This document shows positions 1 to 64,000 of a stretch of 64,000 nucleotides of DNA, one piece after another; position 1 is the stretch's first letter; each line of letters starts with the position of its first letter. The notes under the pieces are model-generated. The model had not been told where the DNA came from. It did no database searches and saw nothing but the letters and a program-made list of their open reading frames with translations. Made by a program: the position numbers and the translations under genes. Source of the stretch: Prevotella communis (GTDB lineage Bacteria > Bacteroidota > Bacteroidia > Bacteroidales > Bacteroidaceae); assembly GCF_022024175.1 (NCBI RefSeq), contig NZ_CP091794.1, positions 1,860,001 to 1,924,000 on the forward strand, written 5' to 3'.

Positions 1-561
1 CTCTGCCTCTGCCTGATTACGGCTGTCATCCTGACTGGTACGATGCAGGTGAGCGGTATCGTGGAGGCTCAGGCCGGACCTTGGGGATGGCTCATCGTAC
101 AGGGTCATGTGCCCGCTATCATCGCTTTCCTCGTATTCCTCGTAGCAGGTAATGCAGAGGCCAACCGCGGCCCGTTCGACATGGCCGAGGCTGAGAGTGA
201 GCTGACAGCTGGTCACCACACTGAGTATTCTGGTATGGGCTTCGGCTTCTTCTACCTGGCCGAGTTCCTGAACCTCTTTATCATTGCAGGTCTTGCTGCC
301 ACCGTATTCCTGGGCGGATGGGCACCTATCCAGATTGGTGTCGAGGCGTTCGACGAGGTGATGCAGTATATCCCCGGTATTGTGTGGTTCATGGGTAAGG
401 CCTTCCTGCTGGTATGGTTGCTCATGTGGATCAAGTGGACCTTCCCACGTCTGCGTATCGACCAGATCCTGAAGTTGGAGTGGAAGTACCTCATGCCGCT
501 GGCACTCATCAACCTGGTGCTGATGACGGTCATCGTGGCTTTCGGACTTTATATTAAATAA
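1..561 (+). CDS. nuoH: NADH-quinone oxidoreductase subunit H, 3' part
   Basis: The frame is open from base 1 and ends at 561, so the 5' end lies outside the window and about 186 C-terminal residues are visible. NuoH is the membrane subunit at the joint between the peripheral arm and the proton-pumping arm of NDH-1 and contributes to the quinone site. The family hallmark loop [14 protein letters not shown] followed by HTEYSGM is present, with several hydrophobic helices around it. nuoI follows after 11 bp, and the order H-I-J-K-L-M-N is the standard one. Whether nuoEFG are missing, as usual in Bacteroidota, cannot be judged from this window. Confidence 0.95.
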
Positions 562-572
562 GGTATAGCAAA

Positions 573-1118
573 ATGGAAGATAATAAATCATATTTCGGAG
601 AAATAGGGCACGGCATCAAGACGTTGGCCACCGGTATGAAGGTCACCATCGGTGAGTACTTCAAGGACTACTGGACCAACAAGTGTACTGAGCAGTACCC
701 TGAGAACCGTAAGACCACACTCCACGTGTCAAAGCGTCATCGCGGACGTCTGGTCTTCAAGCGCAACGAAGACGGCGCCTATAAGTGCACAGCCTGCACG
801 CTGTGTGAGAAGGCTTGTCCTAACGGCACTATCAAGATTACTGCCCACATGCAGGAGGATCCTGAGACGGGTAAGAAGAAAAAGGTGCTCGACGATTATC
901 AGTACGACCTGGGCGACTGCATGTTCTGCCAGCTCTGTACTAACGCCTGCAACTTCGACGCTATTGAGTTTACCAACGACTTCGAGAATGCCACGTTCAG
1001 TCGTGACTCTCTGGTGCTCCACCTCGACAAGGAGGTTTATCAGGGCGGTTCACTGCCCAACATCCTGGAGGGCGGCGCTGACTGGCAGGTCGGTAAGTTT
1101 AACACTAAAAAGAAGTAA
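573..1118 (+). CDS. nuoI: NADH-quinone oxidoreductase subunit I (2x[4Fe-4S])
   Basis: A 181-aa iron-sulfur subunit of the peripheral arm of NDH-1 that passes electrons toward quinone. Two ferredoxin-type motifs are visible: Cys72, 75, 78 and 82 (CTACTLCEKACP) and Cys116, 119, 122 and 126 (CMFCQLCTNAC). These ligand the N6a/N6b-type clusters in the family. The N-terminus resembles the amphipathic segment that lies on the membrane. It sits 11 bp after nuoH and 8 bp before nuoJ, in one operon. Confidence 0.96.
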   Translation: MEDNKSYFGEIGHGIKTLATGMKVTIGEYFKDYWTNKCTEQYPENRKTTLHVSKRHRGRLVFKRNEDGAYKCTACTLCEKACPNGTIKITAHMQEDPETGKKKKVLDDYQYDLGDCMFCQLCTNACNFDAIEFTNDFENATFSRDSLVLHLDKEVYQGGSLPNILEGGADWQVGKFNTKKK

Positions 1119-1126
1119 ACCGCACT

Positions 1127-1636
1127 ATGGCTAGTATAGTAGTATTTTCTATTCTCGCTGTTGTCATCCTGGGTTCTGCCCTGTTGTGCGTGACAACAAA
1201 GCGAATCATGAGAGCTGCAACATATATGTTGTTCGTGCTCTTTGGCGTAGCAGGTCTTTACTTCCTGCTCGATTACACCTACCTGGGTGCTGCTCAGATT
1301 GCTGTATACGCTGGTGGCGTAACGATGATCTACGTGTTTGTCATCCAGTTGGTTAGCAAGCAGACACTGCAGGGTATAGTAGAGCATATCAAGTGCTCAC
1401 GCATGCTTCAGGGCTTGCTTCTCTCTGTGGTAGGCCTGGCAACGGTAGTTGTTGTTTTCCTGAAGAACAGCTTTATCAGCGCCGCTACGACCGACGAGTT
1501 GCCTATGGACCAGATTGGTACCGCCCTGCTGGGTAGCGACAAGTATCAGTATGTGTTGCCGTTCGAGTTTATCTCAGTATTCCTGCTGGCATGTATCATC
1601 GGCGGTTTGGTTGTATCACGTAAAAAGGAGGATTAA
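1127..1636 (+). CDS. nuoJ: NADH-quinone oxidoreductase subunit J
   Basis: A 169-aa hydrophobic subunit of the membrane arm of NDH-1 with about five predicted membrane segments, normal length for the family. The segment GAAQIAVYAGGVTMIYVFVI matches the conserved third helix of NuoJ, which carries the pi-bulge that moves during catalysis. The charged end SRKKED is typical. The last codons contain AAAGGAGGA, which can serve as a Shine-Dalgarno for nuoK 3 bp downstream; that is unusual in this phylum. Confidence 0.93.
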   Translation: MASIVVFSILAVVILGSALLCVTTKRIMRAATYMLFVLFGVAGLYFLLDYTYLGAAQIAVYAGGVTMIYVFVIQLVSKQTLQGIVEHIKCSRMLQGLLLSVVGLATVVVVFLKNSFISAATTDELPMDQIGTALLGSDKYQYVLPFEFISVFLLACIIGGLVVSRKKED

Positions 1637-1639
1637 GCT

Positions 1640-1948
1640 ATGGTACCTGTAGAATGTTATTTTGTGCTGAGTGCACTGCTGTTCTTCATCGGCGTCTATG
1701 GTTTCGTCACCCGTCGCAACCTCATCGCCATGCTCATCTCTATCGAGCTGGTGCTGAATGCCGTTGATATCAACTTCGCAGCGTTCAACCGTCTGCTGTT
1801 CCCCGGTGAGCTCGAGGGCTTCTTCATGACTCTCTTCTCAATCGGTGTGAGTGCAGCCGAGAGTGCTGTGGCTATCGCGATTATTATTAATGTGTTCCGC
1901 AACTTCAAGAGTGACAGCGTGGACGCTATTTCTAACATGAAAGGATAA
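1640..1948 (+). CDS. nuoK: NADH-quinone oxidoreductase subunit K
   Basis: A 102-aa subunit with three membrane helices, the usual NuoK size (MrpC-like). The helix with the conserved glutamate in ISIELVLNAVDINF and the one with SAAESAVAIAIIINVFR, holding a second conserved glutamate, match the proton-channel residues of the family. It lies 3 bp after nuoJ and 9 bp before nuoL. Confidence 0.95.
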   Translation: MVPVECYFVLSALLFFIGVYGFVTRRNLIAMLISIELVLNAVDINFAAFNRLLFPGELEGFFMTLFSIGVSAAESAVAIAIIINVFRNFKSDSVDAISNMKG

Positions 1949-1957
1949 AACGACGCT

Positions 1958-3949
1958 ATGATCTACGAATTATCTTATTTGATTCTGCTTCTGCCGCTGC
2001 TGTCCTTCATCGTGTTGGGACTGGCTGGCATGAAGATGCAGCACAAGACTGCCGGACTTATCGGTACTTGTTCGCTGTCACTGGTTACAATCCTCTCTTA
2101 CTGGACGGCTATCACTTATTTCACTGCCGACCGTACTGCTGAGGGTGTGTATCAGACTATCGTGCCCTTCAACTTCACCTGGTTGCCACTGGGTAATCTT
2201 CACTTCGACATGGGTATCCTCCTGGATCCTATCTCTGTGATGATGCTTGTGGTCATCTCAACGGTTTCGTTGATGGTTCACATCTACTCATTCGGCTATA
2301 TGCACGGTGAGAAAGGTTTCCAGCGCTACTACGCTTTCCTGAGCCTCTTCACCATGTCAATGCTGGGTCTTGTACTGGCTACCAACATCTTCCAGATGTA
2401 CATGTTCTGGGAGCTTGTGGGTGTTTCTTCTTACCTGCTCATCGGTTTCTACTATCCTTTGAAGCCCGCTATCGCAGCATCTAAGAAGGCCTTCATCGTA
2501 ACCCGTTTTGCTGATATGTTCTTCCTGATTGGTATCCTGACCTTCGGCTACTTCACCGACTCGTTCAGCTTCTCGTTTGCTGGCGACATCGTGATGGGCC
2601 AGGGCACTACCCCATTCATCGAGGGCAATATGGCCAAGGCCGTTGCTGCAGGTGGTTTCATCCTGCCTACCGCACTCGTTCTGATGTTCATCGGTGGTGC
2701 CGGTAAGAGTGCTATGTTCCCTCTGCACATCTGGCTGCCCGATGCCATGGAGGGTCCTACACCTGTATCCGCCCTGATTCACGCTGCTACGATGGTCGTA
2801 GCCGGTGTATTCCAGATTGCACGTATGTTCCCCCTCTGGATTGAGTATGCTCCTCAGGCTATGTCAATCGTGGTATGGGTGGGTGTCATCACCGCTTTCT
2901 ATGCTGCTGCCGTGGCTTGCGCCCAGAGCGACATCAAGCGTGTGCTCGCCTTCTCAACCATCTCACAGATTGCATTTATGATGGTGGCTCTGGGTGTTTG
3001 CCTGCCTGGTCATCATGGTGCGCTGCTCGACAACCACGCTCAGCTGGGTTATATGGCTGGTATGTTCCACCTGTTTACCCACGCTATGTTCAAGGCTTGC
3101 CTGTTCCTGGGTGCCGGTTGTATCATCCACGCCGTTCACTCTAACGAGATGGCGCTGATGGGTGGTCTGCGCAAGTATATGCCTATCACGCACATCACCT
3201 TCCTCATCAGCTGTCTGGCTATCGCTGGTATCCCCTTCTTCTCGGGCTTCAGCTCAAAGGATGAGATTATCACCGCCTGCATGGCCTACAGTCCTGTGGT
3301 TGGCTGGATCATGACTGGTATCGCTGCAATGACGGCTTTCTATATGTTCCGTCTGTACTACGGTATCTTCTGGGGTACAGAGAACAAGGAGGCTCACGAG
3401 CATCACACGCCACACGAGGCTCCTCTCACCATGACCTTGCCTCTGATTGTACTCTGCGTCATCACCGTTGGTGTGGGTGTTTACTCTACCCTCGCAGGCT
3501 TCCTGGGCTGGGGCGGCAGCTTCGGTTCTTTCGTATCTGCGGCTGGTACTGACTATACGATTCACTTCGACACTCAGATTGCTGCTACCTCAACGGTCAT
3601 CGCTATCCTGAGTATCTGTCTGGCTACTTATATATACAAAGGTGAGAGTCAGCCTATTGCCGACCGTCTGTATAAGACGTTCCCCAAGCTGCATCGTGCT
3701 GCCTACAAGCGTTTCTATCAGGACGAGATCTGGCAGTTTGTCACCCACCGCATCATCTTCCGTTGCGTTTCTACACCTATTGCCTGGTTCGACCGCCACG
3801 TTGTTGACGGCACGTTCAACTTCCTGGCATGGGGTGCTAACGAAGGAGGTGAGAGTCTGCGTGCTTGGCAGAGTGGCGACGTGCGCAAGTATGCCGTATG
3901 GTTCCTCACAGGTACTGTAGCATTAACGCTCGTATTGCTCGCATTGTAA
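1958..3949 (+). CDS. nuoL: NADH-quinone oxidoreductase subunit L (proton pump)
   Basis: A 663-aa antiporter-like subunit at the far end of the NDH-1 membrane arm. It has the proton_antipo_N and proton_antipo_M regions: MFWELVGVSSYLLIGFYY carries the conserved glutamate, GKSAMFPLHIWLPDAMEGPT the conserved lysine, and ATMVVAGVF and HLFTHAMFKACLFLGAG the channel helices. The C-terminal extension of roughly 150 residues is consistent with the long lateral helix of NuoL. nuoM follows after 40 bp filled by an octamer array. Confidence 0.96.
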   Translation: MIYELSYLILLLPLLSFIVLGLAGMKMQHKTAGLIGTCSLSLVTILSYWTAITYFTADRTAEGVYQTIVPFNFTWLPLGNLHFDMGILLDPISVMMLVVISTVSLMVHIYSFGYMHGEKGFQRYYAFLSLFTMSMLGLVLATNIFQMYMFWELVGVSSYLLIGFYYPLKPAIAASKKAFIVTRFADMFFLIGILTFGYFTDSFSFSFAGDIVMGQGTTPFIEGNMAKAVAAGGFILPTALVLMFIGGAGKSAMFPLHIWLPDAMEGPTPVSALIHAATMVVAGVFQIARMFPLWIEYAPQAMSIVVWVGVITAFYAAAVACAQSDIKRVLAFSTISQIAFMMVALGVCLPGHHGALLDNHAQLGYMAGMFHLFTHAMFKACLFLGAGCIIHAVHSNEMALMGGLRKYMPITHITFLISCLAIAGIPFFSGFSSKDEIITACMAYSPVVGWIMTGIAAMTAFYMFRLYYGIFWGTENKEAHEHHTPHEAPLTMTLPLIVLCVITVGVGVYSTLAGFLGWGGSFGSFVSAAGTDYTIHFDTQIAATSTVIAILSICLATYIYKGESQPIADRLYKTFPKLHRAAYKRFYQDEIWQFVTHRIIFRCVSTPIAWFDRHVVDGTFNFLAWGANEGGESLRAWQSGDVRKYAVWFLTGTVALTLVLLAL

Positions 3950-3952
3950 AGT

Positions 3953-3989
3953 CGTAATATCGTAATAACGAAATAACGTAATAACGAAA
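3953..3989 (+). repeat. octamer array before nuoM
   Basis: Four octamers in tandem fill the nuoL-nuoM gap: CGTAATAT, CGTAATAA, CGAAATAA, CGTAATAA, then CGAAA running into the nuoM start codon. Read with the gene, each unit ends in ATAACG or ATATCG. A relative with the same period lies upstream of another gene at 24558-24597 on the opposite strand. No TAnnTTTG box follows, so this is not obviously a promoter. Confidence 0.8.
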
Positions 3990-5498
3990 ATGAATATATT
4001 AAGTCTATTCGTACTGATTCCCGCCCTGATGCTTCTGGGATTGTGGATTGCCCGCAACCTCAATCAGGTGCGTGGTGTGATGGTGGCTGGCTCTTCAATG
4101 CTGCTGGCCCTGTCTATATGGCTTTGCTATTATTTCGTAACCGAGCGTAATGCAGGTAACGATGCAGAGATGCTGCTCGTGGCTTCTACGCCTTGGTTCA
4201 AGCCCTTGAATATTGCCTACAGCGTTGGTGTTGACGGTATCTCTGTGGTGATGCTGCTCTTGTCAAGCATCATCGTGTTCACTGGTACCTTCGCCTCATG
4301 GCAGCTGAAGCCCATGACCAAGGAGTATTTCCTTTGGTTCACCCTCCTTTCTACAGGTGTATATGGATTCTTCATCTGCACCGACATGTTTACCATGTTC
4401 ATGTTCTATGAGGTGGCCCTGATTCCTATGTACCTGCTGATTGGTGTATGGGGTTCTGGTCGCAAGGAGTACTCAGCCATGAAGCTCACCCTGATGCTGA
4501 TGGGTGGTTCTGCACTGTTGATTCTCGGCGTACTGGGTATCTACTACTTCAGTGGTCATACCACAATGAACGTCAACGAGATTGCTGCTATGCACAACAT
4601 CCCTGAGGAGGTTCAGAACGCTTTCTTCCCCTTCATCTTCATCGGTTTCGGTGTGCTGGGTGCTCTGTTCCCCTTCCACACATGGTCTCCTGATGGTCAC
4701 GCATCTGCGCCTACAGCAGTATCAATGCTCCACGCTGGTGTGCTGATGAAGCTCGGAGGTTACGGCTGTTTCCGTCTGGCCATGTACCTGCTGCCCGACG
4801 CTGCACAGAACCTGTCTTGGATCTTCCTGATCCTGACTACTATCTCTGTGGTTTACGGTGCCCTGAGCGCTTGTGTACAGACCGACCTGAAGTATATCAA
4901 TGCTTATTCTTCAGTATCTCACTGTGGCCTGGTGCTCTTCGCCCTGCTGATGATGCAGCAGACAGCCTGCACCGGTGCTATCCTGCAGATGTTGTCTCAC
5001 GGTTTGATGACAGCCCTCTTCTTTGCTCTCATTGGTATGATCTATGGTCGTACTCACACTCGTGATATCCGCGAGTTGGCTGGTTTGATGAAGATTATGC
5101 CTTTCTTGGCTGTGGGTTATGTCATCGCCGGTCTGGCTAACCTGGGTCTTCCCGGCTTCTCTGGATTTATTGCTGAAATGACCATCTTCGTTGGTTCATT
5201 TGGAGCACACGAGCTTGCAGGTGATCCTTCATCATCATTCCGCATGGTAGCTACCATCATCGCATGTACATCTATTGTGGTGACCGCAGTTTACATCCTG
5301 CGTGTGGTTGGTAAGATTCTTTATGGCGAAGTTGAGAACAAGCACTTCTTAGAACTCACCGATGCTTCATGGGACGAGCGCGTTGCTGTATGCTGCCTCA
5401 TTTTCTGTGTGGCTGGTCTGGGATGCGCTCCCTTCTTCTTCAGCGATATGATCTCGCCCTCAGTAGGAAATATCTTAAGTTCAATTGGAGTCATGTAA
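3990..5498 (+). CDS. nuoM: NADH-quinone oxidoreductase subunit M (proton pump)
   Basis: A 502-aa antiporter-like subunit of the NDH-1 membrane arm with about 14 helices. The stretch MFMFYEVALIPMYLLIGVWG carries the conserved channel glutamate, and GALFPFHTWSPDGHASAPTA together with HAGVLMKLGGYG matches the proton_antipo_M signature of NuoM. The start is the ATG at the end of the octamer array; no Shine-Dalgarno is seen. nuoN begins 13 bp after the stop. Confidence 0.96.
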   Translation: MNILSLFVLIPALMLLGLWIARNLNQVRGVMVAGSSMLLALSIWLCYYFVTERNAGNDAEMLLVASTPWFKPLNIAYSVGVDGISVVMLLLSSIIVFTGTFASWQLKPMTKEYFLWFTLLSTGVYGFFICTDMFTMFMFYEVALIPMYLLIGVWGSGRKEYSAMKLTLMLMGGSALLILGVLGIYYFSGHTTMNVNEIAAMHNIPEEVQNAFFPFIFIGFGVLGALFPFHTWSPDGHASAPTAVSMLHAGVLMKLGGYGCFRLAMYLLPDAAQNLSWIFLILTTISVVYGALSACVQTDLKYINAYSSVSHCGLVLFALLMMQQTACTGAILQMLSHGLMTALFFALIGMIYGRTHTRDIRELAGLMKIMPFLAVGYVIAGLANLGLPGFSGFIAEMTIFVGSFGAHELAGDPSSSFRMVATIIACTSIVVTAVYILRVVGKILYGEVENKHFLELTDASWDERVAVCCLIFCVAGLGCAPFFFSDMISPSVGNILSSIGVM

Positions 5499-5511
5499 AG
5501 GAGGAAAAGAA

Positions 5512-6954
5512 ATGGATTACAGTCAATTTTTGAATATGATTCCCGAGGCAACTCTGATGTTGGCCTTGATTATAGTTTTCTGTGCAGACTTCGCATTGAG
5601 CAAGAGTCCCCGCAAGACCTATGTGCTGAGCATACTCACAGGCGCTCTGCTGCTCTGTCAGCTGGTGCCCTGCTTCTTGGCCGAGCCTGCAACAGCCTTC
5701 GGTGGCCTGTATGTATCATCTGCCATCGTTAATGTGATGAAGACCGTGCTCACACTGGGTACGTTCATTGTGGTGGTGATGTCACAGTCATGGTTGAACA
5801 ATCACGCCACAAAGATTTCTGGCGAGTTCTACCTGCTGGTTATCTCTACCCTGCTGGGTATGTACATGATGATGTCTGCCGGACATTTCCTCATGTTCTT
5901 CCTTGGTCTTGAGATGGCTTCTGTACCCATGGCCTGCCTTGTGGCCTTCGATCGCTACAAGCAAAAGTCGGCCGAGGCTGCTGCCAAGTACATCCTCACC
6001 GCCACCTTCTCAAGCGGCGTGATGCTTTATGGTATCTCATTCCTCTATGGCGCAGTAGGTACTTTGTATTTCGATGACATGGCCGCTCAGATCCAGCTCA
6101 CACCGCTTACCATTATGGGTATGGTGTTCTTCTTCAGCGGACTGGGCTTCAAGATCTCCCTGGTTCCCTTCCATTTCTGGACGGCCGACACCTACGAGGG
6201 TGCTCCTACCCCAGTAACTGGTTACCTGAGTGTTGTATCCAAGGGTGCCGCCACGCTGACGCTGGCTATCATTCTGATGCATGTATTCGGACGCCTCGTT
6301 GAATACTGGCAGCCCCTGCTCTGGATTGTCATCATGCTCACCATCACCGTGGGCAACCTGATGGCTATCCGTCAGAATGAGCTAAAGCGCTTCATGGCCT
6401 TCTCTTCTATCTCACAGGCTGGATATATCATGCTGGCAGTAGTAGGTAACAGCGCCGCCAGTCTCACCGCCCTGACATTCTATGTGCTGGTATATGTAGC
6501 AGCTAACATGGCTGTCTTCACCGTTATCAGCACCGTAGAGGAGAACAACGGCGGCAAGACTCAGATGAATGCGTACAACGGACTCTATCAGACCAACCCC
6601 AAGTTGGCTCTGCTGATGACGCTGGCACTCTTCTCACTGGCAGGCATTCCTCCTTTCGCAGGTATGTTCTCTAAGTTCTTTGTGTTCATGGCAGCAGTTG
6701 GTGGGCATGAGAGTGCACCTTTCTGGCCCTACTTTGTGGTGTTCATCGCACTTCTGAATACCGTAGTATCACTTTACTACTACCTGCTCATCGTGAAGGC
6801 CATGTATATTACTAAGGAAGAGAATCCGCTGCCCACCTTCAAGAATGGCGCCGCAATCAACTGGAGCCTTGCCATTTGCACCGTGGGTATCCTGCTCTTC
6901 GGTATCTGTTCTTGCATCTACGAATGGATTGACAAGGCTGCAGTAGCTATGTAA
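5512..6954 (+). CDS. nuoN: NADH-quinone oxidoreductase subunit N (proton pump)
   Basis: A 480-aa antiporter-like subunit, last gene of the operon. I chose the ATG at 5512 (MDYSQFLNM) because AAAGGAGGAAAAG stands just before it; a TTG at 5485 in the same frame would overlap nuoM and lacks such a signal. The segments FFLGLEMASVPMACLVAF, KISLVPFHFWTADTYEGAP and SKGAATLTLAI match conserved NuoN channel helices. The operon is closed by a hairpin at 6978-7020. Confidence 0.95.
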   Translation: MDYSQFLNMIPEATLMLALIIVFCADFALSKSPRKTYVLSILTGALLLCQLVPCFLAEPATAFGGLYVSSAIVNVMKTVLTLGTFIVVVMSQSWLNNHATKISGEFYLLVISTLLGMYMMMSAGHFLMFFLGLEMASVPMACLVAFDRYKQKSAEAAAKYILTATFSSGVMLYGISFLYGAVGTLYFDDMAAQIQLTPLTIMGMVFFFSGLGFKISLVPFHFWTADTYEGAPTPVTGYLSVVSKGAATLTLAIILMHVFGRLVEYWQPLLWIVIMLTITVGNLMAIRQNELKRFMAFSSISQAGYIMLAVVGNSAASLTALTFYVLVYVAANMAVFTVISTVEENNGGKTQMNAYNGLYQTNPKLALLMTLALFSLAGIPPFAGMFSKFFVFMAAVGGHESAPFWPYFVVFIALLNTVVSLYYYLLIVKAMYITKEENPLPTFKNGAAINWSLAICTVGILLFGICSCIYEWIDKAAVAM

Positions 6955-6977
6955 ATTCTATCATATCGATAAATATT

Positions 6978-7020
6978 AAAACTGGAGGTATGCGTGATGA
7001 GCATATCTCCAGTTTTCTTT
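6978..7020 (+). terminator. rho-independent terminator after nuoN
   Basis: Arms 6978-6993 and 7001-7016 form a 16-bp stem with one G-U pair and a 7-nt loop, followed by TTTTCTTTTCT. The A-run on the left lets it also end transcription of the convergent pectate lyase gene. Confidence 0.9.
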
Positions 7021-7041
7021 TCTATATTTTCAAAACAAAAA

Positions 7042-8142
7042 TTATGGGCGTGATATTTTGAGAGTGGCACCAGCGCCATAGTCATCCTTTTTCAGGATAG
7101 ATTCTACTTTCTCTGCATCGAAGGTCTTATAATCATAGGTAGGTATAAACTGCTTATAATTACCCTGAGACAGTTCTACGTCATCTATACCAAGGCAGTC
7201 CACAACCTTGATATTAAAATCCTTGCTGTTACGATAATCTTTCAGGGCATTCTGCTTTGCTTTCTCAGAGACGAAAGCGCATTTCTCTACATAGATATTA
7301 GAATAGACACCATAACCTATACAGTATTTATAATTATCACCGTCGTATAAACAGTTTACCACATGTACCTTACCAAAACGAACGCGCGGACAACGTTCAG
7401 AACATCCCTCGCCCCACCAGCAACAAATAAACGTACAGTTGAGATGACCTTCATCGATATCAGCTGTATTATTACTATTACCTATCAGGTTACAATTGCG
7501 ATGATCATCACTTCCACCGCTGCCTCCAGCCATCGGTTCAATAAGATAATGGAAACGTGTCCAACTGACGCAGATACTATCAGAACCTTCCACTATGTCG
7601 AAATTACCATCAATGCCATCCTGTATATCACAGTGATCCACCCACACGTTCTTGGCACCTACCAAGCAGATGTTATCACTATAGTTAGCATCAATATCAT
7701 AGGCACCAGGTCCTTTCAGAGTCAGATTGCGTATAATGACATTCCTACTGCCTTTCAAAAGGAATATTCCAGCTTTTTCGCTACGGTTCAGGTTACTGAT
7801 GGTGGCACCCTGAAGACCTATAATTGACTTATTGGAACCAACTAAAAGCATTGAGTCGAGACTGATATTACCCTGCACATATACGGTTGCCTGGTTGGTA
7901 CCACTCACGGCTGATTGCAGTTGTGAAGCAGTTGTTACCACTATAACTTTTTGGTTGTTACCACCAGTAGTGTTCTCACCGAAGCCTATAGGTTTCAGAC
8001 TGTCGTAGGTTGAAGAGATAATCTTGTTCTCTGACGGACTATCGTCATCAGAACAAGCAGTGATAAAACAAGACATAACAAGCATAACGCTTGCAAACAT
8101 TAGATTGTAGTGTTGATGATTGTAATTTAAAAACATACGCAT
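7042..8142 (-). CDS. pectate lyase family lipoprotein (PL1-like)
   Basis: A 366-aa predicted secreted lipoprotein. The N-terminus has a hydrophobic signal followed by the lipobox-like VMSCFITACSDD, so Cys about residue 30 is the likely acylation site. The core matches the parallel beta-helix of polysaccharide lyase family 1: VWVDHCDI, then DGNFDIVEGSDSICVSWTRF, then ERCPRVRFGKVHVVNCLYD, which holds the catalytic-type arginine of the family. Pectate lyases cut polygalacturonate by beta-elimination with calcium. Substrate here is inferred. uxaB at 32495, a galacturonate-pathway gene, fits a pectin diet. A -7 box TATCTTTGC precedes it. Confidence 0.85.
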   Translation of the reverse strand: MRMFLNYNHQHYNLMFASVMLVMSCFITACSDDDSPSENKIISSTYDSLKPIGFGENTTGGNNQKVIVVTTASQLQSAVSGTNQATVYVQGNISLDSMLLVGSNKSIIGLQGATISNLNRSEKAGIFLLKGSRNVIIRNLTLKGPGAYDIDANYSDNICLVGAKNVWVDHCDIQDGIDGNFDIVEGSDSICVSWTRFHYLIEPMAGGSGGSDDHRNCNLIGNSNNTADIDEGHLNCTFICCWWGEGCSERCPRVRFGKVHVVNCLYDGDNYKYCIGYGVYSNIYVEKCAFVSEKAKQNALKDYRNSKDFNIKVVDCLGIDDVELSQGNYKQFIPTYDYKTFDAEKVESILKKDDYGAGATLKISRP

Positions 8143-8172
8143 TAGATTAAATTATTAATTATTTTCACGACG

Positions 8173-8181
8173 GCAAAGATA
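8173..8181 (-). promoter_or_regulatory. -7 box of the pectate lyase gene
   Basis: On the minus strand the bases read TATCTTTGC, the Bacteroidota TAnnTTTG form, about 30 bp before the start codon. Confidence 0.7.
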
Positions 8182-8281
8182 CAAATAAAATTGGATAAAG
8201 AAAAGAAATATTGAAAAAATTTTAAAACCATGATTATGTATAGCACTGAAGTTAATCTATTGAGAGATTGGCAATCCATAT

Positions 8282-8320
8282 AAAAACAGAGCCCTCGAGG
8301 TAATTACCATCGAGAGCCCT
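8282..8320 (-). terminator. terminator of the outer-membrane barrel gene
   Basis: Arms 8288-8298 and 8310-8320 pair over 11 positions, with two G-U pairs, around a small inner palindrome GGTAATTACC. On the minus strand the stem is followed by a T-run (AAAAA at 8282-8286 on +). It lies about 35 bp after the stop codon at 8355. Confidence 0.85.
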
Positions 8321-8354
8321 TTCTTGTAGTATATTATAATATAAGTGGATGAAA

Positions 8355-11300
8355 TCAGAACATCATTGGTCCACCAAATCCGCCGCGTCCGCCGCCGAAG
8401 CCGCCTCCACGATTGCCACCACGGTTACCACCGCGACCGCCACCGAAGCCACCCATTCCGGGACCCATACCGCCCATGCCGTTGCGCATCTGCTGACGAG
8501 AAGCCTTTGTGCCGAAAAGGTTCAAGCGATAGTTGACACGAAGCATCACGTAACTGGTGATTGCGTTATACTCGGTATCGTTGCGTGAGAAGGCGCTGAC
8601 CATACGAGAGAAGTTTGACTGCTGATGCAGGATGTCATAGAACTCGAGGCGTACAGAGAGGGGCTTACCCTGAAGGAAACTCTGCGCAATCTGGGCATTC
8701 CAGATGAGCTCGTCGGTATTAGCAGATGCATCGCTGAAACCACGACGGCTGGCCATGCCTACGTTGGTAGTGAACTGTGTACCCCAAGGAGCATTGATGG
8801 TAGTATTGAAACCATAGTTGAAGCTCCAGGTGTTCAGGTTGGAATTAGCCTGCAGGGCATTAGAGTTGTGGTTGTAGTTCACACTACCGTTAAGCTCTAC
8901 CTCTAACCAGTCATTACGATAGCTGAAGCCCAGACGTTCACGCAGGGTTGTAGCCTTGGTGGTAGATTTCGTTGTAGTAAAGTTGGTTCCATCATAGAAG
9001 TAACCCACATTATTGTTATAGTTCACGCCTGTCTCAGTATTAACGTTGAAATAACCCAGTGTGTCGAGTGCGACATTGTACATCACGCTACCACCTGCAC
9101 TCCACTGTCCGTTGATATTCACAGGTTGTGACTTGGTACCACCAGTCTTAGGAATATACTCTGTACGTTGTGCAATGCTGTTGCTGGTGGTTGAGAAGTT
9201 CATGTTGGCATTGATAAATTGAGAGTGACTCTCAATGAAGTTGTTGAAGCGGAGGTTGAAACGCTGGGTGAATGAAGGCTTCAAACCAGGATTACCTGTA
9301 CGAATATTCAGTGGGTCTGTATTATCGACAATATCAATCAAGTTTTCCATTGAGGGCTGACTGCTTGAACCACGATACTCGAAGCGCAACTGACCACGCT
9401 CGCCAACACGATAGCGGAAATTAGCTGTTGGACTCCAGTTGACCACAGTACGACTGACATCTTTCAATTCTCCCTGAAAGTTTTGATGATATTTCGACAT
9501 CTGAGGCACAATCTGCACACCAAAATTGAAGTCGTACTTAGGCTGGATGATACGCAACATCACCTCAGCTGTATGTGTATAATTACGATAGTTAGATTCA
9601 CGACTCAAAGAATCGTCACGAAATTCTGTGTAACTATGACCACCTAAGTTATTAAAAATAGAATTCCAATCACGATACTCAGGATAAAGATCCGTCATCC
9701 CGTATATGCGTGCAGGGTTGTAAATATGATTAGGATCATTTTTCCAGAAATCGTACGTATTACGCTCACTCTTGGTATAGCTATAGTCGAACTGATAGCT
9801 GAACTGCAAGAACGTACGGCGTGTAAGAGGCTCACTATAAGTAACCTGAATGCCATAGTTATAATTCTTCTGAGGAGTCACATTATATCGAGTAGTAGAG
9901 TCGCCCGTTAATGCAGTATAGAAATATTTAATAAGACTCTGAGAGAACTGTTGTGAGTTTCCATCGCTATAGTTAGCTGTAGCACGCAGGGTGATGTTAC
10001 GACCTGTGTTACTCAACTTTCGGTTAATCTGCAAAGTACCACCCAATCGCTTAGAGTCACTATAGTTCATACCGCCATTAGATCGGGTGTTTACCTTGAT
10101 AGAGTCAGGCAACAAGTTGTTGATCATGTCATAGATATTTCTAGTCTCAATATCAAAGCCATAGGGGTCATCTTTGAATGTACCTGAGATAGAACGCGAC
10201 TGTCCATCGTTAGTGTTGTAGCTCCATGTAGGACGCAGACTGATATTCCATGCGGTATCAGGCGTCCACTCCACACGACCCTGAGCACTCCAGCTATTTG
10301 AGCGAGAGAAACTTCTATTCTCCGACTCTGAAAAAGCTGCTGAAGGATTCATAAAGTTCTCTGAAGAAGAATGCGACCATGTATCGCCGTCACGATGGTT
10401 CCATGTTACAGATCCGTCGAGCAGCAGAAGGTCTGTCTTCTCATAGTTCAGGTTCACCATAGCCATCTTTGATGACTGCAAGCCGCTACGGCCACCACCA
10501 CCGAAACGGCCACCGAAGCCACCGCCACCGAAGCCCATGTCATTGACATTGTTAGCATTGAGCATTGACATCACACGGGTGTTTTCACGCATCACAGCAC
10601 CGAAGGCACGACCTGTATAGCGATCCTTTGTACCCACACCGGCATCGACATTGGCAAACATACCACGATTCATACCAGCTTTCAGGCCAAAGTCAAGCAC
10701 GGTAGTCTCGTTACCATCATCGATACCTGTGATACGGCTCAGGTCGCTCTTCTCATCGTAGGTCTTGATACGCTCTACGATACTGGTAGGCAGATTCTTC
10801 ATGGCAGTCTGGGTGTCGCCTGTCATGAACTCCTTACCGTCAACCTTGATTTTCTTCACCTGTTTACCATTGATGGTGATAGTACCATCATCTGACACCT
10901 GAGCTCCAGGCAGACGCTTCACGAGTTCCTCAACAACAGAACCCTCGGGAGTCTTGTATGCGCCCGCGTTATAAATAACGGTATCGCCCTTTGAGTAAAC
11001 ACGAGCCTGGTTCTTGACTACAGTTGCACCTTTCAGCATGACGGCATCTACCTTCATAGATGTTGTGCCAAGATTTACAGGCTTGCCTGCCATCGTTACA
11101 CTACTAACCTGTGTCTTGTAACCTACATACGTTACACGGACCAGGTACTTGCCGTCAGCAGGAGCTGTCAGCGTGTACTGACCATTCATGTTGGTCACGG
11201 CATGTGTCACAGAAGTACTGTCTGTTTTCAACAGCGATACAGTGGCTTGAATGACTGCCTCGTTGGCTTCATCAACCACTTTACCTGTAATTGTTCGCTG

Positions 11301-11357
11301 TGCTTGCATTGATAGGGCCGAAAGAACGACGGCCATCAAAAGTAAGAATCGCTTCAT
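8355..11357 (-). CDS. outer-membrane beta-barrel protein with CarboxypepD_reg N-terminus
   Basis: A 1000-aa predicted outer-membrane protein. Residues 1-19 are a signal peptide ending AQA/Q. Residues about 20-95 (RTITGKVVDEANEAVIQATV to VTYVGYKTQ) form the carboxypeptidase-regulatory-like domain typical of Bacteroidota barrels. A plug-like region follows (VVEELVKRLPGAQVSDDGTI, then VKKIKVDGKEFM), then a long barrel rich in alternating aromatic strands, as in the OMP_b-brl_3 family related to TonB-dependent receptors. The last ~45 residues are almost only Gly, Arg, Met and Phe (GGFGGGRGGNRGGNRGG), and a shorter glycine stretch sits near residue 270. Substrate unknown. No SusD-like partner is adjacent. 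Confidence 0.85.
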   Translation of the reverse strand: MKRFLLLMAVVLSALSMQAQRTITGKVVDEANEAVIQATVSLLKTDSTSVTHAVTNMNGQYTLTAPADGKYLVRVTYVGYKTQVSSVTMAGKPVNLGTTSMKVDAVMLKGATVVKNQARVYSKGDTVIYNAGAYKTPEGSVVEELVKRLPGAQVSDDGTITINGKQVKKIKVDGKEFMTGDTQTAMKNLPTSIVERIKTYDEKSDLSRITGIDDGNETTVLDFGLKAGMNRGMFANVDAGVGTKDRYTGRAFGAVMRENTRVMSMLNANNVNDMGFGGGGFGGRFGGGGRSGLQSSKMAMVNLNYEKTDLLLLDGSVTWNHRDGDTWSHSSSENFMNPSAAFSESENRSFSRSNSWSAQGRVEWTPDTAWNISLRPTWSYNTNDGQSRSISGTFKDDPYGFDIETRNIYDMINNLLPDSIKVNTRSNGGMNYSDSKRLGGTLQINRKLSNTGRNITLRATANYSDGNSQQFSQSLIKYFYTALTGDSTTRYNVTPQKNYNYGIQVTYSEPLTRRTFLQFSYQFDYSYTKSERNTYDFWKNDPNHIYNPARIYGMTDLYPEYRDWNSIFNNLGGHSYTEFRDDSLSRESNYRNYTHTAEVMLRIIQPKYDFNFGVQIVPQMSKYHQNFQGELKDVSRTVVNWSPTANFRYRVGERGQLRFEYRGSSSQPSMENLIDIVDNTDPLNIRTGNPGLKPSFTQRFNLRFNNFIESHSQFINANMNFSTTSNSIAQRTEYIPKTGGTKSQPVNINGQWSAGGSVMYNVALDTLGYFNVNTETGVNYNNNVGYFYDGTNFTTTKSTTKATTLRERLGFSYRNDWLEVELNGSVNYNHNSNALQANSNLNTWSFNYGFNTTINAPWGTQFTTNVGMASRRGFSDASANTDELIWNAQIAQSFLQGKPLSVRLEFYDILHQQSNFSRMVSAFSRNDTEYNAITSYVMLRVNYRLNLFGTKASRQQMRNGMGGMGPGMGGFGGGRGGNRGGNRGGGFGGGRGGFGGPMMF

Positions 11358-11505
11358 TATATTTTTGTTTTTAATTATTTTTCCAACTGATGATATGACG
11401 TAGGTCTGTTATAAAAGTTTAATCTACACTTATATATTTTTCTTACACCATAAAATCTTTATATTCTTTAACGTATCCGAATTATCTCACTTTACAAAAA
11501 ATTCG

Positions 11506-11514
11506 TATCTTTGC
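11506..11514 (+). promoter_or_regulatory. -7 box of dnaB
   Basis: TATCTTTGC, 22 bp before the ATG. The preceding TTACAAAAAATT and following ACTC are shared with the phoH promoter at 13139. Confidence 0.75.
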
Positions 11515-11535
11515 ACTCCAAATTTATCAATAGAT

Positions 11536-13092
11536 ATGGCAGAACAAAATACGCCACGACGCAGACAAAGTCGTCAACAACAACCTGTAGACAATACATA
11601 CGCTCATTTGCAACCGCAAGCTCTTGATGTAGAGCGTGCCGTATTAGGTGCCCTTCTTGTAGACAAGGACGCCTATTCCGTAGTATGTGAGATACTGAAA
11701 CCTGAGAGTTTCTACGAACCACGCAATAGGATTATCTACGAGGCCATCCAGCATTTGTCAATGAATGAACAGCCAGTCGACGTACTCACCGTAGCCGATC
11801 AGCTGGCACACACCGGACAACTGGAGGAAGTCGGCGGACCTGCCTATATTGCCGAGATATCTTCACGTGTTGCTTCTTCGGCCCATGTGGAGTATCATGC
11901 ACGAATCATTGCCCAAAAATCACTTGCCAGACAGTTAATACAATTTGCCAGCGACATTGAGACGAAGGCATTCGACGAGACGGTCAATGTTGATGACTTG
12001 ATGCAGCATGCTGAGGGTTCTCTCTTCGAGTTGTCGCAGAAAAACATGAAGAAAGACTACACGCAGATTGACCCTGTTATTGCGCAGGCTGTCAAGGTGA
12101 TTCAGGATGCTGCCAAGAACAAGGATGGTCTTACGGGTATTCCAACAGGTTATCATGGCCTGGATGACAAAACCAGCGGATGGCAACCTTCAGACTTGGT
12201 GATTATTGCCGGACGACCTGCCATGGGTAAGACAGCTTTTGCACTGTCTATGGCTAAGAATATCGCAGCTGACTACCAGGTTCCTCTAGCTTTCTTCTCA
12301 TTGGAAATGTCGAACCAGCAGCTGGTGAACCGACTGCTGTCTAATGTCTGCGAAGTATCAGGTAAAAAGATTCTGAACGGACAGTTGCAGCCCGACGAGT
12401 GGGACCGACTCGATAAGCGAATCAATAATCTGCTGGGTGCACCTATCTATGTTGATGACACACCCGGTCTGTCGGTTTTTGAGTTACGTACAAAAGCCCG
12501 GCGTCTGGTACGTGAACACGGCGTAAAGATTATCATGATTGACTACCTGCAGCTGATGAATGCCAACGGTATGCGTTTCTCCAGTCGTCAGGAAGAGGTG
12601 TCAACGATCAGTCGTTCTCTGAAAGGTCTGGCAAAGGAGCTGGACATCCCCATCCTGGCACTGTCACAGTTGAACCGTGGTGTAGAGAGCCGTGAAGGTC
12701 TTGAAGGTAAACGACCACAGTTGAGCGACTTGCGTGAGTCAGGTGCTATTGAGCAGGATGCCGATATGGTACTTTTCGTACACCGTCCTGAATACTACCA
12801 TATTTTCCAGGATGATAAGGGACGCGACCTGCACGGTATGGCTGAGATTATCATTGCCAAACACCGTAAAGGTGCTACAGGTGATGTACTTCTGACTTTC
12901 CGCGGTGAATATACCCGATTCGAGAATCCTGAGGACGGCCGGTTAGGTCCTATGAGTCCACAGTCAGGTGGCGAGATTCTAAGTTCAAAGGTTAATGGTG
13001 ACGACAATGGCGCTCCCCTACCCAACGATTTTGACTCCTTTGGCGGAGGAATGCCAATCCCACCACCATCCAACGAGCCAATGCCATTTTAG
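11536..13092 (+). CDS. dnaB: replicative DNA helicase DnaB
   Basis: A 518-aa hexameric helicase that unwinds DNA at the replication fork. The N-terminal DnaB domain (about 28-130: ERAVLGALLVD, VDVLTVADQL) is followed by a linker and the RecA-like domain. Walker A is GRPAMGKT at 226-233, Walker B lies in KIIMIDYLQLM near 340, and the DnaB motifs SLEMSNQQL, QLNRGVE and RESGAIEQDAD are present. The C-terminal tail is a low-complexity Gly/Pro stretch (FGGGMPIPPPS), common in Bacteroidota DnaB. It has its own promoter and stands just upstream of the phoH promoter. Confidence 0.97.
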   Translation: MAEQNTPRRRQSRQQQPVDNTYAHLQPQALDVERAVLGALLVDKDAYSVVCEILKPESFYEPRNRIIYEAIQHLSMNEQPVDVLTVADQLAHTGQLEEVGGPAYIAEISSRVASSAHVEYHARIIAQKSLARQLIQFASDIETKAFDETVNVDDLMQHAEGSLFELSQKNMKKDYTQIDPVIAQAVKVIQDAAKNKDGLTGIPTGYHGLDDKTSGWQPSDLVIIAGRPAMGKTAFALSMAKNIAADYQVPLAFFSLEMSNQQLVNRLLSNVCEVSGKKILNGQLQPDEWDRLDKRINNLLGAPIYVDDTPGLSVFELRTKARRLVREHGVKIIMIDYLQLMNANGMRFSSRQEEVSTISRSLKGLAKELDIPILALSQLNRGVESREGLEGKRPQLSDLRESGAIEQDADMVLFVHRPEYYHIFQDDKGRDLHGMAEIIIAKHRKGATGDVLLTFRGEYTRFENPEDGRLGPMSPQSGGEILSSKVNGDDNGAPLPNDFDSFGGGMPIPPPSNEPMPF

Positions 13093-13138
13093 AAATAAAA
13101 AGTGCAGTCATTTACTTTAAGGTTACAAAAAATTGTTG

Positions 13139-13147
13139 TATCTTTGC
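13139..13147 (+). promoter_or_regulatory. -7 box of phoH-purC-menG
   Basis: TATCTTTGC preceded by TTACAAAAAATT and followed by ACTC, close to the dnaB promoter in sequence. Confidence 0.75.
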
Positions 13148-13183
13148 ACTCGATTTCAGTAAATACATATTCAGATTAGCGTT

Positions 13184-14155
13184 TTGATAGAGAAGCATAT
13201 AGTCATAGAAGATGTAGACCCAGTAATGTTTTATGGGGTTGGAAATGCGCACCTGCAGATGTTGCGCGCATTATATCCGAAACTTCGCATCGTGGCTCGT
13301 GATAATGTGATACGTATTATGGGCGACGAAGAACAGATGGCTGCTTTCGAGGAAAGCACGGAGAAGATGCGCCAACATATCGTAAAATTCAATTCTATCA
13401 GCGAAGAAGACATCCTTGATATAATAAAAGGTAAGCGCACGCGCGATGATGTGCCTGAAGGGGTGATAGTATATTCTATTGCCGGACGTCCCATCAAGGC
13501 CCGGAGCGAGAATCAGCAGCGACTTGTAGATGCCTATCAGAATAATGACATGGTGTTTGCCGTAGGTCCTGCCGGAACAGGTAAGACTTATCTGTCCATA
13601 GCTTTGGCTGTCAAGGCGCTAAAGGAAAAGACAGCAAAAAAGATTATCTTGAGCAGACCTGCCGTAGAAGCTGGTGAAAAACTGGGATTCCTGCCTGGCG
13701 ATATGAAGGACAAGATTGACCCCTATCTGCAACCGCTCTACGATGCGCTCGAGGATATGATACCACAGGTAAAGCTTCAGGACATGATGGAGAAGCATGT
13801 CATACAGATTGCACCGCTGGCATTCATGCGTGGACGCACGCTGAGTGATGCTGTGGTGATTCTCGATGAAGCACAAAACACAACCCCCGCCCAGATTCGG
13901 ATGTTCCTGACGCGCATGGGATGGAACACCAAGATGATTATTACGGGCGACATGACTCAAATTGACCTTCCCCACTCACAGAAAAGCGGACTCATAGAAG
14001 CCCTGCACATTTTGAATAATGTAGAGGGCATCGGCGTTGTCAACCTGAACGGCAAGGACATTGTACGCCATAAACTGGTGACACGCATCGTCAACGCATA
14101 CGAGAATTTCGATAAAGAATATAAAAACAACAATGAAAGCATTAACAAAGACTGA
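13184..14155 (+). CDS. phoH: PhoH-family ATPase
   Basis: A 323-aa PhoH/YbeZ protein, an ATPase often linked to RNA metabolism and ribosome maturation. The start is taken as TTG at 13184, giving [13 protein letters not shown], which agrees with the usual family N-terminus; no ATG precedes the conserved region. Walker A is GPAGTGKT and Walker B is [24 protein letters not shown] is a further PhoH signature. The end overlaps purC by 23 bp. Confidence 0.93.
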
Positions 14156-15080
14156 CTTCAACTTCGAAGGACAGAAGAGTGTTTACCACGGTAAAGTCCG
14201 TGACGTGTACAACATCAATGACGATCTGATGGTGATGGTTGCCACAGACCGTATCTCAGCATTCGATGTGGTGCTACCCAAGGGAATCCCCTTCAAGGGA
14301 CAGGTATTGAACCAAATTGCAGCACAGTTCCTGGATGCAACTACAGACATCTGTCCCAACTGGAAACTGGCTACCCCCGATCCTATGGTTACCGTGGGAC
14401 TGAAATGCGAGGGCTTTCGTGTTGAAATGATTATCCGTTCAATCCTTACAGGTTCTGCATGGCGCGAATACAAGAACGGATGTCGTGAGTTGTGTGGTGT
14501 TAAACTGCCCGATGGCATGCGCGAGAACGAGCGTTTCCCAGAACCAATTATCACACCTACAACGAAAGCTGACGAAGGTCACGACATGAATATCTCCAAG
14601 GAAGAGATTATCGCACAGGGTATCGTTTCTGCAGAAGATTATGCAATCATGGAGGACTATACACGTAAGATTTTCGCTCGTGGACAGGAGATTGCAGCTA
14701 AACGCGGTCTGATTCTTGTTGATACCAAGTATGAGTTTGGAAAGCGCGACGGAAAGGTATACCTCATTGACGAGATTCATACACCAGATTCATCACGCTA
14801 CTTCTATGCTGATGGTTATGAGGAGAAACTCGCCAAGGGCGAGCCACAGAAACAGCTCTCTAAGGAGTTTGTTCGCCAGTGGCTTATTGAGCACAACTTC
14901 ATGAACGAGCCTGGACAAACTATGCCTGAGATTACTGACGAGTATGCAGAGAGCGTATCAGAGCGTTACATTGAACTCTATGAGCACATCACCGGCACCA
15001 AGTTCGACAAGGCTGCTGAGGAAGGAGATATCGCCGCACGTATTGAGCGTAACGTCAGCGAATGGCTGAAAACAAGATAA
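14133..15080 (+). CDS. purC: SAICAR synthetase PurC
   Basis: A 315-aa phosphoribosylaminoimidazole-succinocarboxamide synthase, which joins CAIR and aspartate with ATP in purine synthesis. Seen: [25 protein letters not shown] at the N-terminus (nucleotide loop), then [13 protein letters not shown] and the C-terminal LVDTKYEFG and [13 protein letters not shown]. The length matches the longer, yeast-like form rather than the ~240-aa E. coli form. It overlaps phoH at the start and its TAA overlaps the ATG of the next gene by one base. purM lies 3.4 kb downstream. Confidence 0.96.
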
Positions 15081-15811
15081 TGTATAAACAGGAAGAGATA
15101 AAACCCTACCACGAGGGTGAGAAGGCACAGCAGGTGGAGCAGATGTTTGATAACATCGCTCCCACCTACGATGCGCTCAATCACCGGCTTTCTTGGGATA
15201 TAGACAAGGGATGGCGCAAAAAGGCCATCAAGCAGTTAGCTCCCTTTGCACCCCAGACTATGCTCGACATAGCTACGGGTACAGGGGACTTTGCCATTTT
15301 ATCGGCTCAGATGTTGCATCCCAGGAAACTGATAGGTGCCGACATCAGCGAGGGTATGATGGAGATTGGCAGGAAAAAAGTGAATATTCTTGGTTTGCAG
15401 GACACTATCTCATTTGCAAAGGAGGATTGTCTGCATTTGAGCTATGAAGACAATACTTTTGATGCTGTCACAGCCGCTTTTGGTATTCGCAATTTTGCTG
15501 ATCTGGACAAGGGACTCAGTGAGATGTGTCGCGTATTAAAACCTGGCGGACATCTCAGCATCGTAGAACTGACCACTCCCGTGTCGTTCCCTATGAAACA
15601 ACTCTTCCATATCTATTCTCACACGGTGTTACCTGTCTACGGACGCCTTATCTCAAAAGACACCAGCGCCTATTCATATCTGACAAAGACAATTGAAGCA
15701 TTCCCCCAGGGCGAAAGAATGCAACAGATTCTGTGTCAGGCAGGCTTTAAGGAGGCTACATTCAAACGCCTTACTTTCGGAATATGTACGATGTATTTCG
15801 CAACTAAATAA
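15080..15811 (+). CDS. menG: demethylmenaquinone methyltransferase (MenG/UbiE)
   Basis: A 243-aa class I SAM methyltransferase that makes menaquinone from demethylmenaquinone, the quinone used by NDH-1 and Nqr in such organisms. Motif I is [24 protein letters not shown] and [17 protein letters not shown] are UbiE signatures. I prefer the ATG at 15080 ([18 protein letters not shown]), which shares a base with the purC stop. An in-frame ATG at 15062 would add six residues. Confidence 0.94.
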
Positions 15812-15823
15812 TAAACCGACATT

Positions 15824-16573
15824 ATGGACAAGTATGGACTTATAGGTTTTCCATTGGGGCATTCTTTCTCAATCAATTACTTTAACCAAAAGTTTGCTGA
15901 CGAGGGAATCAATGCCAAGTACATGAACTTTGAGATTCCAACCATCGAAGCGCTTGCAGAAGTGCTTGACCAGAATCCTGAGCTCAAAGGACTAAATGTT
16001 ACGATTCCCTACAAACAGAAAGTGATGGAGTATTTGGACCAGATCAGTCCAGAAGCTCGTGCTATCGGTGCCGTCAACGTGATAAGGGTGACACATGAAG
16101 GTAATGACATCAAGCTGAAAGGTTTTAACTCTGACGTTATCGGATTTACACAGAGCATTGAGCCCATGCTGGAGTCCTACCACAAGAAAGCGTTGGTATT
16201 GGGTACCGGTGGTGCCTCAAAAGCCATCTCGTATGGATTACAGTCACTGGGGTTAGAGACTGTCTATGTCAGCCGCTATCAACGTCCGGACACCATCTGC
16301 TACGAAGATATCACACCAGAGGTCATCAAAGAATATAATGTCATAGTTAACTGTACACCAGTAGGCATGTTCCCCAAGACTGAAGAATGTCCGAAACTGC
16401 CCTATGAATCAATGGATGAAAAGAACATCCTCTATGATCTTATCTATAATCCCGACGAGACCTTATTTATGAAAAAAGGTGCAGAACGAGGCGCTAGCGT
16501 TAAAAACGGATTGGAAATGCTTCTTTTGCAGGCTTTTGCCTCTTGGGAGTTCTGGAATGGTAAAGAGAAATAA
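15824..16573 (+). CDS. aroE: shikimate dehydrogenase AroE
   Basis: A 249-aa NADP-dependent enzyme of aromatic amino acid synthesis that reduces 3-dehydroshikimate. The N-terminal GLIGFPLGHSFSINYFN is the substrate loop with the two conserved serines; LKGLNVTIPYKQKV holds the catalytic lysine. ALVLGTGGASKAISY is the nucleotide-binding glycine motif and VNCTPVGMFP is also conserved. The protein is short for AroE but of normal Bacteroidota length. It lies 12 bp after menG. Confidence 0.95.
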   Translation: MDKYGLIGFPLGHSFSINYFNQKFADEGINAKYMNFEIPTIEALAEVLDQNPELKGLNVTIPYKQKVMEYLDQISPEARAIGAVNVIRVTHEGNDIKLKGFNSDVIGFTQSIEPMLESYHKKALVLGTGGASKAISYGLQSLGLETVYVSRYQRPDTICYEDITPEVIKEYNVIVNCTPVGMFPKTEECPKLPYESMDEKNILYDLIYNPDETLFMKKGAERGASVKNGLEMLLLQAFASWEFWNGKEK

Positions 16574-16584
16574 CTGATAGGAAG

Positions 16585-17850
16585 ATGGAAACAGCCTGGA
16601 CGATTTTTAGCCTCTACGTCATTATCTTCGGTAGCTTGATTGCCGGAGGACTATATGCTGAGCGTTCAAGCAACAATGAACGACAGGCATTAATCAGGAA
16701 TAAGAAGAATAAACTGAAAGCCTGTGCACAGAAATACAATATTCAGATAAAGTCTTTGGAACAATCCTATAAGGAAGACAAGAAGGCACTCAGAACGAAG
16801 CAGAATATCTTTCAGAAACTGACGGGTCAGAACACGACTTCCCTTAGAAGAGAATACCAAAGCAGATATACGCACGAAAAGAAACAATATACCAATGAGG
16901 TCCGTCAGATAATACACGAGTGGAACGCTCAGGGTAAAAACAACCGCAAGTGGACTATCTATTGGAAAGGACTTATTGTCATTGGCGCTATCGTTTCTTT
17001 GGGTGCATGCACACACGCTTTAGATGAAATCGGAGAAGATGAAGACTATTTATCTTACTCCAACACGACAGAGCATTACTGGCGGGCAGAGGATATTCCG
17101 ATGCCTCATCTGAAGGACGGAAGACGTTACGTTTCTAATCCGGACAGCATCATCAGTCAGGAAACGGTCAGCCGCCTCGATGCCAAACTCAAGCAGTTGG
17201 ACGACTCGCTGGGCATTGAATCTGTCGTTGCAGTTGTCAGTCATGTGGAAGGTGCTGATATTGAAGGCTTTGCTCAAAAAATCTTTGATATTTACAAAGT
17301 AGGAAAGAAAGACTACGGACTGGTAATGGTACTAGCCTACGATGATCATAAGTTCCGCACTCAGACCGGTAGAGCCCTGGAAGCCGAACTGACCGACGTA
17401 GAATGTTTCCGACTGCAGGAGCACTACCTCATACCCAGTATGAAAGCAGAATTACCCGATAGCGGACTCATCTATATGGTTGATGCCATCTATAACACTC
17501 TGCAAGGCAAGGAACTGCCAGAGATGGCGGAACTCACGCCAAAGAGTAGTACAAGCAGTGATGACGAGGATGTCCCCCTGTTGCCATTCCTCTATCTCGT
17601 TATTCTAATCGGATGGGGTATCATGTATTACGCGATGGCCAGCCGCTTAGGATGGAACCTGATGGCTTACGCCCTTGGTATGTTACGCCCCAACCCGTTT
17701 GTTGAGAAGAGCCATTATACCGGCCCCGTTATTATCGGTACTGGCGGCGGTCGCAGTAGCGGCTTTGGAGGTGGCTTTGGAGGAGGCAGTTTCGGAGGTG
17801 GCTTCAGCGGCGGTAGCAGTGGTGGCGGTGGTGCCACATCCAGCTGGTAA
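16585..17850 (+). CDS. TPM-domain membrane protein with Gly-rich tail
   Basis: A 421-aa protein. An N-terminal membrane segment (about 5-25) is followed by a charged, coiled-coil-like stretch (about 30-115), a second membrane segment (about 130-150), and a TPM_phosphatase-type domain (about 170-310: YVSNPDSIISQETVSRLDAKL and KKDYGLVMVLAYDDHKFRTQTG). A third membrane segment lies near 330-350. The tail of about 45 residues is nearly all Gly, Ser and Phe, as in YgcG-type TPM proteins. lemA follows after 41 bp, a frequent pairing. The biochemical role is unknown. The N-terminal coiled part before the TPM domain is not usual. Confidence 0.8.
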   Translation: METAWTIFSLYVIIFGSLIAGGLYAERSSNNERQALIRNKKNKLKACAQKYNIQIKSLEQSYKEDKKALRTKQNIFQKLTGQNTTSLRREYQSRYTHEKKQYTNEVRQIIHEWNAQGKNNRKWTIYWKGLIVIGAIVSLGACTHALDEIGEDEDYLSYSNTTEHYWRAEDIPMPHLKDGRRYVSNPDSIISQETVSRLDAKLKQLDDSLGIESVVAVVSHVEGADIEGFAQKIFDIYKVGKKDYGLVMVLAYDDHKFRTQTGRALEAELTDVECFRLQEHYLIPSMKAELPDSGLIYMVDAIYNTLQGKELPEMAELTPKSSTSSDDEDVPLLPFLYLVILIGWGIMYYAMASRLGWNLMAYALGMLRPNPFVEKSHYTGPVIIGTGGGRSSGFGGGFGGGSFGGGFSGGSSGGGGATSSW

Positions 17851-17891
17851 TCAGTCAAGAAGATATTAATCATAAAAAACAAATAGAAGTT

Positions 17892-18467
17892 ATGAAAAAA
17901 AGTTATGTTGTTTTAATCGTTGTAGCAGTGATCGCCATTGCTCTCTTTGGATGGGTGAAGAGTACCTACAACGGAATGGTTAGCGTAGAGGAAGAAGCTA
18001 CAACAGCATTGGCCAACGTACAGTCGGCCTATCAGCGTCGTGCCGATCTGATTCCTAATCTGGTTCAGACAGTAAAGGGCTATGCCTCTCATGAAAAAGA
18101 GACTCTGGAAGGCGTTGTCAACGCCCGTTCAAAGGCTACCAGCATCACGCTGAATGCCGAGAATATCAAGGAATATCAGCAGGCTCAGGGCGAGTTATCA
18201 AGTGCTCTGGGACGACTCATTGCTATCGGTGAGGCTTATCCTGACCTGAAGGCCAACGAGAATTTCCGTGAACTGCAGGTACAACTGGAGGGCACAGAGA
18301 ACCGTATCAACGTGGAGCGCAACAACTTCAACAAGGCCGTTCAAACGTATAATGTCGCCATTCGCAAGTTCCCCAGCAACCTGTTGGCTGGCATCTTTGG
18401 TTTTGAGAAGATGGATAAGTTCGAGGCTGCCGCAGGTTCTGAGAACGCTCCTAAAGTTGAATTTTAA
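17892..18467 (+). CDS. lemA: LemA family protein
   Basis: A 191-aa protein with one N-terminal membrane helix and an otherwise helical bundle. The LemA signature is clear: YNGMVSVEEEATTALANVQSAY with QRRADLIPNLVQTVKGYA, then AYPDLKANENFRELQ and GTENRINVERNNFN. The function is not established. In many genomes LemA neighbours a TPM-domain protein, as here, which suggests a shared envelope role. Confidence 0.95.
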   Translation: MKKSYVVLIVVAVIAIALFGWVKSTYNGMVSVEEEATTALANVQSAYQRRADLIPNLVQTVKGYASHEKETLEGVVNARSKATSITLNAENIKEYQQAQGELSSALGRLIAIGEAYPDLKANENFRELQVQLEGTENRINVERNNFNKAVQTYNVAIRKFPSNLLAGIFGFEKMDKFEAAAGSENAPKVEF

Positions 18468-18511
18468 GCAAGCAAAGTACGCTTCAAAAGAAATTGTACC
18501 AATAAGGAATT

Positions 18512-19678
18512 ATGAGTAATAACCGCTATATGCAGCGTGGCGTCAGTGCCGCAAAGGAAGATGTCCACGCAGCCATCAAGAACATTGACAAGGGACTCTA
18601 TCCACAGGCTTTCTGTAAGATTATCCCTGATATCCTGGGGGGTGACCCTGAGTATTGTAACATCATGCATGCCGACGGTGCAGGAACCAAGTCGTCGTTG
18701 GCCTACATGTATTGGAAAGAGACGGGCGACCTCTCTGTATGGAAAGGCATTGCGCAGGATGCCATCGTGATGAATACCGACGACCTGCTCTGTGTAGGTG
18801 CTGTGGACAATATCCTGGTATCTTCAACCATCGGACGTAACAAGATGCTGGTACCCGGTGAGGTCATCTCGGCTATCATCAATGGTACAGATGAGTTGCT
18901 CAGCGAACTCCGTGAGATGGGTATCGGTATCTATCCTACTGGTGGTGAGACAGCCGATGTTGGCGACCTTGTTCGCACCATTATCGTTGACTCCACCGTT
19001 ACCTGTCGCATGAAGCGCAGCGATGTCATCAACAATGCCAATATCCGTCCTGGCGATGTTATCGTTGGTCTCTCTTCTACTGGACAGGCCACATACGAGA
19101 AACGCTACAATGGCGGTATGGGCAGTAACGGTCTGACTTCAGCCCGCCATGATGTATTCTCAAAATATCTGGCAGAGAAATATCCCGAGAGTTTCGACCA
19201 CGCTGTTCCTAATGATTTGGTATATAGCGGCAAGTATAAACTTACTGATGCTGTAGAAGGCTCTCCCGTTGATGCTGGTCAGCTGGTTCTCTCTCCCACC
19301 CGCACCTACGCACCCGTCATCAAGCGTCTGCTGGATGAGATTCGTCCAGAGATCCACGGTATGGTACACTGTACTGGTGGTGCTCAGACCAAGGTTCTGC
19401 ATTTTGTCAATGACAACTGTCGTGTCATCAAGGACAATATGTTCCCCGTTCCTCCCCTCTTCCGTGCTATCCACGAATGTTCTGGCACCGATTGGAAGGA
19501 GATGTATCAGGTCTTCAATATGGGTCATCGTATGGAAATCTACGTACGTCCTGAGATGGCAGAAAAAGTTATCGAGATATCGAAGTCATTCAATATCGAC
19601 GCACAGGTAATCGGTCATATCGAAGAAGGACAGCGCTCATTAACGATTAAGAGTGAGTTCGGAACCTTTGAATATTAA
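18512..19678 (+). CDS. purM: phosphoribosylformylglycinamidine cyclo-ligase PurM
   Basis: A 388-aa AIR synthetase-family protein that closes the imidazole ring in purine synthesis with ATP. Seen: HADGAGTKSSLAYMYW (nucleotide/substrate loop), QDAIVMNTDDLLCVGA, GIGIYPTGGETADVGD and GMVHCTGGAQTKVL. It is longer than E. coli PurM (~345 aa) but like Bacteroidota forms. Its last 20 bases before and including the stop region (19661-19680) are repeated in degraded form 25 bp later. A strong terminator follows. Confidence 0.92.
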   Translation: MSNNRYMQRGVSAAKEDVHAAIKNIDKGLYPQAFCKIIPDILGGDPEYCNIMHADGAGTKSSLAYMYWKETGDLSVWKGIAQDAIVMNTDDLLCVGAVDNILVSSTIGRNKMLVPGEVISAIINGTDELLSELREMGIGIYPTGGETADVGDLVRTIIVDSTVTCRMKRSDVINNANIRPGDVIVGLSSTGQATYEKRYNGGMGSNGLTSARHDVFSKYLAEKYPESFDHAVPNDLVYSGKYKLTDAVEGSPVDAGQLVLSPTRTYAPVIKRLLDEIRPEIHGMVHCTGGAQTKVLHFVNDNCRVIKDNMFPVPPLFRAIHECSGTDWKEMYQVFNMGHRMEIYVRPEMAEKVIEISKSFNIDAQVIGHIEEGQRSLTIKSEFGTFEY

Positions 19679-19709
19679 TAGGTTTGGAACCTTAGAATAC
19701 CAATAAATT

Positions 19710-19745
19710 AAAAGCCCTGACTTAGTTGAATTAGTCAGGGCTTTT
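19710..19745. terminator. bidirectional terminator between purM and ettA
   Basis: Arms 19710-19722 and 19733-19745 are perfectly complementary over 13 bp with a 10-nt loop, with A-run and T-run at the ends. The two flanking genes converge on it. Confidence 0.93.
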
Positions 19746-19766
19746 CTTATCATCTTATTCAAGATA

Positions 19767-21464
19767 TCATTCATCCATCAGCTTACGATAGCGCACACGT
19801 TTGGGCTCTTCCAGTCCTAAGCGCTGAGCCTTATTCGTCTCGTATTCGCTGTAGTTACCCTCAAAATAGAAGACATTACCATCGCCCTCGTAAGCAAGGA
19901 TATGCGTACAGATACGATCCAGGAACCAACGGTCGTGACTGATGATGACAGCACAACCGGCAAAGGCTTCAAGACCTTCCTCCAGCGCACGCAGCGTGTT
20001 CACGTCAATATCATTGGTTGGCTCATCGAGAAGCAAGACGTTGCCCTCCTGCTTCAAAGCGATAGCCAGGTGAAGACGGTTACGCTCACCACCAGAGAGC
20101 ACCCCGCATTTCTTCTCCTGATCAGCACCGCTAAAATTGAAACGACTCAGATAAGCTCGAACATTAATGTCGCGTCCGCCCATGCGTATTGTTTCGTTAC
20201 CTTGGCTCACAACCTGATAAACACTCTTCTCCGGGTCGATATCCTTATGCTGCTGGTCAACGTATGACAGTTTCACAGTCTCACCAACCTCAAAAGTGCC
20301 AGCATCAGCCTGTTCCAAGCCCATGATAAGACGGAACAAAGTAGTCTTACCGGCACCATTAGGTCCGATAACACCAACGATGCCATTAGGTGGCAGACTG
20401 AAGTTAAGGTCGCTGAACAGCGTCTTGTCACCATAAGCCTTCGCCACATGGACAGCCTCAATAACCTTATTACCCAGACGTGGTCCGTTGGGGATATAGA
20501 TCTCCAACTTCTCCTCCTTCTGTTTCTGTTCCTCATTCAACATCTTGTCGTATGAGTTCAGACGAGCCTTTCCCTTTGCCTGACGTGCCTTCGGTGCCAT
20601 ACGCACCCACTCCAGCTCGCGCTCCAACGTCTTGCGACGCTTTGAGGCGGCCTTCTCTTCCAGCGCCAGACGCTGACTTTTCTGTTCCAGCCATGAAGAG
20701 TAGTTACCTTTCCAGGGAATACCCTCACCACGATCCAATTCCAGAATCCACTCAGCCACATCGTCCAGGAAGTAACGGTCGTGCGTCACGGCAATCACCG
20801 TACCCTCATACTGCTGCAGATGTTGCTCCAACCAGTCAATACTCTCAGCATCCAGATGGTTGGTAGGCTCATCGAGGAGCAGCACATCAGGTTTCTGAAG
20901 GAGTAATCGGCAGAGCGCCACACGACGGCGCTCACCACCAGAGAGATTCTTCACGCTCCAATCGCCCGGAGGACAGTTAAGTGCCGCCATGGCTCGGTCC
21001 AGTTTAGAGTCCATGTTCCATGCATCGGTAGCATCAATGATGTCCTGCAGTTCAGCCTGACGGTTCATCAGTTTCTCCATCTTATCAGGATCCTCATAGT
21101 ATTCCGGCAAACCAAACTTTACATTAATCTCATCATATTCAGCCAATGCATCATACACATGCTGAACGCCTTCCATCACGTTCTCCTTGACGGTCTTCTC
21201 TTCATTAAGAGGTGGCTCCTGTGGAAGGTAGCCCACGCTATAGCCGGGGCTCCATACCACGTCGCCTTGATATTGTTGGTCCAGTCCGGCAATGATTTTC
21301 ATCAATGTGGACTTACCTGCACCGTTCAGACCGATGATACCAATCTTGGCACCATAGAAGAAACTGAGGTAAATATTCTTAAGAACTTGTTTCTGATTTT
21401 GCTGAATGGTCTTGCTTACGCCAACCATTGAGAAAATCACTTTCTTGTCGTCAACTGTAGCCAT
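19767..21464 (-). CDS. ettA: ABC-F translational throttle EttA
   Basis: A 565-aa soluble protein with two ABC ATPase domains and no membrane part. Walker A motifs are GLNGAGKST and GPNGAGKTT, signatures LSGGERRRVALCRLLLQKP and LSGGERNRLHLAIAL, and Walker B LLLDEPTNHLD and LLLDEPTNDID. The linker with RKTLERELEWVRMAPKARQAK is the P-site tRNA-interaction motif of EttA, and ALEEGLEAFAGCAVIISHDR plus ILAYEGDGNVFYFEGNY matches EttA rather than other ABC-F clades. It gates the 70S ribosome into elongation in response to energy state. Confidence 0.95.
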   Translation of the reverse strand: MATVDDKKVIFSMVGVSKTIQQNQKQVLKNIYLSFFYGAKIGIIGLNGAGKSTLMKIIAGLDQQYQGDVVWSPGYSVGYLPQEPPLNEEKTVKENVMEGVQHVYDALAEYDEINVKFGLPEYYEDPDKMEKLMNRQAELQDIIDATDAWNMDSKLDRAMAALNCPPGDWSVKNLSGGERRRVALCRLLLQKPDVLLLDEPTNHLDAESIDWLEQHLQQYEGTVIAVTHDRYFLDDVAEWILELDRGEGIPWKGNYSSWLEQKSQRLALEEKAASKRRKTLERELEWVRMAPKARQAKGKARLNSYDKMLNEEQKQKEEKLEIYIPNGPRLGNKVIEAVHVAKAYGDKTLFSDLNFSLPPNGIVGVIGPNGAGKTTLFRLIMGLEQADAGTFEVGETVKLSYVDQQHKDIDPEKSVYQVVSQGNETIRMGGRDINVRAYLSRFNFSGADQEKKCGVLSGGERNRLHLAIALKQEGNVLLLDEPTNDIDVNTLRALEEGLEAFAGCAVIISHDRWFLDRICTHILAYEGDGNVFYFEGNYSEYETNKAQRLGLEEPKRVRYRKLMDE

Positions 21465-21496
21465 ATTTCTAAGTGAATAGTGAATAATTTCACTTG

Positions 21497-23131
21497 TTAT
21501 TTCTCAAACTTCTTACCTGTTTGCTTAACGATTTCGCGTGCATACTTCTCAGAATAACCAGGACGCTTCACCGTAGCACCAAGTCCGTACTTTGTACGGG
21601 TGAACTGACCATTCTCCTCCGGCTTAACTGTCATATCGTTATACTTCACGATAAGATAAGTAGCCAGTTTCTGCCAACGAGCCAACATCTGTTCAGCCTT
21701 CTCTGCTGTATAGGCTGTGAGATATTTTGTACGTGCTGCCTCGTCGAGTGTCAGCGCCTTATCCTCAACCTCTTTCTGAGCACGGAAATATGAATTATCC
21801 AGCGAGTCGCGAACCTCCTTCAAGGATGGGAAAAGCATAGAGTAACGTGGATAAACCATGTTGCTCACCCAGTTCTGTACCCAGAAAGCATTGTCCATGG
21901 AGAAGTTCAGCTCATCAGCACCTGGTGTGTCGTAAGGACGGGGAGCCTTCGTAGCACAGCAATACACAGGTGTGAAAGGTACCATATTACCATCATCATT
22001 GGCAAACCAGAAACAGCCACCAATCTGACGTGGCAACCAAGAACGCATCTGACTTACAAACACAAAGCCGGCCTGCTGTGTAGATACGGGACGCTCATTG
22101 AAATACTCCTTGCCATCCACCTTATAATAAAGAGGTGTAGGACGATAGGGCATTTCCCAGATACCACCGCCCATGTCGCTATCCAGCGCAAATGGTGTAT
22201 CCTCGAAATGGTCGCGCATAGCCGTTTCCACATCCTGCACAGAGAGTTTCTTATTGGGCTTCACCCACAGAGGCATCACCTCTGCGTTAGCATCATGACC
22301 TTCAGCCCAGGGGATATAACGGTCCATACCATCGGCATAACGGTTGAAGAAACTCCATACACGTGCATCACAGATACGACGACCTGAAAAATCAGGAGCA
22401 GCATAGGCAGCATTATAACTGAAGTCCTCATCCTTACCCTTGAACCATCCCATCTTACGGGCGTAAGAGACCACGTTCTTGGAGTAGCGCACATTCTCCT
22501 TGTCCTTCATATTAAACTTTGTGATACGACTCTGGTTAGCATGACCGCAAATCATATCATCTGGTATGCGCAGAGCCACCCATACCGTGCGGCCCTTCTC
22601 CACCTTTCGGTCGCTGGCGCAACCCATCATTTCCATAATCCAAGCCTCGTTGGGGTCGCAGATTGTGAAGGTCTCACCCTCAGAACAATAGCCGTACTGC
22701 TCCACCAGTGACGTCATGATATCAATAGCCTGACGAGCCGTCTTAGCACGCTGCAGGGTGATATAAATCAGTGAGCCGTAGTCGATGATACCTGTGGTAT
22801 CCACCATTTCCTCACGACCACCAAAGGTTGTCTCACCAATAGTTACCTGCCATTCGTTGATATTGCCGATGACATTATAAGTCTCCTCAGCTTCCAGGAT
22901 TTCTCCGCCATATTTATTCGTGTCCCAGTCATACACCTGACGCATCGTTCCTTTCGGATGCTTGGCGGCAGGCTGATGCTTCAATCCCTGAAACATGCCA
23001 TAACTGTCGGCACTATAAGAACAAATCACAGAGCCATCTACAGAGGCCTTTTTACCTACAATAAAATTAGTACAAGCCATTGCTCCCGCCGTAGCAACGA
23101 GCATGGCTGATAAAATCAGTTGTCTTTTCAT
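21497..23131 (-). CDS. secreted C69-family dipeptidase
   Basis: A 544-aa Ntn-hydrolase of peptidase family C69. The signal peptide ends GAMA and leaves Cys20 (CTNFIVGKKASVDGS) as the new N-terminus and nucleophile, as in the family. Other conserved parts are FTICDPNEAWIMEMMG, GRTVWVALRIPDDMICGHANQSRI and FWFANDDGNMVPFTPVYCCAT. The likely substrate is dipeptides in the periplasm or at the cell surface. nadC ends 3 bp upstream and ettA starts 32 bp downstream. Confidence 0.92.
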   Translation of the reverse strand: MKRQLILSAMLVATAGAMACTNFIVGKKASVDGSVICSYSADSYGMFQGLKHQPAAKHPKGTMRQVYDWDTNKYGGEILEAEETYNVIGNINEWQVTIGETTFGGREEMVDTTGIIDYGSLIYITLQRAKTARQAIDIMTSLVEQYGYCSEGETFTICDPNEAWIMEMMGCASDRKVEKGRTVWVALRIPDDMICGHANQSRITKFNMKDKENVRYSKNVVSYARKMGWFKGKDEDFSYNAAYAAPDFSGRRICDARVWSFFNRYADGMDRYIPWAEGHDANAEVMPLWVKPNKKLSVQDVETAMRDHFEDTPFALDSDMGGGIWEMPYRPTPLYYKVDGKEYFNERPVSTQQAGFVFVSQMRSWLPRQIGGCFWFANDDGNMVPFTPVYCCATKAPRPYDTPGADELNFSMDNAFWVQNWVSNMVYPRYSMLFPSLKEVRDSLDNSYFRAQKEVEDKALTLDEAARTKYLTAYTAEKAEQMLARWQKLATYLIVKYNDMTVKPEENGQFTRTKYGLGATVKRPGYSEKYAREIVKQTGKKFEK

Positions 23132-23134
23132 TAT

Positions 23135-24010
23135 TTATTTAATAATCAGTTTATCGCTGCCTGCAGCCTTGAAACTCATGTCCAGTCCTTTCACCGAGTG
23201 TGTGAGTGCACCAAACGAGATGAAGTCAACTCCCGCCTTGGCATAGGGAATCATTGTGTCGTAGGTAATACCACCACTTGATTCCGTCTCAGCACGTCCG
23301 TTGACAATCTTCACCGCCTTCTCAGTATCCTCAGGTGTGAAATTGTCAAACATGATGCGGTCGCATCCCTCGGCCAGAGCCTCGTCCAGCTCTTTGAAGT
23401 TACGCACCTCGCACTCTATCTTCAGGTCTTTGCCGTTATCCTTGCAATACTGCTTAGCACGCGAGATGGCATTATGCACGCCACCACAGAAATCAATATG
23501 ATTATCCTTCAGCAGGATCATATCAAACAAGCCGATACGATGGTTCATACCGCCACCAATCTTCACAGCCTCCTTCTCAAGCATACGCATACCAGGTGTT
23601 GTCTTACGGGTATCGAGTACGCGTGTCTTCGTGCCTGCATCAATCAGCGCCTGCTGATATTTGTGCGTCATTGTGGCAATGCCACTCATACGCTGCAGGA
23701 TATTCAACATCAGGCGCTCCGTCTGCAACAAACTCTGTTCCTTGCCTTTCACACTCATCACGATGTCACCTGGCTTCACATGCGCACCATCCTCAATATA
23801 CACCTCTACTTGCAATTCAGGGTCAAAACGACGGAATACCTCCTTGGCAATCTCCACGCCAGCAAAGATACCCTCCTCCTTAATCAGCAGTTTTGACTCA
23901 CCCATGGCATCCTTAGGGATACAGCACAACGTGGTGTGGTCACCGTCACCAATATCCTCAGCAAAAGCGAGGTCAATCAGTTTATCGTTCAGTTCTTCTA
24001 CACTTAACAT
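23135..24010 (-). CDS. nadC: nicotinate-nucleotide pyrophosphorylase NadC
   Basis: A 291-aa quinolinate phosphoribosyltransferase, which makes nicotinate mononucleotide from quinolinate and PRPP in NAD synthesis. Seen: EDIGDGDHTT near the N-terminus, RVLDTRKTTPGMRMLEKEAV, GGGMNHRIGLFDMILLKDNHI and DRIMFDNFTPE, all hallmark NadC segments with the active-site Arg, Lys and His. It lies 18 bp after the small barrel gene. Confidence 0.96.
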   Translation of the reverse strand: MLSVEELNDKLIDLAFAEDIGDGDHTTLCCIPKDAMGESKLLIKEEGIFAGVEIAKEVFRRFDPELQVEVYIEDGAHVKPGDIVMSVKGKEQSLLQTERLMLNILQRMSGIATMTHKYQQALIDAGTKTRVLDTRKTTPGMRMLEKEAVKIGGGMNHRIGLFDMILLKDNHIDFCGGVHNAISRAKQYCKDNGKDLKIECEVRNFKELDEALAEGCDRIMFDNFTPEDTEKAVKIVNGRAETESSGGITYDTMIPYAKAGVDFISFGALTHSVKGLDMSFKAAGSDKLIIK

Positions 24011-24028
24011 AATTTCTTCACTACTTTA

Positions 24029-24529
24029 TTACTCAAAGTAAATACCAAGTCCCAGACGGATACCGAAGCCGCTATACTCCGTCACATCCTTTGTACTGAG
24101 GTTGTAATATACCTCCGGTTCGATGGTCACTGTACGGTTCAGGAAAAAGGCGTAGCCACACTGGGCACTGGGCACAAAATCCTTACGGATAGGACTGTTC
24201 ACATAATTGGCGCTGGCTCCCAGGTATAAGCCGTTCTGCTCAATATAGTAGCGCAGACCGGCACCAAGTGTAAACGTATCGTCGCCTACCTTATGCCAGT
24301 CGTAACCCAATGTACCCGTTATCATCCAGTCATCTTCAAACAGATAACCACACTTGGCATTCAGGTCCATGTGCCAACTCTGATTCTTGCTCCAGTTGAG
24401 GTCGAAATTAGACAATCCTGCAGAAGCATAGTATTTATCCTTAGCAAATGGCAGACGATCTTGTGTCTGAGCCTGGCCTGCGACTGAGAACATCAGTCCG
24501 CAAAGCATCGTAAACAGTAATTTTTTCAT
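24029..24529 (-). CDS. small outer-membrane beta-barrel protein
   Basis: A 166-aa protein with a signal peptide (MKKLLFTMLCGLMFSVAGQAQ). The rest is alternating hydrophobic/polar strands ending in an aromatic residue (LGIYFE), as expected for an eight-stranded outer-membrane barrel of the OmpW/OmpA-like type. No catalytic motif is seen. An octamer array fills its upstream region. Function unknown. Confidence 0.75.
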   Translation of the reverse strand: MKKLLFTMLCGLMFSVAGQAQTQDRLPFAKDKYYASAGLSNFDLNWSKNQSWHMDLNAKCGYLFEDDWMITGTLGYDWHKVGDDTFTLGAGLRYYIEQNGLYLGASANYVNSPIRKDFVPSAQCGYAFFLNRTVTIEPEVYYNLSTKDVTEYSGFGIRLGLGIYFE

Positions 24530-24557
24530 AATCGATATCTTTTAATTAATAATGATT

Positions 24558-24597
24558 CGTTGTCTCGTTATATCGTTATCACGTTGTTACGTTATCG
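24558..24597 (-). repeat. octamer array upstream of the small barrel gene
   Basis: On + it reads CGTTGTCT, CGTTATAT, CGTTATCA, CGTTGTTA, CGTTATCG: five 8-bp units. Read with the gene on the minus strand the units end in AACG, like those before nuoM. No TAnnTTTG box is seen after it. Confidence 0.8.
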
Positions 24598-24602
24598 TGA
24601 CA

Positions 24603-25970
24603 TTAAAAAATTTGCTCCGTTAGCAGATACACCACACTCACCACCGTCATGAATACGGCAGGAACCAGCGAAATCCAGTAGTTCTTCTTCTGTTGATACA
24701 GATAAACCGTGATAGCCCATAGTGTGAAGACAGACAAGGTTTGGTTACTCCAGCCGAACCAGCTCCAGATGACGTCAAAGCCTTCAGGGTTGGCCATCTG
24801 CCAAATAAGCAGGGCAATGACAGCCGCAAACATGGGAATGCAGACATACAGACGCTTGCGCATCGTCTTCTGCTCCAGGTGGATGAAATCAGCAATGATG
24901 AGTCGTGCTGAGCGTAACGCCGTATCACCACTGGTGATAGGTGCAGCCACTACACCCAGAATGGCCAGAATACTTCCAAAGAGCCCCAGCCAGTTGTCGC
25001 ACACCATGCTCACAATTGCCGGTGCCTTACTGATGATCTCCTCACCACCAGCCATCTCCTGATATCCAGGTGTTGGCTCATTGTAGAAGAAATACATAGC
25101 TACCGTAGCCCAGATAAGAGCTACCAGACCCTCAGTAATCATAGCGCCGTAGAATATAGGACGACCCATCTTCTCACTCTTCACGCAACGCGCCATCAAC
25201 GGACTCTGCGTGGCGTGGAAGCCACTGATAGCACCACAGGCAATAGTGATGAACAGACAGGGGAAGATGCTCTTCGTTGTGAGCGAGGCCTCTCCAACGC
25301 CCTCCCACACCTCAGGGATATCTGGCATCTTCACAAACAACATCGCCATCAGGGCTACAGCCATAAACAACAGGGAGAATGCGAACAAGGGGTAAATCTT
25401 TCCGATAATCTTATCGATAGGCATCATCGTGGCAATGACATAATACACGAAGATGACAATAATCCAGAATGTACTGTTACTCAGTATCTCGATGCCTGGC
25501 ACACTACTCAGGCACAGTTTCTGCAGCAACAAGGCAGGACTGTACACAAACACGGCTCCTACCATCATCAGCAGGAAAACCGAGAAAATCAGCATAATCT
25601 GCTTTGTGGCATTACCCAGGTATTTTCCAATAATCTCAGGAAGGTTAGCGCCACCGTTACGAATACTCAGCATACCGCTCAGATAGTCGTGCGTAGCACC
25701 TGCAAAGATACATCCGAAGACAATCCAGAGATAGGCAGCCGGTCCGAACTTGGCACCCATGATGGCACCAAAGATAGGTCCAGTACCTGCAATGTTCAGG
25801 AACTGTATCATGAAAATCTTCCATGAAGGCAGCACCATGAAATCCACACCGTCGGCCTTGGCAATGGCAGGCGTAGGTCTGTCGTCAGGTCCGAAAACTC
25901 TCTCTACAAAACGGCCATAAAGGAAATAGCCCAGAACCAGAGCCGCAAGGCTCAGTACAAAAGTAATCAT
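24603..25970 (-). CDS. cstA: CstA-family transporter
   Basis: A 455-aa polytopic membrane protein of the carbon starvation CstA family, linked to peptide or pyruvate uptake. The hallmark FLNIAGTGPIFGAIMGAKFG and FVFGCIFAG-type start (WIVFGCIFAGATHDYLSGM) are present, as is FHATQSPLMARC. It is shorter than E. coli CstA (~700 aa) but of the short form common in Bacteroidota. I chose the ATG at 25970 (MITFVLSLAAL); a frame extension to a TTG at 26012 would begin inside the promoter box and is rejected. Confidence 0.93.
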   Translation of the reverse strand: MITFVLSLAALVLGYFLYGRFVERVFGPDDRPTPAIAKADGVDFMVLPSWKIFMIQFLNIAGTGPIFGAIMGAKFGPAAYLWIVFGCIFAGATHDYLSGMLSIRNGGANLPEIIGKYLGNATKQIMLIFSVFLLMMVGAVFVYSPALLLQKLCLSSVPGIEILSNSTFWIIVIFVYYVIATMMPIDKIIGKIYPLFAFSLLFMAVALMAMLFVKMPDIPEVWEGVGEASLTTKSIFPCLFITIACGAISGFHATQSPLMARCVKSEKMGRPIFYGAMITEGLVALIWATVAMYFFYNEPTPGYQEMAGGEEIISKAPAIVSMVCDNWLGLFGSILAILGVVAAPITSGDTALRSARLIIADFIHLEQKTMRKRLYVCIPMFAAVIALLIWQMANPEGFDVIWSWFGWSNQTLSVFTLWAITVYLYQQKKNYWISLVPAVFMTVVSVVYLLTEQIF

Positions 25971-26000
25971 TTCTGCTTTTCTTTTATCAAATTTGACGAT

Positions 26001-26062
26001 GCAAAGATACAAAATAATTCACAATTCATAATTCATAATTCATAATTATTTTCTACCTTTGC
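26001..26062. promoter_or_regulatory. divergent promoter cassette cstA / GHL10, copy 1
   Basis: A symmetric 62-bp module: minus-strand -7 TATCTTTGC (26001-26009), 6 bp, a heptamer array with five AATT cores 7 bp apart (26016-26047), 6 bp, then plus-strand -7 TACCTTTGC (26054-26062). The same module, 55 of 62 bases identical and without gaps, lies at 47151-47212. Confidence 0.85.
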
Positions 26063-26079
26063 AGGCAAAACATCAAGAA

Positions 26080-27690
26080 ATGAAGAAATTTATCTGTTTT
26101 CTTATTCTAGTATGCGCCTTTATCGCAGTTCAGGCGCAATCTTCCAAGTACGAAGTCAGGGCCGTTTGGCTCACAACCATCGGTGGTATAGACTGGCCTC
26201 ACTCCTATCAGTCGGAAGCTCAGAAACGCGAACTCACCCAAATACTGGACCAGTTACAGAAAGCAGGTATCAATACCGTACTCGTACAGACACGCGTACG
26301 CGGTACGACCATTTATCCCTCGGCCATCGAACCATGGGACGGCTGCATCACGGGTACGCCTGGCCGCAAGGCTTCCTACGACCCCTTGCAACTGTGTATC
26401 GATGAGTGTCACAAGCGTGGCATGGAGTGCCATGCTTGGGTTGTAACCATCCCCGTTGGAAAATGGAACAAACTGGGTTGCAAGCAGTTGCGTCAGAAAT
26501 TCCCCAAACTAATCAAGAAGATTGGCGACGATGGTTACATGGATCCCGAACAGGGGCAGACTGGCGACTATATAGCCTCTATCTGCAAGGAGATTGTAAC
26601 CAACTATGATGTTGACGGCATTCACCTGGACTACATCCGCTATCCTGAGACATGGAAAATCAAAGTAAGTCGTCCGCAAGGCCGCGAGTACATTACCAGC
26701 ATCGTTCGTAAAATCAACAAGGCAGTTAAGACAGAGAAGCCATGGGTCAAACTGACTTGTTCTCCTATTGGAAAATATGATGACCTTCGCCGCTATCGTG
26801 CCGGTGGATGGAATGCCCGGACCACCGTATGCCAGGACGCACAAGCCTGGCTTCGCGACGGACTGATGGACGGACTGTTCCCGATGATGTATTTCCAGGG
26901 TAATAACTTTTTCCCCTTCGCAATCGACTGGCAGGAACAGAGTGCCGGACGTCCTGTAGTACCAGGTCTTGGCATCTATTTCCTCGACCCTCGCGAAGGC
27001 AAGTGGACACTCGACCAGGTGGTACGTCAGATGAACGTCAGTCGTCAACTGGGCATGGGACATTGCTTCTTCCGTTCCAAGTTCTTTACCGACAACGTGA
27101 AAGGCATCTACGACTTCACCGTGCGTTTCAACCAGACGCCAGCACTTGTACCACCCATGACATGGACCGGGCAGCCAGCCCCAACAGAACCCTCTCAACT
27201 TGCCCTGCATCATAACACCCTCTCCTGGCAGGCATCTACCGATAAGAGCGATGCTCCCTACATCTATTATAATATATATGCCAGCGAGGACTTCCCCGTA
27301 GATATCACAAAGGCTGAGAACCTGGTAGCCGCCAGAATCACCAAGACAAGTCTGCTGGTGCCAAATAATGGAAAGAACTATGCCGTCACAGCGATGAACC
27401 GCTATGGCATAGAGAGCACACCCGCCCAACTTCTGCTCAACGTGGGCAAGCGCTATGCAGCTCCCACTATCAGTAAGACCGACGGACGTCCTATCGCCCT
27501 GCCCGAAAAAGGTACCATCCTTGATGCAGAATTTGTAATCGTTGAAACCCTCGATGGACGCCAAGTAGCCCTACGCCCCTACTCTGCTTTCTTGTCGGTA
27601 GATGGTCTGCCTAACGGCATCTATCAGCTGCGTTCACTGGGCAAAAAAGGACGTAACCATCGCATCGGTTTCTTTAGCATCAAACGCTGA
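26080..27690 (+). CDS. secreted glycosyl hydrolase-like protein (GHL10/DUF187)
   Basis: A 536-aa protein with a signal peptide (MKKFICFLILVCAFIAVQAQ). The ATG at 26080 is chosen; the frame extends to a TTG inside the -7 box, which is not usable. The first ~330 residues match the GHL10 TIM-barrel family: VRAVWLTTIGGIDWPHSY, INTVLVQTRVRG, HAWVVTIPVGKW, VDGIHLDYIRYP. A fibronectin-III-like segment follows (about 355-440), then a short beta-rich end that may be a sorting or binding module. A cell-wall or glycan substrate is inferred from the family. Confidence 0.85.
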   Translation: MKKFICFLILVCAFIAVQAQSSKYEVRAVWLTTIGGIDWPHSYQSEAQKRELTQILDQLQKAGINTVLVQTRVRGTTIYPSAIEPWDGCITGTPGRKASYDPLQLCIDECHKRGMECHAWVVTIPVGKWNKLGCKQLRQKFPKLIKKIGDDGYMDPEQGQTGDYIASICKEIVTNYDVDGIHLDYIRYPETWKIKVSRPQGREYITSIVRKINKAVKTEKPWVKLTCSPIGKYDDLRRYRAGGWNARTTVCQDAQAWLRDGLMDGLFPMMYFQGNNFFPFAIDWQEQSAGRPVVPGLGIYFLDPREGKWTLDQVVRQMNVSRQLGMGHCFFRSKFFTDNVKGIYDFTVRFNQTPALVPPMTWTGQPAPTEPSQLALHHNTLSWQASTDKSDAPYIYYNIYASEDFPVDITKAENLVAARITKTSLLVPNNGKNYAVTAMNRYGIESTPAQLLLNVGKRYAAPTISKTDGRPIALPEKGTILDAEFVIVETLDGRQVALRPYSAFLSVDGLPNGIYQLRSLGKKGRNHRIGFFSIKR

Positions 27691-27780
27691 TATCCTGCAT
27701 AAAAATAAACACCCTATCCAAATAGCGTCATATTTTGCAAAAATATTCAAATTTAGACGTGGTATTTCAATAAATATTAG

Positions 27781-27789
27781 TAAATTTGC
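27781..27789 (+). promoter_or_regulatory. -7 box of carB
   Basis: TAAATTTGC, 30 bp before the ATG, in an A/T-rich gap without a heptamer array. Confidence 0.7.
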
Positions 27790-27818
27790 AACCAATTTGA
27801 CTTAAACCCCTAAAATAA

Positions 27819-30800
27819 ATGAACAAAAAGAATCTTAAGAAGGTGCTCGTACTCGGTTCGGGCGCACTTAAAATCGGACAGGCAGGTGAGTTCGACTACT
27901 CAGGCTCACAGGCACTGAAAGCCCTGCGTGAAGAGGGCATCAAGAGCGTGTTGGTAAACCCAAACATTGCCACCATCCAGACCTCGGAAGGTATTGCCGA
28001 CCAAGTGTATTTCCAACCGGTTAATGCGCATTTCGTCACGGAAATCATCAAGAAGGAACGTCCTGATGGCATCCTCTTGGCTTTTGGCGGACAGACAGCC
28101 CTGAACTGTGGTACAGAACTATATCTGAACGGTACGCTCAAGGAGTATGGCGTCCAGGTGCTGGGTACCAGCGTTGAGGCTATCATGGATACTGAAGACC
28201 GCGACCGTTTTGTGAAGAAACTCGACGAGATCAGTCTGAAGACGCCCGTAAGCCACGCCGTAGAGAATATGGAAGATGCGCTGAAGGCAGCCCACGAGAT
28301 AGGCTTCCCCATCATGATTCGCTCAGCTTATGCGCTGGGAGGACTGGGTTCTGGTATCTGTCCTGATGAGCAGGCCTTCAAGGAACTGGCTGAGTCGGCC
28401 TTCACCTTCGCACCCCAGATCCTGGTTGAAGAGAGCCTGAAGGGCTGGAAGGAGATTGAGTTCGAGTGCATCCGTGATGCCAACGACCGCTGCTTCACCG
28501 TGGCCTCTATGGAGAACTTCGACCCCCTGGGTATCCACACGGGCGAAAGTATCGTAGTGGCTCCTACTTGTTCATTGACCGAGGAACAGGTCAAGATGCT
28601 GCAGGAAATTACTATCAAGTGTGTGCGTCATCTGGGTATCGTGGGCGAGTGCAACATCCAGTTTGCTTTCAACGCTACGACCAACGACTATCGTATCATT
28701 GAGATCAACGCACGTCTGAGCCGTTCTTCAGCCTTGGCTTCAAAAGCTACGGGTTATCCGCTCGCTTTCGTAGCAGCTAAGATTGCGCTGGGCTATACCC
28801 TCGACCAGATTGGCGAGATGGGAACTACAAGTTCTGCATATGTTGCTCCCTCGCTCGACTATATGATATGCAAGATTCCCCGTTGGGACCTTACAAAGTT
28901 CGCTGGCGTCAGCCGTCAGATTGGCTCTTCAATGAAGTCTGTAGGTGAGATAATGAGTATCGGTCGCTCTTTCGAGGAGATGATACAGAAGGGCTTGCGC
29001 ATGATTGGTCAGGGCATGCATGGCTTCGTGGGCAACGACCACACCAAGTTCGACGACCTCGACAACGAGTTGGCTAACCCCACCGACCTGCGTATCTTCG
29101 CTATTGCCCAGGCTCTGGAAGAGGGCTATACCATTGAGCGCATCGAGGAACTGACCAAGATTGATGTATGGTTCCTTGAAAGACTGAAGCATATTGTAGA
29201 CCTGAAGCACGAGCTGCAGAAGTTCGATAAGCTGGAGGATCTCTCCGATGAACTGCTGCTTGAGGTGAAGCGTTGTGGCTTCTCAGACTTCCAGATTGCA
29301 CGCTTTGTTCTGAAGACCAAGTCAACCAATATGGAGAAGGAGAACCTTGAGGTGCGCAAGCTCCGCAAACAGCGTGGCATCATGCCTTCTGTGAAGCGCA
29401 TCCCCACAGTAGCCAGCGAACATCCTGAGCTCACCAACTATCTCTACTTCACCTATACCCACGTACCTGCCTTTGGCGACACCAAGGGCGAGAAATACAA
29501 GGTTGCCCACGACATCAACTATTACAATAACGAGAAATCCGTAGTTGTCTTAGGTTCAGGCGCTTACCGTATCGGTTCGAGTGTAGAGTTCGACTGGTGT
29601 TCGGTGAATGCCATCAACACCGCCCGTAAGTTGGGCTATAAGTCTATCATGATCAACTACAATCCCGAGACCGTATCTACCGACTACGATATGTGCGACC
29701 GTCTCTACTTCGATGAACTCTCGTTGGAGCGTGTGCTCGACGTGATGGATCTGGAGCAGCCTCGCGGTGTCATAGTCTCTGTAGGTGGTCAGATTCCCAA
29801 TAACCTCGCGATGAAACTCCACCGTCAGGGTGTTCCCGTACTCGGCACCTCTCCCGTAGATATCGACCGTGCCGAGAACCGCGACAAGTTCTCTGCTATG
29901 CTCGATAAGCTTGGTATCGACCAGCCCGCCTGGCGTGCGCTGACGAGCTTCGACGATGTGAAGGAGTTCGTTGACAAAGTGGGCTATCCCGTCCTTGTGC
30001 GTCCCTCATATGTGCTCTCTGGTGCTGCGATGAACGTATGCTATGACGAGGAAGAACTGCAACGCTTCCTGAATATGGCTACAGAGGTATCCAAGGAATT
30101 CCCCGTGGTGGTGTCTAAGTTCATGACTGAGACCAAGGAGATAGAGTTCGACGCCGTAGCCGACAAGGGCGAAGTGATTGAGTACGCGATCTCTGAGCAC
30201 GTGGAGTATGCCGGTGTGCACTCTGGCGATGCAACGATGGTGTTCCCTGCACAGCACATCTATTTCTCTACTATCCGTCAGATTAAGAAGATTGCCCATA
30301 AGATTGCAGCCGAACTCAACATCTCCGGTCCTTTCAATATCCAGTTCCTGGCAAAGAACCGCGAGGTGAAGGTCATTGAGTGTAACCTGCGTGCCTCCCG
30401 TTCGTTCCCCTTTGTTTCTAAGATTCTGAAACGCAACTTCATCGAGACGGCTACAAAGATTATGCTCGACGCCCCCTACCAGAAGCCCGAGAAGAGTGAA
30501 TTTGATATCGACCGCATCGGTGTCAAAGCTTCTCAGTTCTCGTTTGCCCGCCTGCAGAATGCCGACCCTGTCCTGGGTGTCGACATGAGTTCTACGGGTG
30601 AGGTTGGCTGTCTGGGCGACGACCTGAACGAGGCTCTCCTGAACAGTTTGATAGCAACTGGCTATTCTATTCCTAAGGATGCCGTGCTCATCTCTTCTGG
30701 TGGTGCCAAAGGCAAGGTTTCCCTTTTGGAACCCGCACAGCAGTTGGCCAAGAAGGGCTATACCATCTACGCCACCGCCGGCACCGCTAAGTTCTTCAAC

Positions 30801-31082
30801 GATAATGGCGTGAAGGCTATCACCGTAGCATGGCCCGATGAGGCTGGCGAGAACAATGTGATGGACCTCATTTCCCAGCACAAGGTGGGTCTGGTCATCA
30901 ACGTACCCAAGAACCACACCTCACGTGAGCTGACCAACGGTTATAAGATTCGTCGTGGCGCCATTGACCACAACATCCCCTTGATGACCAATGTACGTCT
31001 GGCAAAGGCCTTCATCGAAGCCTTCACCGCCATGAGTCTCGACGACATCAAGATAAAGTCTTGGCAGGAGTACAACAATTAA
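27819..31082 (+). CDS. carB: carbamoyl-phosphate synthase large subunit
   Basis: A 1087-aa enzyme that makes carbamoyl phosphate for pyrimidines and arginine. Two homologous ATP-grasp halves are seen: the first from VLVLGSGALKIGQAGEFDYS to about residue 400, the second from VVVLGSGAYRIGSSVEFDW (about 570) to about 940, joined by the oligomerization region. The C-terminal MGS-like domain (about 950-1075: VLISSGGAKGKV, ATAGTAKFFNDNG) binds allosteric effectors in the family. No carA lies in the window, and pheS follows after a separate promoter. Confidence 0.96.
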   Translation: MNKKNLKKVLVLGSGALKIGQAGEFDYSGSQALKALREEGIKSVLVNPNIATIQTSEGIADQVYFQPVNAHFVTEIIKKERPDGILLAFGGQTALNCGTELYLNGTLKEYGVQVLGTSVEAIMDTEDRDRFVKKLDEISLKTPVSHAVENMEDALKAAHEIGFPIMIRSAYALGGLGSGICPDEQAFKELAESAFTFAPQILVEESLKGWKEIEFECIRDANDRCFTVASMENFDPLGIHTGESIVVAPTCSLTEEQVKMLQEITIKCVRHLGIVGECNIQFAFNATTNDYRIIEINARLSRSSALASKATGYPLAFVAAKIALGYTLDQIGEMGTTSSAYVAPSLDYMICKIPRWDLTKFAGVSRQIGSSMKSVGEIMSIGRSFEEMIQKGLRMIGQGMHGFVGNDHTKFDDLDNELANPTDLRIFAIAQALEEGYTIERIEELTKIDVWFLERLKHIVDLKHELQKFDKLEDLSDELLLEVKRCGFSDFQIARFVLKTKSTNMEKENLEVRKLRKQRGIMPSVKRIPTVASEHPELTNYLYFTYTHVPAFGDTKGEKYKVAHDINYYNNEKSVVVLGSGAYRIGSSVEFDWCSVNAINTARKLGYKSIMINYNPETVSTDYDMCDRLYFDELSLERVLDVMDLEQPRGVIVSVGGQIPNNLAMKLHRQGVPVLGTSPVDIDRAENRDKFSAMLDKLGIDQPAWRALTSFDDVKEFVDKVGYPVLVRPSYVLSGAAMNVCYDEEELQRFLNMATEVSKEFPVVVSKFMTETKEIEFDAVADKGEVIEYAISEHVEYAGVHSGDATMVFPAQHIYFSTIRQIKKIAHKIAAELNISGPFNIQFLAKNREVKVIECNLRASRSFPFVSKILKRNFIETATKIMLDAPYQKPEKSEFDIDRIGVKASQFSFARLQNADPVLGVDMSSTGEVGCLGDDLNEALLNSLIATGYSIPKDAVLISSGGAKGKVSLLEPAQQLAKKGYTIYATAGTAKFFNDNGVKAITVAWPDEAGENNVMDLISQHKVGLVINVPKNHTSRELTNGYKIRRGAIDHNIPLMTNVRLAKAFIEAFTAMSLDDIKIKSWQEYNN

Positions 31083-31136
31083 CCTATGACATATGTAAGA
31101 CACATGGTTGACTAATTTGGACAGAGTCGTTGGACA

Positions 31137-31241
31137 CTGGACACTAAAAACAGAGATTTTCAAACTTTCTTTGCGTACATATATGTTCACGGTACGCGTA
31201 GAGGTTTGGAAATCTCTGTTTTTTTAGTTTCCCGTGTCCAG
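31137..31241 (+). terminator. long hairpin after carB
   Basis: A 20-bp stem (31146-31165 with 31204-31223, one G-U pair) closes a 38-nt loop that itself contains GCGTAC/GTACGC (31173-31178, 31192-31197). An outer 8-bp pair CTGGACAC/GTGTCCAG (31137-31144, 31234-31241) closes the whole. The right arm ends in seven T, so it can act as the carB terminator, but it is far larger than the other terminators here. TGGACAC is also tandemly repeated at 31131-31144. Confidence 0.75.
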
Positions 31242-31333
31242 CTCTCCATTCTGATTCTGATACTGCTTTTGTTGCATAATAGGAATTTTTTATCAACCGT
31301 CTGCACTTTTTGTGTATGCGGCAGTAAATTTTT

Positions 31334-31376
31334 CAATTATCAATTATCAATTTTCAATTAAATTAGTTACCTTTGC
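31334..31376 (+). promoter_or_regulatory. four-heptamer promoter of pheS
   Basis: Four heptamers CAATTAT, CAATTAT, CAATTTT, CAATTAA (31334-31361), then 6 bp, then the -7 box TACCTTTGC (31368-31376). The start codon is at 31403. Same layout as at 26020, 47170 and 49082. Confidence 0.85.
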
Positions 31377-31402
31377 ACACAAATTGCAATTTTATATATA
31401 AA

Positions 31403-32461
31403 ATGATACTTGAAAAGATAAACGAACTCCTTCAGCAGGTTGACTCGCTGGAGGCAAAGAATGCTGAGGAAGTAGAACAGCTCCGACTGAAGTACCTGAG
31501 TAAGAATGGTGAACTGAACGAGCTGATGAAGGACTTCCGCAACGTGCCCGCAGAACAGAAGAAAGAGGTGGGCATGAAAATCAACGAACTGAAACAGCGC
31601 ATCACAGACCGTATCAACGCCCTGCGCGAGGCATGCACCACACAGGAGTCTGGCGACGAAGCCATCGACCTGACACGCACGCCCTACCCCATCCAGTTGG
31701 GTACACGCCACCCCCTGACCATTGTGACCAACGAGATTATCGATATCTTCAGTCGCATGGGATTCGTGCTGGCCGACGGTCCCGAGGTAGAGGACGACCT
31801 GCATGTGTTCACCCGTATGAACTTTGCTGCCGATCACCCCGCACGCGATATGCAGGACACCTTCTTCGTATCGCAGCATCCCAATGATGTGACCAAGAAT
31901 ATTCTGCTCCGCTCACACACCAGTAGCGTACAGGCTCGTGTGATGGAGAACATGCATACTGAGGACGGCAAACTGACCGGTCCCATCCGCGTAATCTGTC
32001 CGGGTCGCGTTTATCGTAACGAGGCTATCACAGCCCGTGCCCACTGTTTCTTCCATCAGGTAGAGGGTCTGTATATCGACAAGAACGTGTCGTTTACCGA
32101 CCTGAAGCAGGTACTGCTGTCGTTTGCCCGCGAGATGTTTGGCGCCGACACAAAGATTCGTCTGCGCCCATCTTACTTCCCATTCACTGAGCCCAGCGCA
32201 GAGATGGATATCTCTTGCTTCATCTGCGGTGGCGAGGGTTGCGGTTTCTGTAAGCACACCGGATGGGTAGAGATTCTGGGTTGTGGTATGGTGGATCCTA
32301 ACGTACTGGAGCAATGCGGTATCGACTCTAAGGAGTATAGCGGCTATGCCTTCGGTATGGGTGTAGAGCGTATCACCAACCTGAAATATCGTGTATCAGA
32401 CCTCCGTATGTTCTCTGAGAACGATACCCGTTTCCTGGAAGAATTCCAAGCAGCTGACTAA
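31403..32461 (+). CDS. pheS: phenylalanine-tRNA ligase alpha subunit
   Basis: A 352-aa class II aminoacyl-tRNA synthetase subunit. The N-terminal coiled coil (about 1-80) binds tRNA; the catalytic core has motif 2 around HCFFHQVEGLYID and motif 3 GMGVERITNLKY. A cysteine-rich insertion CFICGGEGCGFCKHTGW near residue 280 may bind zinc and is seen in many bacterial PheS. The ATG at 31403 is used; a frame extension upstream would start inside the -7 box. pheT is not adjacent. Confidence 0.95.
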   Translation: MILEKINELLQQVDSLEAKNAEEVEQLRLKYLSKNGELNELMKDFRNVPAEQKKEVGMKINELKQRITDRINALREACTTQESGDEAIDLTRTPYPIQLGTRHPLTIVTNEIIDIFSRMGFVLADGPEVEDDLHVFTRMNFAADHPARDMQDTFFVSQHPNDVTKNILLRSHTSSVQARVMENMHTEDGKLTGPIRVICPGRVYRNEAITARAHCFFHQVEGLYIDKNVSFTDLKQVLLSFAREMFGADTKIRLRPSYFPFTEPSAEMDISCFICGGEGCGFCKHTGWVEILGCGMVDPNVLEQCGIDSKEYSGYAFGMGVERITNLKYRVSDLRMFSENDTRFLEEFQAAD

Positions 32462-32494
32462 TTTTAAAAACATAATTCTAAAACAAACAACGCT

Positions 32495-33937
32495 ATGTTA
32501 AAACCGTTAAACAAAAAATTCGCTCCTAAGAGCGTGATGCCTGAAAAGGTGATTCAGTTTGGTGAAGGTAACTTCCTTCGTGCTTTTGTAGATTGGATTA
32601 TCTGGAACATGGACCAGAAGACCAATTTCAATGGTAGTGTCGTAGTCGTTCAGCCCATCGAACGCGGTATGGTAGACTGGCTCAACGGTCAGGACTGTCT
32701 GTATCACGTCAATCTGCAGGGCCGTGAGAACGGTAAGCCCGTAAACACCCTGGAGCGCATCGACGTTATCAGTCGTGCCCTGAATCCCTACTCTCAGAAC
32801 GATGCCTTCATGGCACTGGCTGACCAGCCCGAGATTCGTTTTGTGATTTCTAATACCACGGAGGCCGGTATCGCTTTCGACCCCGCTTGTAAGTTGGACG
32901 ACAAACCCGCCAGCAGCTATCCCGGTAAACTGGTTCAGCTGTTGTACCGTCGTTACCAGACCTTCAACGGCGACCCCACCAAGGGACTTATCATCTTCCC
33001 ATGTGAGCTGATTTTCCTGAATGGTCACGTGCTGAAGGATTGCATCGAGAAATACATCGAGTTGTGGCAGTTGCCTGAGGGCTTCAAGAAATGGTTCGAG
33101 GAGTCTTGCGGCGTTTACGCTACCCTCGTAGACCGTATAGTTCCAGGCTTCCCCCGCAAGGAGATTGCTGAGATTCAGGAGAAGGTTGGCTATCGTGACA
33201 ACCTCGTTGTACAGGCCGAGAACTTCCACCTCTGGGTTATCGAGGCTCCAAAGGAAGTAGCTCAGGAGTTCCCTGCAGACAAGGCCGGACTGCACGTGCT
33301 GTTCGTTCCTTCAGAAGAGCCCTACCACAAGCGTAAGGTGACCCTGCTGAATGGTCCTCACACCGTATTGAGCCCTGTAGCTTATCTTAGTGGCGTGAAC
33401 ATCGTACGTGATGCTTGCAACCACGAGGTTATCGGAAAATATATCCACAAGGTACAGTTCGAGGAACTGATGCAGACACTCGACCTGCCTATGGACGAGC
33501 TGGAGAAGTTTGCCGGCGACGTGCTGGAGCGCTTCGACAACCCATTCGTAGATCATCAGGTTACCAGCATCATGCTGAACTCATTCCCCAAGTTCCAGGC
33601 TCGCGACCTTCCCGGAGTAAAGACCTATCTGGCTCGCAAGGGCGAACTGCCTAAGGGCTTGGTATTCGGTCTGGCTGCCATCATCACCTACTATAAGGGT
33701 GGCAAGCGTTTCGACGGTGCAGAAATCACACCTAACGACGACCAGAAGATTATGGACCTGCTGAAAGAGCTCTGGGCTACCGGTGATACTCAGAAGGTGA
33801 CCGACGGTGTGCTGGGTGCAGAGTTCATCTGGCAGGAAGACCTGAACAAGGTTGCTGGTCTGAACGCTATGGTAAAGCAGTTCCTTGACCTCATCCAGGC
33901 TAAGGGTATGCTGGAGGCTGTGAAGACAATCCTGTAA
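32495..33937 (+). CDS. uxaB: tagaturonate reductase (altronate oxidoreductase)
   Basis: A 480-aa NAD-dependent polyol dehydrogenase of the mannitol dehydrogenase family that interconverts tagaturonate and altronate in galacturonate breakdown. The N-terminal Rossmann motif IQFGEGNFLRAFVDW, the segment FVISNTTEAGIAFD, CELIFLNGHVL and the C-terminal catalytic-type KVTLLNGPHTVLSPVAYL fit UxaB. Fructuronate reductase is the main alternative. It fits with the pectate lyase at 7042. It lies 33 bp after pheS and ends at a shared terminator. Confidence 0.88.
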   Translation: MLKPLNKKFAPKSVMPEKVIQFGEGNFLRAFVDWIIWNMDQKTNFNGSVVVVQPIERGMVDWLNGQDCLYHVNLQGRENGKPVNTLERIDVISRALNPYSQNDAFMALADQPEIRFVISNTTEAGIAFDPACKLDDKPASSYPGKLVQLLYRRYQTFNGDPTKGLIIFPCELIFLNGHVLKDCIEKYIELWQLPEGFKKWFEESCGVYATLVDRIVPGFPRKEIAEIQEKVGYRDNLVVQAENFHLWVIEAPKEVAQEFPADKAGLHVLFVPSEEPYHKRKVTLLNGPHTVLSPVAYLSGVNIVRDACNHEVIGKYIHKVQFEELMQTLDLPMDELEKFAGDVLERFDNPFVDHQVTSIMLNSFPKFQARDLPGVKTYLARKGELPKGLVFGLAAIITYYKGGKRFDGAEITPNDDQKIMDLLKELWATGDTQKVTDGVLGAEFIWQEDLNKVAGLNAMVKQFLDLIQAKGMLEAVKTIL

Positions 33938-33958
33938 ACCTGATAAGGATCATAAAAC

Positions 33959-33993
33959 AAATAAGGCGCTTCGTTTTGAAGCGCCTTATTTTT
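33959..33993. terminator. terminator between uxaB and nqrF
   Basis: Perfect 14-bp arms 33959-33972 and 33978-33991 with a 5-nt loop, ending TATTTTT. It separates two convergent operons. Confidence 0.95.
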
Positions 33994-34008
33994 GTGTCTG
34001 TATTCTGG

Positions 34009-35271
34009 TTATCCACCGAAGTTATCGTACATGATACTCTCGGGATCTACGCCAAGCGAGTCGAGCATAGAGACAACGGCCTTTGACATAGGGCCAGGAC
34101 CGCACATATAGTACTCGATATCCTCGGGAGCCTCGTGGTCCTTCAGATAGGTCTCGTACATCACGTTGTGTACGAAGCCTGGAGTATACTTCACGCCAGC
34201 AGCATCGGCAGCAGGATCTGGACGGTCCAGAGCCAGATGGAAGTGGAAGTTGGGGAACTCCTTCTCCAGTCCGAGGAAGTCTTCCAGGTAGAACACCTCA
34301 TTGAGCGCACGGGCACCATAGAAGTAGTGCATCTCGCGATCGGTGGTGTGCAGCGTCTTCGTCATATGCATGATCTGTGCACGCAGAGGAGCCATACCGG
34401 CACCACCACCAACCCAGATCATCTCCTTCTTAGAGTCAAAGTGTGGGTGGAAGTCACCGAAGGGACCGCTCATAATCACCTTGTCGCCGGGTTTCAGCGA
34501 GAAGATATAAGATGAAGCGATACCAGGGTTCACATCCATGAAGCCACTACGGTCAGCCTTGAACGGAGGCGTAGCGATACGTACGGTCAACATGAACACG
34601 TCGCCCTCAGCAGGATAGTTGGCCATAGAGTAAGCACGGATGGTGTCCTCGGGGTTCTTACACTTGAGTGGGAACAAACCGAACTTCTCCCATGCGGGCA
34701 GATACTCGTCGCCAATCAGAGACTTGTCGAAGTCCTTATCGTAGTCGATGCAGTCAAACTTAGGAATACGGATCTGAGCGTAGGAACCAGGCAGGAAGTC
34801 CATGTGGGCACCAGCAGGCAGCTGTACCTTGAACTCCTTGATAAAGGTAGCCACGTTCTTGTTAGAGATAACGGTACACTCGTACTCCTTAACACCCAGG
34901 ATAGACTCGTCAACATGAATCTTCAGGTCGCCCTTCACCTTGCATTGGCAACCCAGGCGCCAGTGGTCCTTAATCTGCTTACGTGTGAAGTGAGGCTTCT
35001 CTGAATCCAGGATCTCGCCACCACCTTCAAGCACCTGAACCTTACATTGTCCGCAACTGGCCTTACCACCACAGGCAGAAGGCAGGAAGATGCCGTTCTC
35101 GTTGAGTGTAGCCATCAGGTTATTACCCTGAGGCACGTTGAGCACACGGTCACCATTCACGGTGATATTCACATTGCCGCTGGGCGATAGATATTTCTTC
35201 GCTACGAGCAGGATGATGACGATAGCGATGATCGTCACCAGGAAAACGATAATACTATTTACTATAAACAT
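34009..35271 (-). CDS. nqrF: Na+-NQR subunit F
   Basis: A 420-aa NADH-oxidizing subunit of the sodium-pumping NADH:quinone oxidoreductase. An N-terminal membrane helix (about 3-25) is followed by a 2Fe-2S ferredoxin domain with Cys67, 73, 76 and 108, then a ferredoxin-reductase-like FAD domain (AYSMANYP) and an NADH domain (VGGGAGMAPLRAQI, YYMCGPGPM). The end MYDNFGG is typical. Last gene of the operon. Confidence 0.97.
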   Translation of the reverse strand: MFIVNSIIVFLVTIIAIVIILLVAKKYLSPSGNVNITVNGDRVLNVPQGNNLMATLNENGIFLPSACGGKASCGQCKVQVLEGGGEILDSEKPHFTRKQIKDHWRLGCQCKVKGDLKIHVDESILGVKEYECTVISNKNVATFIKEFKVQLPAGAHMDFLPGSYAQIRIPKFDCIDYDKDFDKSLIGDEYLPAWEKFGLFPLKCKNPEDTIRAYSMANYPAEGDVFMLTVRIATPPFKADRSGFMDVNPGIASSYIFSLKPGDKVIMSGPFGDFHPHFDSKKEMIWVGGGAGMAPLRAQIMHMTKTLHTTDREMHYFYGARALNEVFYLEDFLGLEKEFPNFHFHLALDRPDPAADAAGVKYTPGFVHNVMYETYLKDHEAPEDIEYYMCGPGPMSKAVVSMLDSLGVDPESIMYDNFGG

Positions 35272-35285
35272 AACTGTCGCCCTCC

Positions 35286-35909
35286 TTAGATTTTAAGTCC
35301 ACTAAAACACATCATGGCCATAGCCATCAAACCCACAGTAATAAACGTGATGCCGAGGCCCTGCAGAGGCTTGGGCACGTCGCTATACTGCATCTTCTCA
35401 CGAATGGCACCCATAGCCACGATAGCCAGGGTCCAGCCAATACCGGAACCGAGCGCATAGACCACAGCGTCACCAATGCTGGTGATAGCCTTTGTCTCGC
35501 TGGGGTCCAGCAGGATGCGCTGCTGCATGAAGAGCGAGGCACCCATGATGGCGCAGTTTACGGCAATCAGAGGCAGGAAGATACCCAGGGCTGCATAGAG
35601 CGATGGTGAGTATTTCTCCACAATCATCTCGACCAACTGCACGATACCGGCGATAACGGCGATAAACAGGATGAACGAAAGATATGAGAGGTCCATACCG
35701 AAGATACCATTCTCAGAGAGCACCTTGGTCTGGAGCAGATAGTCAACAGGTACGGTAACAAACAGCACGAAGGTAACTGCCAGTCCCAGTCCCAATGAAG
35801 TCTTCACATTCTTCGAAACGGCAAGGAACGAACACATGCCCAGGAAGAAAGCAAAAATCATGTTGTCGACAAAAATCGAACGGAAGAATAATGATATTGC
35901 GTGTTCCAT
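35286..35909 (-). CDS. nqrE: Na+-NQR subunit E
   Basis: A 207-aa membrane subunit with six helices. Paralogous with NqrD, and with it forms the inner half-channel and holds an iron centre between the two. [22 protein letters not shown] is the conserved cysteine-bearing stretch. It starts 3 bp after nqrD and is followed by nqrF after 14 bp. Confidence 0.96.
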
Positions 35910-35912
35910 AAT

Positions 35913-36521
35913 TTACTTCTCCTTATAAAAATAAGCACGGTGTACCCAGATAACGATTCCCACGAGGATCAGCGCCATGGCAGGCATCGTCATCATGCCG
36001 TTGTTAAAGTCCTTGCAATCAATAATCTGAAAGCCCAGCAGCGAACCGCGTCCGAAGAACTCACGAACGGCACCCACGATAATCAGAATCATGGCGTAGC
36101 CGATACCGTTGCCCACACCGTCGAGGAATGAAGGCCAGGGCTTGTTCTGCATGGCAAAAGCCTCCAGACGTCCCATCAGGATACAGTTGGTGATAATCAG
36201 ACCCACATAGACAGAGAGCTGTACGCTGACGTCATAGACAAAAGCCTTCAGAATCTGAGAAACGATAGTCACCAGAGCAGCCACAACAACCAACTGTACC
36301 ACGATACGGATACGAGTAGGAATGGTGTTACGCAAGATAGAGATAATCACGTTGGCAAAAGCCGTGATAACGGTTACAGCGAGACCCATCACAATGGCAG
36401 GCTTCAACTGACTGGTCACAGCAAGTGCCGAGCAGATACCCAACACCTGAACAAGTATCGGGTGGTCGAGGTTCAACGGATTGGTGAAAGCCTCTTTATT
36501 TTGCTTACTAAATAATGCCAT
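35913..36521 (-). CDS. nqrD: Na+-NQR subunit D
   Basis: A 202-aa membrane subunit, six helices, paralogue of NqrE. Seen: LVQVLGICSALAVTSQLKPA with the conserved cysteine, ITNCILMGRLEAFAMQNKPW, and GVGNGIGYAMILIIVGAVREF. Spacing to nqrC is 6 bp and to nqrE 3 bp. Confidence 0.96.
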   Translation of the reverse strand: MALFSKQNKEAFTNPLNLDHPILVQVLGICSALAVTSQLKPAIVMGLAVTVITAFANVIISILRNTIPTRIRIVVQLVVVAALVTIVSQILKAFVYDVSVQLSVYVGLIITNCILMGRLEAFAMQNKPWPSFLDGVGNGIGYAMILIIVGAVREFFGRGSLLGFQIIDCKDFNNGMMTMPAMALILVGIVIWVHRAYFYKEK

Positions 36522-36527
36522 AGTTCG

Positions 36528-37139
36528 TTAGTTCTTTAAAAAGTCCATATACTTGGCCAACTGGTCCTGCAGCATCTTGCTCACAGCTGTAGAGGTAACG
36601 GTAGCACCTGTCACGGCATCCACCGTTGTCTCGTCGTTGACAGCTTTCACAACGCTCAGGGCAATCGTTGAATCATCGCCATCGGCAAAGATCTTCTTGC
36701 CCTGGAACTTTGCCTGCCAATCGGCATTGTCCTTAATCTCAGCACCAAGTCCGGCAGTCTCGCTCTCGTGGTTGAAATAAGCACCATATACGGTGTTCTT
36801 GTCACTATCGATAGCCAGGAAGCAGCTGATGCCGCCCCACATGCCCTGACCCTTCAGGGGAAGCACGTATTTCACGTCGCCATTCTCGAGTGTGCAAACA
36901 TAAACATTCTGTGCCTCGTCGAAAGCCACAATCTTCTCGTAGGTAGCGTGTGCCTCTTCATCGCTCAGGCCACGCAGGTTCAGCGAGTTCAGGATCTGCT
37001 TCTCTGTGTCGAGTGCAACGTTAGCATCCTGCATGGGCTTCAGGGTCTGAGAGACGAAAGCCAACAGGAAGGCCACGATGACCACCATGATCGTACTATA
37101 TATAATAATGTACGTATTGGAATTTGTATTCAGTTTCAT
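36528..37139 (-). CDS. nqrC: Na+-NQR subunit C
   Basis: A 203-aa subunit with one N-terminal membrane helix and a periplasmic FMN_bind domain. AVTGATVTSTAV holds the threonine that carries covalent FMN in the family. It is shorter than Vibrio NqrC (~257 aa), as in other Bacteroidota. The ATG overlaps the end of nqrB by 4 bp. Confidence 0.96.
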   Translation of the reverse strand: MKLNTNSNTYIIIYSTIMVVIVAFLLAFVSQTLKPMQDANVALDTEKQILNSLNLRGLSDEEAHATYEKIVAFDEAQNVYVCTLENGDVKYVLPLKGQGMWGGISCFLAIDSDKNTVYGAYFNHESETAGLGAEIKDNADWQAKFQGKKIFADGDDSTIALSVVKAVNDETTVDAVTGATVTSTAVSKMLQDQLAKYMDFLKN

Positions 37140-38278
37140 TTTGTACCTCCTCTCTTCAAACGTTTTGAGATATTGCGGTCAACCACGAAGTAGTCGATAG
37201 CAGGAGCAAACATATTCATCAACAGGATAGCCAGCATCATGCCCTCGGGGAAACCGGGGTTCATCACGCGGACCACGATGGCAACGACACCAATCAGGAA
37301 ACCGTAGAACCACTTACCACACTCGGTGCGGCATGAGGTAACAGGGTCGGTAGCCATGAATACAGCACCAAAGCAGAAACCACCCAGGGCAATGTGCTCA
37401 TACCAGTGGATAGGTGTCATATCAAGGCTCTCGAACAGCAGAGCTGTCAGGATTCCACCGGCGAAGACGCTAATCATGGTCTTCCATGAAGCAATACCCG
37501 TGCAGAGCAGGATAACGGCGCCAATGGCGATGGCAATTACAGAAGTCTCACCGATTGAACCGGGAATCAGTCCGTAAACGGCATCCATCGTGAAGTTGTA
37601 GTCGGCCAGGTTGGCCAGAGGTGTAGCACCAGAGAAGCCATCGGGCACCTGACCACCGAAACCGAAGATAGGACTGTCGGCAATCCAGGCCTGGTCGCCT
37701 GTCATCTTCTGGGGATAGGCGAAGAAGAGGAAGGCACGTGCCAAGAGTGCGGGGTTGAAGATGTTCATACCCGTACCACCGAAAATCTCCTTGCCGATAA
37801 TCACAGCAAAGGCAACAGCAATAGCCAACATCCACAGAGGCAGGTTCACAGGGACAATCAAGGGAATAAGGATACCAGATACGAGGTAACCCTCCTGAAT
37901 CTCCTCATTTTTCCATTGTGCCCAAGCAAACTCAATGCCCAGACCAACGATATAAGAAACCAGAACCTTTGGCATCACTGCCAGGGCACCAAAGAGGAAC
38001 ATATCCATGAATGAAGCGTTCAGTCCTGATGCGATAGCATTCTGATAACCAACATTATACATACCAAACAGTAAAGCAGGCATCAAAGCGATGACCACCA
38101 TACTCATAATGCGTTTCGAGTCGATAGCGTCGTGGATATGCACACCCTTCTTCGCTGTTGTATTGGGCACAAAGAGGAAGGTCTCAAAACCATCAAATAC
38201 GCTACGGAAAGCGTGAAGCTTACCTTCCTTCTCGAAGGCGGGCTTTATCTTATCGAGATAATTTCTTAATGCTTTCAT
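37136..38278 (-). CDS. nqrB: Na+-NQR subunit B
   Basis: A 380-aa membrane subunit with about ten helices that carries covalent FMN and riboflavin and takes part in sodium transport and quinone reduction. The FMN site DGFSGATPLANL and the segment GGTGMNIFNPALLARAF are present. Homologous to RnfD. It sits 5 bp after nqrA and overlaps nqrC. Confidence 0.96.
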   Translation of the reverse strand: MKALRNYLDKIKPAFEKEGKLHAFRSVFDGFETFLFVPNTTAKKGVHIHDAIDSKRIMSMVVIALMPALLFGMYNVGYQNAIASGLNASFMDMFLFGALAVMPKVLVSYIVGLGIEFAWAQWKNEEIQEGYLVSGILIPLIVPVNLPLWMLAIAVAFAVIIGKEIFGGTGMNIFNPALLARAFLFFAYPQKMTGDQAWIADSPIFGFGGQVPDGFSGATPLANLADYNFTMDAVYGLIPGSIGETSVIAIAIGAVILLCTGIASWKTMISVFAGGILTALLFESLDMTPIHWYEHIALGGFCFGAVFMATDPVTSCRTECGKWFYGFLIGVVAIVVRVMNPGFPEGMMLAILLMNMFAPAIDYFVVDRNISKRLKRGGTK

Positions 38279-38283
38279 CGTCG

Positions 38284-39627
38284 TTATGCGTTTTCTTTAC
38301 GTAAATTATTCAATCCTTCACGAACAATGCGCTGGAGTTCCAACTTAGAAGAGTCAACAAACTCAGCCAGGGCAAAGTCCTCGGGAGACACCTCGTAGAT
38401 ACCCAACTGCTCCATCTTGTCGATGTCGCCGGCGATGATAGCCTTAATGAGGTATTCACCATAGATATCCATAGGCAGCACCTTGTCGTACTCACCACTC
38501 ATAATCATGTGGCGCTCACCACCCTTCACACGGGCATCCAGCGCATAAGCCTTCTTGCCGAAGAGCCATGAGAAGTAGCTGCGGTTTACAGAGAACTGAC
38601 CGAAGCGGGGCATGATCCATCCCAGCAGTTCGTTGTTATCGTCACCCTCGGGAATCACGGTAATCTCTGAGGTGTGAGCACCCAGGAAGCCATCCTTCGA
38701 AGTGATACGGCCTGTCAGTACGTTACCATTGATAATACGTACGGAGTGATCAGCATCATAGCTGTTGGAAAGCAGCGTAGAGAGTTCCTCACCAACGAGC
38801 ATATCCACGTAGCAGGGCTTTTTCACCTCACTACCGCAGAGTGCCACCGTACGTGTCAGGTTCACCTTACCCGTGTTAAACAGGCGTCCGATAAAGAGCA
38901 CCACAGAGGGGTCACCAATGGTCCATACCACCTCACCCTTGTTGACTGGGTCGATGTTGTTGACCTGTACGCCTACGTTACCGGCAGGACACTTGCCCTT
39001 GAACACGTTAACCTCCACGTCCTTCATGTTCTCCAGACTAGAGTCAACGCCTACACCCAGATACGTCTTGGCGATCTTTGAGAGTGCGGTAAGACCGGTC
39101 TGGAAATCTGCCTCCTGACCCTTTACCTCAAACTCAAAACTGCCAGCCAGGGGCTTGTCGCGCAGGGCTGACACGAAGATAGCCTTCGGCATCACGGACG
39201 GGTTCGTAGAGATGGCGTAAGGCAGCTGGTTGATGAAACCAAAGAGACCTGCCTCAAGAAGGGCATCAACAACGGCCTTAGCGTCCATTGCGGCCACATC
39301 CTTCTTGCCAAAATCCACATACTGTTGCTGACTGTCGGCCTCTACCTTTACGCAGAGCACCTTACGGCGATCTCCGCGCTCTACTGCAGTAACTTTACCA
39401 CTTACAGGCGAGGCGAAACGAACTTCGGGATAGAGTTTGTTAACGAACAAAGCATCCCCGGCTCGGACAACGTCACCTTCACGTACAACGACCTTGGGAA
39501 CGACGCCTTCGAAATCGTCTGGCACCAAAGCGTAGTGCCCGTTCGATTTGAGGTTCATTTTCGTTTCCTCAGCTTTTCCTTGAAGGTGAATGTCTAAGCC
39601 TTTACGTAGCCTAATAACATTTGCCAT
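38284..39627 (-). CDS. nqrA: Na+-NQR subunit A
   Basis: A 447-aa peripheral subunit on the cytoplasmic side, implicated in quinone handling. The ATG at 39627 (MANVIRLRKGLDIHLQG) is the family start; the open frame runs 46 codons further upstream across the promoter, which I reject. The segments VVREGDVVRAGDALF, ISTNPSVMPKAIFVSAL and VWTIGDPSVVLFIGRLF match NqrA. First gene of the nqrABCDEF operon. Confidence 0.96.
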   Translation of the reverse strand: MANVIRLRKGLDIHLQGKAEETKMNLKSNGHYALVPDDFEGVVPKVVVREGDVVRAGDALFVNKLYPEVRFASPVSGKVTAVERGDRRKVLCVKVEADSQQQYVDFGKKDVAAMDAKAVVDALLEAGLFGFINQLPYAISTNPSVMPKAIFVSALRDKPLAGSFEFEVKGQEADFQTGLTALSKIAKTYLGVGVDSSLENMKDVEVNVFKGKCPAGNVGVQVNNIDPVNKGEVVWTIGDPSVVLFIGRLFNTGKVNLTRTVALCGSEVKKPCYVDMLVGEELSTLLSNSYDADHSVRIINGNVLTGRITSKDGFLGAHTSEITVIPEGDDNNELLGWIMPRFGQFSVNRSYFSWLFGKKAYALDARVKGGERHMIMSGEYDKVLPMDIYGEYLIKAIIAGDIDKMEQLGIYEVSPEDFALAEFVDSSKLELQRIVREGLNNLRKENA

Positions 39628-39661
39628 ATTCAATAAATTGGTTTGATTGTCTCTTTGGGCT

Positions 39662-39670
39662 GCAAAATTA
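39662..39670 (-). promoter_or_regulatory. -7 box of the nqr operon
   Basis: TAATTTTGC on the minus strand, 35 bp before the nqrA ATG. Confidence 0.7.
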
Positions 39671-39734
39671 ATAATTTTTAGGTTAACAGAGAAGAAAAAC
39701 GTTAGGAAAAACACGGATTTCGGAACTTTTGTAT

Positions 39735-39743
39735 TAAATTTGC
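39735..39743 (+). promoter_or_regulatory. -7 box of tamB
   Basis: TAAATTTGC, 52 bp before the GTG start and divergent from the nqr promoter. Confidence 0.7.
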
Positions 39744-39794
39744 ACAACGAAAATGACAAGAACACATATAATTGCCAAGTAGAATTTACAGAAA

Positions 39795-42700
39795 GTGAAT
39801 AAATTGAAGCACATAACCAACTGGACCGTATGGAGCCTGATGGCTCTCTATGGTTTAATTTTTGTGCTCATTCACCTTCCTTTCATCCAACATTTCCTGG
39901 GTCAGCAGATAGCAGATATCCTGTCGGAAAAGATTGGTACCAACGTGAAGATTGAGCGCGTCGAACTGGGATTCCCCAATCGTGTAATATTGGACGACGT
40001 GCTGATTCTCGACCAGCAGCAGGAAGAGATGCTGCGTGTAGGACGCCTCACGGCAAAGATTGAGTTCATGCCCCTGACCTATGGACGTATCTCCATCTCG
40101 TCAGCCCAAGTTTTCGGTACGCACGCGAACCTTTATAAAACAGATTCGCTGGCGACACCCAACTTTCAGTTCGTTCTCGACTCACTGGCCTCTAAGGACA
40201 ATGATGAGCCCAGCAATATCAACCTGCGCATCAACTCACTCATCATCCGTCACTCCAGTATCGCGTACAACCAGAGAGACGTGCCTCTGACGCCTCAGGT
40301 CTTCAATCCCCGTCACCTGAAGGTCAGCGATATCAGCGCTCATATCATCTTGAAAGAGTTTCAGTCCGACTCGCTCAATGCCAACATCAAGCGACTGACC
40401 TTCAAGGAGCAGTCGGGCCTGAAGATCAACCGTCTGTCACTTGCCGTGGAGGCCAATGACCATCAGGCCGAACTCAAGGATTTCCGTTTGCAGATGCCAC
40501 ATTCCGCGGTAACTATCGATGCCATTCATGCCACCTACGACAAGGAACATATCGCAGAAACCATCCAATACGAGACCGTGGTGAATGCATCTGCCTTGAC
40601 ACCAGCAGACATCACCTGTCTGTTGCCGGCGCTCAAGGAATTCCCCCAGACATTCTCCATCCACACGTCATTGAAGGGCATTGGCAGCAACTTCGAGTGT
40701 TCCAACCTGACCGTCACCACCAGCGACAAGTCGTTTGAGCTTCAGGGAAATGGTTTTATGCGCAACAATACATGGGCATTCTCTACGCCCGGCCTCCATA
40801 TCTCACAGGCATTCATCAGCCAATGCAAACAGGCCTTTGACGGGCTGCCCGATGAACTGACGCGTCTTGGCGATATCCATCTGGATGGAAATGTCAGCAA
40901 GGACGATGCCGGCACCATCCGTACGAATGCCGACATCCGTTCTGACGTCGGTAATATCGTTCTCGCATTCTCCATGAATAAAGACGAGCAGTTCGACGGT
41001 CATCTGGATACTGAGTCCGTCCTGTTGGGCAAGATTCTCGACAACGACGAACTGGGTACGCTTGCCACCAATATCAGTATCAGAGGCTGTAAGGACAGTT
41101 TCACGGCCGAAGGCAATATCCCGCTGATAGAATACAAGAGCTATCCCTACCATAATATAAACATAAACGGTACGTATCATCATGGAGATATCGCCGGTTC
41201 GCTGAAGGTGGACGATCCCAATGTCCTTGCCGACCTCACGGGCGAACTGCGCAAGGGCAACCGGTATGCCGTCAGACTGGAGGGCTTCATCAAGGACCTG
41301 CGTCCCCAGTCGCTCAACCTCTCCGACGAATGGGGCAACACCCGCTTCTCTGCCTGTATCAATGCCGACTTCATCGCCAACAACCTGAATGACGCAGAGG
41401 GCAGTTTAACCCTCAGCGATTTCGAGATGCAGGCCGACGACTCCATCGGCAGCTATTATTTCATGAAAAACCTGGAGGTGATGACAGGCTATGATGACCA
41501 TCTGCATTTCGTGAATGTGAAGGGCGACATGGGCGAGGCTGATATCAAGGGTGATTTCGACTGGAACACCCTACCCCAGAGTTTCATCAACTATATCGCT
41601 TCTAAGATGCCCACGCTGCCAAACCTGCCCAAGGCGACGCAGCCTACGAACAATAACTTCACGGTGGAACTCACGATGACGGATACTGACTGGATGCAGA
41701 AACTGCTGAACGTACCCCTCAGCATCGAGCGTCCGCTGACGCTGACAGCCTCTGTCGACGATAAGCATAAGCAGTTGGATGTAGAGGGACAACTGCCTAT
41801 GTTCACCTATAACGGTAATCGTTATATGAACTCCACCATCAGCATCTCTACCAAGGCCGACACCATGAACTATCAGGCGAACCTCACCAAGGTGATGGCG
41901 GAGGAAGAGTACATGGATATCGACCTCAATGGTTCGGCGGCCGACAACCATATCTTTGCCTCGCTCCATTGGAACAAGGCCAACCTGCTGGAACCTGTCA
42001 ACTCCACCAGCGGTACCATCAATACCATTACCGAACTCTATGCCAACGAGCAGGGAAAGGCCGAAGCACATATCCGTGTGCTCCCCTCTGTGATGACGGT
42101 ACGCGAGAAGCCCTGGAATCTCGAGCCCTGCGACATCTTCTATTCAGCCAAGCACCTCGTGGTGGATCATTTCACGATCAACCATGAGCGCCAGCACCTG
42201 ATTATCGATGGTGTTGCCTCTGAGTCGCCTGCCGATGCCATCACCATCGACCTCAAGGAACTGGATGTGGCATACATCCTCGACCTGGTGGATTTCGATG
42301 CCGTGAGCTTCGATGGTCTGGCCACGGGTACCGCTACCCTCTCTCAGGTCTTTGACGATATCGAGGGCAGCACCGACCTCACCGTCGATCAGTTCCGCTT
42401 CCAGTCGGGCCGCATGGGCACGCTGGTTGCCAACGCCAGATGGAATAAGGCCGGGAAACAGATTGACATCGACGCCATTGCCGACAACGGGGCAAAGTCA
42501 AAGACCTTCATCAACGGCTATATCTCACCCGTCAGGGAGGATATCAACCTGAATATCCAGGCAGCAGGTACCAGTATCGAGTTCTGCCAGTCCTTCACAT
42601 CTTCCTTCCTGCACGATGTCAGCGGCAATGCCTATGGTAACGTGGTGCTCTACGGTCCCCTCTCGGAACTCAACCTGACTGGCGACCTCATCGTTGACGG

Positions 42701-44150
42701 AAAGGCCACCGTGACAGCTCTGAACACCACATACACGCTTCAGAAAGATACTGTCCGACTGATTCCCAACCGCATCCTGCTGAACCAGTGCACCATAGCC
42801 GACAAAGAGGGACATCAGGGCACGCTGAATGGCAGCATCAACCACGACCATTTCTCCGACTTCACCTTCGACGTGGATATCACGGCCGAGAACCTGCTGG
42901 CCTACGACTTCGACGATTTCAATGGCGGCATCGTCTGCGGTACGGTCTATGCCACGGGTACTGCCGACCTCCACGGACGTCCCGGCGAGGTCGTAATCAA
43001 CTGTACCGTAACCCCCGAGGCCAAGTCGGTCTTTGCCTACAATGCCACCAACCCCGACGCCATCAGCCAACAGGAGTTTATCACCTGGGTGGATCATTCC
43101 GGCATACGTTCTCGTCATAGCGAGGACACCGAGGAGGATCTTGCTTCGTCCACGAATATCTATATCAACTTCAATATCAACGCCACGCCCCAGGGTACGC
43201 TCCGCATCCTGATGGACTCCAAGACCAACGACTACGTCACGCTCCATGGCAGTGGCGGCATCCGTGCGTCGTTCTACAACAAAGGTCCGTTCCATATGTT
43301 TGGTACCTATACCGTTGAGAGTGGAACCTATGGCATCACCATCCAGAATATCATCAAGAAGAACTTCACCTTCCAGAATGGTGGCACCATCATCTTTGGA
43401 GGAGATCCGCTGCATGCCAATCTGAACCTGCAGGCACAGTATACGGTGAATGGTGTGTCGCTGTCCGACCTGAACCTCGGCACTTCCTTTGCCAGCAATA
43501 CCGTCCGTGTGAACTGTCTGATGAATATCCAGGGTACGCCTGAGTCGCCACATGTTGACTTCGACTTCGAACTGCCCAATGTGAATGCGGAGGAAAACCA
43601 GATGATCCGCTCTGTCATTGCCAGCGAACAGGAGATGAACCAGCAGGTGCTCTATCTCCTCGGTATCGGCCGTTTCTACACGCAGGGCACCAATAACTCA
43701 CAGACGCAGGAATACGGACAGACCCAACTGGCCATGCAGTCTTTCCTCTCGGGTACCGTGTCTGCCCAGATCAACGAGGTGCTGTCGCAGGTCATCAAGT
43801 CGCGCGACTGGAACTTTGGTGCGAATATCTCTACGGGTGACGAGGGATGGCATAATGCCGAGTACGAGGGTATTGTCAGCGGACGCATGCTCAATAACCG
43901 CCTGCTCATCAACGGCCAGTTCGGCTATCGCGACAACGCCACTCAGACCACCACCTCTTTCATTGGCGACTTCGATATCCAGTATCTGCTGAACCCTAAT
44001 GGCAATCTGGCATTAAAAGTATATAATCAGACCAACGACCGTTATTTCACCCGTTCTTCCCTGAATACGCAGGGTGTGGGTCTGATTATGAAGAAGGACT
44101 TCAACGGCATCGGAGAGCTCTTCAACTGGAGGAAGATGAAGAAGGAGTAA
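39795..44150 (+). CDS. tamB: TamB/AsmA-like translocation and lipid-transport protein
   Basis: A 1451-aa bridge protein. It starts with GTG (MNKLKHITNWTVWSLMALYG), has one N-terminal membrane helix and then a very long run of beta strands as in AsmA-like proteins. The C-terminal TamB (DUF490) domain is recognizable by LNLQAQYTVNGVSL, IQGTPESPHVDFDFELP and VLYLLGIGRFY. In the family such proteins span the periplasm and carry phospholipid or assist barrel assembly. Convergent with the DUF1460 gene 18 bp away. Confidence 0.92.
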   Translation: MNKLKHITNWTVWSLMALYGLIFVLIHLPFIQHFLGQQIADILSEKIGTNVKIERVELGFPNRVILDDVLILDQQQEEMLRVGRLTAKIEFMPLTYGRISISSAQVFGTHANLYKTDSLATPNFQFVLDSLASKDNDEPSNINLRINSLIIRHSSIAYNQRDVPLTPQVFNPRHLKVSDISAHIILKEFQSDSLNANIKRLTFKEQSGLKINRLSLAVEANDHQAELKDFRLQMPHSAVTIDAIHATYDKEHIAETIQYETVVNASALTPADITCLLPALKEFPQTFSIHTSLKGIGSNFECSNLTVTTSDKSFELQGNGFMRNNTWAFSTPGLHISQAFISQCKQAFDGLPDELTRLGDIHLDGNVSKDDAGTIRTNADIRSDVGNIVLAFSMNKDEQFDGHLDTESVLLGKILDNDELGTLATNISIRGCKDSFTAEGNIPLIEYKSYPYHNININGTYHHGDIAGSLKVDDPNVLADLTGELRKGNRYAVRLEGFIKDLRPQSLNLSDEWGNTRFSACINADFIANNLNDAEGSLTLSDFEMQADDSIGSYYFMKNLEVMTGYDDHLHFVNVKGDMGEADIKGDFDWNTLPQSFINYIASKMPTLPNLPKATQPTNNNFTVELTMTDTDWMQKLLNVPLSIERPLTLTASVDDKHKQLDVEGQLPMFTYNGNRYMNSTISISTKADTMNYQANLTKVMAEEEYMDIDLNGSAADNHIFASLHWNKANLLEPVNSTSGTINTITELYANEQGKAEAHIRVLPSVMTVREKPWNLEPCDIFYSAKHLVVDHFTINHERQHLIIDGVASESPADAITIDLKELDVAYILDLVDFDAVSFDGLATGTATLSQVFDDIEGSTDLTVDQFRFQSGRMGTLVANARWNKAGKQIDIDAIADNGAKSKTFINGYISPVREDINLNIQAAGTSIEFCQSFTSSFLHDVSGNAYGNVVLYGPLSELNLTGDLIVDGKATVTALNTTYTLQKDTVRLIPNRILLNQCTIADKEGHQGTLNGSINHDHFSDFTFDVDITAENLLAYDFDDFNGGIVCGTVYATGTADLHGRPGEVVINCTVTPEAKSVFAYNATNPDAISQQEFITWVDHSGIRSRHSEDTEEDLASSTNIYINFNINATPQGTLRILMDSKTNDYVTLHGSGGIRASFYNKGPFHMFGTYTVESGTYGITIQNIIKKNFTFQNGGTIIFGGDPLHANLNLQAQYTVNGVSLSDLNLGTSFASNTVRVNCLMNIQGTPESPHVDFDFELPNVNAEENQMIRSVIASEQEMNQQVLYLLGIGRFYTQGTNNSQTQEYGQTQLAMQSFLSGTVSAQINEVLSQVIKSRDWNFGANISTGDEGWHNAEYEGIVSGRMLNNRLLINGQFGYRDNATQTTTSFIGDFDIQYLLNPNGNLALKVYNQTNDRYFTRSSLNTQGVGLIMKKDFNGIGELFNWRKMKKE

Positions 44151-44168
44151 GGAGTTAAGACGATAGTT

Positions 44169-45005
44169 TTAGTTGTTAAGACGAATGACTCTGACGCCTG
44201 TGTGTGCCGGATGTTTTGAGAGGTATTTGCGGAATGTCATGGGCTCCTCCACCACTCGATGATGTATCTGCGACGCATTCAGCAGATGCAGTCCATCCTT
44301 TCTCCACACGGCAAATCCCAGATGCGCTATATCCAGTCCGGCTTTCGATGTGGTGATAGCCAGGATATCACCATCGTGAATCACGGAGCGAAGCAGTTTG
44401 CTATTGCGTATCTCCGACTTCGGGATAAAGCGAAACTTCTGGCCGGTCAACAGTTTCTCCTGTCCGGCAATCACAGACACATACTGTGGATGGGCCTTCA
44501 GCGCCTTGTACGACTGCGGATGCCTGCTCATATAGTTCACGCTAACCGTCTGTACCGACGTAAAGGGTGCTTTCTTCTGCTGTATCTCGCTGACAATGCC
44601 CTTCCTGCTGTTGTCTATAATCCAGTCCGTGAAATAATGCAGACGTGAGGGATAGCCGTCGATGACGCCCCCGCGGTAACGGATTCGCTGCAGCACCTCA
44701 CGGAAATCGGCAAAGCTCATTTTCTTCTGCTCATGACAGAGCGTCAGCGCCACCACATTCTCCACCAGCGTGGTGCAGTCCAGCTCACGGGTATTCACCA
44801 CCAGCTGTTCCTCGTCGTTCACCTCCAGCGTATGCGCTATATAGGGCCTGCCCATCAACAGGCGGGCGAAATGCAGTGTCCCTGCCCCACTCGGCGCCTG
44901 TCGCAACGCCCGCTCTATGAAGATGCTGTCCGTTTCCTTCTGCGCATAGGTGCCGACACCCGTCAGCACCAGCAGCATGATTACCACACTCAGTCTGTGT
45001 CTCAT
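44169..45005 (-). CDS. DUF1460 family (amidase-like) secreted protein
   Basis: A 278-aa protein with a signal peptide ending GTYAQ. It matches the N-acetylmuramoyl-L-alanine-amidase-like DUF1460 family, NlpC/P60-type: RLLMGRPYIAHTLEVNDEEQL and VVNTRELDCTTLVENVVALT, the latter with the likely nucleophile Cys, and DIAHLGFAVWR with the likely catalytic His. A cell-wall peptide role is inferred. Its start overlaps the end of the DUF4421 gene by 4 bp. Confidence 0.85.
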   Translation of the reverse strand: MRHRLSVVIMLLVLTGVGTYAQKETDSIFIERALRQAPSGAGTLHFARLLMGRPYIAHTLEVNDEEQLVVNTRELDCTTLVENVVALTLCHEQKKMSFADFREVLQRIRYRGGVIDGYPSRLHYFTDWIIDNSRKGIVSEIQQKKAPFTSVQTVSVNYMSRHPQSYKALKAHPQYVSVIAGQEKLLTGQKFRFIPKSEIRNSKLLRSVIHDGDILAITTSKAGLDIAHLGFAVWRKDGLHLLNASQIHHRVVEEPMTFRKYLSKHPAHTGVRVIRLNN

Positions 45006-46117
45006 TTCTTCTCCCTGTATTTCTTCTTCAAGCCAAAATTGATTCCCACATACAGATTAGCCGAGCCAAACGTATTATTCGTTGAGAATTGCGACAAGCT
45101 ATAATTATAGGTATGCATCACCACACTGCAGCCTGCATACCATTTCATGTTGTTATATACCAGCGCAAAACGTCCGATACCGTCGAGGTTCAGGTTCTGG
45201 ATACTGAAGCTCCTACTTTTCTTGTCGCTCATCTCACCCGTGCTGCGCTTATGCGAGGCGGCAAGTTGGATGCTGCCACCCAGCAGCCAGTTGCGTGCAA
45301 ACACCCAGTTGTAGGCATAGCCGCCCGACAGGCTGAAATCCACGTATTTGATATTCCTGAACTGCAAAGCGCTGTCCAGTTCCACGCGCTTCGCACCCAT
45401 TTTCTCGTCGATGACCGACTGCAGCAGCTCATAGTCGAGATCAAACGAGTTCTGGGTATAGCCAAAGCCGGCCAACCACGAACCGCAACTGATTTTCTGT
45501 ATCGTGCTCTGTGAGAAAGCTGCTGGATATGAGAACTTTCCGTGATTAAAGATATAGTAAAAGTTGAAACCCGTGATGTCCGTGGTAAACCCATCGAACG
45601 ACACGTTGTTGAGTGCCGAGTAGTCCTGCTGATGCCCCAGGTTCACGTCGCGCAACTTAAAGTCGCGTGCCGTGCGGTGGTAGAACAGGTCCAGTCCTAT
45701 CTGCGAACTGTACACGCTCAGGTCAAACCCACTCTTATGACTGTTCACCGACAGGTTTTCCAGCGACAGCGTATAGCCCAGAAACACCCATCGCCATCCG
45801 GCATACGGACCTAGGCGCACCTCCGAGTCAGGCGAGAAGGAAATCGACTGCCTGTTGTCGCCCGCCGAGCGGAGTGTATAGTAATCGTAGTTGCGCGTAC
45901 CCTGAAGCATCGCCGCATAGACATAATGCTGAGGTTCTATGTAGCGCTCGTCCACCTTGTCGAACCCGCGGATGATGCGGCGAATCAGTCCCAGTTTCCG
46001 GGGCGCACTCTTCACCACGGTGTCTGTCTTCACGGAATCCAGCACCACAGGGATCGTCTCCTGCGCACAGGCAGGAGCCGTCATCATCATCATCAGTCCT
46101 AAAACGAGTTTTTTCAA
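45002..46117 (-). CDS. DUF4421 family outer-membrane-like protein
   Basis: A 371-aa protein with a signal peptide (cleavage after ACAQ) and a beta-rich body with frequent aromatic strands ending in LYVGINFGLKKKYREKK. The segment FDKVDERYIEPQHYVYAAMLQ and the later GPYAGWRWVFLGYTLSLENL match DUF4421, a Bacteroidota-specific family of unknown role. Coupled to the DUF1460 gene by an ATGA overlap and 32 bp after the oxidoreductase gene. Confidence 0.85.
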   Translation of the reverse strand: MKKLVLGLMMMMTAPACAQETIPVVLDSVKTDTVVKSAPRKLGLIRRIIRGFDKVDERYIEPQHYVYAAMLQGTRNYDYYTLRSAGDNRQSISFSPDSEVRLGPYAGWRWVFLGYTLSLENLSVNSHKSGFDLSVYSSQIGLDLFYHRTARDFKLRDVNLGHQQDYSALNNVSFDGFTTDITGFNFYYIFNHGKFSYPAAFSQSTIQKISCGSWLAGFGYTQNSFDLDYELLQSVIDEKMGAKRVELDSALQFRNIKYVDFSLSGGYAYNWVFARNWLLGGSIQLAASHKRSTGEMSDKKSRSFSIQNLNLDGIGRFALVYNNMKWYAGCSVVMHTYNYSLSQFSTNNTFGSANLYVGINFGLKKKYREKK

Positions 46118-46149
46118 AGTATACTGTTATCCTTATTATATAATATGCC

Positions 46150-47133
46150 TTAATATTTCCCGAGGATGCGGTCCATCACCCAGTTAATGGATGTTGCCGA
46201 CACGCTCGTTGCCGTACAGATGCCGCGTCCCAGCAGATGTTCACACACATTCTTGATCAGCGGATACTGCACATACTGCGGATTGGGCACCTCAATGCGC
46301 TGCGTGCCATCACTGGTGTGCACCTCTATAGGCGAATAGTTGAACACCGAGAAACTCAGCGACCCCTGGTTGCCAATAATCAGTATGCGGTCGTTACGAG
46401 CCGACTCATGTCCTACGAAGCACCACGAGCCACTGCCCGGCAGTCCGTTCTCAAACTGAAACACGGCGCTCACCGAGTCCTCTGCCTCATACAGGCCGCC
46501 ACGATTCGCACAGATGCCTCGCGCCTCCAGTATTATGCCAAACATATCCTGCAACAGGTCTATCTGGTGTGGAGCCAGGTCGTAGAAATAGCCACCACCC
46601 GAAATGTCGGCCTTCAGTCGCCAGGGCAGGTTCTCCGGATGGGCATAGTCCAGCGGACGAGGCGGCCATGAGAATCGTATCTGTACGTTAATCACGTCGC
46701 CTATCGTACCCTGCTCCACCAGCTGCTTCACCTTCTGGAAATACGGCAGATTACGTCTGTAGTAAGCCACAAAGCACGGAACGCCCGTCTGTTCCGACAC
46801 ACGGTTCACGCGGATACAGTCCTCATAGTTCGAGGCCAGCGGTTTCTCTACATAAACAGGTTTGCCTGCCCTCATTGCCATGATGGCGTATGTAGCATGA
46901 CTGGATGGCGGTGTGGCCACATAGATGGCATTCACATCGGGATCGTCAATCAGTTCCTGAGCATCCGTGTACCAACGCGGCACCCCGTGACGCTCGGCAT
47001 ACGAACGGGCTTTCTGCTCCGTGCGGCTCATCACAGCCACCACTGTGGAATCCTCCACCTCTGCGAAGGCCGGACCGCTTTTCAGTTCGCAGACCTCGCC
47101 ACAGCCAATAAATCCCCACCTTAGTTTCTTCAT
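46150..47133 (-). CDS. Gfo/Idh/MocA family oxidoreductase
   Basis: A 327-aa NAD(P)-dependent sugar oxidoreductase. WGFIGCGEVCELKSGPAF is the Rossmann glycine motif, AIYVATPPSSHATYA and GKPVYVEKPLASN hold the conserved EKP lysine, and GGGYFYDLAPHQIDLLQDMFG the conserved Asp/His pair. The ATG at 47133 (MKKLRWGF) is used; the frame extends to a TTG inside the -7 box, which I reject. Substrate unknown. Confidence 0.9.
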   Translation of the reverse strand: MKKLRWGFIGCGEVCELKSGPAFAEVEDSTVVAVMSRTEQKARSYAERHGVPRWYTDAQELIDDPDVNAIYVATPPSSHATYAIMAMRAGKPVYVEKPLASNYEDCIRVNRVSEQTGVPCFVAYYRRNLPYFQKVKQLVEQGTIGDVINVQIRFSWPPRPLDYAHPENLPWRLKADISGGGYFYDLAPHQIDLLQDMFGIILEARGICANRGGLYEAEDSVSAVFQFENGLPGSGSWCFVGHESARNDRILIIGNQGSLSFSVFNYSPIEVHTSDGTQRIEVPNPQYVQYPLIKNVCEHLLGRGICTATSVSATSINWVMDRILGKY

Positions 47134-47150
47134 AGGAATGTAAATTTTCT

Positions 47151-47212
47151 GCAAAGGTACAAATTAATTCATAATTCTTAATTCTTAATTCATAATTATT
47201 TCGTACCTTTGC
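47151..47212. promoter_or_regulatory. divergent promoter cassette, copy 2
   Basis: Minus-strand -7 TACCTTTGC (47151-47159), 6 bp, heptamer array with five AATT cores (47166-47197), 6 bp, plus-strand -7 TACCTTTGC (47204-47212). Aligns without gaps to 26001-26062 with 7 differences. Confidence 0.85.
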
Positions 47213-47233
47213 AACAATTTTTGATACAAAGAC

Positions 47234-47971
47234 ATGAAAACGAAGGAAGATTTAATGTTTCAGAAGACGCGTAGCATTGCTTCCATCTTCTATGATGCAT
47301 ATCAACTTTATACCGAGAACTTCAAACAGTTGTTCCGTGCATCCTGGCCTATAGCCATCATCTATGCACTGGTTTTCGCATTGGCCACATACCTGTTCAT
47401 TAGTGACCTTCTGCCTATTGTCGTAACCCTGCCCGCATTCTCTGCAACCAATTGGGGGGCCGTATTGATGGCCTCCTGCCTGACGCTGGCAGCCCAACTG
47501 CTCTTTGTGCTGGCAGCCTTGCTCCTGGCATCAACGGCTTTCTGGGCATGCAGAGAGCATAAGACCACGGGCACCGTTCCCCGTCCGGCTCATTGGTGGG
47601 GCGTATGGCCAGGACTGTGGTATGTCAAGCTGCTATGGAAGTCGGTCTGCTTTCTGTTCCGTCCCGGTTTGCGTCATTTCGGCACCCTCTTCGCCACCTT
47701 CTTCATAACCCTGCTGTTCACCGCCGTGCTCACGCTCTTCTGTGAACTGCCGGCTATCATTATTGGCATTGCCAATATCAAGGCTTATGCAGGTGCTGCC
47801 GCAGGCGACCCTCTGGGCATGCCCGACTATATGGGTAAGCTCACCTTCGCCGCTTTCGTCATCGCAGGCTTCATCCAGGCATACGTTCACCTCATCACGG
47901 TGTTCCCCTTCTATTATGCCTATGGAAGCATCGATACGCTGGAAAAAGAAAGAAAACGTATTAAGTTATGA
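47234..47971 (+). CDS. integral membrane protein, unknown function
   Basis: A 245-aa protein with about five or six hydrophobic segments and a soluble N-terminus of about 40 residues ([27 protein letters not shown]). It ends in a basic tail [10 protein letters not shown] do not recognize the family; it resembles the loose group of DUF975/glycerophosphoryl-diester-membrane-domain proteins in pattern only. Its stop overlaps the hisB start by 4 bp, so the two are translated together. Confidence 0.75.
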
Positions 47972-49035
47972 AACGCATACTCTTTATTGACCGTGACGGC
48001 ACGCTCGTAGAAGAGCCTCACGACGAGCAAGTTGACGCGCTCGAGAAAATCAAGTTCAAGCCGGGTGTCTTCCGCTGGTTGGCATTCCTTCGTGAAAAAA
48101 CCGACTTCCGCTTTGTGATGGTCAGCAATCAGGACGGACTGGGCACCAGTTCTTTCCCTGAGGACACGTTCTGGCCAGCCCACAACTTCATCCTTGAGGC
48201 GCTCAAGGGCGAAGGCATCGAGTTCGACGACATCCTCGTTGACAACCATTTCCCTGAGGACAATGCTCCTACGCGCAAGCCCAATACCGGACTGGTAGAG
48301 AAATACATGAACGATCCCGAGTACGACATCGCCAACAGCTACGTCATCGGTGACCGTGAGACCGATGCCCGCTTTGCTCAGAATATCGGCTGTAAGTCAC
48401 TCATCCTCAGCGACACCCTCTCATGGAAGCAGGTAGCCGAACAGATCTTTGACGGCGAACGCACCGCTGAGGTCGTACGCACCACAAAGGAGACCGATAT
48501 CCACGTGCGCCTCACCCTCGACGGCACAGGCAAGGCCGATATCCAGACCGGACTGGGTTTCTTTGACCACATGCTTGAACAGATAGCACGCCACGGGCAG
48601 ATGGACCTGCTCATTCATACCAAGGGCGACCTCCACGTTGACGAGCACCACACCATCGAGGATACTGCCCTTGCCCTGGGTCAGTGCATCAACAAGGCGC
48701 TGGGCTCCAAGCGCGGCATCGAGCGCTACGGTTTCTCCCTGCCTATGGACGACTGTCATGCCCATGTGACGCTCGATTTCAGCGGACGTCCCTGGCTCAT
48801 CTGGAAGACAGAGTTCCATCGCGAACGTGTAGGCGACGTGCCCACAGAGATGTTCTTCCATTTCTTCAAGAGCCTCTCTGACGCTGCCCTCATGAACCTC
48901 TACATCGAGGCCGATGGCGACAATGAGCATCATAAGGCAGAAGCCATCTTCAAAGCCCTGGCCCGTGCTCTCCGTGCAGCCGTACGCCGCGACATAGACC
49001 ACTATCAGTTGCCCTCCACCAAGGGCACGCTGTAA
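47968..49035 (+). CDS. hisB: bifunctional histidinol-phosphatase / imidazoleglycerol-phosphate dehydratase
   Basis: A 355-aa fusion of two histidine-pathway enzymes. Residues 1-165 are a HAD phosphatase ([11 protein letters not shown] with the two catalytic Asp; [22 protein letters not shown]). Residues about 170-355 are the dehydratase with the metal-binding repeats [15 protein letters not shown] and [15 protein letters not shown], and [16 protein letters not shown]. No other his gene lies in the window; its only operon partner is the membrane protein upstream. Confidence 0.96.
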
Positions 49036-49081
49036 ATAATTGAGAGAAAAGATAAAAAAATGATGTGCGAAAGCAAATTTT

Positions 49082-49124
49082 CAATCATCAATTCTCAATT
49101 TTCAATTATTATTAGTAATTTTGC
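49082..49124 (+). promoter_or_regulatory. four-heptamer promoter of pgk
   Basis: Heptamers CAATCAT, CAATTCT, CAATTTT, CAATTAT (49082-49109), 6 bp, then -7 box TAATTTTGC (49116-49124). Layout identical to that of pheS. Confidence 0.85.
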
Positions 49125-49161
49125 AACCAGTTTAATTTGTAATTTATAATATTGTAAGAAA

Positions 49162-50433
49162 ATGACAATCAACGAATTCAACTTTGCCGGTAAGAAGGCA
49201 ATCGTACGTGTAGATTTCAACGTACCCCTCGATGAGAATGGTAAGATCACAGACGACACCCGTATCCGCGGTGCCCTGCCTACCCTGAAGAAGATTCTGG
49301 CTGATGGTGGTGCTGTCATCATCATGAGCCACATGGGTAAGCCCAAAGGAAAGGTTGACATGAAGAAGAGTCTGGGTCAGATCCGCGAGGCTGTAGAGAA
49401 GGCTCTGGGTGTTCCCGTTGCTTTCGCTCCCGACTGCGCTAAGGCTGCTGATGCTGCCAAGGCTCTGAAGATGGGCGAGGCTCTGCTGCTCGAGAACCTG
49501 CGTTTCTATCCAGAGGAAGAGGGTAAGCCCGTAGGTATCGACAAGGAAGATCCAAAATACGACGAGGCTAAGAAGGCTATGAAGGCCAGCCAGAAGGAGT
49601 TCGCTAAGACCCTCGCTTCTTACGCTGACTGCTACGTGATGGATGCCTTCGGTACAGCTCACCGCAAGCACGCTTCTACCGCTGTTATCGCTGACTACTT
49701 CGACGCTAACAACAAGATGCTGGGTCTGCTGATGGAGAAGGAGGTTCAGGCTGTTGACGCCGTTCTCTCTAACATCAAGCGTCCTTTCGTTGCCATCATG
49801 GGTGGTTCTAAGGTATCTTCTAAGATTGGTATCATCGAGAACCTGCTTGGCAAGGTTGACAAGCTCATCCTCTGCGGTGGTATGACCTACACCTTCGCTA
49901 AGGCTCACAACGGCGAGATTGGTGACTCTATCGTTGAGCTCGACAAGCTGGATGTTGCTCTGGGTGTTGAGGAGCTCGCTAAGAAGAACGGCGTAGAGCT
50001 CGTTCTGGGCAGCGACTGCACAGCTACCAACGGTCTCGACTTCGGCACTATGACTGTGAAGGAAGGCGCAGAAATCATCACCTGCCCTGCCAACAAGGTT
50101 CCCGCTGGTTTCGAGGGTGTTGATGCAGGTCCTGAGAGCCAGAAGGCATTTGCAGAGGCTATCAAGGGTGCTAAGACTATTCTGTGGAACGGTCCTGCCG
50201 GTGTATTCGAGTGCGACGCCTTCACCGCTGGTTCACGTGCTATCGGTGACGCTATCGCCGAGGCTACAAAGAATGGTGCTTTCTCTCTGATTGGTGGTGG
50301 CGACTCTGTAGCTTGTGTCAACAAGTTCGGTCTCGCTGACCAGGTATCTTACATCTCTACTGGTGGTGGTGCTCTTCTCGAGGCCATCGAGGGTAAGGTG
50401 CTTCCCGGTGTAGCAGCTATCAAGGGTGAATAA
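49162..50433 (+). CDS. pgk: phosphoglycerate kinase
   Basis: A 423-aa glycolytic enzyme that moves phosphate from 1,3-bisphosphoglycerate to [57 protein letters not shown] and the C-terminal [14 protein letters not shown] and [14 protein letters not shown] are all conserved. The codons are strongly biased (many repeated GCT, AAG, GTT), as expected for a very highly expressed gene. Closed by a strong terminator. Confidence 0.97.
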
Positions 50434-50458
50434 TAATCATCGACATATCAAAAAAATG

Positions 50459-50490
50459 CGGGCGTGAAGATTTTCACGCCCGTTTTTTTT
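50459..50490 (+). terminator. terminator after pgk
   Basis: Perfect 10-bp stem 50459-50468 with 50473-50482, 4-nt loop GATT, followed by eight T. Confidence 0.95.
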
Positions 50491-51015
50491 ACCAATCTAA
50501 TTATCACACATCAATATGTCAGTTACCTGTCCCGTGGCACGCTCGTCCCGTGGCACGCTCTATCAGTGGCCATAAATTGGAAGTCAACACCATACCTCAT
50601 ACAAAAGGAGGTGGCCATCCCATCTAAAGAGGTACACCCTGGATATTCCCTAACAAGGTAGAAGTGATTAGAGCGCTTACTGTAACAGCTGCAGGTGAAT
50701 GTTTGCGCATTCTGTGTCATTACCATTCTCCATGCTTGTTGGACTTCTCCTTTTAGCTACCTTTATGCCCTTTACTTTTTTTTCCTTTGCAAATTGAGCA
50801 CGCCCCGCGCTAAGAAAGCCGAAGCTGAGTCTCAGGCATTAGCTCAGGTTGCTGAACAAAAAGGATTGATAGCCTTCCTGTAAGGGGGGGGGCTATCATA
50901 TAGCCATTAATAAAATCCTATAGATAATTTGAACAAAAATATAACTTGTTTACAGAAAAAACAAGTTTTCCCAAAAATATTCTACATTATCTATATATCT
51001 TATAATCTTTTTTAT
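50491..51015. other. gene-poor stretch with small repeats
   Basis: No convincing gene. It holds a perfect tandem pair of a 16-mer (GTCCCGTGGCACGCTC at 50529-50544 and 50545-50560), a TTTGC box at about 50785, a short open end (RAKKAEAESQALAQVAEQ, stop at 50883) that looks coding-like but has no start or family, a run of nine G (50884-50892), and a small hairpin GGCTAT/ATAGCC (50891-50905). It reads like a decayed insertion site at the border of the accessory island. Confidence 0.5.
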
Positions 51016-51024
51016 TATATTTGC
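51016..51024 (+). promoter_or_regulatory. -7 box of the lipoprotein gene
   Basis: TATATTTGC, 33 bp before the ATG at 51057, in a very A/T-rich region. Confidence 0.65.
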
Positions 51025-51056
51025 AGCAGGAAAATGATAATCTAAAACTTAAAATT

Positions 51057-51977
51057 ATGAGAAAACTACTAGTAAATTATCTGAGTGTACTATTGTTTTT
51101 AGTACTTGCTTTAACTTCTTGTTCTGTTCCCCAATATTTAAGTGGACCTGAATTAAAATACCCCACTATTGATAACAAATGTTCCTTTGGCATTCAGAAT
51201 ATGGATGAAAATGCAAAAATAGAGAACGAAAAACTAACTTGTCACTACAATGGATTCGACATTAAGTATGATATATTGTACGACTATAAAACAACGCTGA
51301 CTATTGTCAATAGTTCTAATAAAAGTATGATCATCGACAAATCAAAATGCTTTGTCTTATATGATGGGTATTCAACTCAGCTTTTCAAAGATGTACGTTC
51401 ATCAAGAAGTACAACTTTTAATAACGTCCAGGATGCTATTAATAATGTACAAACTAATGAAGCAAGTGTAACAATGACCATACCACCCTATTCAAAATGG
51501 GAGTTACCGCTTAATGAAACAAATATTAGACAAATCCGCAAGCTTCCACCTTTCAATACAGATTATGGTGTACATCCATTGACACCATATGACAATCCTG
51601 AGACTGTAGAATTTGTTATACCATATTCTTTCGACTATTCTATGGCTAAATGGAGTACAAGTAGAAATCGAATATACGTCAATTCAATTGAAGTCACTAA
51701 AGGTGAATTCCCACATTATATTCAAAGTGAAATAAGGCATTGGGATGAGAACTCGAATCAATACATAGTTAGAAGGTCAATAGGAGAACCTGATTATACA
51801 GAAGCAAATAGGATAGACAGATTAAACAGAGCAATATACAAGAAGCACAAATCGCAAGTGATAACTGGAAATCTTATAGCTACTCCATTTACATTGGGAG
51901 TTTCTCTATTATATGTTTTATTTGGAGGATGTATAAATGTTTCACACCAACCACCTACATATGGAAATGGACAATAG
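51057..51977 (+). CDS. predicted lipoprotein, unknown function
   Basis: A 306-aa protein. The N-terminus MRKLLVNYLSVLLFLVLALT runs into SCS, a signal peptide with a lipobox (LTSC). The start at 51057 is chosen because the upstream frame would begin at the promoter. A second hydrophobic segment lies close to the C-terminus (VITGNLIATPFTLGVSLLYV, then LFGGC). I recognize no domain. The gene is much richer in A/T than pgk and the genes before it, which suggests acquisition. Confidence 0.75.
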   Translation: MRKLLVNYLSVLLFLVLALTSCSVPQYLSGPELKYPTIDNKCSFGIQNMDENAKIENEKLTCHYNGFDIKYDILYDYKTTLTIVNSSNKSMIIDKSKCFVLYDGYSTQLFKDVRSSRSTTFNNVQDAINNVQTNEASVTMTIPPYSKWELPLNETNIRQIRKLPPFNTDYGVHPLTPYDNPETVEFVIPYSFDYSMAKWSTSRNRIYVNSIEVTKGEFPHYIQSEIRHWDENSNQYIVRRSIGEPDYTEANRIDRLNRAIYKKHKSQVITGNLIATPFTLGVSLLYVLFGGCINVSHQPPTYGNGQ

Positions 51978-52019
51978 TATAGTAAGATAAATCATTTTTG
52001 TCTCTAGTTTTCTGAATAA

Positions 52020-52060
52020 AAAAGGAGAGTGAAGGATTAGGGACTGGTCTGTCACCTCAT
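52020..52060 (+). repeat. possible third fragment of the fic-flanking repeat
   Basis: GAGTGAAGGATTAGGGACTG, followed by GTCTGTCACCTC, resembles the tail after copy 1 at 59210-59242 (GAGTGAGGATGATAGGGGAT, then TGGCCTGCCATCTC). An inverted pair GGGACTGGT/ACCAGTCCC (52040-52048, 52155-52163) also lies here. Confidence 0.4.
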
Positions 52061-52085
52061 TTCATATGGTTTCTTTCACTCAAAT

Positions 52086-52116
52086 AAAAAGCTGGCCACA
52101 CATGACCAGCTTTTAT
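52086..52116. terminator. terminator between the lipoprotein and toxin genes
   Basis: AAAAGCTGG (52087-52095) pairs with CCAGCTTTT (52106-52114) around a 10-nt loop, with A and T runs on both sides. Confidence 0.85.
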
Positions 52117-52196
52117 TGTATCTTGATGTATCGTTTTTCCGTTGAATGGCAGTTACCAGTCCCCCGTCAACCTCTAGGAAGTGACAAATATTCTTA

Positions 52197-52610
52197 CTAA
52201 TCTTCAATAGTTGCAAGATATTCGGTTGCGGTCATTACAGGAAGTTTTGAGGCAGTAAAATCCTTTCCGTTGCGTGTTATGATGACGTCAGCTTTGGCTT
52301 TGATAGCTGTGTAATATTGCATAGCATCTTCAAAATCCTTGAACTGCGAAGCCAACGAGTCATCAACTGTTCGTTCGTTAGTCGTTGCAACACGTGAAAG
52401 CTGGCGGAAATTCGACAACAGATTGCGAACGCCTTCTGGACCATTTTTACGAAGTAAGAAGGAGGCGGTCGAATATGTCATTGGTGATACAATGAGCTGT
52501 ACCTTCTTATTATAAGCCATAGTGAACAAACGTACAGCATCGTGACAAAACGGCTCACGACGCTCCAACACGTCTACTACAATATTAGTATCTAAAAAAA
52601 GACGTGTCAT
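52197..52610 (-). CDS. PIN-domain toxin (VapC-like)
   Basis: A 137-aa PIN-domain ribonuclease-type protein. The N-terminal FLDTNIVVDVLERREPF holds the first conserved Asp; FKDFEDAMQYYTAIKAKADVIITRN holds the later acidic residues and the conserved beta strand. In the family the acidic cluster binds Mg/Mn and cuts RNA. Its ATG overlaps the stop of the preceding gene by 4 bp, as is normal for toxin-antitoxin pairs. Confidence 0.88.
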   Translation of the reverse strand: MTRLFLDTNIVVDVLERREPFCHDAVRLFTMAYNKKVQLIVSPMTYSTASFLLRKNGPEGVRNLLSNFRQLSRVATTNERTVDDSLASQFKDFEDAMQYYTAIKAKADVIITRNGKDFTASKLPVMTATEYLATIED

Positions 52611-52852
52611 TTGTACTTCTCCTCCAAGAATTTGTAATACGCTTCACGAGCGTTCAAATCATCTTCGGCAACTTTTTCTCCAGCTCCCAGCAAGCTCTGC
52701 ACTACATCAGGAACGGCCTGCTCTGTAGTGTTTTTGCTGGCTCCAACAAAACGCATCAGAAAATTCTCAATAACAGAGGTGATGTTCAGTCCCTGTTGTT
52801 GAGCATAGTTTGAAGCCTGCTGATAAAGTTGTGAATTAATAGCTACTTCCAT
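52607..52852 (-). CDS. antitoxin of the PIN toxin
   Basis: An 81-aa protein starting at the ATG at 52852 (MEVAINSQLYQQASNYAQQQ). A short ribbon-helix-helix-like N-terminus with a strand (VAINSQLYQQ) and two helices is followed by a charged tail, the layout of antitoxins that bind DNA and neutralize the toxin. A longer reading would begin in the -7 box. The family is of the DUF6364/RHH type by appearance; I cannot confirm it. Confidence 0.75.
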   Translation of the reverse strand: MEVAINSQLYQQASNYAQQQGLNITSVIENFLMRFVGASKNTTEQAVPDVVQSLLGAGEKVAEDDLNAREAYYKFLEEKYK

Positions 52853-52875
52853 AACTGCAATTATTTGAATCCGCT

Positions 52876-52884
52876 GCAAAGATA
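52876..52884 (-). promoter_or_regulatory. -7 box of the toxin-antitoxin operon
   Basis: TATCTTTGC on the minus strand, 23 bp before the antitoxin ATG. Confidence 0.75.
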
Positions 52885-52951
52885 CGATTTATTTTTTATA
52901 TAACTATGCAAAAGACAGAAAATGTTATTTCCAAATCAATATTTAATACAT

Positions 52952-53109
52952 CAGCCCTCTTCCATCTTCCATCTTACATCAGCCCTCAGCCATAGTCTAG
53001 CCATACTCCAGGCTTACCCTAGCCATACTCTAGCCATACTCTAGCCATACTCTAGCCTGCTTCGTGAGTGCTCCACGGAGCAGCCTAGGAGCAGCCTAGG
53101 AGCAGAGTG
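52952..53109. repeat. composite heptamer and 11-mer array
   Basis: First six heptamers (52952-52993: CAGCCCT, CTTCCAT, CTTCCAT, CTTACAT, CAGCCCT, CAGCCAT). Then an exact 11-bp array (52997-53051: CTAGCCATACT four times with one variant CCAGGCTTACC). Then GGAGCAGCCTA twice and GGAGCAGAGTG (53077-53109), also 11-bp steps. CTAGCC on the left and GGCTAG at 53127-53132 give partial dyad symmetry. No gene is seen between 52853 and 53210. Confidence 0.85.
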
Positions 53110-53197
53110 ATTGCTGCCTAAGAGCTGGCTAGGAGCTGATTTAGGTTGTCAGTTTTCTATCTCACGACTAGAATCTGTTGACAGGTTAATATGACAT

Positions 53198-53225
53198 CAG
53201 ACTTCAGACATCAGACATCTTCCAT
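53198..53225. repeat. heptamer array at the end of the 92-aa gene
   Basis: Four heptamers CAGACTT, CAGACAT, CAGACAT, CTTCCAT. The last two supply the final codons and the stop of the gene on the minus strand. Confidence 0.75.
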
Positions 53226-53489
53226 CGGAGCGAGACACTCACCCGTCCCCTTCTGTTCTCCAATTTTCATCTTACGTGCCATCTTGTAAGCATCATCCAA
53301 TATGGCATCTCTGATTTTATCGAAGACCTTACCTGGCAGGTCCACTAATTCACCCGTGAAGTGCCCATCGGCAATAAAGTCGCCACTCTCCTTAATCTGT
53401 TTATCTGACAAGTTTACATACGCAACAAAAGTGTCAACATAATCCTCGCCTGAAAGGAAATCGTAATCAAAAGGAATTTTGTGTGTCAT
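53211..53489 (-). CDS. small hypothetical protein, 92 aa
   Basis: A 92-aa acidic, soluble protein (FDYDFLSGEDYVDTFVAYVN then LSDKQIKESGDFIADG). No membrane segment, no motif I recognize. It has its own -7 box and lies just downstream of the restriction-modification genes on the same strand, so an accessory or anti-toxicity role is possible but not shown. Its last residues MEDV and the stop come from the heptamer array. Confidence 0.6.
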   Translation of the reverse strand: MTHKIPFDYDFLSGEDYVDTFVAYVNLSDKQIKESGDFIADGHFTGELVDLPGKVFDKIRDAILDDAYKMARKMKIGEQKGTGECLAPMEDV

Positions 53490-53539
53490 AATTGTATAGT
53501 TTTAAGCATTAAGTTATACGTTATTATTAGTTTCTGCTT

Positions 53540-53548
53540 GCAAAGATA
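53540..53548 (-). promoter_or_regulatory. -7 box of the 92-aa gene
   Basis: TATCTTTGC on the minus strand, 50 bp before the ATG. Confidence 0.7.
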
Positions 53549-53587
53549 ACAAATTTTTGTTCAGTCAAAGCGAACGGAAGTCATTTT

Positions 53588-56500
53588 TTATTCCATTGGC
53601 TTAATCATCGACTCGATAAAGGCGATTTCTTTATCAGTCAGACCATACTTGGCATAGAGTTCCGCATCCGTCCAAGATTTACTAAAGTCTTGAATAGGGA
53701 CAAACCGAAATTTCTCCGCAGAAATATCTTGTGTAGAAATTAACTGCAACATTAAAAATCTTACAAATCGAGTTTTTAGATAAGATAAATAATTCTTCGC
53801 CTCTTCCAATGTTTCAAAAACGCCACCAACCAAATAGCTTTGCGTACATATCTCTTTGGGTTTCAACACATTCATCGTTGAAAACACTCTATAGCGACCT
53901 GACTTATCAGGTGTTCCTGCGTGTTCACATGTTGCTTTTGAGAAAATCACTTTATATTTATCTATCCATTGAGAATTACGTTTTACGTCCTCATATCGTA
54001 CAAAGCTTATGCCACCGCTCGAATACAATGATAGAGCATTCCTAAATTTCTCGCTTTTCCCTCTATATGTAGTTACAAAGCCAAATGGAGTCTGAGAACT
54101 AATAAAATCTTTAATGGAATCTTCATCTAGTTTCGATATCTTTTTAATAATATTAAGGGCAGAATTACGCCTAATAAACATCGGATATTCATTAAGTTTT
54201 CTATCCTCAAAAGTAGTTTCGCCCTTATGTGTGAACCCATATCGACATAATCCATGATAGTCTTTAGCCCACAAAATATAATTGATACCACCAGCAATAT
54301 CTGCTGTAGGAAATATTTCTTTAGCATCTAAGAAATCTCTTATATATTTTATTCTATCATCATTAAGCATATTTGATCTAAATTCATCAAGTCCCCTTCC
54401 TCCATTAAACCATTTTGAAGGGAAAACCATAGAGACATATTTAGGACCCATGCTTTGAGCAAGTTTTACAAATTCCTGGAAAATCTGAATGCCATAATTC
54501 TCCTTTTTCTCTCCTACGTTAATCTGATATGGGGGGTTACCAACTATTGCGTCAAATTTCATTTCTAACAGAATCTTTATATATGTTTCTTTATTTTCTC
54601 CGATTAAATCGTATGAATTAAATTTGCTGAAAATATTCTTTATTGGAATATTTAGTAGCTCAAATACTTTACGTGTAAATTCATATGTTAGATTGGAGGT
54701 GGGAACTGCATAGATATTATCTCTTATCTCATCTCCAAATCTTTTATATAGTGCACAGGCAAATTCTCCTTGTTTTGATGCAATATCTAAGAATTTGCTA
54801 TTCTTGTCCAACTTCTCCTTTGGAAGTAATGCGACCATATCATCAGCAACATTAGATGGAGTTACAACTTCAGAACTAGATAGTCGGCCAAATTTTTGAA
54901 GCGCCCGCTCCACTCTTTCTACAGGAGTGTAGGTCTCGTCCGAAAGCAAGTCGTTTATGTTATTAATCTTGTAATCGAGGTTGCTCAAAATAAATGGATT
55001 AATACGCTTTTGGATATAGCATAGTTTCTTAAAACTAAGACCTACGTTTTGGGCTATACGTTTGTTGTCGTTGTTGCTCTTAATCGCGTCAATAATTTGT
55101 TGCAACGTCTTTACCTTATCCTTTGTCAGTAACGCAAAGAACAATATTCTCGCAAAGAATGAAGCAAGACGCTTATCGCGCATTTCGTCTTCAGACGATC
55201 CAGCATCAACAAGTTGTGAACTTGTTATTCCATCATCAGGAAGATTCGCATATGAGTTTTGATCATCAGATTCATCTTCCGGTTCCGTATAATCATCTCC
55301 TTCTCCACTATAAGGTTTAATGTTGAGACCGTTTTTGTTATCAATCGGCTCCAGATCCTTGATATATTCCCATAGATTAGGGTCATTAAGGATTTCGCAA
55401 TCTGTAGGAACAGTAGTGGCTTCCTCCATTACGGTCTTGTTTGCCGAATAATTACGTACAGCATCTATTATATCTGTAGGAGAAACCTCTGTTATTTTCC
55501 CTTTGTTGACAACAATAATAGGAGAAATCTCTATTTCACGTCCTAAACGCTCTTCTAATTCATCATTACCACGCTCATTGGTGTTGACATTGTAAATCAT
55601 CGACTTCTGCTCTTGCATAAAGAACAGTCTATCTGGATCAAAATCAACAAGCAAAGTCTGTGGTTTCATGTTATATTTGATAGAGTCACCACTATCGTCC
55701 TTGTATTTCTTTACATATTGATTTTGCAATCGGAATATGGCTTGGTCATATTCCTGAGGTGAAGATACATCTTTCAAAAACAACATGGTATCCCATTCCC
55801 TAACAGTACTGCCTGTCAGCATCCTATTGACTGTCAACGAGATTGATTTTCTACCATCTTGTTCTATTGACGAAATCTTTGCTTTAATAGCATCAGTTGT
55901 TGTATATGAGTTCTCCAAACCAGAGATGTTCACGATCTCATATTCATTGAGATTGATATATTCATCTTTATGGTCTTTCAGCAACTGCTCCATTGCATCA
56001 CATGACGCACAGAATGGCATTACAAAGACCATGTGCCGACACATTTTTCCCTCCTTGAGTTTTTCATAATTGAGGAAACCTAATAGATTTTCATCTTCTG
56101 CGCTTCCGTCAATGACACTTAACAATTCTTTGACCTCTTTTTCATGAACGAAGAATTTGTGTGTGGAACTAACAGTATCTTTTGTAATGGATTGTGGTCG
56201 GAAAAGTTCGTTGAGCTGTGCTGATTTGCCTTCTTTCTTTAGATTCTCAATCAATTGTCTAGACGATTCGTTTGGATTGAAAGCAAAACGAACCATTTGA
56301 GGGAATCCATAATAAGGATTAGACCATTCCTTATAATCATCTTCATTTATGTGGTCATGGTCATATTGTTCTTTATCATCAATAATATCAGAAAACTGAT
56401 AAAAGGCTATGATGTCTTCCGGTTTGAACTCACTCCCCATTAGAATACGGTATGGGGTGCCAGAAAGATGTAGTGAGGTATCAACGTTGAGTTCTTTAAT

Positions 56501-57505
56501 TCTTGAAAGCCCCTGCTCCAATTCATCAAAAGTATTATCTTCGGATTTCTCTAATTCTTTTTTTACCTGTGCGTCTGTTAGTTGTTTTGCAGTTCTCAGA
56601 ATCTTACCATATTCCTCAGCACGAGCACCAAAATGAGTTTCATCAACTATAAGTAAATCTATATTATTTTTGAAAAGTTCCTGATGCTTCTCTTTGATGT
56701 TATCTCCCATCAAATCCTGTAATGTCAGGAAGATAACCACACATCTGTTAGAACTTAATATATCTTTTATAGCGTGGGGCGAACCATGTAATGCTTCACT
56801 TTCAAGGAAATCATATTTTTCAAAGTAAATATGACTTTCTACAGTTTTCTTCCATTCATTACGTACATCAGCTTTTGCAGAAACGACAAGGACGATTTTG
56901 GCATCCATTTCTTTTGCACAACACATCGAAGTAAATGATTTACCAAAACGCATTACCGCATACATCAGTAAATGTTTGTGACCTGCTTTACGTGCTTCTA
57001 TAAAATTACTTATAGTTTCCTTTTGGTTTGGTCTAGGTTCATAAGACTCGGTTCGAGCATAATGAGTTTCTTCTGGCAATCGATCCTCTGAATAAAACTG
57101 ATAGTTACGAGTTTCGTCTATTCTCTTTGCATATGTTTCAATATCAAGAATAGCCTTATCAACATCCTCAGGCCTTGCATTTTCAAAGAATTCACGCGAA
57201 TAATAAGGAAGATTATCTATATCTGTCTTCTGAAGACGATGGAATCCACGTATAAATTCTAAATAATAATGTATGGCAAAGTCACGGAAATACTTTCCAT
57301 TTTCTGTCTTTGCCAACCATTCCCAAGCTGATTCGTGTACAAGATTGGGAAAAACCTCTTTCCACTCATCCAATCTTATATTAACTGGACGATATGTGTC
57401 ACCAACCTTCAAATAATTGGGAACTGTATTTGTCGTAAATGCGTAGATATGAGGTTCAACTCTACCAACAATAATTCTGTCTAATATTTCCTCTCCTCTT
57501 TCCAT
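53588..57505 (-). CDS. GIY-YIG nuclease / SF2 helicase / N6-adenine methyltransferase fusion
   Basis: A 1305-aa single-chain restriction-modification-like protein. Residues about 15-60 (HIYAFTTNTVPNYLKVGDTY, then RL.EW) look like a GIY-YIG/T5orf172-type nuclease. Residues about 155-620 are an SF2 helicase: MRFGKSFTS (motif I, 185-193), DETH (288-291), SGTPYR (348-353), and QAIFRLQNQ (motif VI-like, 588-596). Residues about 875-1010 are an N6-adenine methyltransferase: EVVTPSNVADDMV, FLDIASKQGEF (motif I, 905-915) and NPPY (990-993). The last ~250 residues should read the DNA target. The order recalls type ISP enzymes (nuclease-ATPase-methylase-TRD), but those use an Mrr-like nuclease. It begins 4 bp after its partner gene. 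A/T-rich and probably acquired. Confidence 0.85.
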   Translation of the reverse strand: MERGEEILDRIIVGRVEPHIYAFTTNTVPNYLKVGDTYRPVNIRLDEWKEVFPNLVHESAWEWLAKTENGKYFRDFAIHYYLEFIRGFHRLQKTDIDNLPYYSREFFENARPEDVDKAILDIETYAKRIDETRNYQFYSEDRLPEETHYARTESYEPRPNQKETISNFIEARKAGHKHLLMYAVMRFGKSFTSMCCAKEMDAKIVLVVSAKADVRNEWKKTVESHIYFEKYDFLESEALHGSPHAIKDILSSNRCVVIFLTLQDLMGDNIKEKHQELFKNNIDLLIVDETHFGARAEEYGKILRTAKQLTDAQVKKELEKSEDNTFDELEQGLSRIKELNVDTSLHLSGTPYRILMGSEFKPEDIIAFYQFSDIIDDKEQYDHDHINEDDYKEWSNPYYGFPQMVRFAFNPNESSRQLIENLKKEGKSAQLNELFRPQSITKDTVSSTHKFFVHEKEVKELLSVIDGSAEDENLLGFLNYEKLKEGKMCRHMVFVMPFCASCDAMEQLLKDHKDEYINLNEYEIVNISGLENSYTTTDAIKAKISSIEQDGRKSISLTVNRMLTGSTVREWDTMLFLKDVSSPQEYDQAIFRLQNQYVKKYKDDSGDSIKYNMKPQTLLVDFDPDRLFFMQEQKSMIYNVNTNERGNDELEERLGREIEISPIIVVNKGKITEVSPTDIIDAVRNYSANKTVMEEATTVPTDCEILNDPNLWEYIKDLEPIDNKNGLNIKPYSGEGDDYTEPEDESDDQNSYANLPDDGITSSQLVDAGSSEDEMRDKRLASFFARILFFALLTKDKVKTLQQIIDAIKSNNDNKRIAQNVGLSFKKLCYIQKRINPFILSNLDYKINNINDLLSDETYTPVERVERALQKFGRLSSSEVVTPSNVADDMVALLPKEKLDKNSKFLDIASKQGEFACALYKRFGDEIRDNIYAVPTSNLTYEFTRKVFELLNIPIKNIFSKFNSYDLIGENKETYIKILLEMKFDAIVGNPPYQINVGEKKENYGIQIFQEFVKLAQSMGPKYVSMVFPSKWFNGGRGLDEFRSNMLNDDRIKYIRDFLDAKEIFPTADIAGGINYILWAKDYHGLCRYGFTHKGETTFEDRKLNEYPMFIRRNSALNIIKKISKLDEDSIKDFISSQTPFGFVTTYRGKSEKFRNALSLYSSGGISFVRYEDVKRNSQWIDKYKVIFSKATCEHAGTPDKSGRYRVFSTMNVLKPKEICTQSYLVGGVFETLEEAKNYLSYLKTRFVRFLMLQLISTQDISAEKFRFVPIQDFSKSWTDAELYAKYGLTDKEIAFIESMIKPME

Positions 57506-57509
57506 TATT

Positions 57510-58502
57510 TTAGGCTTTTATAAGGTCAATAAATCGGATTTTCTTCTTGTTCGGCCAGTCACGAATCAAACAATACGTACCATTATGTCTACGCAGGTCG
57601 TCCTGCTGACAACCTGTACAATTTACCGTATGTTCTTCTTCGCCAAATAAAGTCTGGATTTTCTCAGTTACCCCATTCTTGCAACTATCAGGCACAACGC
57701 CTTTCAGTCCGTCCATCTGCCATAGGTTCCATGAGATGATATAGGCAATGTATTTAATAGACTTAAGAAGTGGTTTTTTACCAAACTTTTCATTATAGTA
57801 TTCTATGAAACTCCACAATAAAGCCTCACGAGCCAGCAAAAGATTGTCGCCCTGCCATTCATAGCCATAGGTATTCATATAGGCTATTTGTGCCCAATCG
57901 AGCCAATCGCCACTTGTTTCAGTATTCTCTGATACAACTCGCAGTTTCCTGTCAAGCAAACCGATCCGTTGTTTCAAGGGGATTAATTCTCCTGTAGTAG
58001 TATCATAACGGCTGGCTAAGTAAGGAGCCTCGCCGCAAGTCATCTCCATGCGTGTTGCCCTTACATAATCTTTCCATGTTTTACCCTCAGGGAATTCAAT
58101 CTTTTTTGTCGTTGATTTCCAAGTATGATTCTCGCCGTTTTCTACATTGAAGACATCCTTTCTGCCAAACCAAGCTTCATCCACCAAATTATTCTGGGCA
58201 TTACAAACCCATGAAGGTGTAAAAACCTCAGCCATTCCCTTGGCTCTATCAGTCTGATTTTCTTTAGATTTAAGTACACGAGGTCGGATTACCATCCCAT
58301 GCTCACCCGTAATTAGTTCAGGCAATATCTGGGCATGATAATCATATTCACTCCCAAGCGCCTCATAGTCATGAGTAGCCCAGAAGATATTACGTCCTGT
58401 GGTATGATCACGCAGTAGCGTTGCCAACACTTCCGGCGACATATCAGACAGGTCATCCTCCCTAATATCAACACAGGGAAGATTACTTTCTTTTTTTGGC
58501 AT
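57510..58502 (-). CDS. restriction-system partner protein (subunit M-like)
   Basis: A 330-aa soluble protein next to the fusion enzyme. The motif MAEVFTPSWVCNAQNNLVDE (about 90-109) resembles the methylase motif that precedes SAM binding, but no SAM glycine motif and no NPPY are present. A CTGC pair with CLIRDW near the end could bind metal. Proteins like this are often labelled restriction endonuclease subunit M because of their neighbour; an active methylase is not supported by the sequence. It is the first gene after a long structured leader and its start codon is 5 nt from the leader stem. Confidence 0.75.
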   Translation of the reverse strand: MPKKESNLPCVDIREDDLSDMSPEVLATLLRDHTTGRNIFWATHDYEALGSEYDYHAQILPELITGEHGMVIRPRVLKSKENQTDRAKGMAEVFTPSWVCNAQNNLVDEAWFGRKDVFNVENGENHTWKSTTKKIEFPEGKTWKDYVRATRMEMTCGEAPYLASRYDTTTGELIPLKQRIGLLDRKLRVVSENTETSGDWLDWAQIAYMNTYGYEWQGDNLLLAREALLWSFIEYYNEKFGKKPLLKSIKYIAYIISWNLWQMDGLKGVVPDSCKNGVTEKIQTLFGEEEHTVNCTGCQQDDLRRHNGTYCLIRDWPNKKKIRFIDLIKA

Positions 58503-58506
58503 TCTT

Positions 58507-58662
58507 TGCGCTTATAGCTTAAGGCAAAAGCACTTATCGGATTCTTTGGGTCTAATATCTCAAGACCTCCATGTACGAAAGAAGCGTGTCCGCTCCTTAT
58601 CGAACATAGAGGCCCTGAGATTGCCCAGTAGAAAGATAAGTGACGTCCACGCTATAAGCGCA
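58507..58662 (-). promoter_or_regulatory. long imperfect hairpin in the restriction-gene leader
   Basis: Perfect 12-bp closing arms 58507-58518 and 58651-58662, then 8-bp arms 58531-58538 and 58635-58642, then GGG/CCC (58548-58550, 58624-58626), TCTCA/TGAGA (58558-58562, 58616-58620), CCTCcATGT/ACATaGAGG (58566-58574, 58604-58612), and a small tip GCG/CGC. Internal loops separate the stems. The right half of the closing stem ends 5 nt before the start codon, so folding would hide the ribosome site. A 6S-like free RNA on either strand is an alternative reading. Confidence 0.65.
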
Positions 58663-58700
58663 GACATTCACAATTATCAGTCATCTACTTTTTTTAGAAA

Positions 58701-58720
58701 TTTCTCAGGTTTCTATGTTC
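58701..58720 (-). promoter_or_regulatory. competing arm upstream of the leader hairpin
   Basis: This segment is close to a direct copy of the hairpin arm at 58556-58575 and is complementary to the other arm at 58602-58622 (CTCAGG and CTATGTTC blocks pair). In RNA order the three segments can pair as first with second, or second with third. Confidence 0.55.
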
Positions 58721-58766
58721 ACCGAATAACTGCTAATGCTGTTATTATTTTACCCTCAAAAATCAT
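58719..58766 (-). CDS. putative leader peptide, 15 aa
   Basis: ATG at 58766, product MIFEGKIITALAVIR, stop TGA at 58719. A strong Shine-Dalgarno GGAGGT stands 6 nt before the start, rare in this phylum. The stop lies right at the competing arm, so translation would open or block the first pairing. The peptide start resembles the first residues of DUF3127 proteins, so it may instead be the stub of a lost gene. Confidence 0.4.
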   Translation of the reverse strand: MIFEGKIITALAVIR

Positions 58767-58805
58767 ACCGGCACCTCCTCTGAGGCTTCGCGCCGATACT
58801 TGCTT

Positions 58806-58814
58806 GCAAAGATA
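58806..58814 (-). promoter_or_regulatory. -7 box of the restriction operon leader
   Basis: TATCTTTGC on the minus strand. Transcription from it would give a leader of about 300 nt before the partner gene. Confidence 0.65.
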
Positions 58815-58864
58815 GTAAAAAAAATGCAATCTGGTTTCCATTTTAGAGAAAAAATGACTGAGCC

Positions 58865-59212
58865 AATGACAAATGACAATAATGACAATTAAAAAATAGA
58901 AATACATCCTCCTTTTAAATATTATATAACTTATTGATATATAATTAGTTATATATAAAATTAAAGAAAAGTACTCTCTCGAAAACAAACTGTCATAACT
59001 GTCATTTGTCATTGAAGACAAACAAAAAGCAATTAGAATTCATCTAAAAAGCTTATAATCAACAAGATACGACATAACAACAAACAAGGCTCCCGATATG
59101 CCTAACCTCTAAAAGGCACAAATCATCTCAGTTTTCCGCCCTAAAAGGCACAAAAACCAGGCAAAAACTACACTTTTCGATGAGGAAACATGCGTTTGCG
59201 GCAAAAATGAGT
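58865..59212. repeat. fic-flanking repeat, copy 1
   Basis: Inverted arms 58865-58890 and 58988-59013 built from TGACA units; between them a hairpin TATAACT/AGTTATA; then about 90 bp of weakly conserved sequence; then a 105-bp block (59106-59210) that matches 60477-60581 at 99 of 105 positions. The block contains AAAAGGCACAAA twice. No gene is seen in 58815-59241. Confidence 0.85.
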
Positions 59213-59241
59213 GAGGATGATAGGGGATTGGCCTGCCATCT

Positions 59242-60117
59242 CTAATCCTCCTGTTCGTAGTAGTAAGAATAATCGATGCTCTTCATGAAGATTTCGCGAT
59301 CGTCAATACGGTCCGTCATAGCCTGTTTCAGCAGTTCTCGGATTCTTGTACTGTCCATTTGGCTTGCGATCATAGCATCGAGATAGTCTTTCTTATCTAT
59401 CTTGCTCCAGTCCACACACATCTTCAGCTGCTTCTTGAAAATCAAGTCAAGCCAAATGCGTGTAGAGCGACCATTACCTTCCATAAAAGGATGGGCCACA
59501 TTCATCTCCACATACTTATCTACAATCTCATCGAAAGTAGTCTCTGGCATCTGCTCTATAGTTTTCAAATTATCATGCAGATACTCAGCCAAACAGAAAA
59601 TGGTATTACCTTTAGAAATGGTCTTGGTGCGGATTTTGCCAGCAAAATCATAGAGGCCACCAAAGAGATAAGCATGAATCTGCTGTAGTGCTTTGACAGT
59701 ACCAGGTTTCAACGTTTCCAATAGGCCACTCTCAACAAGGGTATATGCTTTTTTCTTGCTCTGTCCGTCAATGGTGTTGTCGCTATATAAAAACCAGTCG
59801 AGGAAAGCACTTGCACGATTATTAGGATAGTGCTTTGCTAATGTCTTTACGCAGTCTGCATCCAGCGCATCAGCGGCACGTTGTTTGCCATCTGGTGCCT
59901 CAAATTTGAGGTGGTTAGTGACACTAACCAGTTGAATGCCCTCCTTTGAGAACTTGCCTTTCAGGTACTTCCAATAGTTACGACATTTCTTATAGTCCTC
60001 CTCATCATTGATAGCACGCACAATGTCAGTAGCCGAGAACCACCACTTAGAGTTTTCTTCGTCCCAAACGGCTCGCACTTCTCTATCGTTGAAAAAGCGT
60101 ATAGACTTCTTACTCAT
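59242..60117 (-). CDS. BRO-N-like / Fic domain fusion protein
   Basis: A 291-aa protein. Residues 1-110 (IRFFNDREVRAVWDEENSKW, then SATDIVRAI) resemble the BRO-N/phage antirepressor domain. Residues about 130-260 are a Fic domain with the active-site motif HPFMEGNGRSTR at 209-220, which in the family moves AMP or another nucleotide part to a protein hydroxyl. The C-terminal SYYYEQ (284-289) has the place of the class III inhibitory motif (S/T)xxxE(G/N) but ends in Gln. It lies alone between the two copies of a 345-bp repeat. Confidence 0.88.
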   Translation of the reverse strand: MSKKSIRFFNDREVRAVWDEENSKWWFSATDIVRAINDEEDYKKCRNYWKYLKGKFSKEGIQLVSVTNHLKFEAPDGKQRAADALDADCVKTLAKHYPNNRASAFLDWFLYSDNTIDGQSKKKAYTLVESGLLETLKPGTVKALQQIHAYLFGGLYDFAGKIRTKTISKGNTIFCLAEYLHDNLKTIEQMPETTFDEIVDKYVEMNVAHPFMEGNGRSTRIWLDLIFKKQLKMCVDWSKIDKKDYLDAMIASQMDSTRIRELLKQAMTDRIDDREIFMKSIDYSYYYEQED

Positions 60118-60142
60118 TCTTGGTCTTTAGTGTTTATGTGAT

Positions 60143-60151
60143 GCAAAAATA
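60143..60151 (-). promoter_or_regulatory. -7 box of the fic gene
   Basis: TATTTTTGC on the minus strand, 25 bp before the ATG. Confidence 0.65.
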
Positions 60152-60248
60152 CAAATATAATTTGTAAAGACAAAGGAATACATCGAAAATAAATGGCTTA
60201 GTAAGGAAAAATGACGAGGAAAGGAATATCAATATAAATGGCCCTTCT

Positions 60249-60581
60249 ATTTCAATTTCAGTTATTTCAATTAAAAAATGGGGGTGTATATTTTCCTTAA
60301 ATAACATATAACTAATTAATATTTAAATAGTTATACATAATATAGAAGAAAAGTGCACCCCTCAGAAACAAACTGAAATAATTGAAATTGAAACGCCATG
60401 CAGCAATCAATCCATCTAAAGAGCAGAATATCAACAACTTACGTTTCCCAATTCTCCTCTCTCCCGAGATTCCAATCCTCTAAAAGGCACAAATTGTCTC
60501 AGTTTTCCGCCCTAAAAGGCACAAAAACCATGCAAAAACCGCATTTTTCGATGAGGAAACATGCGTTTGCGGCAAAAATGA
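60249..60581. repeat. fic-flanking repeat, copy 2
   Basis: Same orientation as copy 1, about 1.38 kb further on. Arms 60249-60272 and 60371-60394 are complementary to each other but built of TTTCA units, unlike the TGACA units of copy 1. The inner hairpin TATAACTA/TAGTTATA is kept, and GGGGGTG/CACCCCT adds a pair. The 105-bp block is at 60477-60581. Short frames in this block are by-products of the repeat. Confidence 0.85.
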
Positions 60582-60650
60582 TTGACGAGAAAAATGCGTA
60601 ACCATCTCCATTTTGCCTAGGAAAAAGCAGAAAAACCAACCCTATATAGC

Positions 60651-60710
60651 TGAAATCATCGATTGACTCGAGTGATTTCATGACTTGAGCTAACTCAATC
60701 GATGATTTCA
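60651..60710. repeat. REP-like palindrome 1
   Basis: Perfect 16-bp inverted arms 60651-60666 and 60695-60710 around a 28-nt loop, followed by CTCGAGTG, which also occurs in the loop. The core AAATCATC is shared with the palindrome at 60969. Confidence 0.8.
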
Positions 60711-60739
60711 CTCGAGTGGCGTTTTTGGGGGTATGAATA

Positions 60740-60795
60740 CATGAAACATTAAACATGAAACATTAAACATGAAACATTAAATATTAAACATTGAA
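60740..60795. repeat. heptamer array (CATGAAA/CATTAAA)
   Basis: Eight heptamers alternating CATGAAA and CATTAAA, the last two degraded (TATTAAA, CATTGAA). No -7 box stands in the register seen at the four heptamer promoters. Confidence 0.85.
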
Positions 60796-60824
60796 ATTAT
60801 GACTCGATATTTGAGGGTTAGAAA

Positions 60825-60864
60825 GAGAAACGTCGTTTCTCGATGAGCAACACGTCGTTTCTCG
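60825..60864. repeat. CGTCGTTTCTCG pair
   Basis: The 12-mer CGTCGTTTCTCG occurs at 60831-60842 and 60853-60864; the first copy also forms a small hairpin with GAGAAACG just before it. Confidence 0.6.
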
Positions 60865-60926
60865 GACAGAGATACGATGAAGTGAAGTGAGAGGCTGGTA
60901 TTGATTCCAAAGACAAAAAAGTGAAC

Positions 60927-60953
60927 AAAAAAACGGGCCTAAAAAAGGCCCGT
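60927..60953 (-). terminator. minus-strand terminator-like hairpin
   Basis: ACGGGCC (60933-60939) pairs with GGCCCGT (60947-60953); the A-run on the left becomes a T-run on the minus strand. It stands downstream of the transposase remnant. Confidence 0.7.
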
Positions 60954-60968
60954 TAACTAATTTAATCG

Positions 60969-61028
60969 TTTGAGTTAACTCAAATCATCAATCGAGTTAA
61001 TTCAAATGATGATTTTAGTTAACTCAAA
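60969..61028. repeat. REP-like palindrome 2
   Basis: Arms of 22 bp (60969-60990 and 61007-61028) with one mismatch and a 16-nt loop. The palindrome TTTGAGTTAACTCAAA starts the left arm. It ends 12 bp from the transposase remnant. Confidence 0.8.
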
Positions 61029-61040
61029 TTTTTAGGGGTA

Positions 61041-61286
61041 TTATAAGGGGGAAATATAAGAATTGAAAATACTATACAAAACACCATCATTAGCGTAAGC
61101 GGCAGGGGTACCTATCGGGGTCTTTTCTATGACAGCCTCCGAACCATTGTGCGCCAGTTTGCCAAACAACGCCTGCCGCGCATTTGCCACCATCGTTACA
61201 TGTACGATGCATGGTTTGCGCCAAGCTCCTGGCTCCAGCCACGTATGTTTCTCGATTATTGTTGTGTTTACGCTCTCGTTTGTCAT
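61041..61286 (-). pseudogene. remnant of a RAYT/IS200-like transposase
   Basis: The frame from the ATG at 61286 encodes about 81 residues. WLEPGAWRKPCIVHVTMVAN, followed by RQALFG and later AVIEKTPIG, looks like the N-terminus of Bacteroidota Y1-type (REP-associated) transposases. The catalytic HUH and Tyr regions are absent; the end SIFNSYISPL is not homologous. So it is a 5' fragment. Palindromes of REP type lie directly beyond its 3' side. Confidence 0.5.
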
Positions 61287-61289
61287 TGG

Positions 61290-61345
61290 CAAATAAAAAT
61301 TGCTGGTAAGCAACGGGACAATAAAGATTTGTTCCGTTGCTTACC
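61290..61345 (-). terminator. terminator after the zinc-ribbon lipoprotein gene
   Basis: Perfect 12-bp arms 61305-61316 and 61334-61345 with a 17-nt loop. On the minus strand they are followed by AGCAATTTTTATTT. It lies 17 bp after the stop at 61363. Confidence 0.75.
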
Positions 61346-61362
61346 TGTGGATTATATCCGCT

Positions 61363-62349
61363 CTAAACATTCACGGTACCGCAATGGGGACACTTGCCTT
61401 TCTGGTGAAGGGTGGCGCCGCACTGGCCGCAGATATAGACGGCACGGCCATGATGCACATACTGGTAGATGGCGAAGGCGACGTAGGCGATCAGCAGGGG
61501 GTAACCGATGTAGTAAAGGGTGGAGATGCTGAAGACGACATAGTCGATGGCCAGGACGCCCATCAGGCCCAGGCAATAGAGGATGGCCTCGGTGAACGAC
61601 AGTTGGCGGCGGATATCATCGAGCGCGGCAATGGCGATAAGCAGCATGGCCCATACGGATATCAGGAACAGGCTGAGATGTAGGGGCACGGCAAAGGGAT
61701 TGAGCGTGGGATGATAGTAGTAATGGCGCCAGGAGTCGGGGTCGGCCAACTGGATGGTGCTATAGAACACGGCTGAGGCCGACACAAGAATGGCCAGCAG
61801 CATGGGATAGACGGAGGGGATATCGTTGAAATGCACAATGCGGGCATTATGACGATAGGCCATGCGGAGGGTATAGGCGGCAAGCACCACCACAAGGAAG
61901 GCCAGCATGATGAGCAGGTGGGTATCGGAGAAGAAGGTGATAAACTGCGAGATGGGGTTGTCAGGGGCCACACCGGGCAACATCTGCTGCTCGTGGATCC
62001 AGCCCATGGTCATCTGATCACGCGCCACCTGCACCCATACGGAGTCGATAGTATCTGACGAGAGGGTCATGATATCAGCTACCACCAGACGGTCGTCGCG
62101 CACCACGGCAACACTATCAACAAGCATGTCGCTGAGCACCTCAGTAGGTTGTTGCACAATAAGCCATAGGGTGTCGGCAGTAACCAGGAAGTTATAGTTG
62201 TGCGTGTAATGATGGGTGGTGTAGAAAGAGATAGAGTCCATCTGCTCCTCGGTGACTATCCAGGCGTCCGAGGTCTCGGGCGTCTGATGATAGCAACCTG
62301 TGAAGAGCAGGCTGAGCACTCCTATTACGAAAAGCGACAGTCTATTCAT
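61363..62349 (-). CDS. membrane lipoprotein with C-terminal zinc ribbon
   Basis: A 328-aa protein. The N-terminal signal ends in LLFTGCYHQ, a lipobox. An extracytoplasmic part of about 120 residues follows, then about five membrane segments (about 145-300), and a C-terminal zinc ribbon with two CxxC pairs, CGQCGATLHQKGKCPHCG (about 308-325). The function is not known. Its start overlaps the end of the U32 gene by 8 bp, so they are co-translated. Confidence 0.8.
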   Translation of the reverse strand: MNRLSLFVIGVLSLLFTGCYHQTPETSDAWIVTEEQMDSISFYTTHHYTHNYNFLVTADTLWLIVQQPTEVLSDMLVDSVAVVRDDRLVVADIMTLSSDTIDSVWVQVARDQMTMGWIHEQQMLPGVAPDNPISQFITFFSDTHLLIMLAFLVVVLAAYTLRMAYRHNARIVHFNDIPSVYPMLLAILVSASAVFYSTIQLADPDSWRHYYYHPTLNPFAVPLHLSLFLISVWAMLLIAIAALDDIRRQLSFTEAILYCLGLMGVLAIDYVVFSISTLYYIGYPLLIAYVAFAIYQYVHHGRAVYICGQCGATLHQKGKCPHCGTVNV

Positions 62350-64000
62350 CGGCGTAAATATTCATCTGACAATGACGGCAATCGAACTCCAGGCGGAACT
62401 GACGCCCGTCGCCTAAGCGCAGCGACAGCGGTTCCTTCCACTCGGGTTTCCGGCCACCATGTTTCACACAGCGTCCCAGGGCAAAGCGCAGACAATGACG
62501 GCACTGCATGATGAGACGCTCGGCGGGCTGGCGCACCTCAAAGGCATCGGCCACCTGGATACCCTGCTGCTCGTAGAACGCACGCGCCAGAGCATTGGAG
62601 GCGTTGTAGAGGTACGGCAGATGGTAAGAGGCTTGAGGGTTGAAGGCTGATGTCTGATGGATGATGTGAGAGGGCTGAGGGCTGACGGAAAGAGTCAGCG
62701 CCGCCTCTACAGTTTTCCTTCTGAGTTCTGCCAATAAGCTGCTAGGGATGAAGTAGTTAAAGTTGGCAGGGATATCCACCTCTGAGCACTCAAACGGCGT
62801 GCCGCCAAGTTTGGTGAGCTGACGGATGATATTCTCGCGCGGGTCCTTCTGAGCCTCCTGATGTTCGGCCACGATAGAGGCTACAGCATCGCCCATCTGC
62901 AGGGAGAAACCATCGGCCGTGGCACGCAAAGCCATGGTGACCGTCATCTTTCGTTCGGCACTTTTCTTACCCAACAGGCGTTCCATCTCCTGGTCGTTAT
63001 TACGATAAAGACGGAGTCCGGGACGCAGGTTGGCCGGCATCTTCAAGGGGAAAAGACGGTTGCCCTCTACCCTATTCACACGGAAGCCCTCGAGCTCGCG
63101 GCGGTCGTTGACGAAGCAGAGACCATCCCCATTGCTGAACGACGCCACACCTGCCACATTAAACGAATTGCCACGCAACTCCTTGACCGTGCCCACAAAC
63201 TCGCCCATAGCCTTGGGCGTGTCGAAAGAGGCAATATCAGGCTGTCGGCCATGCAGGAAATACGTGGTATAGCCACGATTGAAGGTCTTGCGCAAATCAG
63301 GCCTGAACGTATAGGTGCAACTGCCCTTCGAGGCACGCTCGTACTGGCCGGGATGCTGCTTGATATAGGCGTTGAGCAACTGGCTATAGGCCGCCGTCAC
63401 ATTCTTCACATATGTCACATCCTTGAGTCGGCCCTCAATCTTAAACGACACAGCACCCGCCTCGATGAGTTCGCCCAGATGTTCGCTCTGGTTCATATCC
63501 TTCAACGAGAGGAAATAGCGCTGCGCATCGAGCACCTCGCCATCAGCATCGAGCAGGTCGAACTTCATGCGGCAGAACTGGGCACAGGCACCACGGTTGG
63601 CGCTGCGACCAAAGCAATACTGCGACGCATAGCAGAGTCCGCTATAGCTGACGCAGAGCGCACCATGGACAAAGACCTCGAGTTCGGTACCGGGCTCCTG
63701 ACGATGGATGTCGGCTATCTCCTGAGCCGACAACTCGCGCGCCAGTACCACACGGGCAAAGCCCAGGGAGCGGAGCCAACTGACCTTCCCGGCCGTGCGG
63801 TTATCAGTCTGCGTAGAGGCATGAACGGTGAGACCCAGTTCCTGCGCCATCTGACGCACACCCATATCCTGCACCAGGATAGCATCGACCTGTGCCTCGG
63901 CCAACTGCTGCAGCAACGCCCGCGTATCGCCCAGTTCATCATCATAGACAATGGTATTTACCGTGACATAGACACGGGCGCCATACTGATGGGCATACTG
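62342..64000 (-). CDS. U32 peptidase-family protein (RlhA/TrhP-like), 5' end outside the window
   Basis: The frame is open to the window edge (QYAHQYGARVYVTVNTIVYD upstream of residue LLQQLAEAQVDAI), so the N-terminus is missing and about 552 residues are visible. The U32 signature EVFVHGALCVSYSGLCYAS is followed by CFGRSANRGACAQFCR. Members of this family hydroxylate tRNA or 23S rRNA in a prephenate-dependent way and carry an iron-sulfur cluster, so the peptidase label is historic. The C-terminus has a Cys set (CRHCLRF, GRCVKHGG, FDCRHCQMN). A heptamer array is embedded in the coding region at 62622-62684. Confidence 0.88.
   Translation of the reverse strand, partial: QYAHQYGARVYVTVNTIVYDDELGDTRALLQQLAEAQVDAILVQDMGVRQMAQELGLTVHASTQTDNRTAGKVSWLRSLGFARVVLARELSAQEIADIHRQEPGTELEVFVHGALCVSYSGLCYASQYCFGRSANRGACAQFCRMKFDLLDADGEVLDAQRYFLSLKDMNQSEHLGELIEAGAVSFKIEGRLKDVTYVKNVTAAYSQLLNAYIKQHPGQYERASKGSCTYTFRPDLRKTFNRGYTTYFLHGRQPDIASFDTPKAMGEFVGTVKELRGNSFNVAGVASFSNGDGLCFVNDRRELEGFRVNRVEGNRLFPLKMPANLRPGLRLYRNNDQEMERLLGKKSAERKMTVTMALRATADGFSLQMGDAVASIVAEHQEAQKDPRENIIRQLTKLGGTPFECSEVDIPANFNYFIPSSLLAELRRKTVEAALTLSVSPQPSHIIHQTSAFNPQASYHLPYLYNASNALARAFYEQQGIQVADAFEVRQPAERLIMQCRHCLRFALGRCVKHGGRKPEWKEPLSLRLGDGRQFRLEFDCRHCQMNIYADE
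62622..62684. repeat. heptamer array inside the U32 gene
   Basis: On + the units read TGGTAAG, AGGCTTG, AGGGTTG, AAGGCTG, ATGTCTG, ATGGATG, ATGTGAG, AGGGCTG, AGGGCTG: nine 7-bp steps, 63 bp. On the coding strand they belong to the CAGCCCT/CAGACAT type of 52952 and 53198. They encode the linker around SPQPSHIIHQTSAFNPQAS. Confidence 0.75.

Follow-up and report, generated by a model that had tools for sequence, protein, structure and literature searches.

A 64,000-nucleotide stretch of the Prevotella communis genome (positions 1860001-1924000 of NZ_CP091794.1, hereafter 'the window'; the genome is one contig of 3.55 Mb) holds predicted promoters in which a TAnnTTTG -7 box is preceded by an array of AATT motifs recurring about every 7 bp across the -33 region. 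On balance, we favour the reading that such arrays turn over in a slippage-like manner and persist in these promoters only in registers that preserve the promoter geometry. All promoters discussed here are predicted from the presence of TAnnTTTG boxes, and 'in genes' refers to predicted genes, called with a home-made gene finder. Our genome sample of 1.204 Mb, about a third of the genome, comprises the window and 57 evenly spaced 20-kb stretches (L051-L107). As for the organism, the PheS protein is closest to those of Prevotella, Prevotellaceae and Bacteroidales MAGs (at most 93% identity; Prevotella ruminicola KHT3, 88%) in a named collection that may omit this genome and its very near relatives.

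AATT ladders at four predicted promoters

Heptamer arrays had been noted at four promoters of the window, and an array indeed stands at each of these places. All four sites carry the TAnnTTTG -7 box of Sigma-ABfr-type promoters, and at all four TTG is absent from -22/-23. Site 1 lies upstream of a GHL10-type gene (26080-27690): the forward-strand -7 box TACCTTTG (26054..26061) is accompanied by a divergent -7 box on the reverse strand (26002..26009; CAAAGATA on the forward strand, TATCTTTG on the reverse), and the ladder between them (26016..26047) consists of five AATTs, at 26016, 26023, 26030, 26037 and 26044, standing 6 bp from each -7 box. Site 3, upstream of a membrane-protein operon (from 47234), is built in the same way, with a forward-strand -7 box TACCTTTG (47204..47211), a divergent box on the reverse strand (47152..47159; CAAAGGTA on the forward strand) and five AATTs in 7-bp steps (47166..47197), again 6 bp from each box. 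At both sites the divergent boxes stand 44 bp apart, a distance made up of 6 bp, the 32-bp ladder and another 6 bp, which places the central AATT at the -33 place of both boxes. Outward-facing boxes around a shared core, the mark of a bidirectional promoter, are found at sites 1 and 3 only, and these two would be expected to fire in either direction.

Sites 2 and 4 are single promoters, at which no opposite-strand box is present at 44 bp. Site 2 precedes pheS (31403-32461): four AATTs in 7-bp steps (31335..31359) end 8 bp from the forward-strand -7 box TACCTTTG (31368..31375), and a GCG-rich head, GCGGCAGT (31318..31325, forward strand), lies 50 bp upstream of that box. Site 4 precedes pgk (49162-50433) and has a 7-bp AATT series with one step broken (AATC; 49076..49107), the final AATT being 8 bp from the forward-strand -7 box TAATTTTG (49116..49123), and a GCG-type head, GCGAAAGC (49067..49074, forward strand), 49 bp upstream of the box. 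The four sites thus fall into two gap classes, one of 6 bp (sites 1 and 3) and one of 8 bp (sites 2 and 4).

The window has 51 TAnnTTTG boxes. Six have a period-7 sequence upstream (23-28 of 37 self-matches), namely those of the four sites and, at sites 1 and 3, the boxes on the opposite strand; the remaining 45 score at most 15 of 37, which agrees with the original remark that other promoters of the window lack the array. The window is unusually rich in ladders: of the 9 that the sampled third has at promoters, 4 lie in it (we define a ladder at a box as at least three AATTs sharing one 7-bp phase, and take its gap to the -7 box modulo 7).

The shared register and the -33 element

The four sites had been proposed to share a register rather than a heptamer sequence, with C at -13, -20, -27 and -34 from the first T of TAnnTTTG. 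While C does stand at these positions at all four sites, only half of the proposal survives a wider tally: a shared register exists, as the phase of the AATT ladder, and C does not set it. We collected 35 array boxes from the sampled third of the genome and from the loci of two array patterns, counting as an upstream array at least 17 of 21 period-7 self-matches, and tallied the Cs by hand. A C series (at least three Cs in one phase) is seen at 21 of these boxes, and it includes -13 in 11 cases, four of which are the window sites, and misses it in 10; the other 14 boxes have no C series. Outside the window, 7 of 17 series include the -13 phase against about 3.9 expected if the phase were free, an excess that does not amount to a rule. 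Position -13 is often a C in any case, in 106 of 295 array-free and 7 of 20 array-bearing promoters.

The match in C at the four sites is thus quite probably a coincidence of two modules, the -13 position directly following an AATT in the gap-6 class and directly preceding one in the gap-8 class. The frequency of C at -13 in array-free promoters and the ten series out of phase speak for this account, the excess outside the window speaks against it, and it leaves the AATT phase unexplained; it bears on C alone, and we hold it alongside the reading favoured above. Nor does the chance of 1 in 343 originally attached to the four-site agreement stand, since it was calculated post hoc and pools the two gap classes.

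The AATT phase is far more regular. Modulo 7, the gap between ladder and -7 box is 6 at 18 boxes, 1 at 7 and 0 at 3, so that all 28 ladder boxes of this genome fall into three of the seven phases. Counted per ladder, 8 of the 12 ladders outside the window are at gap 6 (P = 5e-5 if the phase were free; tallied by hand, two mixed-phase ladders dropped). The expectation that heptad arrays hold a preferred register to TAnnTTTG is borne out by these counts. Among 52 boxes of other genomes, many of them orthologues of the four window promoters, the phases are 6 (33 boxes), 1 (8), 0 (3) and others (8), i.e. 44 of 52 in the same three phases. Loci gathered by array pattern, blind to promoters, gave 10 of 12 boxes in these phases, and unbiased stretches of other genomes yielded 3 boxes only, in three different phases. 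With the decoy box TTnnTTTG, 18 of 33 lattices were in one phase, which we take for a match to the ladder's own end (AATTATTTTG). As gain or loss of whole heptamers preserves phase by descent, part of the phase agreement is not independent.

What the ladder may replace is suggested by the promoters that have it. Of 315 AT-rich promoters, 20 have a period-7 sequence upstream, as compared to 0-1 for each of the periods 5, 6 and 8-12. TTG at -22/-23 before the first T of the box occurs in 2 of these 20 array promoters, a small set on which the deficit rests, versus 109 of 295 array-free AT-rich promoters (Fisher P = 0.015). According to passages of PMC9723704, TAnnTTTG spans -12 to -5 in Flavobacterium, and the middle AATT of the gap-6 class therefore covers -36 to -33. 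The suggestion that the array covers the -33 place and may replace the -33 box is consistent with these figures: since most promoters with a ladder have no -33 TTG, the ladder probably takes over from it. For the gap-8 class this substitution is less certain, as the TT there lies 1-2 bases further upstream than the usual TTG, and this displacement counts against the reading that we favour.

Compared to the Sigma-ABfr promoters of Bacteroidetes described in parts of PMC7366714 and PMC9723704 (-7 TAnnTTTG, -33 TTTG), the promoters analysed here have the -7 box and the AT-rich upstream region in common but mostly have no -33 TTG, its place being taken by a heptad ladder of AATT. Given the lack of a -33 TTTG or TTG, we file the four sites as a variant rather than as standard Sigma-ABfr members. 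In our favoured mechanism, RNA polymerase would read AATT in place of TTTG at -33, and arrays would persist in promoters only where their register puts TT near the -33 place and keeps the spacing. The relevant portion of PMC7366714 reports that no -33 element could be made out in F. johnsoniae; a register-conserved repeat at this elusive place makes what polymerase reads there directly testable.

The ladder also invites a different interpretation, as a docking site that is phased to the polymerase and bound by either the alpha C-terminal domain, in the manner of an UP element, or a minor-groove nucleoid protein with a liking for AATT. UP elements are AT-rich, lie upstream of the core promoter, and are marked by contact with the alpha C-terminal domain and by a gain in promoter strength. 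The ladder is likewise AT-rich and upstream of the core promoter, and it extends to about -50, as a docking site might; in the consensus of the gap-6 class (50 boxes) AATT is kept while the three letters in between vary, as they do among orthologues. Unlike an UP element, however, the ladder has a 7-bp repeat and starts 6-8 bp upstream of the -7 box, within the spacer, thus also overlying the -33 place and the spacer itself, and we judge a docking role unlikely.

Helical spacing of divergent -7 boxes

The 44-bp distance at sites 1 and 3 belongs to a wider series. In the sample, 72 pairs of the form GCAAAnnTA...TAnnTTTGC lie 30-130 bp apart, and their distances cluster near 43-44, 54, 63, 75, 84, 96 and 107 bp, with 43-44 bp as the commonest step. 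Among the periods tried (5-16 bp) the best is 10.5 bp (R 0.64; P 0.002 in 500 trials with the distances randomly shifted by up to 8 bp). The helical phasing persists (R 0.66) in the 64 pairs that have no period-7 stretch, and the 8 that do have one give R 0.56 (P 0.08), so the arrays can be rejected as its cause. Generic CAAA...TTTG pairs give R 0.09 at 10.5 bp (n=2988), and no period was detected for same-direction (n=13) and convergent (n=23) pairs at 30-130 bp, both small controls; three altered-box controls returned 0-1 pairs each and are uninformative. Convergent TAnnTTTG/CAAAnnTA pairs taken over 30-200 bp in the sampled third (n=42) show a peak at 6.5 bp (P 0.002), and the controls as a whole are mixed.

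To follow the spacing among relatives, we used two sets of orthologous loci (L208-L287 and L308-L337). For the GHL10 gene, for which 30 loci were taken from 59 matching genomes, 25 of the 30 are paired, with spacings of 22 bp (1 locus), 25 (1), 32-33 (12), 42-44 (9), 52 (1) and 75 bp (1), and R is 0.87. For pheS, 36 of 80 loci are paired at 21-91 bp, with a mode of 43-44 bp and R 0.72; omission of the 42-45 bp class leaves 17 loci with R 0.49 (P 0.018). Orthologues are related by descent, and P values from these spacings are therefore too small. Between orthologues, the spacing at the GHL10 and pheS promoters mostly changes in full turns of the helix. In genome G016 the strict pairs give R 0.44 (n=13, P 0.09) and the relaxed pairs R 0.35 (n=36, P 0.023), neither being significant over all periods; pooled pairs from outside this genome, pheS excluded, give R 0.47 (n=26) with P 0.0065 at 10.5 bp, rising to 0.07 when the best period overall is taken. 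Other genomes thus show a similar phase with a weaker effect, which we regard as partial replication. The boxes may keep to one face of the helix by virtue of shared curvature, of polymerases sitting on one side, or of a bridging protein.

Bidirectional, pseudo-symmetric promoters have been described in E. coli, according to parts of PMC12825309, and sites 1 and 3, as putative bidirectional promoters, resemble them in having outward-facing boxes around a near-symmetric core. They differ in that the -33 place would be the part held in common, with 44 bp between the boxes and a 10.5-bp series of distances; our box-spacing terms found no match in the text of PMC12825309. We tentatively propose, as something possible rather than probable, that two linked rules replace a fixed sequence in Prevotella-type bacteria: a phase-locked AATT ladder, made of many different heptamers, at -33, and a one-face, 10.5-bp spacing of divergent boxes, under which orthologous promoters would grow or shrink by full turns of the helix. 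Neither the ladder nor the 10.5-bp rule turned up in the titles and abstract openings of open-access literature on heptamer repeats, promoters and phasing, which is not proof of absence. If start-site maps confirm it, the helical spacing would be a genome-wide rule, and one that a motif search would miss because it lies in distances.

Genome-wide spread and turnover of heptamer arrays

Promoter ladders are part of a much larger population of repeats. Counting tandem arrays of at least four copies, the 1.204 Mb contain 116 arrays of period 7, belonging to many families, versus 1-14 for each of the periods 5, 6 and 8-12; period 4 gave 34, in a shorter and laxer comparison. The arrays lie mostly (79 of 116) outside predicted genes: 53 are flanked by co-directional genes, 14 by divergent and 11 by convergent ones, one is at the end of a stretch and 37 are in genes. 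Some span nearly the whole gap from a stop codon to the next start codon. The sample contains 30 AATT lattices, 9 of them at promoters.

The view of arrays as promoter elements as such is not supported, only 17 of 78 non-coding arrays adjoining a -7 box and orthologous promoters without an array being found for pheS (genome G006) and pgk (G265). The narrower notion of promoter-only elements is likewise rejected, as most arrays are away from promoters and some are in frame within genes. Arrays are nevertheless over-represented beside -7 boxes, since placing them at random within the same spacers would give 6.9 rather than 17 of 78 (P = 0.0008).

Turnover between species is seen at pheS, GHL10 and pgk. 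For one array pattern, 77 of 201 genomes of the family have matches, the highest counts exceeding 100; its count is 110 in this genome versus 0-5 in the 12 same-genus genomes of our draw. Among 30 pheS orthologues, four (in G007, G013, G020 and G022) carry other heptamers within the 42-44 bp of divergent boxes, and the one in G006 keeps the 44-bp divergent spacing with no array. GHL10 orthologues have different heptamers at conserved box spacing. At pgk (20 of 56 matching genomes), the arrays are of AATTNTC, AATGTTC or TATGAAC type, or there is none, as in the close relative G265; box spacing is kept among these orthologues too. As judged by these sequences, heptamer arrays turn over fast between species, and we infer that they arise and turn over by slippage-like copying of whole units. 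Fast turnover of heptamers in promoters and genes would supply both regulatory and protein variation.

The same abundance, diversity of families and presence in predicted genes would be expected if the arrays were neutral repeats that spread and slip throughout the genome, abut -7 boxes by chance, inherit their phase through copying of whole units and have no role in transcription. The patchy occurrence among genomes of the family and the array-free pgk promoter of G265 agree with such an account. However, separate ladders agree in phase outside the window, arrays are enriched beside -7 boxes, and where a ladder stands the -33 TTG tends to be lost; a wholly neutral account therefore strikes us as somewhat unlikely, and we keep to a ladder whose register is retained by promoter geometry.

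The GHL10 promoter shows a further kind of change. Its 44-bp core (window 26010-26053) matches that of G265 (L309) at 43 of 44 positions when reversed and at 30 of 44 directly, the flanks being in direct order. The core in G246 also fits better reversed (40 of 44 versus 30 of 44), and the core here may thus be the flipped one. Inversion of the segment between divergent -7 boxes at their inverted repeats, via recombination or template switching, would produce such a pattern. Against this, the site 3 cores of G265 and G274, the only two compared out of 30 loci, are in the same orientation as here, and inverting a segment that has a promoter at either end would make little difference. An invertible core, which would bear on the origin of one core and not on the role of the ladder, seems to us very improbable.

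Other explanations for the arrays at large fared poorly. We rejected the idea that units are 7 bases long in order to place stop codons in all three frames: such stops are found on at least one strand in 92 of 116 arrays, as compared to 77.1 expected with heptamer columns permuted; arrays in genes mostly put the stops on the other strand (26 of 37), and the idea is kept as a weak lead. A single mobile-element source was rejected as well. The candidate head, GC[GA]G[TCA]AGCA followed by a T-run, occurs 16 times in the sample, six of these as three facing pairs, and goes mainly with the TTCACTN family, which leaves the other arrays unexplained by one mobile element. The facing pairs, with head GCGG(T/C)AGCAAATTTTTCAC, lie near 1028972/1029003, 2411630/2411658 and 2525151/2525170 (L068, L089 and L091), have TTCACTN heptamers outward, and their arms could pair as a long hairpin.

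The STRR repeats of cyanobacteria are heptamer direct repeats. Direct repeats of the heptamer TAACTGA are reported, in passages of PMC4679880, for Beggiatoaceae, cyanobacteria and five Bacteroidetes. The arrays of P. communis resemble TAACTGA and STRR repeats in being tandem 7-bp units, mostly intergenic and patchy among species, and differ in having other heptamers, many families per genome, some members in genes and a subset phased with -7 boxes. The TAACTGA unit is absent among the listed arrays of our sample.

Arrays in genes (L103:13571-14662, L105:3989-5116, L105:16423-18672 and others) encode peptides such as NSQLSIV and SSLFTLPSSL. In the epimerase-like gene L103:13571-14662 the in-frame array corresponds to a 15-residue insert relative to PDB 5u4q, and in a GDP-mannose dehydratase the array lies in a stretch that differs among the solved relatives shown; for a GH51-like protein the comparison gave no clear array insert. 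At four places (L022, L023, L024 and L029) one four-unit heptamer array stands just before what looks, by eye, like a 5S rRNA sequence. Arrays of ACATTAA/ACATGAA (window 60739-60792; L078 near 1631337; L068 near 1038406) have similar flanks (TTCACTCGAGTG...GGGGGTAT), as if lying within a longer repeated unit. Repeats of another length are found in the window at 52988-53138, where three tandem arrays with different 11-bp units adjoin. Finally, the stretches of genome G188 (L178-L187) contain 39 period-7 arrays in 200 kb, some of them telomere-like (CCCTAAA), and the heptamers there drift stepwise along an array.
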